Of a stretch of DNA of 33,409 nt, positions 1 through 33,409 are shown one piece after another. This stretch comes from Mucilaginibacter arboris (GTDB lineage: Bacteria; Bacteroidota; Bacteroidia; Sphingobacteriales; Sphingobacteriaceae): contig NZ_WPIK01000024.1 in assembly GCF_009754915.1 (NCBI RefSeq), positions 1 through 33,409 of the forward strand. The letters are read 5' to 3'. Both the position numbers and the translations under genes were made by a program. The notes below the pieces were generated by a model. That model was given only the letters and a program-made list of their open reading frames with translations, did not search any database and was not told where the DNA came from. Each line of letters opens with the position of its first letter. The stretch's first letter is position 1.

Positions 1-144
1 AAAATTACCTTGTTCGTGTTTGCTTTTACCCTTGACAAAATAATACCTAACTAACAACTTGAGTTAATTAATCTTCTTGTTCTGCTTTACATTAATTCTA
101 AACACCAAACACATTTTTGCTTCTTTTACTGCACAAAAAATTAA
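1..144. other. Intergenic, no gene seen
   Basis: This AT-rich stretch at the window edge shows no convincing reading frame. Its only recognisable content is one copy of the dispersed short repeat near its right end. It may include the downstream flank of a gene that lies outside the window. Confidence 0.5.
118..142 (+). repeat. Short dispersed repeat, copy 1
   Basis: TTGCTTCTTTTA, one mismatch from the family core, followed by C, a GC-containing spacer and an A6 tract. It lies just beyond the terminator of the peroxiredoxin operon. Confidence 0.6.
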
Positions 145-180
145 ATAAAAAAACTCCCGGCATATTAAAGCCAGGAGTTT
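145..180 (-). terminator. Intrinsic terminator of the peroxiredoxin operon
   Basis: AAACTCC at 151-157 pairs with GGAGTTT at 174-180, with additional CGGC/GCC pairing inside and a small AT loop. Read on the minus strand the stem is followed by a run of seven T. It lies 27 bp beyond the stop codon of the last gene of the operon. Confidence 0.8.
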
Positions 181-184
181 CTAA

Positions 185-207
185 TTTTTAGCTGCTAAAA
201 GAAGTAT
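185..207 (-). repeat. Short dispersed repeat touching a stop codon
   Basis: Exact core TAAAAGAAGTAT at 196-207 preceded by a T5 tract and GCTGC. Its last base is the first base of the minus-strand stop codon at 207-209, so the repeat begins exactly where coding ends. Confidence 0.75.
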
Positions 208-464
208 TATTTGTCAATCGATCCCAAAACCCTGCCCATAAATTGGTTCAGTGCTTCTTTAGCAGGAATACCTTCTTGTATTGATTTATGTACTTCCAGC
301 GCTCCGTAAAAGTTAGATAACAATTCGCCGATCACATCCAGTTCTTCATCTTTTATCGATGGAAGTTCCGTCATATACTCTAGCAAATCAATCGTTTCTA
401 TCACCCAATCCTGATCGTGTGTTTCCACAAAACCAAGAACATGTTTAATTACCGGCAGTTTCAT
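207..464 (-). CDS. Small conserved Bacteroidota protein (DUF6952-like)
   Basis: An 85-residue acidic protein with no signal peptide or membrane segment, probably all-helical and cytoplasmic. It is the last gene of a three-gene operon, and its ATG lies 20 bp inside the end of the thioredoxin gene, which implies translational coupling. Small proteins of this kind next to thioredoxin and peroxiredoxin recur in Bacteroidota; from memory this resembles the family called DUF6952, but I cannot confirm that. It has no cysteine and no catalytic motif I can see, so a direct redox-enzyme role is unlikely; a regulatory or partner role in peroxide defence is inference from context only. The ATG at 464 is the natural start. 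Confidence 0.85.
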   Translation of the reverse strand: MKLPVIKHVLGFVETHDQDWVIETIDLLEYMTELPSIKDEELDVIGELLSNFYGALEVHKSIQEGIPAKEALNQFMGRVLGSIDK

Positions 465-756
465 CGATCAGTTCTTTAAGTACTTCTGTTTTATTGGTTT
501 GAGTTTGCTTAAACAATTTTCCATCGATAAAAGAAGCAAACGTAGGCAAATTGCTTACATCGGCCAGTTTCCTGGATTCCGGGTTTTTCTCTGCATCAAT
601 TACCACAAACTTAATATCTTCAAATTCTGATGAAAACCTTTTAAATTTAGGTTTCATAATCTTGCAGTTGCCGCACCAGGAAGCTGCATATTGTACAATA
701 ACTTTTTTATTCCCGGCAACAACGCTGCCTAAAGTATCTGTTGTTAGTTCCGTCAT
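445..756 (-). CDS. Thioredoxin family protein
   Basis: A 103-residue single-domain thioredoxin, close to the usual length. The active site is WCGNC (Cys28 and Cys31), where classical thioredoxins have CGPC; the cis-proline loop is at LPT (Pro71). There is no signal peptide, so it should act in the cytoplasm. The gene starts three bases after the stop of the peroxiredoxin gene and overlaps the following small gene. The likely role is to reduce the disulfide formed in the neighbouring peroxiredoxin during peroxide turnover, though that pairing is inferred from the operon. The Asn in place of Pro in the CxxC would be expected to shift the redox potential, so it may not be a general thioredoxin. 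Confidence 0.93.
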   Translation of the reverse strand: MTELTTDTLGSVVAGNKKVIVQYAASWCGNCKIMKPKFKRFSSEFEDIKFVVIDAEKNPESRKLADVSNLPTFASFIDGKLFKQTQTNKTEVLKELIDETAGN

Positions 757-759
757 TGT

Positions 760-1359
760 TTAGTTTGCTTGTAAATATTCTGCTACGCCTTTGGTAGTTG
801 CAGCCATTGCTTCTTTACCTTGTTCCCAGTTGGCCGGACAAACTTCGCCATGTGTTTGTACGTGTGTATAAGCATCTACCAAACGCAAATACTCGTTTAC
901 GTTACGGCCAAGCGGCATGTGGTTAATGCTTTCGTGGAAAACGGTTCCTTCTTCGTCAATTAAATAAGTAGCGCGGTAAGTCACAAAATCTTCTTCATCC
1001 AAAATGCCTAATTCAGCAGCTAATTTGCGGGTTGTATCAGCTAATAAAGGAAAAGTAACACCTTCGATGCCGCCGTTATCTTTTGCAGTGCTTAACCAGG
1101 CAAAATGTACTTCGGCAGAATCGCAAGAAGCACCAATTACGATAGTATTTTTAGCATTAAAATCTTCCTGGGCAGCTTGGAAAGCATGGATTTCTGTCGG
1201 ACAAACAAAAGTAAAATCTTTAGGGTACCAGAAAAGCAATACTTTTTTGTTCTCGTCGATCGCTTTTTGTAATACGTTGATTTTAAATGCATCGCCCATT
1301 TCGTCCATGGCATTTACAGTCAGGTTTGGAAATTTATTTCCTACTATTGAATTTCTCAT
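760..1359 (-). CDS. 2-Cys peroxiredoxin (AhpC/Prx1 type)
   Basis: A 199-residue thioredoxin-fold peroxidase that reduces hydrogen peroxide and organic hydroperoxides. The peroxidatic Cys53 sits in FTFVCPTEI and the resolving Cys174 in GEVCPANW, both canonical for typical 2-Cys enzymes that form head-to-tail dimers. The C-terminus ends GVAEYLQAN and lacks the YF motif that makes eukaryotic Prx1 sensitive to over-oxidation, so it should be a robust form. It is cytoplasmic. It is the first gene of the operon with thioredoxin, its likely reductant; no AhpF flavoprotein is adjacent. The ATG at 1359 is preceded by an AT-rich leader in which I see no clear -7 box. Regulation by OxyR is common for this family in Bacteroidota, but no operator is identified here. 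Confidence 0.96.
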   Translation of the reverse strand: MRNSIVGNKFPNLTVNAMDEMGDAFKINVLQKAIDENKKVLLFWYPKDFTFVCPTEIHAFQAAQEDFNAKNTIVIGASCDSAEVHFAWLSTAKDNGGIEGVTFPLLADTTRKLAAELGILDEEDFVTYRATYLIDEEGTVFHESINHMPLGRNVNEYLRLVDAYTHVQTHGEVCPANWEQGKEAMAATTKGVAEYLQAN

Positions 1360-1647
1360 ATTAAAATAATATTCTTATTAAAAAAAATGTAATAATGCTT
1401 TTATTACGCCGCGAATTTCGCATTTAAAGAGGATATTTTTCTTAACCCAAGTTATTATTGTGGATAAAGGAAAGATTAATTACACCATGCAGACATACTT
1501 CCGTTGTTATTTTACTGTTGGGCTAAATCTTCTTCAAAAAACAAAGACGTGGATGTTTTGAAGACGATTCCTTCTAACGCCGGAATAACAAGGGCATGCT
1601 TTTATCTTTCCGACTTCCGGCCTCTTCTAACTTTCCGACCTTTTTCA

Positions 1648-1671
1648 ATGCTTCTTTTACCACCTAAAAAT
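1648..1671 (+). repeat. Short dispersed repeat
   Basis: Exact core ATGCTTCTTTTA followed by CCAC and CTAAAAAT. It resembles the copy at 1776 over its full length. Confidence 0.75.
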
Positions 1672-1728
1672 CATGAACCGTTTGTCGTACCGGACTTGTT
1701 CGGCATCCCCGAGTGAAAAGTAATTTTG

Positions 1729-1767
1729 CATATTTGTCCTGAGAGATTCTGAAACAAGTTCAGAATG
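1729..1767. repeat. REP-like hairpin fragment
   Basis: TTCTGAAA, a short loop, then TTCAGAATGACA: the same style of intergenic hairpin ending in AATGACA as the larger elements at 5781 and 14531. It runs directly into AAGGGC and the next copy of the short repeat. Confidence 0.55.
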
Positions 1768-1775
1768 ACAAGGGC

Positions 1776-1800
1776 ATGCTTCTTTTACCAGCTAAAAATC
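1776..1800 (+). repeat. Short dispersed repeat upstream of guaA
   Basis: Exact core ATGCTTCTTTTA followed by CCAG and CTAAAAAT. It lies 37 bp before the guaA start and immediately before the candidate -7 box. Confidence 0.75.
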
Positions 1801-1826
1801 CTGCTTTAACGTTTCCGCATAATCTG

Positions 1827-1834
1827 TATCTTCG
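1827..1834 (+). promoter_or_regulatory. Candidate -7 box for guaA
   Basis: TATCTTCG fits a relaxed Bacteroidota sigma-ABfrA -7 box (TAnnTTTG). Nearly the same octamer precedes the APC permease at 11646 and the helicase-like gene at 22920. It is very close to the ATG at 1838, implying a short leader. Confidence 0.35.
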
Positions 1835-1837
1835 CGG

Positions 1838-3367
1838 ATGCAAGAAAAAATTATCATTCTTGATTTCGGTTCGCAATTTACCCAGCTTATTGCGCGCCGT
1901 GTCAGGGAATTGAGCATTTACTGCGAAATTCATCCTTTTAATCATTTGCCCGAATTTGATGCTTCTGTAAAAGGAATTATTCTGTCCGGTAGTCCGTATT
2001 CTGTCCGCCAAACTGATGCACCTCATTTTGATTTTACGCCTTTTCATGGTAAACTTCCGGTTTTAGGTGTTTGTTATGGCGCACAATTTCTGGCGCATCA
2101 TTCCGGTGGAGAAGTTTTAGCTTCCAGTACCAGGGAATATGGAAGGGCGCATTTACAATATATTAACAGTGACAATCCTTTATTAAAGCTGATTCCTGCA
2201 AACTCGCAAGTTTGGATGTCTCATGGAGATACCATTGCTTCAATTGCTGATGATTTTGAAGTGATTGCAAGTACAGATTCTGTTAAAGTTGCTGCTTATC
2301 AAATTAAAGGCACACAAACTTACGGCATTCAGTTTCATCCCGAAGTAACGCATAGTATCGATGGCAAACAGCTGCTGCAAAACTTTCTGGTTGATATTTG
2401 CGGTTGCCAGCAGGATTGGACCGCAGATTCTTTTGTAGAAACCACCATTGCAGAATTGAAAGAAAAATTAGGAGATGACCAGGTTGTTTTAGGACTTTCC
2501 GGCGGCGTAGATTCTTCAGTTGCTGCCGTTTTGCTGCATCATGCTATCGGCAAAAACCTGCACTGTATTTTTGTAGATAATGGTTTGCTTAGGAAAGACG
2601 AGTTTCAATCCGTTTTAGATTCGTACCAGCACATGGGCTTGAACGTAAAAGGCGTAGATGCCAAACAACGTTTTTATGATGCTTTAGGCGGATTGTCTGA
2701 TCCGGAGAAAAAACGAAAAGCAATTGGCCGTGTTTTTATAGAAGTTTTTGATGATGAAGCGCATCGCATAGAAAATGTAAAATGGCTTGGGCAAGGAACG
2801 ATTTATCCCGATGTGATTGAATCTGTTTCGGTAAAAGGTCCGTCAGCAACCATCAAATCACACCATAATGTTGGTGGCTTGCCAGATTTTATGAAGCTAA
2901 AAGTAGTAGAACCGCTCAATACTTTATTTAAAGATGAAGTACGAAAAGTAGGTAAAGCACTGGAAATTGATCCGAATATTTTAGGCCGTCATCCTTTTCC
3001 AGGCCCTGGTTTAGCGATCCGGATTTTAGGTGAAATAACGCCCGAAAAAGTAGCTATTTTACAGGAAGCAGATGCCATCTACATCAACAATTTAAGGTCG
3101 GCAGGTGTTTACGATCAGGTTTGGCAGGCAGGCGCTATCTTTTTACCAGTACAATCTGTTGGCGTAATGGGAGATGAACGTACTTACGAAAATGTGATTT
3201 GCCTTCGCGCCGTTGAATCTTTAGATGGAATGACGGCTGACTGGTGCCATTTGCCTTACAACCTGCTTGGAAAAATATCTAACGAAATTATCAATAATGT
3301 TAAAGGAATTAACCGTGTTGTGTACGACATCAGTTCTAAACCCCCGGCAACCATTGAGTGGGAGTAA
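1838..3367 (+). CDS. guaA: GMP synthase (glutamine-hydrolysing)
   Basis: A 509-residue enzyme converting XMP, ATP and glutamine to GMP, the last step of guanine nucleotide synthesis in the cytoplasm. An N-terminal class I glutamine amidotransferase domain (about 1-195) carries the catalytic triad Cys79 (GVCYGAQ), His167 and Glu169 (FHPEV). The ATP-pyrophosphatase domain follows, with the P-loop LSGGVDSS at 220-227. The C-terminal dimerisation domain ends in the conserved KPPATIEWE. Length and all motifs are normal, so the gene is intact. It heads a packed three-gene run, with the next gene starting within 10 bp of its stop or slightly inside it. A guaA-lipoprotein neighbourhood is, as I recall, common in Bacteroidota. 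Confidence 0.98.
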
Positions 3368-3374
3368 GTGGCTG

Positions 3375-3401
3375 ATGCTTCTTTTACCGGCAATTTTTTT
3401 A
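3375..3401 (+). repeat. Short dispersed repeat forming a signal peptide
   Basis: Exact core ATGCTTCTTTTA, then CCGGCA and a T7 tract. Read in frame it encodes MLLLPAIFL, the hydrophobic segment just before the lipobox. Confidence 0.75.
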
Positions 3402-4607
3402 GCTGCCTGTTCGCCAAAAATCCGCCCGGTCGTTGTTCAGCAACCTGCAACTAAAACGCAGGAAGAGGTCACCAAAGAAAAAGAAGCTGCCGAAAAAGCC
3501 GCTGCTGCAAAAGCTGCTGCCGAAGTTCCGGTTGTTAAGCCCAAGCGCATTCCTTCCATTGCTTTATTGCTGCCTTTTGCGCTTGATCCTGCCGATCCAA
3601 AAACGGTTACTAAAAATCAGGTTAAAACCAATATTGCTGTTGATTTTTATGAAGGTTTTAAGCTGGCGCTTGATTCGTTGACCAGCAGTGGGCAAAGTTT
3701 TAAATTAACTGTTTTAGATACACGCGATGAAGAAAGCCAGGCGCAAAGGCTGGCTGCTGATCCTGCTGTCCGCAACAGCGATTTAGTTGTTGGCCCCATT
3801 TTTCCGGCTGGCGTACAGGCATTTTCTGCACGCATCAGTAACTTGCATAAGCCTGTTGTTTCGCCGCTTTCCGCAACCTCTCCGGCTGGTTACCATAACG
3901 AATCTTTAATCACTTTAACACCTCCGCTGGAGTTCCATGCCTGGCGTGTTGCACAATATATTCAGGAAAACATCCGGCCAAAAGTGGTTTACATTTTACG
4001 GTCGGGTTTTTCGGAAGAGAACAAATATATTTTACCCTTTAAAAGAAGCATCGACAGTTTAAGCCATAAGCGGATCAGGATTGTAGATGTAACAATTAGC
4101 AAAGGAAATTTTAGCGCTTTACTGCCCAGCCTTTCTAAAACTTCGGAAAATGTTTTTGTTATGCCTGCAACAGACCGTTCTTTTTTAAGGGTTATGTTCC
4201 AGGCTTTAGATAAACTGGCAGATACTTATCCGATACAGCTTTTTGGCCATCCTAACTGGAACAAAGCTACTTTTTTACGTCAGGAAGTTTTGGAGAAGAT
4301 GCATACTTGCATTACTTCGGCTTACCAGGTTAATTATAAATCGGCAGAAACAAGCAATTTTATCAAAAGCTTTCGCAGAACTTACCATACCGAACCGGGG
4401 GAATATGCGATAAAAGGATTTGATACCGGTTTATACTTTGGCAAGTTAGTAGCTGATCCTGCTGCAGATTTTAATCATCTGCAAAATATGCCTTTTGATG
4501 CGCTGCATAACCATTTTGAGTTTGTAAAGAAAAAAGGTTATGGCTGGATCAACACGTATGTAGAATTGTTGCAGTATGAAGATTACACGCTGAAACCCGT
4601 TAAATGA
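3375..4607 (+). CDS. Periplasmic-binding-fold (PBP1-type) lipoprotein
   Basis: About 410 residues. A lipobox LAAC makes this an exported lipoprotein. After a Lys/Glu/Ala-rich linker (EEVTKEKEAAEKAAAAKAA) comes a type 1 periplasmic-binding-protein fold, recognisable from IALLLPFAL, a DFYEGFKLAL segment and DLVVGPIF. It resembles the receptor domain of LpoA and branched-chain amino-acid binding proteins. Homologues beside guaA in Bacteroidota often also carry LysM domains; none is visible here, so a cell-wall role is only a suggestion. Start choice: the ATG at 3375 gives a signal peptide without a basic residue, whereas an in-frame TTG at 3354 gives MSGSKWLM before it, with a lysine but overlapping guaA. 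The start at 3375 is therefore uncertain. The first nine codons are a copy of the dispersed short repeat. The stop overlaps the next start (ATGA). Confidence 0.88.
   Translation: MLLLPAIFLAACSPKIRPVVVQQPATKTQEEVTKEKEAAEKAAAAKAAAEVPVVKPKRIPSIALLLPFALDPADPKTVTKNQVKTNIAVDFYEGFKLALDSLTSSGQSFKLTVLDTRDEESQAQRLAADPAVRNSDLVVGPIFPAGVQAFSARISNLHKPVVSPLSATSPAGYHNESLITLTPPLEFHAWRVAQYIQENIRPKVVYILRSGFSEENKYILPFKRSIDSLSHKRIRIVDVTISKGNFSALLPSLSKTSENVFVMPATDRSFLRVMFQALDKLADTYPIQLFGHPNWNKATFLRQEVLEKMHTCITSAYQVNYKSAETSNFIKSFRRTYHTEPGEYAIKGFDTGLYFGKLVADPAADFNHLQNMPFDALHNHFEFVKKKGYGWINTYVELLQYEDYTLKPVK
4040..4051 (-). repeat. Core match inside the lipoprotein gene
   Basis: Exact core TAAAAGAAGCAT in codons for FKRSID. 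The usual T5 tract and spacer are not evident, so it may be a chance match. Confidence 0.3.
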
Positions 4608-5770
4608 GAGCCGAAAACCAACTTCGTACATTTTTAGCTTTACTGAAGGAGTATCCGGCAGAAACGCCTTTGTACAAGTTTTTGCCCGGCTATTTCCGGT
4701 TGCATAAAAAGATGGGCTCGACAGATCGAAAGGTTGCTTTGAGGTTGGTTTACAATTACTTCCGTTTGGGAAAAGCACTGGTTAACCATCCGCCCGAGGA
4801 ACGTTTGTTTGCTGCAGAGTTTTTGTGCAACAATCAGGAAAACTCTTTTTTAAGTTTTTTTAAGCCTGAATTAGCAGCGCAGATTGCAATTCCGGCAGAA
4901 GAAAAGATTTTCGTATTGCAAAAAGAGTATCCGGATTTTAAGCTGGAAGATGTTTTTCCGTTTACCGGTTATCTATCAGCAGGAATTGATCAGATACTGT
5001 TTTTACAGTCCTTTTTTATACAACCAGACCTGTTTATCCGCATTCAGAAAGGGCACGAGTTTCAGGTGAAACAAACGCTTGCTGCCGCTGATGTTGTTTT
5101 CAGGCAAAAAAGCGAGCAATGTTTGGCGTTGCCGAACGGTACGAAATTAGACCGGCTTTTTCCGATGCAGCGTTATTTTGAAGTGCAGGACGAATCGTCC
5201 CAGTTAACGGCACAGTATTTTCAACCCAAAAAATGGGAGAACTGGTGGGATGCCTGTGCAGCTTCGGGCGGTAAAACCTTGTTATTGCACGAACAGGAAC
5301 CGGATTTGAAACTGGTTGTTTCTGATATTCGCGAATCTGTTTTGGATAACCTGGACGAGCGTTTGCAATTGGCCGGAATTAAAAAATATCAGAAAAAGCT
5401 GCTCGACCTCACTCAAAATCCTGATCCAATTTTACATGATTATGCTTTCGACGGGATTATTTTAGATGCGCCTTGCACCGGCTCCGGAACCTGGGGAAGA
5501 ACGCCGGAAATGATTAATCAGTTTAACGCTTCCCGCATTTCTTTTTTTCAGCAATTGCAAAAAACGATTGCTTTAAATGTGGTTAAATATTTAAACCCTG
5601 GCAAGCCATTAATTTATATTACCTGCTCGGCTTTCAGCGAAGAAAACGAAGATGTTGTAAATTACCTGGTAAAAGAAGCACGGTTAACTTTAGAATCTTC
5701 GGAATTGTTAAAAGGTTATGAGCGAAAATCGGATACTATGTTTGTAGCCAGGCTTATTAAGAATCTATAA
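4604..5770 (+). CDS. RsmB/Sun-like RNA (cytosine-C5) methyltransferase
   Basis: A 388-residue SAM-dependent methyltransferase of the NOL1/NOP2/Sun family, which methylates C5 of cytosine in RNA, usually 16S rRNA. The SAM-binding loop is DACAASGGK at about 216-224. Motif IV, DAPCTGSG, holds Cys291, and motif VI, ITCSAFSEEN, holds Cys341; in this family the motif VI cysteine forms the covalent link to the base and the motif IV cysteine releases the product. The N-terminal 130 residues lack an obvious NusB-like domain match and are shorter than in E. coli RsmB, so exact target specificity is uncertain. Its ATG overlaps the stop of the upstream lipoprotein gene by four bases, and it ends the guaA operon just before a strong palindrome. 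Confidence 0.92.
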   Translation: MRAENQLRTFLALLKEYPAETPLYKFLPGYFRLHKKMGSTDRKVALRLVYNYFRLGKALVNHPPEERLFAAEFLCNNQENSFLSFFKPELAAQIAIPAEEKIFVLQKEYPDFKLEDVFPFTGYLSAGIDQILFLQSFFIQPDLFIRIQKGHEFQVKQTLAAADVVFRQKSEQCLALPNGTKLDRLFPMQRYFEVQDESSQLTAQYFQPKKWENWWDACAASGGKTLLLHEQEPDLKLVVSDIRESVLDNLDERLQLAGIKKYQKKLLDLTQNPDPILHDYAFDGIILDAPCTGSGTWGRTPEMINQFNASRISFFQQLQKTIALNVVKYLNPGKPLIYITCSAFSEENEDVVNYLVKEARLTLESSELLKGYERKSDTMFVARLIKNL

Positions 5771-5780
5771 TATTTTTTCT

Positions 5781-5869
5781 GGCATTTCGACCAAAGGGAG
5801 AAATCTTCTTTAAATCATCAACATCAGATTTACTTTAAAGAAGATTTCTCCCTTTGATCTAAATGACAA
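5781..5869. repeat. REP-like hairpin at convergent junction
   Basis: Perfect 22-bp arms: AAAGGGAGAAATCTTCTTTA plus AA at 5793-5814 pairs with 5834-5855 across a 19-nt loop. An outer CATTT at 5783 faces AAATG at 5861. It sits between the convergent methyltransferase and MarC genes and could end transcription from both sides. Related elements are at 14531 and 22802. Confidence 0.85.
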
Positions 5870-5875
5870 CATGCT

Positions 5876-6448
5876 TTACAAATGCGTATTGCTTCTAAAA
5901 AGCTTGATCGATATTGCCAGTAAAATAATTCCGAAAGCTTTTCGCAAAATGTCAAGTCCGGTTTTCCCCAACAGCTTTTCCAGCCATTGCACGTTTTTCA
6001 ACACTAAATAAACAAATATGGTATTTAAGGCAATGCCAACAATGATATTTTGGGTTTGATATTCTGATTTTAAAGAAAGTAAAGTAGTCATTGTTCCGGC
6101 GCCGGCAATAAGCGGAAAAGCCAGCGGAACGATAGAAGCGGTAGAGGAGATTTCTTCTTCTTTAAAAAAACGGACGCCTAAAATTAATTCCATTGCAATA
6201 ATAAATATTACCAGCGAACCGGCAATGGCAAAGGAAGCGACATCAATATTAATTATAGCAAGCAGTTGATCGCCAACAAACAGGAAAATGATCATCAGTA
6301 CAAAAACAGTTAATGATGCTTTTTCTGATTCGATCCTTCCTGCTTTTTGCCGCATATCAATAATGATCGGAATGGTGCCGATGATATCAATAATGGCAAA
6401 CAGGATCATGGTTACCGATAAAATTTCTCTGGGATTAAAGCTTAACAT
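5876..6448 (-). CDS. MarC family integral membrane protein
   Basis: 190 residues with about six hydrophobic helices, matching the MarC/UPF0056 family in length and pattern. The N-terminal helix contains the family's polar motif around LFAIIDIIGTIPI. A second half carries FPLIAGAGTMTTLL, the typical conserved glycine-rich membrane segment. It is an inner-membrane protein of unknown transport function; the historical link to multiple antibiotic resistance was not upheld. The gene follows the MFS transporter with three bases between the stop and the ATG, so the two are almost certainly co-transcribed. The stop codon lies seven bases from the palindrome shared with the convergent neighbour. Confidence 0.92.
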   Translation of the reverse strand: MLSFNPREILSVTMILFAIIDIIGTIPIIIDMRQKAGRIESEKASLTVFVLMIIFLFVGDQLLAIINIDVASFAIAGSLVIFIIAMELILGVRFFKEEEISSTASIVPLAFPLIAGAGTMTTLLSLKSEYQTQNIIVGIALNTIFVYLVLKNVQWLEKLLGKTGLDILRKAFGIILLAISIKLFRSNTHL

Positions 6449-6451
6449 GGC

Positions 6452-7618
6452 CTAAGTATTAATTTTTTCTTTTGATCTTAAAAGAAAGGTAAATAAAAAT
6501 CCTGCTAAAATATAAACGGCCGACAAAAAGAAAACATAATGGACTGAAATACCCGAAATTAAACCAGCGCTTATTGGGCCAAGAATTTGTCCGATAGAAG
6601 CGTATGACTGGTTGATCCCTAAAGTTTGGCCTTGTTCATTCTGGCCAACGCGTTCAGAAATAATGGCATTAAGCATTGGGTTCCGTAGTCCGTTAAACAA
6701 GCCGTAAACACACATACAAACTGCAAATAAAATAAGTTTGTTAGTGAAACCGGAAAGCAGCATCGGCAAAAAACAAAAAATAAGCGATAAAAGAAGTATG
6801 AGCGATTTGGATGAAATAAGTTTTGTGATGTATGGAACGGCCAATTGCATCAGGATACCCGAAATGCCAAAACCGGCAAAAAAAACACCGATCTGAAAAG
6901 GTGTAATTTTTAAAACATCTGCCGTAAAAGTCTGGAAACCGATAATCATGGTAAACTGTGCCATGGTTAATAAAAAGCCGATAAAAACAGCACTGCCAAT
7001 AACGGGAGCTTTCAGCACGGTAATTAAAGATTTAAAGCTGAACTTATTATCGTTTTTACGCTCGTGTTTAGGGTTGGTTTCCTGCAAGAAAAAGTAGATG
7101 CAGCATACACCGATCAAGGCTATTCCTGCCGAAAAATAAAAAGGTGCCTGTAAACTGATCTTACTTAAAATACCACCAATAGCCGGACCGATTACAAAAC
7201 CAAAACCAAAAGCCGAACCGATAATACCGAAGTTTTTAGCACGGTCTTCATTTGAAGAAGAGTCGGAAACCATTGCTTGTGCCACAGAAATATTACCGCC
7301 GGTAATACCATCTAAAATACGGGCAGCAAAAAGCATGATCAGGCTGCGTGCTTCTGCAAACAAAATAAAGGAAATACAGGTGCCGATCAGGCTGATGATA
7401 AGCAACGGTTTGCGGCCGTATTTATCAGACAAAGAACCTAAAACCGGCGTGGCGAAAAACTGTGCGATGGAAAAAGAAGCGGTTAATAAACCTAAAGTTT
7501 GCTCGGTAATACCAAATTGCTTTCCGTAAGGATAGATCAGCGGAACGATAATTCCAAAACCCAAGGAGTTGATTACGCAAATAAATACCAGTACCCATAA
7601 GTTTTTATTTTTCTTCAT
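6452..7618 (-). CDS. MFS transporter (TetA/DHA1-like)
   Basis: A 388-residue major facilitator with about twelve membrane helices. The loop between helices 2 and 3 carries motif A, LGSLSDKYGRKPLL, and helix 5 has the antiporter-type segment FGFGFVIGPAIGG, which together place it among drug:H+ antiporters of the DHA1 group. The likely role is proton-driven efflux of small molecules; the substrate cannot be told from sequence. The ATG at 7618 is clear, and marC follows three bases after its stop. Two matches to the dispersed repeat lie in frame inside the gene (6776-6799 encodes LILLLS; 6971-6992 encodes AVFIGF). Confidence 0.94.
   Translation of the reverse strand: MKKNKNLWVLVFICVINSLGFGIIVPLIYPYGKQFGITEQTLGLLTASFSIAQFFATPVLGSLSDKYGRKPLLIISLIGTCISFILFAEARSLIMLFAARILDGITGGNISVAQAMVSDSSSNEDRAKNFGIIGSAFGFGFVIGPAIGGILSKISLQAPFYFSAGIALIGVCCIYFFLQETNPKHERKNDNKFSFKSLITVLKAPVIGSAVFIGFLLTMAQFTMIIGFQTFTADVLKITPFQIGVFFAGFGISGILMQLAVPYITKLISSKSLILLLSLIFCFLPMLLSGFTNKLILFAVCMCVYGLFNGLRNPMLNAIISERVGQNEQGQTLGINQSYASIGQILGPISAGLISGISVHYVFFLSAVYILAGFLFTFLLRSKEKINT
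6776..6799 (-). repeat. In-frame repeat copy within the MFS gene
   Basis: Exact core TAAAAGAAGTAT at 6788-6799, preceded by an A5 tract and TAAGCGA as in intergenic copies. On the coding strand it contributes part of a transmembrane helix (LILLLS). A further one-mismatch core is at 6981-6992. Confidence 0.45.
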
Positions 7619-7631
7619 TAGTTGTAATTGC

Positions 7632-7647
7632 CTGGTAAAGGAAGTAT
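7632..7647 (-). repeat. Degenerate short repeat upstream of the MFS gene
   Basis: TAAAGGAAGTAT, one mismatch from the core. It lies about 14 bp upstream of the MFS start codon and next to the terminator of the preceding permease gene. Confidence 0.4.
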
Positions 7648-7653
7648 TGAAAC

Positions 7654-7685
7654 AAAAAAAGGTTCTGCCATGCAGAACCTTTTTT
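7654..7685 (-). terminator. Intrinsic terminator of the cationic amino-acid permease
   Basis: AAAAGGTTCTG at about 7657-7667 pairs with CAGAACCTTTT, with loop CCATG or shorter. Both strands have a T-run after the stem, but the position 22 bp past a minus-strand stop favours that direction. Confidence 0.85.
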
Positions 7686-7707
7686 GAGAATGTTTTTAAA
7701 GCTTGTT

Positions 7708-9222
7708 CTAAAATTTAGGCTTTATAGGATCAACCGGATCCAAAATAACACTTTTATTTTGCAATACAGAATTCTTTTTGCTGTAAGTAAAGTAAATAAT
7801 TAACCCAATAAACAGCCATACAAACAACCTTAGCCAATTGGTCCAGCCCAATCCAAATATCATTGCCCCGCAAACTACAATACCTAAGATAGGCACAAAA
7901 GGGACCCAAGGCGTTTTAAATTCGCGTTTAAGTTCAGGATCTGTTTTACGCAATACAATTACGGCAACACATACTAATATAAAAGCAAATAAAGTCCCGA
8001 TGCTGGTCATGTCGCCAACAATATCTCCCGGAACAAAAGCTGCAAATAAACCTACCAGTATCAAAATAAACCAGCTTGCTTTGTAAGGAGTTTTGTATTT
8101 AGGGTGTATTTCGCTAAAAACTTTTGGCAACAAGCCATCGCGGCTCATAGAATAAAATACACGCGACTGGCCTAAAAGCATGACCAGAATTACCGAAGAA
8201 AAACCAGCCAAAATAGCAACTGTTACTAATTTGCCTAACCAGCCATAGCCAATCATATACTTGTGGATAGCAAAAACAACAGAAGCTTCTTTACCTGTGG
8301 TACGAAAGTCTTCGGTAGTAGCAATTCCGGTTAAAACATGTGCAAAAAGAATATAAAGAATAGTACAAATTGCCAGTGAACCTAAAATACCGATAGGCAT
8401 ATCCCTTTTGGGGTTTTTTGCTTCCTGAGCTGTTGTACTTACTGCATCAAAACCAATAAATGCAAAGAACACAACACCTGCGGCACCGAGTATGCCCATA
8501 ATTCCTCCAAAATTATGTGAAATCCCTTCGTGGTCAACATAAGTAGTGGGTGCCGGGATATAAGGGGTATGATTTTCTGGTTTAATAAATTGCCATCCTA
8601 AAATAATAATCAGAACAACGATGGTAACTTTGGTAATTACGATAATGCCATTTACCAGGGCAGATTCCTGCGTTCCTTTAATCAGCAGCATGGTTAAAAT
8701 AATCACGATTGCTAATGCGGGAAGGTTAATTAAACCATGTGCAGTTCCGTCAACCGAAGTTTGAAAAGGCGAGTGGCACCATTCATAAGGTATTGCTTTC
8801 AACCCAAATACATTTATCAGTAAATTGTTCAGGTATTCACTCCAGGCTATACCAACAGTTGCAGCGCCCACTGCATATTCCAATATCAAATCCCATCCGA
8901 TTATCCAGGCCATCAATTCGCCCATAGTAGCATAAGTGTAAGTATAAGCACTACCGGCAATAGGAATAGATGAAGAAAGTTCCGCATAACAAAGCCCGGC
9001 CAGCGCACAGCCTATTGCGGCAACAATAAAACCAAAAGTTACAGATGGGCCGGCATATTCTGCGGCTGCTGCGGCAGTACGCACAAACAAACCTGCACCG
9101 ATAATAGCACCAATTCCTAAGGCGATTAAAGAACCTGCAGTAAGCGTACGTTTTAAGCTTTTTTCAGACTCTGCTGATTCTGCCATTAGTGTACTTATGG
9201 GCTTTTTTAAAAATAAACTCAT
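7708..9222 (-). CDS. APC-family amino-acid permease (cationic amino-acid transporter type)
   Basis: 504 residues with about twelve membrane helices. The first helix has the APC signature GIGAIIGAGLF, an unwound substrate-binding segment. The following AGLCYAELSSSIPIAGSAYTY is the conserved stretch seen in cationic amino-acid transporters such as YfnA/CAT-type proteins. The likely function is uptake of amino acids across the inner membrane, with basic amino acids a reasonable but unproven guess. The gene is monocistronic by layout: a terminator follows it and hppA upstream has its own terminator. A TACGTTTG box lies about 40 bp upstream of the ATG. Confidence 0.93.
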   Translation of the reverse strand: MSLFLKKPISTLMAESAESEKSLKRTLTAGSLIALGIGAIIGAGLFVRTAAAAAEYAGPSVTFGFIVAAIGCALAGLCYAELSSSIPIAGSAYTYTYATMGELMAWIIGWDLILEYAVGAATVGIAWSEYLNNLLINVFGLKAIPYEWCHSPFQTSVDGTAHGLINLPALAIVIILTMLLIKGTQESALVNGIIVITKVTIVVLIIILGWQFIKPENHTPYIPAPTTYVDHEGISHNFGGIMGILGAAGVVFFAFIGFDAVSTTAQEAKNPKRDMPIGILGSLAICTILYILFAHVLTGIATTEDFRTTGKEASVVFAIHKYMIGYGWLGKLVTVAILAGFSSVILVMLLGQSRVFYSMSRDGLLPKVFSEIHPKYKTPYKASWFILILVGLFAAFVPGDIVGDMTSIGTLFAFILVCVAVIVLRKTDPELKREFKTPWVPFVPILGIVVCGAMIFGLGWTNWLRLFVWLFIGLIIYFTYSKKNSVLQNKSVILDPVDPIKPKF

Positions 9223-9262
9223 GTAGTTTTTCTGATTAGTTGTTTCAATTTATCTGCAATTT

Positions 9263-9270
9263 CAAACGTA
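9263..9270 (-). promoter_or_regulatory. Candidate -7 box for the permease
   Basis: On the minus strand the octamer reads TACGTTTG, matching TAnnTTTG. I see no convincing -33 TTTG at the usual distance. Confidence 0.35.
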
Positions 9271-9284
9271 ATTAAATTAATTGA

Positions 9285-9321
9285 TAAAAAAGAAAGGGAT
9301 TCCATGTAAGAAATCCCTTTC
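9285..9321 (-). terminator. Intrinsic terminator of hppA
   Basis: GAAAGGGATT at 9292-9301 pairs with AATCCCTTTC at 9312-9321. Read on the minus strand, the stem is followed by a T-run interrupted once. It lies about 30 bp beyond the hppA stop codon. Confidence 0.8.
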
Positions 9322-9352
9322 TGGTAACAATTATATTGATTATCAGTATTTT

Positions 9353-11548
9353 TTATTTAACAAATGCTGTTTTTACTGCCTCAATTTTAATTTCTTTATT
9401 AATTTGATGCTTAATTTTAGTGATGCCATTGTTTTCTACATGAATATGAGGGGCAATAATTAAAGAAACAATGGACATTAGTTTGATTAATATATTCATT
9501 GAAGGGCCCGAAGTATCTTTAAAAGGATCGCCAACGGTATCACCGGTAACTGAAGCTTTGTGCGGTTCGGATTTTTTGTAGTAAACCTCTCCGTTAATTT
9601 CTACACCTTTTTCAAATGATTTTTTAGCATTGTCCCAGGCACCGCCCGCGTTAGATTGAAAAATGCCCATTAAAACTCCGGAAACGGTTACGCCGGCAAG
9701 CAATCCGCCTAAAACTTCTGGCCCCAAAGTAAAACCAACGATAATCGGTGTAATTAAGGCAATTAAACCAGGCGCTACCATTTCGCGTAAAGAAGCTTGT
9801 GTTGAAATAGCAACGCATTTTTCGTATTCCGGCTTGGCTTTATATTCCATAATTCCGGGGATTTCCCGAAACTGACGCCTAACTTCCTGTACCATGGCCA
9901 TAGCGGCGCGGCCGACAGCAGAAATACAAAGCGAAGAAAAAATAAAAGGGATCATGCCGCCAATAAATAATCCGGCCAAAACATCTGCCTTATAAATATC
10001 AATATGATCTATCCCGGCAACGCCAACAAAGGCAGCAAACAAAGCCAGTGAAGTTAAAGCGGCAGAAGCAATGGCAAATCCTTTTCCGGTTGCAGCCGTA
10101 GTATTACCAACCGCATCTAAAATATCTGTCCGGTGGCGCACTTCTTCCGGCAACTGGCTCATTTCGGCAATTCCTCCGGCATTATCTGCAATGGGGCCAA
10201 ATGCATCAATGGCTAACTGCATGGCCGTTGTTGACATCATTCCGGCAGCAGCAATAGCAACGCCATATAATCCCGCAAAATGAAAAGAACCATAAATCCC
10301 GGCTGCTAAAACAAGTATCGGCAATACCGTTGATTCCATGCCGATAGCTAAACCGGCAATAATATTGGTAGCATGGCCGGTAGAGGATTGTTTAATAATA
10401 CTCATCACCGGCCGTTTGCCCATTGCCGTATAGTATTCTGTGATGATAGACATTAAAGCGCCAACTACCAGGCCAACGGCAATCGATAAAAATACATCTG
10501 TTTTGGTAAAAGTTATGCCACGAATAGTCATGGTAGCAGGAAGCAGCCACTTTACGGCAAAAAAAGTTGCAATCGCCGTTAAAACAATCGACATCCAATT
10601 CCCTAAGTTTAAAGCATTTTGCACGCTATCAGTATCCTTTTTTATGCCGACAAAAGAAGCACCGACAATAGAAAATATCAACCCTAAACCGGCAATTAGC
10701 ATAGGTAACAGGATAGGGGCAATACCACCAAACTGGTCGTCCGATTTAATTTCCTGTCCTAAAACCATTGTTGCCAGCATAGTAGCCACATAAGAACCAA
10801 ATAAATCTGCCCCCATTCCTGCTACGTCGCCAACGTTATCGCCAACATTGTCCGCAATAGTAGCAGGGTTTCGCACATCATCTTCCGGTATTCCTGCCTC
10901 AACTTTACCAACTAAATCAGCGCCAACATCAGCGGCTTTGGTATAAATTCCACCGCCAACACGGGCAAACAAAGCGATCGATTCGGCGCCTAAAGAAAAT
11001 CCGGCCAAAACTTCCAATGCTTTTTTCATGTCTTTACCATTTAAACTTCCGCCGGTATTAACTACATAAACCTGGTAAAAAACAATAAACAATGAACCCA
11101 GCCCGATAATGGCCAAACCGGCAACGCCTAATCCCATCACCGTTCCACCTGTAAAAGAAACTTTTAATGCTTGTGCAAGGCTTGTTTTTGCAGCATGCGT
11201 GGTCCGGACGTTTGCTTTTGTGGCAACACGCATCCCAAGGTATCCTGCAAATGCAGAAAATAAAGCGCCTATTAAAAACGAAATAGCAATAACCGGGCTT
11301 GAAGTTTCTACCGTAGTGCCAGAATAAGCTAACAAAATCATGGCGAGTGCCACAAAATAAGCGAGAATACGCCATTCTGCACGTAAAAAAGCCATTGCCC
11401 CATCTGCAATGTAACCTGCCAGTTCGGTCATTTTTGCATCCCCGGCCGTTTGTTTGGTAACCCAGGCAGATTTTGCAGCCATAAATAAAAGCCCGACCAC
11501 GCCAAACAACGGGATCAGGAAGACTAAATTTTTGTTTAGAAATTCCAT
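9353..11548 (-). CDS. hppA: K+-dependent membrane pyrophosphatase, probably H+-pumping
   Basis: 731 residues, about sixteen membrane helices. It couples hydrolysis of pyrophosphate to ion pumping across the inner membrane. The substrate site is intact: [11 protein letters not shown] (207-217) and [19 protein letters not shown] (227-245). The K+-dependence position reads [10 protein letters not shown], with Ala where K+-independent enzymes have Lys. The helix-6 glutamate of Na+-pumps is missing (GADLFGSY, Gly251), but an extra acidic residue appears one helix earlier (LGAESIALF, Glu189). From what I recall of the family, that relocation marks the Flavobacterium-type H+ pumps. It recycles the pyrophosphate made by biosynthetic reactions and supports the proton gradient. 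The gene stands alone between its terminator and a divergent permease. Confidence 0.96.
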
Positions 11549-11645
11549 AAATAGATTAGTAAATGGTTATAATGATTGGTAGGGAAAGCTAAGGATTGTA
11601 AAATGGATTGGCAATAGCCTATTAAAAATTATTTTCAACAGCCTG

Positions 11646-11653
11646 TATCTTCA
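11646..11653 (+). promoter_or_regulatory. Candidate -7 box for the APC permease
   Basis: TATCTTCA, preceded by G as in the similar boxes upstream of guaA and the helicase-like gene. It is 46 bp upstream of the ATG. Confidence 0.25.
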
Positions 11654-11698
11654 AAATATAGTTTTTTTAAATAGCTTAGGAAAAATTAGTTTTAGCCG

Positions 11699-13123
11699 AT
11701 GGAGAATAAAATAGAAGATCAGGAAATGAAACGGGAACTCGGACTATTGGACTCAACTATGCTGGTAGTTGGTTCGATGATTGGTTCCGGGATTTTTATT
11801 GTTAGTGCCGATATTACCCGAAGTGTGGGCAGTGCAGGCTGGGTTATCCTGATCTGGGTAATCAGCGGTTTAATTACTTTAACAGCTGCCTTAAGTTATG
11901 GCGAACTTTCGGCCATGTTTCCAAAAGCCGGAGGCCAATACGTTTATCTCCGCGAAGCTTATAATAAATTTGTGGCTTTCCTGTTTGGCTGGTCAACTTT
12001 TACCGTGATACAAACCGGTACCATTGCAGCAGTCGGCGTTGCTTTTGCTAAGTTTTCGGCTTATATCTTTCCTGCTGTTGGGCCTGATCATATTTTATTT
12101 ACGTTAGAAAGTTTTCAGTTTAATGCCGCACAACTGCTTTCTGTAGTGATGGTTATCCTGCTAACCTGGATAAACAGCAGAGGTGTAAAAAATGGTAAGA
12201 TCATCCAAACGTTGTTTACCATCACTAAAATACTTTCCCTTTTTGGGTTGATTATTTTTGGTTTGACAACTGCTTTTCGCTCAGAAATATGGCAATCCAA
12301 CTGGGCCGAACCCTGGAAGATGGTGCAATGGAAAGCCGGTTCCAACACCGCAATTGCCATTGGCGGAAGTGCTTTATTTGCAGGCATTATTTCATCAATG
12401 GTTGGTTCTTTGTTTTCCAGTGATGCCTGGAACAATGTAACCTTTATCGCTGGAGAAATACGGAACCCAAAACGAAATATTGGTTTAAGCTTATTTTTAG
12501 GAACGTTGATTGTTACCGTAATTTACATTCTGGCCAACGTGATGTACACAGCAGTTTTGCCGATGGTAGAAATTGCACATGCGCCCGCAGATCGTGTTGC
12601 TGTTGCCGCTTCGCAATACATTTTCGGAACTTCCGGAACGATTATTATAGCCGTAATGATCATGATCTCTACTTTTGGCTGTAATAATGGATTGATATTA
12701 GCTGGCGCGAGAGTTTACTATACCATGGCGCAGGATGGGCTTTTCTTTAAACAAGCTGCACATTTAAACAAGTTTGAAGTACCGGGCTGGGGCTTATGGG
12801 CACAATGTATCTGGACTTGTATGCTTTGTTTATCAGGCACTTATGGCGCGCTACTGGATTATGTTGTTTTCGTAGTGCTAATTTTTTATATCCTTACCAT
12901 CGGCGGTATTTTTATCCTCCGCAAAAAACGGCCGGATGCAGAGCGCCCTTATAAAGCTTTTTTATACCCGGTTTTACCTGCTTTATATATTGTTGCGGCT
13001 GCTGTAATTTGCATCGGTTTGCTCATTTATAAAACGGATACTGCCGGCTACGGATTGCTCATCGTGCTGCTTGGTATCCCTGTTTATTTTATTTCTCAAC
13101 GCAACCTAAAAAATGCCCGATAA
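11699..13123 (+). CDS. APC-family amino-acid permease (LAT-like)
   Basis: 474 residues and about twelve membrane helices. The first helix carries VVGSMIGSGIFIVS, the APC substrate-binding signature, followed by ALSYGELSAMFPKAGGQYVYLREAYN, typical of the L-type/LAT branch rather than the cationic branch of the neighbouring permease at 7708. It probably moves neutral amino acids across the inner membrane; the substrate is not determinable. The start at 11699 fits the family N-terminus (LGLLDSTMLVVG). Its last 11 bases overlap the next gene, and its TAA stop is the first three bases of a repeat core, so translation of the peptidase gene is probably coupled. Confidence 0.93.
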   Translation: MENKIEDQEMKRELGLLDSTMLVVGSMIGSGIFIVSADITRSVGSAGWVILIWVISGLITLTAALSYGELSAMFPKAGGQYVYLREAYNKFVAFLFGWSTFTVIQTGTIAAVGVAFAKFSAYIFPAVGPDHILFTLESFQFNAAQLLSVVMVILLTWINSRGVKNGKIIQTLFTITKILSLFGLIIFGLTTAFRSEIWQSNWAEPWKMVQWKAGSNTAIAIGGSALFAGIISSMVGSLFSSDAWNNVTFIAGEIRNPKRNIGLSLFLGTLIVTVIYILANVMYTAVLPMVEIAHAPADRVAVAASQYIFGTSGTIIIAVMIMISTFGCNNGLILAGARVYYTMAQDGLFFKQAAHLNKFEVPGWGLWAQCIWTCMLCLSGTYGALLDYVVFVVLIFYILTIGGIFILRKKRPDAERPYKAFLYPVLPALYIVAAAVICIGLLIYKTDTAGYGLLIVLLGIPVYFISQRNLKNAR

Positions 13124-13142
13124 AAGAAGCATACTGTTTTTA
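13107..13142. repeat. Two fused short-repeat cores at a gene junction
   Basis: TAAAAGAAGCAT at 13121-13132 and ATACTGTTTTTA at 13131-13142 overlap by two bases in outward-facing orientation. The first supplies the permease stop codon. Together they encode KRSILFL in the signal peptide of the next gene. Confidence 0.75.
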
Positions 13143-14528
13143 GCACTGTTTTTTCTTACTGTTAATGCCCGCTCACAAAGCCTGGATCAAAAATTACAAA
13201 CTGCTTTTACCCTTTTAGAGCAGGATGCGCAATGTAAATATGCTTCCGTTTCCTTAACCGTTCTGGATGCAAAAACCGGCGAAACTGTTTTTACCGCTCA
13301 TCCCAATATGGGTTTAGCTACGGCTTCAACCTTAAAAACAATCACTGCTATTACGGCTTTTAATTTGTTGGGAAAGGATTTTCAATACCAAACTACTTTA
13401 GGTTATAACGGAATAATTTCTGCAGATGGAACTTTAAAAGGAAATCTAATCATAAAAGGCGGCGGCGACCCAACGTTAGGAAGCTGGCGTTACGAATCGT
13501 CCAAAGAAAACACCGTTTTAAAGATTTGGGTCGAAGCTATCCGCAAAGCAGGGATCAAAAAAATAGAAGGCCGGATTATTGGTGATGATACTGTTTTTGG
13601 CAACCAAAAAATTCCTGATGGTTGGAACTGGCAGGTTTTGGGCAATTATTATGGTGCCGGGACTTCGGGCTTGTGCTGGCGCGAAAACCAGTTTGATATT
13701 AAATTACAACAAAGTGGAACAGGGAATAAAGTAAAGTTGATAAAAACAATTCCGGTGATGCCGTATGTACAGTTCAACAACGAATTGCTTACTGGCGCAG
13801 CAGGTTCCGGCGATCAGGCTTACGCATTTTTACCCGTTAAAAACAGCATGTTCTTTTTAAGCGGGACTTATGCCGAAGATCTCAGCAAACGAAGTATTTC
13901 TGCTGCTTTGCCCGATCCGGCTTTTGATGCCGCTTACCGTTTAACCGATACCTTAAACCGTTTAGGAATTGTGCTGGAAGGAACAACAGCATCCACCGAA
14001 ACATTATTATCGGTACAAGAGCAAACGCCGCAAGCTACACAAATTTTGGTGAATATTGCTTCGCCAAAACTAAGCGGGATTATATTTTGGATGAATAAAA
14101 AAAGCATCAACTTATATGCCGAGCAATTGCTGAAAACGTTTGCTTGGAAAGCCGGAAAATCTGTTACAACAGATAACGGCGTCCAGGTTTTGCAGGGTTT
14201 CTGGAAAGCAAAAGGCATAGGCCCAAATGCTTTAAACATTTTTGATGGCAGCGGGCTTTCTCCCGGCGACCGTGTTACTACTTCTGCCTTGGCAACTATT
14301 CTTTCATCTGCCAAAAAAGAAACATGGTTTTCGGATTTTTTAAAAAGCCTGCCAGTTATTAACGATATGACGATGAAAAGCGGCAGCATCAGCAATGTGC
14401 AGGCTTATGCCGGTTATCAAACTAAAAACGGAAGAGAGCTTTGCTTTTCCATCATTGTAAATAATTACAACGGAAGTTCATTAGGTATTAAAACTAAAAT
14501 GTTTAGGGTTTTGGATGAGTTGAAGTGA
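13113..14528 (+). CDS. dacB: D-alanyl-D-alanine carboxypeptidase/endopeptidase (PBP4, family S13)
   Basis: 471 residues, exported by the signal peptide MPDKRSILFLALFFLTVNARS. It trims or cleaves peptide cross-links of peptidoglycan in the periplasm. All three penicillin-binding motifs are visible: SxxK at Ser72-Lys75 (ASTLKT), SxN at Ser331-Asn333 (KKSINLY) and KSG at 422-424 (MKSGSIS). The insertion between the first and second motifs, about 250 residues, is usual for the S13 family. The ATG lies inside the end of the upstream permease gene. A match to the dispersed repeat also occurs in frame at 13838-13849 (PVKNSMF). Confidence 0.95.
   Translation: MPDKRSILFLALFFLTVNARSQSLDQKLQTAFTLLEQDAQCKYASVSLTVLDAKTGETVFTAHPNMGLATASTLKTITAITAFNLLGKDFQYQTTLGYNGIISADGTLKGNLIIKGGGDPTLGSWRYESSKENTVLKIWVEAIRKAGIKKIEGRIIGDDTVFGNQKIPDGWNWQVLGNYYGAGTSGLCWRENQFDIKLQQSGTGNKVKLIKTIPVMPYVQFNNELLTGAAGSGDQAYAFLPVKNSMFFLSGTYAEDLSKRSISAALPDPAFDAAYRLTDTLNRLGIVLEGTTASTETLLSVQEQTPQATQILVNIASPKLSGIIFWMNKKSINLYAEQLLKTFAWKAGKSVTTDNGVQVLQGFWKAKGIGPNALNIFDGSGLSPGDRVTTSALATILSSAKKETWFSDFLKSLPVINDMTMKSGSISNVQAYAGYQTKNGRELCFSIIVNNYNGSSLGIKTKMFRVLDELK
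13830..13849 (-). repeat. In-frame repeat-like match within dacB
   Basis: Exact core TAAAAACAGCAT preceded by a T5 tract and ACCCGT, the full intergenic architecture. It encodes part of FLPVKNSM, which looks like ordinary family sequence, so chance is possible. Confidence 0.35.
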
Positions 14529-14530
14529 TT

Positions 14531-14612
14531 TTCATTTCGGCCAACGGGAGAAATATTCTTTCAATAAAATGGAATTGATTGGTTGAAGATTATTTCTCCT
14601 ATGAAATGACAA
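14531..14612. repeat. REP-like hairpin at convergent junction
   Basis: CATTTCGGCC and GGGAGAAATATTCTTTCAA on the left face TTGAAGATTATTTCTCC and ATGAAATGACA on the right. It is a degenerate relative of the elements at 5781 and 22802, between the convergent dacB and lepB genes. A second AATGACAAGGGATGCT follows and runs into the lepB stop. Confidence 0.8.
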
Positions 14613-14632
14613 AAAGGGAATGACAAGGGATG

Positions 14633-15724
14633 CTACTCAATCGCCTTCAAAATCCTGTTCCATCTAATTTTATTCAAACCAGAAGCTGCGCTGTCCACAC
14701 TAAACCAGGTGATCATTCCTTTACCAATAATATGGTCTTCCGGAACGTATCCCCAAAAACGGGAATCCAAAGAATTGTGCCGGTTATCGCCCATCATCCA
14801 GTAATAATTGAGTTTAAAAGTATAATGGTCTGCCTTTTTTTGGTTGATAAAAACAGCATTGCCTTTTACCTCAACCTGGTTGTTTTCATAAAACGCTATC
14901 GCCCTTTTGTATAGAACCATTGTCGAATCGTTCAAAGGAATTGTCATTCCTTTTTTAGGCAAAACAAGCGGGCCGAAATTATCTTCGTTCCATTTAAAAT
15001 GTTCGTTGTGCGGAAATATTTGCGGATCGTATTTACCTTTCAGTTCAACAATAGGTTTAATAGAAATGATGTTAGAATAGCTTTTTAAAACAGCAAGATT
15101 TTCTGTCGGAACAATCATTTCAAAGGTATTTTCTGCTAATTGCTGCCTTATTTCGATATGCAAATCCTGAAATACTTTCGGGTTCATTTCCCGTCCGTCG
15201 GTTTTTACTTCGTACGAAGTTTGTGCTTCTGCTGCGTTACTGTTTGCTTTTCCGTTGATAAAAACCTGTCCGTTTACAATAGTTAAAACATCGCCAGGCG
15301 TTGCCTGGCAGCGTTTAATCAATAATGTGCGTACATCAACCGGTTTATTTACTTCTTCAGGTTTATTAAAAACCACCACATCGCCTTTTTTTACTTCGGA
15401 TAAACCTGGCAAACGAAAATAAGGCAGCTTAATGCCGTCCCAATAAGTCTTAATACTATCCTGCGTAACAGTATATTCTAAAAAAGGAATGGCAATTGGT
15501 GTAAAAGGCATCCGCGGGCCATAACTGATCTTGCTGACAAACAAATAATCTCCGGTTAATAAAGAACGTTCCATAGAACCGGAAGGAATGGCATAAGCCG
15601 AAAATAACAAGCCGCGGATAATGGTTGAGGCAACCACAGCAAATAAAACAGCATCGAGCCATTCGCGCGCTTTGCTTTTTTTAGGCTGGTTTTCTTGTTC
15701 CTTTTTTCCGGATTTCCACTTCAT
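14633..15724 (-). CDS. lepB: Signal peptidase I
   Basis: About 363 residues from the ATG at 15724. It cleaves signal peptides from exported proteins at the outer face of the inner membrane. A lysine-rich cytoplasmic start (MKWKSGKK) leads to one membrane segment, then the catalytic serine in IPSGSME (Ser50) and the general-base lysine in LIKRCQATPGD (Lys137). The C-terminal box GDNRHNSLDSRFWGYV is complete. The long insert between Lys137 and that box is usual in Bacteroidota. The open frame continues upstream to 15832, but those codons derive from leader and repeat sequence (MTDASFIG), so 15724 is the better start. An in-frame repeat-like match lies at 14835-14859. Confidence 0.95.
   Translation of the reverse strand: MKWKSGKKEQENQPKKSKAREWLDAVLFAVVASTIIRGLLFSAYAIPSGSMERSLLTGDYLFVSKISYGPRMPFTPIAIPFLEYTVTQDSIKTYWDGIKLPYFRLPGLSEVKKGDVVVFNKPEEVNKPVDVRTLLIKRCQATPGDVLTIVNGQVFINGKANSNAAEAQTSYEVKTDGREMNPKVFQDLHIEIRQQLAENTFEMIVPTENLAVLKSYSNIISIKPIVELKGKYDPQIFPHNEHFKWNEDNFGPLVLPKKGMTIPLNDSTMVLYKRAIAFYENNQVEVKGNAVFINQKKADHYTFKLNYYWMMGDNRHNSLDSRFWGYVPEDHIIGKGMITWFSVDSAASGLNKIRWNRILKAIE
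14835..14859 (-). repeat. In-frame repeat-like match within lepB
   Basis: Exact core TAAAAACAGCAT at 14848-14859 preceded by a T7 tract and GGTTGA. On the coding strand it gives NAVFINQK, plausible protease sequence, so chance or ancient insertion are both possible. Confidence 0.35.
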
Positions 15725-15804
15725 AAATTTGTTTTTTAGGTTGATGATGAAAAGGTTTCTGTTAAGATTACTTTTTAAAACATTTGTTACGAACGATGCA
15801 GAAA

Positions 15805-15825
15805 AACATCCGATAAAAGAAGCAT
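15805..15825 (-). repeat. Short dispersed repeat upstream of lepB
   Basis: Exact core TAAAAGAAGCAT at 15814-15825 preceded by ATCCGA. It lies between the divergent lepB and DUF2945 genes, about 90 bp from the lepB ATG. Confidence 0.7.
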
Positions 15826-15880
15826 CAGTCAAACTTTTTTTCAGGTTTAATCCTTAATCCAAACATCAAATCCGATCAAC

Positions 15881-16096
15881 ATGAAAAAAGGAGAAACAGT
15901 ACATTGGAATTATGGCAAGGGAGAAGGCGAAGGTAAAGTTAAAGAGGTTTTCACCAAACCTGTAGAAAAAAAGATTAAAGGCACTACGGTTAAGCGCAAG
16001 GGCAGTAAAGAAGAACCAGCCGTTTTAATCAAACAGGAAAACGGCAACGAGGTGCTAAAATCGGAAAGTGAACTAAAAAAAGGGAAGAAGGATTAG
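15881..16096 (+). CDS. HVA1/DUF2945 TUDOR-like small protein
   Basis: A 71-residue, lysine-rich cytoplasmic protein. The pattern VHWNYGKGEGEGKVKEVF, then KKIKGTTVKRKGSKEEPAVLIKQENGNEVLKSESEL, matches what I know of the hypervirulence-associated HVA1 (DUF2945) TUDOR-like family almost end to end. The domain is a small beta-barrel; its biochemical role is unknown, though TUDOR-like folds often bind proteins or nucleic acids. It stands alone, divergent from lepB and convergent with the Gly-rich secreted protein. The ATG at 15881 gives the standard family N-terminus. Confidence 0.88.
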   Translation: MKKGETVHWNYGKGEGEGKVKEVFTKPVEKKIKGTTVKRKGSKEEPAVLIKQENGNEVLKSESELKKGKKD

Positions 16097-16141
16097 AAAG
16101 GAAGCTATCAACAATAAACTATCAACAATAAACTATCTATG

Positions 16142-16166
16142 ATGCTTCTTTTATCACCTAAAAATA
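16142..16166 (+). repeat. Short dispersed repeat at a convergent junction
   Basis: Exact core ATGCTTCTTTTA followed by TCAC and CTAAAAAT. It abuts the terminator stem that serves the secreted protein gene. Confidence 0.75.
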
Positions 16167-16204
16167 AAAAACCCGGTTGCTAATTGCAAACCGGGTTTTG
16201 TTTT
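16165..16204. terminator. Bidirectional intrinsic terminator
   Basis: AAAACCCGGTT pairs with AACCGGGTTTT around a short loop (TGCTAATTGC, partly palindromic). T-runs flank it on both strands, fitting its place between convergent genes. Confidence 0.85.
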
Positions 16205-16218
16205 ATTGAAATTGTAGA

Positions 16219-17196
16219 TTATGGATTGGAAACTGCACCTGATCCATCTTCTGTTGGGGGAACGCCTACCACTTTAAAAATCCGGCTGTTTCCAGAATTA
16301 TCTTCCTGGTAATACACACCATCAGGAGAAACAAAAAGCTTTTCGCCATTAATTCTTACAGCACGGCTATCTGGCGGGATAGAATTTACCACATCGCCAA
16401 CCCGCGGCAAACTAACCGGATTTTGATTGTTATCGGTATTGTTATTATAGTTGTTATTATTATTATTGTTGTTGTAAGCATGCTGTTGCTCTTGCTGCTG
16501 GTCTTCAGGTTGTTGTACGCCACTATCGGTATTTAAAACACCATCTTTTCCAGCCACTCGATATACTTTTTTGCCGTCTTCGTTTATAACAGGCTGATAG
16601 TAAATACCGTCTTTTTCAAAATATTGCTGTCCGTCAATCACAATTTCCTGTGCACCTCTTGGTAAACGCGGTACTTCGGCACCAACTGGCGGGGCTACAA
16701 CCTGGTAGCCATCATTATAGGGTTGATAAAACAAGCCTTCGTTGTAATAATAAGGGTAACCACCAAAATAAAACGGATAATAACCGAACGGCAGAATGTT
16801 TAAGTAGAAACCAATGTGCGGATAATAGCTGCGGTAATAAGCGCCGTAACCAACACCGTAATACGGGCGGCCATAATATCCGCCACGGTAGCCATAACTT
16901 CCTCTTATACTTACACCACCATGGATTCCAACGTAAGCTCTTCCGGGTGCAAAGTGCGGGCCAACAGCAACACGGTTGCCTCCGCCAAAACCACCACGAG
17001 GCGCAGCACTAATCCTGGCACCGCCGCCAAAACCACCATGAGGCGCAGCGCTGATCCTGCCACCGCCACTTCTGCCACCACCACCAAAACCTCTGCCACC
17101 TCGTTGTGCTTCGGCAGTAGAAAAGGAAGCTAAAATAACTAAACTTGCTACCAGCAGTTGCTTTGCAAATTTAAGTGCAGGATTTATCTTTTTCAC
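16219..17196 (-). CDS. Secreted Gly/Asn-rich protein, DUF6515-like
   Basis: 325 residues with a signal peptide ending around ASFSTAEAQ. The N-terminal third is a Gly/Arg-rich low-complexity region with repeated ISAAPRGGFGGG units, followed by a Tyr/Gly-rich stretch. Two copies of a module of about 45 residues follow (LPRGAQEIVIDGQQYFEKDG and IPPDSRAVRINGEKLFVSPDG), separated by a Gln- and Asn-rich linker made of AAC/AAT codons. The modules resemble the DUF6515 family, whose function is unknown; a cell-surface or matrix role is a guess. The start is a GTG at 17196 (MKKINPALKFAKQ), the only choice that yields a proper signal peptide. Confidence 0.82.
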   Translation of the reverse strand: MKKINPALKFAKQLLVASLVILASFSTAEAQRGGRGFGGGGRSGGGRISAAPHGGFGGGARISAAPRGGFGGGNRVAVGPHFAPGRAYVGIHGGVSIRGSYGYRGGYYGRPYYGVGYGAYYRSYYPHIGFYLNILPFGYYPFYFGGYPYYYNEGLFYQPYNDGYQVVAPPVGAEVPRLPRGAQEIVIDGQQYFEKDGIYYQPVINEDGKKVYRVAGKDGVLNTDSGVQQPEDQQQEQQHAYNNNNNNNNYNNNTDNNQNPVSLPRVGDVVNSIPPDSRAVRINGEKLFVSPDGVYYQEDNSGNSRIFKVVGVPPTEDGSGAVSNP

Positions 17197-17350
17197 TTTA
17201 TAAAAAATTAGAGTTTTTTTAATCTGTTTATAGTAATCAGACTATAACAAAAGGTAAAAGTTTATTCCGTTTTAATTATTTGTTTGAGAGGGTACAAGCA
17301 GTTTTAAGCCTTCTTCTAAAGCAATTTATAATTTACGGTTTTTAAATTTT

Positions 17351-17382
17351 GATGCAGTTTTTATGCCGATAAAAGAAGTATC
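17351..17382. repeat. Hybrid palindrome of two short-repeat half-sites
   Basis: The left arm GATGCAGTTTTTAT pairs with ATAAAAGAAGTATC around GCCG. The left arm is of the GTTTTTA subtype (one mismatch) and the right of the AAAAGAAG subtype, so the arms belong to different subtypes. Confidence 0.75.
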
Positions 17383-17513
17383 ACAAAGAATTTTGAAAAA
17401 AAAGTAAGTTTTTGTGCGCATTATCTCTTCTTTTTTCTGCTGAAATGTTTGTAACCATAAAGTTATACGTCAAACACTCCTTTAAAGAAGATACTTTAAC
17501 CTAAACTTTATAA

Positions 17514-17536
17514 TTTTAGCAGCATAAAAACAGTAT
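17514..17536 (-). repeat. Short dispersed repeat just before a start codon
   Basis: Exact core TAAAAACAGTAT at 17525-17536 preceded by TTTTAGCAGCA. Two bases separate it from the ATG of the metalloprotease, so it occupies the ribosome-binding region. Confidence 0.75.
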
Positions 17537-17538
17537 CT

Positions 17539-20115
17539 ATGAAAAAAATATTTACCAGTGCATTATTGGTAGTAGGATGTGCAGCAATGCTCTCTGCACA
17601 AACCCGTCCGGCAGATTCTGTCCGGCGGACAGCCTTTCCTACAGGCTTTGCCGGTAACGTAACCCGTACCCAGCCTAAACCTTACAAAACGGTGATTACT
17701 GATAAAGCAATTACGCGCAGAGGATTATTTAAAACACACAAAGTAGATGACAAATATTACTTTGAAATTGGCGACAGTTTATTAAACCGCGAAATTCTGG
17801 TAGTAAGCCGGATTTCAAGAGCGGGAGCAGAAGTTCGTGAAGCAGGAGGTTATGCCGGCGATCAGATTGGCAGCAGTGTGATCCGCTTTGAAAAAGGGCC
17901 AAGCAACCGTATTTTTATGCGGAAGATTTCTTACAGAACATATAGTCCGGATAGTACAAAAGCGATGTACCAGGCTGTTCAAAGGTCTAACATACAAGCA
18001 ATTGCAGCAGCATTTAACGTTGCGGCCTATTCGCCAGATGCTAAAGGAAGTGTTATTGATGTAACAGATTACATCAACAGCGATAACGATGTTTTTTTCT
18101 TTAGCTCTCCTATGGCCAAGCAACGTTTCCGTTTAGGAGGCCTGCTGGCAGACAGAAGTTATATTGAAAACATCAGAAGTTTTTCAAATAACATCGAAAT
18201 TAGCACCGTTAAAACTTATAGTTTAGCGGCAGCACCTTCTCCTTTTGGGAGGGCTACTACGCCTACACCAGTTTTGGGTGGCGCGGCAAATGCTGGTTCA
18301 GGTTCTGAAACGGTTGAATTGAACACTTCTTTGCTGGTTTTGCCAAAAGTGCCAATGCAAGCACGTTATTTCGATCCGCGTGTAGGTTACTTTACAACCG
18401 GTTACACCGATTTTGATATAAATCCTCAGGGAATTAAAGAAATACAGTTGATTGCCCGCTGGAGATTGGAGCCAAAACCACAGGACATGGCCAGGTACAA
18501 ACGCGGCGAACTGGTGGAACCGAAAAAGCAGATTGTTTATTATATTGATCCGGCTACGCCAAAAAAATGGCAGCCTTATTTAATAGCCGGTGTTAACGAC
18601 TGGCAAAAAGCGTTTGAAAAAGCAGGTTTTAAAAATGCCATTGTTGCTAAAATAGCACCTACTTCTAAACAGGATTCTACCTGGAGTTTGGATGATGCCA
18701 ACCACTCCGTAATTGTTTACAAACCTTCTGAAACCGAGAATGCAAGCGGCCCGCATATTTCTGATCGAAGAAGTGGCGAGATTTTAGAAACGCATATCAA
18801 CTGGTTTCATAACGTGCAGAAATTAGTGCACGACTGGTACATGATCCAGGCGGCAGCAATCGATCCAAGAGCACGTAAAATGGTTTTTAGTGATGAACTG
18901 ATGGGCGATTTGATCCGTTTTGTTTCTTCGCATGAAGTAGGGCACACTTTAGGTTTGCGCCATAATTTCGGTTCAAGTTCTACTGTTCCGACAGAAATGT
19001 TACGTAACAAGGCTTTTGTGGAGGCAAACGGACATACGCCTTCTATTATGGATTATGCACGTTTTAATTACGTTGCACAACCTGAAGATAATATTAAACC
19101 GTCCGGCATCTACCCAAGGATCGGCGATTATGATAAATGGGCAATTGAATGGGGTTATAGGTTACGGCCTGAATTTAAAAGCCCGGCAGCAGAGGTTTCC
19201 GCACTAAATAAAGTAACTGTTGAACGTTTAAAAGATAGAAGGTTGTTTTTCGGAACAGAATCAAATTCCGATGATCCGCATTCTCAAAGTGAGGATTTAA
19301 GCGATAATGCTATGAAAGCAAGCACTTACGGAATTAAAAACCTGCAACGCATCATTGTAAATTTACCGGAATGGACCAGCGAGAAAAACGAAGGTTACGA
19401 TAACCTGGAAAACATGTACAACCAGTTAACTGCACAGTTTGGGCGTTACATGGGCCACGTAAGCAAAAACATCGGTGGAATTTATGAAGACCCGAAAACT
19501 GTTGAACAAACCGGTGCTGTTTATACTTATGTTCCTGCTGCTACCCAAAAAGAAGCCATGCTGTTTTTAGACCAGCAATTATTTACCACACCAATGTGGA
19601 TGCTGGGCGAAAAGATTTTGAGCGATATTGGCCAGAGCCCGGTACAGGTGGTTTACAAATTACAGAACACTGTTTTAGACCGTGTTGTTACCAATCACAA
19701 CTTGTATAAACTTATTTCCGGCGAAGCAGCAAACGGAAACAGTGCTTACAAAATCACTGATTTTTTTGCTGATATGCAGAACATGATTTTTAAAGAAGTA
19801 AAAGCTAACCAGCCAATTGATGTTTATCGTCGTAACCTGCAAAAAATGTATGTAGCTAAACTGATTGAACTGGTTAAACCAACACCTGCGCCAACAGCAA
19901 GTCCATTTGCACAGGCGGGCAGTGGCAGAAGAGAAGGTAATGTGCCTGATCCGGAAAAAGAAGATACCGATGTAATGTCTGTGGCCAAAGCACAATTACG
20001 TAGCATTGATACCATGATCAAAACAGCTTTGCCAGGTACTTCGGATAGTTTAAGCAACTACCATTTACAGGATTTAAGCGACCGGATTACCGTTGCCCTC
20101 AATCCAAGAAGTTAG
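17539..20115 (+). CDS. Secreted zinc-dependent metalloprotease (DUF5117/DUF5118 type)
   Basis: 858 residues with signal peptide MKKIFTSALLVVGCAAMLSA. The zinc site is HEVGHTLGLRH: His465, Glu466, His469 and His475, the extended HExxHxxGxxH of metzincins. The N-terminal region around KTHKVDDKYYFEIGDSLLNREILVVSRISR and the middle part fit the DUF5118 and DUF5117 domains common in secreted Bacteroidota proteases of this size. It probably acts in the periplasm or outside the cell; the substrate is unknown. No C-terminal type IX secretion domain is visible. The gene stands alone with a strong terminator after it. Confidence 0.93.
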   Translation: MKKIFTSALLVVGCAAMLSAQTRPADSVRRTAFPTGFAGNVTRTQPKPYKTVITDKAITRRGLFKTHKVDDKYYFEIGDSLLNREILVVSRISRAGAEVREAGGYAGDQIGSSVIRFEKGPSNRIFMRKISYRTYSPDSTKAMYQAVQRSNIQAIAAAFNVAAYSPDAKGSVIDVTDYINSDNDVFFFSSPMAKQRFRLGGLLADRSYIENIRSFSNNIEISTVKTYSLAAAPSPFGRATTPTPVLGGAANAGSGSETVELNTSLLVLPKVPMQARYFDPRVGYFTTGYTDFDINPQGIKEIQLIARWRLEPKPQDMARYKRGELVEPKKQIVYYIDPATPKKWQPYLIAGVNDWQKAFEKAGFKNAIVAKIAPTSKQDSTWSLDDANHSVIVYKPSETENASGPHISDRRSGEILETHINWFHNVQKLVHDWYMIQAAAIDPRARKMVFSDELMGDLIRFVSSHEVGHTLGLRHNFGSSSTVPTEMLRNKAFVEANGHTPSIMDYARFNYVAQPEDNIKPSGIYPRIGDYDKWAIEWGYRLRPEFKSPAAEVSALNKVTVERLKDRRLFFGTESNSDDPHSQSEDLSDNAMKASTYGIKNLQRIIVNLPEWTSEKNEGYDNLENMYNQLTAQFGRYMGHVSKNIGGIYEDPKTVEQTGAVYTYVPAATQKEAMLFLDQQLFTTPMWMLGEKILSDIGQSPVQVVYKLQNTVLDRVVTNHNLYKLISGEAANGNSAYKITDFFADMQNMIFKEVKANQPIDVYRRNLQKMYVAKLIELVKPTPAPTASPFAQAGSGRREGNVPDPEKEDTDVMSVAKAQLRSIDTMIKTALPGTSDSLSNYHLQDLSDRITVALNPRS

Positions 20116-20148
20116 TTGTAGCAGTAGTCAACATATAACAAATATTTC

Positions 20149-20182
20149 AAGAGCAGTCCAGCAACGGCCTGCTCTTTTTTTT
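20149..20182 (+). terminator. Intrinsic terminator of the metalloprotease gene
   Basis: AAGAGCAG at 20149-20156 pairs with CTGCTCTT at 20169-20176, followed by a run of T. The stem is about 33 bp beyond the stop codon. Confidence 0.85.
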
Positions 20183-20198
20183 GCCATAAAAACAGCAT
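20178..20198 (-). repeat. Short dispersed repeat upstream of mgtE
   Basis: Exact core TAAAAACAGCAT at 20187-20198. Its T tract is the T-run of the preceding terminator, so the two features are fused. Confidence 0.7.
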
Positions 20199-20235
20199 TG
20201 GCAGCAGTTTATCCGTATAAACCGGAACATAGAAC

Positions 20236-20243
20236 TACCTTTG
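20236..20243 (+). promoter_or_regulatory. Candidate -7 box for mgtE
   Basis: TACCTTTG is a full match to TAnnTTTG and lies 23 bp before the ATG. A convincing -33 element is not evident. Confidence 0.45.
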
Positions 20244-20266
20244 CGCCAAATCCGTAACTTAGTCCG

Positions 20267-21613
20267 ATGCCATCTTACGAAATAGATAAAAACGATTTAC
20301 TGCTGATTCGGCAGGCGCTGGAGGAAGATGATGCTGCCTTAGTAGCTGCTTTAAAAGATTATCATGCTTCTGAAATTGCCGATCTTTGCGGAAAAGTTTC
20401 TCCCGAAGCCCGCGAACGGATTGTAAACGTATTGCCAAGCGATGTGGCTTCGGAAGTGCTGGCCGAAATGGACGAGGAGCACCACCCCGAAGAAATCCTT
20501 TTCAATCTTCATCCCGAAAAACGTTCGGAAATTGTGGAAGAGCTGGATTACGATGATGCAACCGACCTGATCTCGCAAATGGACGAGGAAGACCAGCAGG
20601 AAATACTGGAGCACCTGGATGAAGAAGATGCTTCTAATATCCGGAACCTGCTGAGTTACGAGGAAGATACGGCCGGTGGTTTGATGAATACCGAAATTAT
20701 TAAGGTGAACATCAACCTGACCAAGAAAGAAGCTTTAGACGAGATTATCCGCCAGTCCGAAGAAATGGAGGATTTTTACATTTACGTGGTTGATGATGCA
20801 GATATATTGCAAGGTTTTTTATCGGTAAAAGAAGTATTGAAATCGCGAATGGATGTGCATGTGGTGGATATGGTAAGCCGGGATTTTGTATATGTAAAAG
20901 CCGAAATGGACCAGGAAGAAGTGGCACGTGTTTTCTCGCAATATAACCTCACCAGCATTCCTGTTGTGGATGATGAAATGAAATTATTGGGAAGGATTAC
21001 GGTAGATGATATCATCGATGTATTGCAGGAAGAAAGTACCGAAGATATTTTAAAAATTGCCGGTGTTTCGCAGGATGAAGAACTTGGCGGAACCTGGCAG
21101 GACGCGATTAAAAGCCGTTTGCCCTGGCTAATTATTAATCTGGGAACCGCTTTTCTGGCTGCTGCCGTAATCCGCAGTTTTGATGCTACGGTTTCCAAGC
21201 TCGTTATCCTTTCTTCTTACATGACGATTATTGCCGGAATGGGCGGAAATGCTGCTACACAAGCACTTGCGGTAACCGTGAGGCGGATTTCGTTGATAAA
21301 TTTAAGCGACCGTCAGGCTTATGTTACTGTTTTTAAAGAGTTTTTGGTAGGATTTGTCAATGGCGCAGCTAACGGTTTGATTGTTTTGGCAATTGCTGTT
21401 TTTTATGATCATAATCCCAAATTAGGCTTAGTTTTGTTTTTATCGATGACTGGTAATTTGCTGATTGCCGGACTGGCTGGTTCTTCTATTCCTTTGATTT
21501 TAAAAAGGGTTGGGATTGATCCGGCGGTGGCTTCCTCCATCATCATCACCACTTTTACAGATTGTTTTGGCTTTTTGCTGATCCTAGGGCTGGCTTCAAA
21601 ATTATTGCTTTAA
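20267..21613 (+). CDS. mgtE: MgtE magnesium transporter
   Basis: 448 residues with the standard three-part layout. The N-terminal helical superfamily domain (about 1-130) is strongly acidic. The next segment holds two CBS domains (about 135-255), including the turn IYVVDDADILQGFLSVKEVL. Together they act as a Mg2+ sensor that closes the pore when internal Mg2+ is high. The C-terminal pore domain has about five membrane helices with the conserved GMGGNAATQALAVTVRRISL. It imports Mg2+, and often Co2+, across the inner membrane. The gene is monocistronic by spacing. A repeat-like core at 20826-20837 falls in frame (VKEVL) within the first CBS domain. Confidence 0.96.
   Translation: MPSYEIDKNDLLLIRQALEEDDAALVAALKDYHASEIADLCGKVSPEARERIVNVLPSDVASEVLAEMDEEHHPEEILFNLHPEKRSEIVEELDYDDATDLISQMDEEDQQEILEHLDEEDASNIRNLLSYEEDTAGGLMNTEIIKVNINLTKKEALDEIIRQSEEMEDFYIYVVDDADILQGFLSVKEVLKSRMDVHVVDMVSRDFVYVKAEMDQEEVARVFSQYNLTSIPVVDDEMKLLGRITVDDIIDVLQEESTEDILKIAGVSQDEELGGTWQDAIKSRLPWLIINLGTAFLAAAVIRSFDATVSKLVILSSYMTIIAGMGGNAATQALAVTVRRISLINLSDRQAYVTVFKEFLVGFVNGAANGLIVLAIAVFYDHNPKLGLVLFLSMTGNLLIAGLAGSSIPLILKRVGIDPAVASSIIITTFTDCFGFLLILGLASKLLL
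20813..20837 (-). repeat. In-frame repeat-like match within mgtE
   Basis: Exact core TAAAAGAAGTAT at 20826-20837, preceded by a T6 tract and ATCGG. It encodes FLSVKEVL, a normal CBS-domain sequence, so convergence by codon choice is possible. Confidence 0.35.
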
Positions 21614-21630
21614 TTATCAGGCAAAAACAT

Positions 21631-21654
21631 ATTTTTAGCCGATAAAAGAAGCAT
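21631..21654 (-). repeat. Short dispersed repeat after mgtE
   Basis: Exact core TAAAAGAAGCAT at 21643-21654 preceded by ATTTTTAGCCGA, a full-length copy. It lies 18 bp beyond the mgtE stop codon. Confidence 0.78.
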
Positions 21655-21695
21655 CTGTCTAAAAAAAAATCTATAAATTACAGCAAGCATTTATC

Positions 21696-21703
21696 TAAAT
21701 TTG
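21696..21703 (+). promoter_or_regulatory. Candidate -7 box for bioB
   Basis: TAAATTTG matches TAnnTTTG and lies 36 bp upstream of the ATG. If used, transcription would start at or inside the adjacent short repeat, placing the repeat in the mRNA leader. Confidence 0.45.
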
Positions 21704-21707
21704 CCAC

Positions 21708-21731
21708 ATACTGTTTTTATCACCTAAAAAT
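21708..21731 (+). repeat. Short dispersed repeat in the bioB leader
   Basis: Exact core ATACTGTTTTTA followed by TCAC and CTAAAAAT. It occupies the region from just after the candidate -7 box to 8 bp before the bioB ATG. Confidence 0.78.
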
Positions 21732-21739
21732 TAGATTAC

Positions 21740-22750
21740 ATGACTGAGATCAGAAATAACTGGACGAAAGAAGAAATTGCAGAAATATACCATACGCCGC
21801 TGCTCGATTTAATTTATCGCGCAGCAACCATACACCGCGAAAATAAGGATTATGCTGAAGTCCAGATCAGTTCGCTGATCTCCATTAAAACTGGTGGATG
21901 CCCGGAAGATTGTGCTTATTGTCCGCAAGCTGCCCGTTATAATACTGGCGTCGATGTTCATGCCATCATGCCAAAAGAAGAAGTAATTGCCGCTGCCGAA
22001 AAGGCAAAAGCTGGCGGTGCTTCCCGTTTGTGTATGGGTGCAGCATGGCGCGAAGTGCGCGATAACCGCGACTTTGAAAAGGTAATTGATATGGTAAAAG
22101 CAGTAAACGCCTTAGATATGGAAGTTTGCTGCACATTAGGTATGCTAAACGAAGCACAGGCACAACGTTTGGCAGATGCCGGTTTGTATGCTTACAATCA
22201 TAATTTAGATACTTCGGAAGATGATTACAAGCGTATCATTACTACACGTACTTATGATGACCGTTTACAAACGTTATCAAATGTTCGCAAAGCTAAAATT
22301 TCGGTTTGCAGCGGCGGGATAATTGGTTTAGGTGAAACGGTTGAAGACCGGATTTCGATGCTTAAAACTTTATCCAATATGCCTCAACATCCGGAATCTG
22401 TTCCGATCAATGCCTTGGTGCCGGTAAAAGGAACGCCGTTGGCAGATCAGCCTAGGGTTTCGGTTTGGGATATGGTGCGGATGATTGCCACTACCAGGAT
22501 TATTATGCCAAAAACAGTAGTCCGACTTTCTGCCGGAAGAACTGAAATGAGCACTGTAGAACAAGCTTTGTGTTTTATGGCTGGCGCCAATTCTTTGTTT
22601 GCAGGAGAAAAACTGCTGACTACGCCAAACCCGTCTTTTGATACCGATATGGCTATGTTTGAATTGCTTGGTTTAACGCCAAGAAAAGCCTTTAAAAACG
22701 GCAGGCCGCAGCAACAAACGGAAATTTTGGAAACAGAAACTTCATTATAA
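21740..22750 (+). CDS. bioB: Biotin synthase
   Basis: A 336-residue radical-SAM enzyme that inserts sulfur into dethiobiotin, the last step of biotin synthesis. The [4Fe-4S] cluster cysteines are Cys54, Cys58 and Cys61 in GGCPEDCAYCPQA. Other family marks follow: CCTLGMLN, YNHNLDTSEDDYKRIITTRTYDDRLQTL and the late SAGRTEMS containing the arginine that helps bind the second cluster. The length is normal. No other biotin gene is adjacent, so the pathway genes are scattered or incomplete near this locus. A strong terminator follows directly. Confidence 0.97.
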   Translation: MTEIRNNWTKEEIAEIYHTPLLDLIYRAATIHRENKDYAEVQISSLISIKTGGCPEDCAYCPQAARYNTGVDVHAIMPKEEVIAAAEKAKAGGASRLCMGAAWREVRDNRDFEKVIDMVKAVNALDMEVCCTLGMLNEAQAQRLADAGLYAYNHNLDTSEDDYKRIITTRTYDDRLQTLSNVRKAKISVCSGGIIGLGETVEDRISMLKTLSNMPQHPESVPINALVPVKGTPLADQPRVSVWDMVRMIATTRIIMPKTVVRLSAGRTEMSTVEQALCFMAGANSLFAGEKLLTTPNPSFDTDMAMFELLGLTPRKAFKNGRPQQQTEILETETSL

Positions 22751-22753
22751 AAT

Positions 22754-22781
22754 AAAAGGACTGCTTCGGTAGTCCTTTTTT
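22754..22781 (+). terminator. Intrinsic terminator of bioB
   Basis: AAAAGGACT pairs with AGTCCTTTT around GCTTCGGT, which closes as a stable UUCG tetraloop, followed by more T. It begins three bases after the stop codon. Confidence 0.9.
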
Positions 22782-22801
22782 GCTTTTATGGCGTTTTGCT
22801 A

Positions 22802-22885
22802 TCATTTCGACTGTAAGGAGAAATCTTCTTCAACGCAATCATCTTACTTCTTCGATGAAGATCTCTCCTTACAGTCGTGATGGCA
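22802..22885. repeat. REP-like hairpin between bioB and the helicase-like gene
   Basis: CGACTGTAAGGAGAAATCTTC on the left pairs with GAAGATCTCTCCTTACAGTCG on the right with one mismatch. The outer TCATTT faces GTGATGGCA less well. It shares the GGAGAAATCTTCTT core with the element at 5781, but here it lies between two genes on the same strand. Confidence 0.8.
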
Positions 22886-22919
22886 AAATGCCTATTCTAT
22901 CTTCCTCAACCTTAAACCG

Positions 22920-22927
22920 TATCTTCG
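22920..22927 (+). promoter_or_regulatory. Candidate -7 box for the helicase-like gene
   Basis: TATCTTCG preceded by G and followed by C, the same decamer as upstream of guaA. It lies 28 bp upstream of the ATG. Confidence 0.35.
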
Positions 22928-22955
22928 CAATTATTATTCTAATTCCAAATTATTC

Positions 22956-24257
22956 ATGTGGGCAGATAAATTAAAGCTCAGTAAACAACTGGTCCGAACG
23001 GTAACCGAAGCAGGTTTCAACAATCCCAAAGAAGTTCAGCTTAAAACATTAGCGAGAATTGCAGGCGGACAAGACCTGCTTGTTGCGGGCCCGGAAGGTT
23101 GCGGCAAAACCACAACTTATGTACTGGCAGTTCTAAACCGCATTAAACAAGGTTTTGGCGATGCGCCGCGCGTTTTGATTCTGGTAGAGAACAAAGAAAA
23201 AGTAGAAGCTGTATCAGGGCAGTTCAAGCTGTTTAATAAAAATAAATCGTTACAAATTGTTGGTTTATATCCCGCTCCTGGAATAGAAGCGCAAATGGAT
23301 GCTTTGGCAGATGGATCTGATGTTGTTGTAGCCACGCCAGACCGTGCACGCGCCATCTACTTAAAATTAGGTTTAAACCTGAATAAAGTTGAATTACTGA
23401 TTGTAGATGATGCCGACCTGATTATTAAACAAGGCATGCAACTGCCCGTAGCCGAACTGGCAAACAGTATAGCTAAAGCGCAGCACCTGGTTTTTACGGA
23501 AGTGGTCCATGATAAATTGTGGAAAATGATCGACCCGTTTATGAAACTGCCTGCTACAGTAGAAGTGGAGGAGTTAAGTGAAACAGATTTAGTTACGTAT
23601 GAGCAATTGCTCTACCAGGTTCCAAACTTTCGTACCAAACTCAATTTACTGTATTTGTTTTTGGCAGATGCAGAATTGTTTACCAAAGCCATCGTATTTG
23701 CCAATACTGTTTTTACGGCAGAAAAATTGTATAAAAGTTTACAGCAAAGGTTAAAGCACGAAGTTGCTTTGTTTAACCCTGAATTTTTTGATGTAACGGG
23801 TTTTAAGGATTTATTTGAGTTTAAAGCGTCAACTTCTGCAAGGATACTGATTGTGGCAAATGAAAACAGCGGGCTCACAGATGTGCTGGACATTCCGTTC
23901 ATCCTGCATTTCGAGCTTCCTTTAGAGCAGGAAATATTTATTAAACGCGTTACCAATCCTTCTCCGCAGGAAAAAAACGAAACCTTAGCCATTACTTTTG
24001 CAACGGATTTGGAACTGAATGCTGTTAAAAAAATTGAACAAGCCATCGGACAAAAAATTCCGGTAGCTGCTTTGCCGGACGATTTACACATCGAGAAAGA
24101 ACAAAAACCGGAAACGGAAGAGAAAAAAGCGGTTAAAGTTAAAAATCCAGATCCGGAGCCTGGTACTGCTTTTCACGAAAAGAAAGCAAGCAACGCTAAA
24201 ACTTACAATTTCAGTTCGGGCGAAAAGGCTAAAATGAACAATAAACGGAAACATTAA
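22956..24257 (+). CDS. Degenerate DEAD-box helicase-like protein
   Basis: 433 residues with the two RecA-like domains of DEAD-box RNA helicases. The Q-motif region (VQLKTL) and a good Walker A (GPEGCGKTT, Lys51) are present. Motif Ib reads ATPDR. Motif II is DDAD at 151-154 rather than DEAD. Motif III, normally SAT, reads TEV. Motif V is poorly kept (VANENSGLTDVLDIPFILHFELP). Motif VI, normally HRxGRxGR with the arginine fingers, reads IKRVTNPSPQE. ATP may still bind, but normal unwinding is doubtful. The basic tail ending in KAKMNNKRKH looks like the RNA-binding tail of RhlE-type proteins in Bacteroidota. The reading frame is intact and its length normal, so it is a divergent but probably functional paralogue, not a fresh pseudogene. 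Confidence 0.85.
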   Translation: MWADKLKLSKQLVRTVTEAGFNNPKEVQLKTLARIAGGQDLLVAGPEGCGKTTTYVLAVLNRIKQGFGDAPRVLILVENKEKVEAVSGQFKLFNKNKSLQIVGLYPAPGIEAQMDALADGSDVVVATPDRARAIYLKLGLNLNKVELLIVDDADLIIKQGMQLPVAELANSIAKAQHLVFTEVVHDKLWKMIDPFMKLPATVEVEELSETDLVTYEQLLYQVPNFRTKLNLLYLFLADAELFTKAIVFANTVFTAEKLYKSLQQRLKHEVALFNPEFFDVTGFKDLFEFKASTSARILIVANENSGLTDVLDIPFILHFELPLEQEIFIKRVTNPSPQEKNETLAITFATDLELNAVKKIEQAIGQKIPVAALPDDLHIEKEQKPETEEKKAVKVKNPDPEPGTAFHEKKASNAKTYNFSSGEKAKMNNKRKH

Positions 24258-24321
24258 GTTTAAAATTAATTTATTGATCCTGAACATCCGGAGAAAAATC
24301 CAGGAATAATTTTGTAAAAAC

Positions 24322-24355
24322 CAATGCTTCTTTTATCGGCATAAAAGAAGCATTG
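24322..24355. repeat. Perfect palindrome of two short-repeat half-sites
   Basis: CAATGCTTCTTTTAT pairs without mismatch with ATAAAAGAAGCATTG around a CGGC loop. It lies between the convergent helicase-like and VF530 genes. It is the only fully symmetric copy in the window and could fold as a hairpin on either strand. Confidence 0.9.
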
Positions 24356-24364
24356 AATTAATTC

Positions 24365-24592
24365 TTAACTTTTTTCTGCAAAGTATTGCACATATAAATC
24401 TTCCACTTTTTTTCTGGCCCAGGGCGTTTTCCGCAAAAAGGTAAGGCTTGATTTAATGCTTGGGTTATCTGTAAAACAATTGATGCGGATGCGCTGTCCA
24501 AGTTCTTCCCAACCAAAATAATCAACCAGTTCTTTCACAATAGTTTCTAAAGTTTTACCATGAAGTGGATTGTTAGCTTGTGGATGTGTCAT
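24365..24592 (-). CDS. VF530 family (DUF2132) protein
   Basis: 75 residues, cytoplasmic. Almost the whole protein follows what I know of the VF530 family: [26 protein letters not shown], then [25 protein letters not shown]. The family is described as small, helical and DNA-binding; its cellular role is not known. It has its own promoter candidate and is transcribed towards the helicase-like gene. The ATG at 24592 is the only sensible start. Confidence 0.93.
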
Positions 24593-24597
24593 ACAAA

Positions 24598-24605
24598 CAA
24601 ATGTA
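24598..24605 (-). promoter_or_regulatory. Candidate -7 box for the VF530 gene
   Basis: On the minus strand the octamer reads TACATTTG, a full match to TAnnTTTG. It is only 5 bp upstream of the ATG, which would give a very short or leaderless mRNA. Confidence 0.4.
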
Positions 24606-24679
24606 GAAATTTAGTTTAAAAGGCATTTTTGGCCCTGCCGGGGATAAAACAATTTTAAGCCAAAATAACTTTATCGGTT

Positions 24680-25189
24680 ATGAAAACAGGAACAGCATTA
24701 ATTGGAGGACTGGCAGGTGCAGTAACACTCAACCTTATTCACGAAGCTTACCGGCAGATAGATAAAGACGCACCGCATATCCATATAATCGGGGAAGAAG
24801 CTTTAGTAAAAGTGCTAAAAGAAGCCAAACTGCCCAAACCTCATACCCAAAAGCAACTGTATTTGTGGACGCTTACCGGCGATGTGATCAGCAATGCCTT
24901 GTACTATAGTTTAATTGGCGCAGGAAAAAGAAAAAATTTATTAAAGCGCGGTTTGGCTTTTGGTTTAGCTGCCGGGCTTGGTGCTGTTTTTATGCCATCA
25001 AAAATGAGTTTAGCTGATGCACCCAGCGCGCGTACCACAGAAACAAAATTGTTAACCGTATTGTGGTACACTTTAGGTGGATTGGCTGCCGCCAGTGTTA
25101 TTAAGGTTTTGAGGAAGAAAAAAAGTTATGCTATAAAAAGTGTTTTTCACGCCAAGCCGGATTTGTATAAGCATACGGCCCAATTGTAA
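24680..25189 (+). CDS. Hypothetical membrane-associated protein
   Basis: 169 residues, function not recognised. An N-terminal hydrophobic segment (TALIGGLAGAVTLNLIHEAY) is followed by a polar stretch with HIHIIGEEALVKVLKEA. A second hydrophobic segment (LAFGLAAGLGAVFMP) and a third (LLTVLWYTLGGLAAASVIKVL) lead to a basic C-terminus. It resembles a common Bacteroidota hypothetical protein whose name I cannot recall. It is probably in the inner membrane. TAACTTTA lies just upstream of the ATG as a weak -7 candidate. The last base of its TAA stop is the first base of a short-repeat copy. Confidence 0.8.
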   Translation: MKTGTALIGGLAGAVTLNLIHEAYRQIDKDAPHIHIIGEEALVKVLKEAKLPKPHTQKQLYLWTLTGDVISNALYYSLIGAGKRKNLLKRGLAFGLAAGLGAVFMPSKMSLADAPSARTTETKLLTVLWYTLGGLAAASVIKVLRKKKSYAIKSVFHAKPDLYKHTAQL

Positions 25190-25214
25190 TACTTCTTTTA
25201 TCAAACAAAAATTA
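25189..25214 (+). repeat. Short dispersed repeat touching a stop codon
   Basis: Exact core ATACTTCTTTTA beginning at the last base of the upstream stop codon, followed by TCAAACAAAAATTA. It lies at the convergent junction with the DAC-like gene. Confidence 0.75.
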
Positions 25215-25278
25215 GGATAGTTATAATAGACCTAAATTGATCTTGTAATTAAATTACAAAGAGCATATAAAAATAACG

Positions 25279-26457
25279 TTACAGCAGCAAAATATCGATT
25301 TGGTGGGCATGTACCATTTCTTCCTGCGGAGACCAGGCAAAAATAGTAAACCGGCCATCCTGCGAAGCAACCAAAGCAACAGCATCGCGCTGGTCGAATA
25401 CAAATTGCGCTGCCGAAAGATGCCTTGTTCCGCCTAACTTTGCCGGGTGCGTTACACTTGCGGTGCTGCCAATAATGGGTTCTGTAATCACGATCTGATC
25501 TACCCGCTTGCTTTTCCAGGATCGGCCAATTTTGGCACCAAAAGCGAGCAGTTCGTGCCGGTCGTTAATAATGGTTGCACCATCCACGGCAGTTAATCCG
25601 CCAACACTATCTACAGCCTGGCGGAGCAGGCTTTGCCACAGCACTTTGTTTGTTTCCTGATCGCTGATCTGGGTAATATCTGCCAAACCCGTAAATGCCG
25701 ACAAAACAGGGTAGGTGATGGGATGAATGATAGAGTCTCGCCAATCCTGCGTATCAGCAGGGACCACCAATAAAGCACCGCCGCGTCCATGTGCGCGCAT
25801 AGAAGCAGCAAGCTGTACCAGAATATTGGCCGAGTCGTTTCCATTGTATGGGGATGTAAAACCTAATAAAGAACTGATAATGGGCGGCCGGTCGGGCGCA
25901 TTATGGTTTTTTTCGTCCACAACTTTTATCTGGTCGCCTTTAAGGGTAGCAACGTTCACAAATTTGCCAATGCCGTCAATACGCCGGTGTTTAACAACCA
26001 GCAGGCCCGGTTCTACCACTTCCAGTACAAAACACAAACCCGGAATATCACGGGTAGTCCCCCAGATGTACAATTCGCCTTCTTCCATCCAAACACCTAA
26101 ATGGATACCCGGCCGTTCTACCGCAGGTGCAAGTTTGGTTAATACTGCTGTTTGCAGGGCTAATGGATATTTAAAAACCATTGGTAAACCTGCCATCTCC
26201 GGAGGTAAAAATGCTAAGGATATTTTAGGCGAGCGGCCTTCCTCGCGGCCTAAACTCGACCAAAAGGCCACATCGATTATGCCTTCAATTACAGCAGCCA
26301 CAGGTTCGGGCGCAAGCTCCTGAACGCCCTTTAAACGGGCAGCAGCAAAATGCTGTTTAAAATGATACTCTACCACAGCAGCAACTTTGCGTGCAGCCTG
26401 ATAAGTGGGTTCAGGAATATGGGTCTGGTAAGTGCTGTTCGTTGGTTCGTAATTCAT
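25279..26457 (-). CDS. DACNV-type sensor protein with a diadenylate-cyclase-like domain
   Basis: About 392 residues from the ATG at 26457; the frame extends to a TTG at 26490 that adds a poor N-terminus. There is no signal peptide or membrane helix. The C-terminal part (about 225-385) resembles the DisA_N diadenylate cyclase domain: a core strand in HGRGGALLVVP, the DGA motif at 292-294 and GTRHLSAA with RHL at 345-347 where active cyclases have RHR. The N-terminal half matches the DACNV sensor type described beside such domains in Bacteroidota. The likely role is synthesis or sensing of c-di-AMP, but the RHR-to-RHL change and a longer DGA-to-RH spacing leave activity open. It stands alone, convergent with the membrane protein gene. 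Confidence 0.8.
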   Translation of the reverse strand: MNYEPTNSTYQTHIPEPTYQAARKVAAVVEYHFKQHFAAARLKGVQELAPEPVAAVIEGIIDVAFWSSLGREEGRSPKISLAFLPPEMAGLPMVFKYPLALQTAVLTKLAPAVERPGIHLGVWMEEGELYIWGTTRDIPGLCFVLEVVEPGLLVVKHRRIDGIGKFVNVATLKGDQIKVVDEKNHNAPDRPPIISSLLGFTSPYNGNDSANILVQLAASMRAHGRGGALLVVPADTQDWRDSIIHPITYPVLSAFTGLADITQISDQETNKVLWQSLLRQAVDSVGGLTAVDGATIINDRHELLAFGAKIGRSWKSKRVDQIVITEPIIGSTASVTHPAKLGGTRHLSAAQFVFDQRDAVALVASQDGRFTIFAWSPQEEMVHAHQIDILLL

Positions 26458-26556
26458 TAAGCGCAATAGCTGCAACAGGTTAAGTATCAAAACTAATCTA
26501 AATTGGCTGGGTGCGCAAATACATTCTGTCAGTTTAATGTTGTTTATTTAAAATGC

Positions 26557-26579
26557 CATACTGTTTTTACCCCCTAAAA
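26557..26579 (+). repeat. Short dispersed repeat between divergent genes
   Basis: Exact core ATACTGTTTTTA followed by CCCC and CTAAAATT. It lies between the DAC-like gene (minus) and the GH3-like gene (plus). Confidence 0.75.
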
Positions 26580-26660
26580 TTGGTGCCTGTTAAACCTGAA
26601 AAACCAACTATTTACTTAATTTCCTAACCTTTTAGGGCTTTCGGCTGTTGTTCCTTTATA

Positions 26661-26685
26661 TATTTTAGACAGATAAAAGAAGCAT
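26661..26685 (-). repeat. Short dispersed repeat overlapping a start codon
   Basis: Exact core TAAAAGAAGCAT at 26674-26685 preceded by ATTTTAGACAGA. The final AT is the first two bases of the ATG of the GH3-like gene, so the AAAAGAAG of the repeat lies where a ribosome-binding site would be. Confidence 0.78.
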
Positions 26686-28204
26686 GGCTATAATAGGTGA
26701 ACTGATCAAATCAGCAATAGAATTAACCGATAAATTAGTAAAAGAGCCGGACGCGGTAGAGGCACAACACAAGGTACTCGAAAACCTGCTGACTACAGCC
26801 AGAAACACAGAATTTGGCAAGCATTACGATTTCGAAAGCATTTTAAACAGCCCGGATATAGCCAAAGCTTTTGCAGAAACAGTCCCGGTGTTTGATTACG
26901 ACCGTTTGAACAAAGAGTGGTGGCATTTGGTGGTAGAAGGAAAGGAAGATATTACCTGGCCCGGAAATACGGATTATCTGGCTTTAAGCAGCGGCACCAC
27001 CAGCCACAGCAAACAAATCCCGGTAACGGACGATATGCTTTCGGCTATCCAAAAAGCAGGGATGCAACAAGTTGCCGCACTGGCTAATTTCGATCTGCCG
27101 CCATCTTTCTTTGAAAAACAAATCCTGATGCTGGGCAGCAGTACGGATTTGAAAGAAATTAACGGACATTTGGCAGGAGAGATCAGCGGGATCAGTGCCA
27201 GCAGGATCCCGTTCTGGTTCCGTGGTTATTACAAACCAGGAAAAGATATTGCCAACCTGACTGATTTTGATGCACGGATCAAAGAAATAGCCATACAAGC
27301 TCCAAATTGGGATATCGGCAGTTTATCCGGCATTCCGGCATGGATGGAACTGATGCTGAAAGAAGTGATCAGCCATAACAAACTCAACAACATTCACGAC
27401 ATCTGGCCAAACCTGGGCGTTTATACTTCCGGCGGCGTTGCCTTCGATCCTTACAAAAAAAGCTTTGAAAAACTGCTGGCACATCCTTTAATTTATATTG
27501 ATACTTACCTCGCTTCCGAAGGTTTTCTGGCGATGCAAAAGCGCCCGGAAACTTCATCTATGGCTCTGGTGGTCGATAACGGGATTTATTTTGAGTTTGT
27601 TCCTTTTGAAGAAAAGAACATGACAGAAGAAGGGACCGTTGCCGAAGACGCAGAAGTGATCAAGCTTGCCGATGTAGAAGAAAATAAAGATTATGTGCTG
27701 CTGATCTCCACCGTTTCTGGTGCCTGGCGCTATATGATCGGCGATACGGTGATGTTTACGGATAAAAGCAGGCACGAGATCAGGATCAGCGGACGGACAA
27801 AACATTACTCCAATGTTGTTGGCGAGCAGCTCTCGGTAATACAAATGAACGCTGCCATACAGGAAATGGAAAAGCAGTTTAATGTTTGTATCCAGGAGTT
27901 TATTGCCGCTACTGTTCACCGCGGCGAAGAATTTATACAGAAATGGTATTTAAGCGCTGATAAAGAACTTGATAAAACCCAGGTAGCAAAAGCATTGGAT
28001 AAAACTTTACGCGATAACAACAAGAACTACAATGTTGCCAGAACACGTGCTTTAAAAGATGTAGAAGCAGAATTGATCCCTGCGGAAACTTTTTACAAAT
28101 GGAGCGAGGAAAATAAAAAGCGCGGTGGACAGGTGAAAATACCGCGCGTAATGAAAGAAGAACAGTTTTTAGAGTTTGAAGATTTTGTAAAGAAACATCT
28201 CTGA
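26684..28204 (+). CDS. GH3 (auxin-responsive) family acyl-adenylating protein
   Basis: 506 residues of the GH3 family in the ANL adenylating superfamily, cytoplasmic. The ATP/phosphate motif is SSGTTSHSKQIPV, followed by the A5-like segment YLASEGF and the hinge region YMIGDTVMF ... ISGRTKHYSNVVGEQLS. Plant members join amino acids to jasmonate or auxin. The substrate of the bacterial homologues, which are common in Bacteroidota, is not established. An amide- or thioester-forming acyl-adenylate reaction is the reasonable general expectation. The start codon lies inside a repeat copy; the residues MAIIGELIKSAIEL give the usual family N-terminus. No partner gene is adjacent on the same strand. 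Confidence 0.92.
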   Translation: MAIIGELIKSAIELTDKLVKEPDAVEAQHKVLENLLTTARNTEFGKHYDFESILNSPDIAKAFAETVPVFDYDRLNKEWWHLVVEGKEDITWPGNTDYLALSSGTTSHSKQIPVTDDMLSAIQKAGMQQVAALANFDLPPSFFEKQILMLGSSTDLKEINGHLAGEISGISASRIPFWFRGYYKPGKDIANLTDFDARIKEIAIQAPNWDIGSLSGIPAWMELMLKEVISHNKLNNIHDIWPNLGVYTSGGVAFDPYKKSFEKLLAHPLIYIDTYLASEGFLAMQKRPETSSMALVVDNGIYFEFVPFEEKNMTEEGTVAEDAEVIKLADVEENKDYVLLISTVSGAWRYMIGDTVMFTDKSRHEIRISGRTKHYSNVVGEQLSVIQMNAAIQEMEKQFNVCIQEFIAATVHRGEEFIQKWYLSADKELDKTQVAKALDKTLRDNNKNYNVARTRALKDVEAELIPAETFYKWSEENKKRGGQVKIPRVMKEEQFLEFEDFVKKHL

Positions 28205-28209
28205 TTTTT

Positions 28210-28307
28210 TGTCATGCAGAGTTTATTTCAGCATCCCGCAGGATTGGTGCTTCTTTTATCGGCATAAAATCAATGATGAGAGAGATGCCAAAATAAACCC
28301 TGCATGT
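28210..28307. repeat. REP-like hairpin with a short repeat in its loop
   Basis: The left arm GTCATGCAGAGTTTATTTCA plus GCATC pairs with GATGCCAAAATAAACCCTGCATG on the right, with a few mismatches. The intervening loop holds TGCTTCTTTTATCGGCATAA, a copy of the short repeat. It separates the convergent GH3-like and zincin genes. Confidence 0.8.
28247..28270 (+). repeat. Short dispersed repeat nested in a REP-like element
   Basis: GTGCTTCTTTTA, one mismatch from the core, followed by TCGGCATAAAATC. The first 20 bases after GT match the left and central part of the perfect palindrome at 24322, but the right arm is lost after ATAAAA. Confidence 0.7.
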
Positions 28308-28319
28308 TAAAATTAAATC

Positions 28320-28997
28320 TTAAATCGGCTTTTTAATTTTCTTAATCAGGTCCACAATTTGCTGCGGCGAAAGGTAAAGCCTCTTGATCCGCGCTTTATA
28401 TTCGGGCGGCAAATCAGCATTATTTAAAATGAAGTTTTTGGTTTTGATGATGTAATCGCCTAAACCATGCTGCACGGCATAAGTATCGGCGTTTCTTTCG
28501 GCCTGCATTAAATATTTTTCCGAACAGATGTAGTTAATTCCAAAAACCAGCATGTTCCAGTTACTGCGTTGCGTATAATCCATAATATGACCAAGTTCAT
28601 GCCCGAACCAACCTATTAAAACACCTGTTGGTGCGTTTTGTATCGGCATAGAACTATGTGTCATTACAAAGCGAGGGTTAATTTTAACTACATAAGTGCG
28701 GTGTTTTTGTCCGCGAAAAAAGGAAGCAATTACCGGTTGCGAAAGCATGATCGATTTACTGGTATTGGGGTCGAACACAAAATCAATCGGCGTTTCTTTC
28801 AGTTCCGGGTAATAGGCGAGGGCAGCTATCACTTCCTTTTCCACCACAGCCGGAATGGTTTTATGCTGATAAAAAATGTTTAGCGGCGTAGCGCCAGCAA
28901 GTTTAGCAGGCTTGGAAGAAAAATAAACAATTGCATAAATAAAAATAGCGGCTAAAAGAAGTATCAGCGTTGTAAAGAATATAGACTTTTTATTCAT
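28320..28997 (-). CDS. Membrane-anchored zincin metallopeptidase-like protein
   Basis: 225 residues. One N-terminal membrane helix (about 6-27, IFFTTLILLLAAIFIYAIVYF) anchors it with the domain outside the cytoplasm. The zinc motif is HELGH (His133, Glu134, His137) in LIGWFGHELGHIMDY. Downstream AERNADTYAV (Glu167 to Asp171) looks like the third-ligand segment of gluzincins such as M48 peptidases. It is not a clear member of a family I can name, and a catalytic role is inferred from these motifs. It stands alone. A full repeat copy encodes ILLLAAIF of the anchor. Confidence 0.82.
   Translation of the reverse strand: MNKKSIFFTTLILLLAAIFIYAIVYFSSKPAKLAGATPLNIFYQHKTIPAVVEKEVIAALAYYPELKETPIDFVFDPNTSKSIMLSQPVIASFFRGQKHRTYVVKINPRFVMTHSSMPIQNAPTGVLIGWFGHELGHIMDYTQRSNWNMLVFGINYICSEKYLMQAERNADTYAVQHGLGDYIIKTKNFILNNADLPPEYKARIKRLYLSPQQIVDLIKKIKKPI
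28942..28964 (-). repeat. Repeat copy encoding part of a membrane anchor
   Basis: Exact core TAAAAGAAGTAT at 28953-28964 preceded by AAAAATAGCGGC. In the minus-strand frame it encodes ILLLAAIF of the zincin anchor, closely like LLLPAIFL at 3375. Confidence 0.65.
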
Positions 28998-29266
28998 GCT
29001 TGTTCAACATTGCAATAGAAAAATAGTTCTGATCTAAACTTTGAGGTTGCACCTACTTCAATAATTTGCATAAGAAATCTATCGTAAAAATTTCAAAATC
29101 AAGAACTATATCCTAAGTTAAAACAATCAAAATAGTTCCTATAACTATCAAAACAATTCCAACAATAGATGCAGTAAAATAAATCCAAAATAAATAATCT
29201 GTCTATAAATTCTTGATTTAGAGATTTTTGTTTATTATTTTTATTCATAAATCAAACCTAAAAGTC

Positions 29267-29797
29267 ATGAAAAAAATTATTATCGGCACAGCTTTGGCTA
29301 CCTGCTTTCTTTCGGCTTGCAACACCAATTCAAATACTACATTAAAAGGAAAAGACAGCAGCACGGCTTCCCTGGAAAAAAACAAGCAGACAGCTTTAAA
29401 CTCTGTAGAAGCTTATTCTAAAAAGGATATTGCTGGCATATTGAAGGATTGTTCGTCTGATTTTGTAGATTATGGTACTGGAGAAGGTAAACCAATGAAG
29501 AACCAGGATTCAATTAGAACAATGATGAAAAGTTTTTTTGCTGCTTTTCCGGATTATAAAGGTGAAAATTTTAAAGCTGTTGCAGAAGGCGACACCGTAA
29601 TTGTAACGGCAAACTGGAGCGGTACTTTTAAAAATGCGTTTATGAACATAAAGCCAACGGGCAAATCTTTCAAAGCGCCTGATGCTGATATTTTTACTTT
29701 TAACGATGCCGGAAAAATTACTTCCCACAAAGGGGTACAATCAGAAGGAACATTTTTTTATCAGTTAGGGATCTCAATGCCGGCGAAGAAAAAGTAA
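29267..29797 (+). CDS. SnoaL/NTF2-like lipoprotein
   Basis: 176 residues from the ATG at 29267; an upstream TTG at 29228 only adds an unlikely leader. A short signal peptide ends in the lipobox LSAC (MKKIIIGTALATCFLSAC), so it is lipidated. After a Ser/Thr-rich linker comes an NTF2-fold domain of the SnoaL-like type: YSKKDIAGILKDCSSDFVDYGTGEGKP, then a region around FKAVAEGDTVIVTANWSGTF and DIFTFNDAGKITSHKG. The family includes ester cyclases and other small-ligand proteins; no specific substrate can be assigned. A clear terminator follows. Confidence 0.88.
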   Translation: MKKIIIGTALATCFLSACNTNSNTTLKGKDSSTASLEKNKQTALNSVEAYSKKDIAGILKDCSSDFVDYGTGEGKPMKNQDSIRTMMKSFFAAFPDYKGENFKAVAEGDTVIVTANWSGTFKNAFMNIKPTGKSFKAPDADIFTFNDAGKITSHKGVQSEGTFFYQLGISMPAKKK

Positions 29798-29813
29798 ACG
29801 GTGATAAAAATGT

Positions 29814-29850
29814 ATTCCGAAAGGTTGTAAAATACCTTTCGGAATTTTAG
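29814..29850 (+). terminator. Intrinsic terminator of the SnoaL-like gene
   Basis: ATTCCGAAAGG at 29814-29824 pairs perfectly with CCTTTCGGAAT at 29835-29845, followed by TTTTA. It starts 16 bp after the stop codon. Confidence 0.85.
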
Positions 29851-30186
29851 CATCAATTGCAATGTAAAATTGGAAATTGAGAATATATAATCTGCACCAG
29901 ACAAAAACCCTTCCGTTTTCAAAAAATAGTTTATTGGAAAATATCTTTACATCAAATTCTGGTGGCAATTTTACTTCTGCATCTTTTGTAAACCCATCAA
30001 AATCAGAACCAATGCAAATTGGGTTTTTGGTTTAATGCTTTGTTTACTTCATAATTATTGTTGTGGGCAAATGATACTATTTCTAATTGTTAAAAGTTGA
30101 AACAACTTCTAAACAAAAAGTCCTCCGGCAATCTAAAATTAATGTAGTTTTACCTGTAATTCTAAGGCTTAACCAAAAACCGTTTA
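29851..30186. other. Intergenic with possible coding remnant
   Basis: A gap of about 335 bp before the alpha-galactosidase gene. On the minus strand an open segment from about 30033 down reads NPICIGSDFDGFTKDAEVK and continues without a stop past 29851 into the terminator. It has no start codon and runs into the terminator sequence, so it may be a decayed gene or chance. No repeat copy is seen here. Confidence 0.35.
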
Positions 30187-32415
30187 ATGAACCTGAACAA
30201 TCATTTTATCTGCAAAAGCTGTTTAATCCAATACACAAAGTTGTTGTTTTTATCCTTCCTGTTAGCTTCGGCCATACAGGTTTCGGCACAACAAAGCAAA
30301 GTAATCACGATAGAAACCCAGCATAATGCTATGGCTTTTCAGGTTGGTACAGATAAACGCGTGGGGATGATTTACTTGGGCGAGAAACTGGCAAACGCAA
30401 ATGAGTATCAACATATTCCGTCTATGAACAGAGAGGGAACAGACCCTTCCGGCATGTTCAATTCGGCTTATACACCGGCTGGTTCCAGGAATTTGATTGA
30501 ACCGGCTATTGAAGTTACCCATGCTGATGGAAATACTTCGCTTGACCTGCAATATGTAAGCGACCAAACCAAACAGGTTGGACCTGATGTAACGCTGACC
30601 AGCATTGTTTTAAAAGACCCGGTTTATGCTTTTATGGTTACCCTTTACTATAAAGTTTATGCAAAAAATGATGTGGTAGAGCAATGGTCGGTCATTAAAC
30701 AAACAGAAAAAGGAAACGTAATGCTGCAAAAGTTTGCCTCGGCCAATTTGTATTTAACGGCCAATTCGTATTGGCTAAAACAGTATCATGGCGATTGGGC
30801 AAGGGAAATGCAGCCGCAGGAATCAGAACTGACCGCCGGTATAAAAGTGCTCGATTCTAAATTAGGCACACGTGCAGATTTGTTTCAGCCGCCATCTTTT
30901 ATGGTTTCTTTTGGCAAACCTGCAACAGAAGAAGAAGGTAAAGTTTTGTTAGGCTCATTGGAATGGTCGGGCAATTTTAAAATAGACCTGGAGGTTGATC
31001 CGCTTAAAAACTTAAGATTAATTGCCGGAATTAATCCTTTTGCTTCCGAATATTCGTTAAAACCAGGCGAAGAATTTAAAACGCCAGCTTTTCTCTATAC
31101 TTATTCCGATTCCGGAAAAGGAAATGCCAGCCGTAACCTGCAACGCTGGGCAAGGGATTATCAGATTGTGGATGGAAAAGGGGCAAGGTTAACCATTTTA
31201 AACAATTGGGAATCTACTTTTTTTGATTTTGATGAAACCAAACTGGCAGCTTTATTAAAGGATACCAAAAAGCTGGGAACAGATGTGTTTTTATTAGATG
31301 ATGGCTGGTTCGGCAACAAATATCCAAGAAATAACGACCACGCAGGTTTAGGCGACTGGCAGGAAAACAAAGCCAAATTACCAAGTGGAATTGGTTATCT
31401 GGTTAAAGAAGCACAAAACAACGAGGTAAAGTTTGGTATTTGGGTGGAGCCGGAAATGGTGAACCCAAAAAGTGAACTGTTTGAGAAACATCCGGATTGG
31501 GTGATTAAACAACCAAACCGCGAGGATTACCTCTACCGGAACCAAAATGTGCTCGACCTGAGCAACCCAAAAGTGCAGGACCATGTTTTTGGTGTTTTAG
31601 ATAACCTCTTCACCAAAAACCCACAGCTTGGTTTTATTAAATGGGATTGCAACGCGGTGATTTACAATGCTTATTCTGCTTATGAGAAAAAGCAGTCGCA
31701 TTTATACATCGATTACGTGCGCGGATTGTACAGCGTTCTTGCACGTGTGCGTGCCAAATATCCAAAAGTACCGATGATGCTTTGTTCCGGCGGCGGCGGC
31801 CGTGTTGATTATGGCGCTTTAAAATACTTCACCGAATTTTGGCCAAGCGACAATACCGATCCGCTGGAAAGGGTTTTCATCCAGTACGAATACTCCTTTT
31901 TTTATCCGGCCATCACTTCCGATAACCATGTTACGGACTGGGGAAAACAGCCGATCAAATTTAGGACTGATGTTGCCATGATGGGCAAATTAGGTTTTGA
32001 TATTATGGTGGGCAAACTGAACGAGAAAGACCTGCAGTTTTGCCAGCAGGCCATCCAAACGTATAAAGGTTTTAGCGATGTGGTTTGGCACGGCGACCAA
32101 TACCGGCTGTTAAGTCCATGGGAAAATGACCTGGCCTCGATCCAATATGCAAATGAAAGCAGGAGCAAAGCCGTTGTATTTAACTACCTTACCAGCAACC
32201 GTTATGGTGCAGGCAGCCATTTGCCAATTCCGTTAAAAGGATTGGATGCGAATAAAAAATATGCGGTAAAAGAAGTAAACCTGTATCCGGGAACCAGGTC
32301 CGCCTTTAAAGAAGATGCTGTTTTTACCGGTGATTATTTGATGAAGATTGGCGTTAACCCGATGGTAAATGCAGGACGTGCAAGTGTTATTTTGGAAATA
32401 GATGAAGTACAATAA
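30187..32415 (+). CDS. Secreted alpha-galactosidase, glycoside hydrolase family 36
   Basis: 742 residues, exported by a signal peptide that ends near SAIQVSAQ. It should remove terminal alpha-galactosyl units from oligosaccharides in the periplasm. After an N-terminal beta-sandwich domain the catalytic barrel begins at about LNNWESTFFDFDE. DVFLLDDGWFG and FGIWVEPEMVNPKSEL are characteristic. The nucleophile is Asp487 in KWDCN and the acid/base is Asp555 in WPSDNTDPLER. The CSGGGGRVDYG loop is also conserved. No SusC/SusD pair, regulator or other glycosidase is adjacent, so this is not an obvious polysaccharide locus within the window. Confidence 0.96.
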   Translation: MNLNNHFICKSCLIQYTKLLFLSFLLASAIQVSAQQSKVITIETQHNAMAFQVGTDKRVGMIYLGEKLANANEYQHIPSMNREGTDPSGMFNSAYTPAGSRNLIEPAIEVTHADGNTSLDLQYVSDQTKQVGPDVTLTSIVLKDPVYAFMVTLYYKVYAKNDVVEQWSVIKQTEKGNVMLQKFASANLYLTANSYWLKQYHGDWAREMQPQESELTAGIKVLDSKLGTRADLFQPPSFMVSFGKPATEEEGKVLLGSLEWSGNFKIDLEVDPLKNLRLIAGINPFASEYSLKPGEEFKTPAFLYTYSDSGKGNASRNLQRWARDYQIVDGKGARLTILNNWESTFFDFDETKLAALLKDTKKLGTDVFLLDDGWFGNKYPRNNDHAGLGDWQENKAKLPSGIGYLVKEAQNNEVKFGIWVEPEMVNPKSELFEKHPDWVIKQPNREDYLYRNQNVLDLSNPKVQDHVFGVLDNLFTKNPQLGFIKWDCNAVIYNAYSAYEKKQSHLYIDYVRGLYSVLARVRAKYPKVPMMLCSGGGGRVDYGALKYFTEFWPSDNTDPLERVFIQYEYSFFYPAITSDNHVTDWGKQPIKFRTDVAMMGKLGFDIMVGKLNEKDLQFCQQAIQTYKGFSDVVWHGDQYRLLSPWENDLASIQYANESRSKAVVFNYLTSNRYGAGSHLPIPLKGLDANKKYAVKEVNLYPGTRSAFKEDAVFTGDYLMKIGVNPMVNAGRASVILEIDEVQ

Positions 32416-32476
32416 ACACTTTGAATTTTACCTTTTATAAAAAGTGTTGTAAAAGAAACATTTTGATTTTAATGCA

Positions 32477-32500
32477 ATGCTTCTTTTACTGGTGTTTTTT
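32477..32500 (+). repeat. Short dispersed repeat after the alpha-galactosidase gene
   Basis: Exact core ATGCTTCTTTTA followed by CTGGTG and a T7 tract. It lies about 60 bp beyond the stop codon. Confidence 0.72.
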
Positions 32501-32614
32501 TGGCATGTTCGTAATAACTAACAATTACAACTTTTATAGAAAAGGGAGTTGGCGATAAGAATTATGGACCTGACAAAAGCCCGTTGGATAAACCATATCT
32601 ACCTCAAATAAAAG

Positions 32615-32725
32615 GTGCGCATTCTGTATTGTTCAACTTTCGGCAATACAAAAAAGCGAAGTACGCATTTTGTATTGTTCAACTTTCGACAATACAAAAA
32701 AACGAAGTACGCATTTTGTATTGTT
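32615..32725. repeat. 46-bp tandem repeat, about 2.4 copies
   Basis: Copies begin at 32615, 32661 and 32707. The first two differ at four positions without indels, and the third is 19 bp long before diverging. Each full unit holds an inverted repeat of the form TGTATTG ... CAATACA, able to form a hairpin. Confidence 0.9.
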
Positions 32726-32945
32726 TGGCGGCAAAACTAATATGGCCTAAGCCATTTTTTAAATTATAAAAAGCTGATATTAAAGCAATTGCTTTTATAT
32801 ATAAAATACAATTTTTCTATGAAAATAAATATTTTAGATTTGTAACTGAGGTGCCGAAAGGTGCGTATATTTATGAGTTGCACGCCATTTGCCGACACAA
32901 TCGCCGACTTTTAACAATTGCTGACCATTTTCGCTGACTTTTTCC

Positions 32946-33005
32946 AATGCTGTTTTTATCAATATAAAATAGACGGACGAATTTTTTGCTGGTAAAAACA
33001 GCATT
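32946..33005. repeat. Inverted pair of short repeats bounding a 60-bp unit
   Basis: AATGCTGTTTTTA at 32946-32958 and its exact complement TAAAAACAGCATT at 32993-33005 enclose 34 bp. The arrangement resembles a minute element with 13-bp terminal inverted repeats. Confidence 0.75.
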
Positions 33006-33303
33006 TCTGGCAGACTTTTTCAGCTTTGGAAAATGGTTTGTATTTTCTAAAACGACAAATTAAACTTTTTGACTTTTTCCGCAGACAAAATATTTGCCGC
33101 ACTTTTTGATTTGCTAAATTTTAAAATACTATTTTTATAAGGCAAAAGTTCACAGACAAAATAAACGTTGTACTTTTTATTTGCCGACTTTGAAACTTCG
33201 CTTTTAAACAAAAACGTCGTACAACATTGGTTTGGCAAAAAACTGGCGGACGGAAGTTATCAAACTTTTGTTTCGCCATTTTGCTTTTGTTTCGGCGGAA
33301 GGA

Positions 33304-33330
33304 ACATTTTTCAGCTTGTAAAAACAGTAT
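33304..33330 (-). repeat. Short dispersed repeat near the window end
   Basis: Exact core TAAAAACAGTAT at 33319-33330 preceded by a T5 tract and CAGCTTG. Confidence 0.7.
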
Positions 33331-33409
33331 TAAACTTTTTGTTATAAATTTAGCTTTGGTTCCGGCCGACGAATTCCAAATACCAGTTCTTCGCCAAGCC
33401 TTTTCCGTT

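Follow-up and report, generated by a model that had tools for sequence, protein, structure and literature searches.

c-di-AMP enzymes are usually recognised by a DGA motif together with an RHR motif. What, then, is a protein that has the DGA but carries RHL at the place of RHR? Such a protein is encoded in the window analysed here, a 33,409-nucleotide stretch of Mucilaginibacter arboris DNA (contig NZ_WPIK01000024.1). The original prediction, made from the letters of the DNA, took it for a DACNV-type protein, either an active c-di-AMP synthase of an unusual subclass or a nucleotide-binding sensor. The gene and its features are collected in Table 1; a TTG at 26490 is a possible alternative start. 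Both predicted motifs of the DisA_N fold are present in the minus-strand ORF, the GTRH at residues 343-346 being directly followed by the predicted leucine, Leu347, and D292 lies 53 residues from R345, close to the spacing of about 50 that had been read off. Of the motifs of diadenylate cyclases (DACs) the protein thus has DGA, with RHL for RHR and ASQD for (V/I)SEE.

Table 1. Features of the DACNV-DAC gene and its product in the window.
Feature	Position	Strand	Remarks
DACNV-DAC protein gene, class A	25279..26457	(-)	392 aa from ATG (26457->25279)
Pfam DACNV domain	26053..26319	(-)	residues 47-135, E 1.5e-30
N-terminal domain, predicted DAC-like fold, apparently without RHR helix	25936..26388	(-)	residues 24-174; sequence tests negative
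E72-E73	26239..26244	(-)	among the few N-terminal residues common to classes A and B
C-terminal DAC-fold domain (predicted)	25285..25896	(-)	residues 188-391
GALL, counterpart of GALI motif	25768..25779	(-)	residues 227-230; residue 228 varies
DGA motif	25576..25584	(-)	residues 292-294
Inter-motif stretch, spacing about 20 residues longer than in CdaA	25435..25533	(-)	about residues 309-341; K309 and E326 are class A invariants
RHL replacing RHR	25417..25425	(-)	R345-H346-L347
SQD, counterpart of SEE motif	25357..25365	(-)	S365-Q366-D367

Membership in the DACNV family is secure. The DACNV model (PF21751, 'Probable sensor domain DACNV') gave 105.6 bits against a cut-off of 27, and like other proteins of the family the window protein has a DACNV domain followed by a DAC-like domain. 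The DAC/DisA_N model (PF02457) returned a sub-threshold piece at residues 340-368 (17.9 bits, cut-off 27), and an NCBIfam search of the 392-aa protein had no match at E up to 1.

We compared the protein with its relatives. DACNV proteins occur in 40 of 100 whole genomes of near relatives (own genome included) and in 11 of 395 genomes of a phylum-wide sample; a scan of genome contigs confirmed at least 484 loci, of which the best 80 were used. ORFs were sorted into two classes, A and B, by profiles seeded from motif-chosen sets. Class A comprises 124 distinct proteins (the window protein, 30 near relatives, the best 80 of the at least 484 scan loci and 13 others) and class B 43 distinct ORFs, 42 of them readable at the site; 41-row class B comparisons leave out two ORFs shorter than 350 aa (L162 and the L175 fragment). 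As a CdaA-type reference we used 17 RHR-bearing proteins. Class A is found in Bacteroidota and in some Acidobacteriota. Within the family, 40 of 46 genomes of at least 3 Mb (own included) have a DACNV protein, against none of 15 genomes below that size, a group that includes incomplete ones. Proteins of both DACNV classes are also present in two Acidobacteria-labelled MAGs (loci L033 and L098) and in 12 of 199 genomes of the phylum of an Acidobacteria-labelled match.

The second arginine of RHR is replaced by a hydrophobic residue across the whole class A clade. The residue after RH is Leu in 108 of the 124 proteins, Phe in 12, Met in three and Val in one, and is never Arg; in the near-relative subset the arginine is absent from 31 of 31 proteins. 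In contrast, 42 of the 43 class B ORFs have RHR, the remaining one being a fragment without the site. The predicted departure from RHR is therefore real, though it is a trait of a clade and not a peculiarity of this gene. The long spacing fared similarly: it is 53 in all 124 class A proteins and 32 in 17 of 17 CdaA-type proteins, and residue numbers printed in the available text for CdaM (PMC13022847), B. subtilis CdaA (PMC8573169) and Mtb DacA (PMC3328451) give 31-33, but as a mark of an unusual protein it is shared by class B (49-52 in the 42 readable ORFs). Since class B combines the long spacing with RHR, the spacing and the leucine are separate changes.

In an unrooted tree of 124 class A and 41 class B proteins, built by a quick method and with many weak forks, each class lies on its own side of one branch with a support of 100. 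The unusual subclass that had been proposed thus exists as a class A set apart from the RHR-keeping class B. Counted over the whole tree, with the split between A and B, the Leu label takes nine changes, five of which well supported branches make unavoidable, and within class A residue 347 never changes to Arg. Because Leu, Phe, Met and Val replace one another there with no Arg, the position looks held hydrophobic; the window codon for L347, CTT, is one base from an Arg codon, and therefore the hydrophobic residue appears to have been selected. Since both CdaA proteins and class B have RHR, the simpler account, on a tree that is itself unrooted, is that class A lost the second arginine. Comparison with two same-genus copies gave dN/dS values of 0.133/1.84 and 0.167/2.07, with dN far below dS; because dS is near saturation, this comparison is qualitative only. 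Taken with the DACNV E value of 1.5e-30 and the invariant spacing in class A, it argues that the DGA/RHL combination is not due to chance.

At the family level nothing sets the window protein apart from other DACNV proteins; within the family it falls in the RHL class A, not in the RHR class B. Class B proteins (L119, L163 and others) have, besides the long spacing, the same SQD and E72-E73 and a DG[AVL] motif, and both halves match those of class A by profile (probability 99); they differ in keeping RHR and in being longer, about 440 aa. Class B is patchy: of 301 family genomes, 34 have a match to L119, and these fall in two of 25 genera. In four of the 34 (G904, locus L175; G810, locus L191; G876; G856) the listed rows contain stop codons or a split copy. 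No stop codon was found in 40 class A near-relative rows, and class B therefore looks more dispensable than class A. Class B stands beside class A in genomes G014, G050, G060, G510 and G671, where its proteins are ready controls.

Does the changed motif still leave a nucleotide site? In the ATP site of L. monocytogenes CdaA, the available text lists side chains of L31, D71, T102, R103, H104, S122 and E124 and main-chain contacts of L88, G101 and E123, and the second arginine of RHR is absent from the list as given in that text (PMC7288161). The same source describes the GALI motif, on which our assignment of GALL as its counterpart is based (PMC7288161). In class A, D292, G293, G343, R345, H346, S365, Q366 and D367 are identical in 124 of 124 proteins, as is the complete DGA; in class B all these positions, including the G343 counterpart, are identical in 41 of 41, with the D and G of DGA kept. 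Residue 344 is Thr in 120 and Ser in four class A proteins (Thr 34, Met four, Ala three in class B), and residue 229 is Leu in 107 and Val in 17 (mostly Ile in class B). In the SQD of the window protein the Mg-binding Glu is changed to Asp and the adjacent Glu to Gln. The alignment shows, then, that the listed ATP-ligand positions of CdaA are kept or conservatively changed, the counterpart of main-chain Leu88 being left unmapped.

We left Leu88 unmapped because two ways of placing it disagree. K309, which is invariant in class A (124 of 124) and Val (29), Glu (9) or Met (3) in class B, presumably falls on Leu88 if residues are counted without gaps from D292 along the CdaA sequence. A profile alignment of the C-terminal half with CdaA, in contrast, puts the extra residues directly after the DGA strand and E326-P327 near the Leu88 place. 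For this reason we do not rely on K309 as a substitute for the lost arginine.

The fold of the C-terminal half, as predicted, is well supported as that of a DAC. A full-length AlphaFold2 model was built from 27 sequences (26 of 30 relatives and the window protein; mean pLDDT 81). With VIA-align, residues 186-391 of this model matched DisA (T. maritima 3c1y and 4yxm, Mtb 9y4s and 9y9y) at Z 14.0-13.2, with rmsd 2.3-2.5 over 133-139 residues; the best match was 9y9y (Z 14.0, rmsd 2.4, 134 aligned). Next came 2fb5, the B. cereus CdaS entry according to the available text of PMC8573169 (Z 11.5), and CdaA/DacA and CdaM structures (Z 11.1-9.7), whereas the best non-DAC row had Z 3.8; rows for fructose-bisphosphatase, on the N-terminal half, had Z 3.8. 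The first 44 Foldseek rows for the full-length model were DAC structures, with E no better than 7e-4. The comparison with DisA and CdaA that the original prediction had called for thus yielded a predicted DAC fold, and the outcome named there as refuting, a structure prediction lacking this fold, did not occur. Profiles gave a mixed picture: when the C-half profile of both classes was aligned to the 17 CdaA proteins, p was 6.6e-6 and the probability 84.8, while a column-reversed control reached 0.5. The probability was 78.9 for class B and 3.5 for class A alone, and with motif-chosen cuts it was 0.0 for A and 0.1 for B. A search of PDB sequences with the 27-sequence family profile gave four weak matches, no DAC among them.

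Architecture separates the protein from both known types. Its DAC domain, with RHL, ends the chain, whereas that of DisA is N-terminal and precedes a linker; the 53-residue spacing compares with 33 for the DisA of Mtb. Pfam matched nothing resembling the DNA-binding part of DisA, which is of the HhH kind (PMC3328451, available text). From CdaA/DacA it differs in RHL, in SQD for SEE and in about 20 extra residues between the motifs, and no CdaA_N membrane domain was matched in Pfam at E up to 1.

The search for other DAC genes that had been recommended found one canonical CdaA in the same genome (E 1.7e-39, with DAC and CdaA_N domains). The window protein is therefore neither the sole DAC of its organism nor the housekeeping synthase. 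Sixteen further genomes with a class A protein were tested for an over-threshold DAC, and all 16 have one, always with RHR at spacing 32. A family search of the genome also found a protein with a 7TMR-HDED domain, the mark of PgpH-type phosphodiesterases; it is PgpH-like as judged by this domain. With CdaA and this protein, both supply and removal of c-di-AMP are likely.

We favour, at a probability of about 0.4, the reading that the genome has, beside CdaA, a second DAC-type protein which is soluble, conserved and stand-alone, and which may be a diadenylate cyclase active under certain conditions or a nucleotidyl-transfer enzyme closely related to one. The invariance of the DGA Asp and of the phosphate ligands speaks for an enzyme. 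The C-terminal domain would bind ATP or another adenine nucleotide via D292, T344, R345, H346, S365 and D367 and would carry out such a reaction; the changed residue 347 would re-pack helix alpha4 or the facing-domain interface, with no substrate contact removed, and the N-terminal DAC-like domain, having no phosphate-binding helix, would be a pairing or regulatory half. Counted against a cyclase are the Mg-binding Glu changed to Asp and its neighbour to Gln, the PF02457 score below cut-off, the class A profile that alone does not match CdaA, and RHR-to-AAA mutants, in which c-di-AMP synthesis is abolished in Mtb DacA (PMC3328451), B. thuringiensis CdaS (PMC4568413) and M. bovis CdaM (PMC13022847). 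According to the available text of these papers, however, the mutants change all three RHR residues as a block, not the second arginine alone (PMC3328451, PMC4568413, PMC13022847).

With a canonical cyclase already present, a new one is not required, and a catalytically dead DAC is almost as probable, if short of an even bet. Its site would bind ATP or CdaA-made c-di-AMP, and the signal would pass via the N-terminal domain, by analogy with degenerate GGDEF domains, which the available text of PMC7288161 names as c-di-GMP receptors. The loss from all of class A of an arginine that class B keeps, beside a CdaA in its own genome and RHR-type DACs in the 16 others, favours such a sensor, as do the change of SEE to SQD and the likely supply and removal of the ligand. 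Yet in class A the DGA Asp and the phosphate-binding side chains on the CdaA list show no change or only a conservative one, class B has the identical SQD and retains RHR, and the window protein has no output domain. We know of no degenerate-DAC receptor. Either way, class A, spread over two phyla with its ATP-binding side chains kept and the second arginine never, is a natural test of the role of that arginine.

The DACNV domain may itself be related to the DAC fold. A model of the N-terminal domain alone (residues 13-196; pLDDT 89), built from 70 sequences (61 of class A, being 60 of 71 representatives and the window protein, and nine of 19 class B representatives), gave 39 first VIA-align entries that are all DAC domains (Z 8.3-6.3; next row 2.9), only Foldseek's own candidates having been compared. 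The top match was 2fb5 (Z 8.3, rmsd 3.2 over 101), and on DisA 3c1y the aligned range, 7-146, is the same DAC domain as that covered by the C-terminal half (7-147). In the models the order of elements (helix, strand, strand, helix, six strands) is much like that of the C-terminal half, without the RHR-bearing helix. A Z near 8 is modest and can reflect a common arrangement of elements, and Foldseek alone gave E 0.31 for CdaM. Tests of sequence homology were negative: hhalign probabilities did not exceed 0.6 for five N/C pairings, or 0.2 when three N-half profiles were aligned to CdaA, an ungapped profile scan of the N-half against the C-half gave p 0.18-0.89 in six settings, and the one match of the N-profile among PDB sequences was not a DAC. 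We nevertheless consider a DAC-like fold of this domain likely on the models.

Four N-terminal residues, S68, E72, E73 and G133, are common to all class A and all aligned class B proteins, E72-E73 being found in 124 of 124 and 40 of 41, with one gap; speculatively, they would fit a contribution of the N-half to a shared site. It is conceivable, though we think it unlikely, that DACNV is a degenerate DAC domain that has lost the RHR helix. The chains would then be tandem pseudo-DAC/DAC proteins whose dead and live halves face each other much as the two halves of class III adenylyl cyclases do. Their nucleotide site would be one-sided, with the N-half, perhaps through E72-E73, supplying part of it, and class A, from which the second arginine has gone as well, would be an asymmetric cyclase or the first ATP/c-di-AMP receptor derived from a DAC. 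If DACNV does have a DAC fold, its 'sensor' annotation would have to change, and a cyclase architecture built from two such folds would emerge.

The name DACNV reportedly comes from Burroughs 2015. Our literature search, which did not reach this presumed naming paper, found no paper for the name; sister names and phrases gave only papers unrelated by title, and queries for a tandem, degenerate, inactive or DAC-like diadenylate cyclase brought up only a Chlamydia paper. The available text of PMC9259658 describes c-di-AMP signalling in Bacteroidetes as largely unknown.

That the protein has a DAC fold but acts on a different substrate, forms a different product or has quite another role (another nucleotide, a hydrolase, a scaffold) is rather improbable: K309, H223, E326, Q351, T371 and W375 are invariant in class A and not common to class B, which would suit such a role, but at the positions for ribose and phosphate it has the residues of a DAC.

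The gene stands by itself: on one side a 169-aa ORF that has no Pfam match (24680-25189) is convergent with it, and on the other a GH3-family gene (26684-28204) is divergent. We compared the neighbours (ORFs of at least 90 aa, flanks of up to 8-9 kb, some ending at contig ends) of the window gene and 80 relatives, the best 80 of at least 484. Every neighbour family was limited to 14 or fewer of the 81 stretches, and each of the 13 commonest was almost wholly confined to a single genus, either Dyadobacter or Mucilaginibacter. The window locus had one family in common with only two other stretches. A decaying gene or an anti-phage component is very improbable: one motif residue is lost and DAC-related domains are said to have been linked to conflict systems by Burroughs 2015, but the low dN and the 40 class A rows free of stops rule out a recent pseudogene, and a defence cassette is disfavoured by the lack of a neighbour widely shared across genera and of any match in plasmids, phages or viral contigs, and by a PADLOC 2023 search that gave no family at E up to 1 for the window protein or for two proteins of class B.

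Three further ORFs deserve mention. An 18th over-threshold DAC match, left out of the CdaA-type reference because it has no RHR, is a 590-aa DAC-like ORF in a Pedobacter hiemivivus genome (L137, 1228-2997, minus strand; PF02457 E 5e-12); it has DGALLL and SEDG, and with GARYNSA at the expected RHR place it is another departure from RHR. In the window, a 75-aa ORF at 24364-24592 (minus strand) resembles small VF530-type DNA-binding proteins, and 16219-17196 (minus strand) encodes a protein that is rich in Gly and Tyr and matches DUF6515 (E 2.7e-21).
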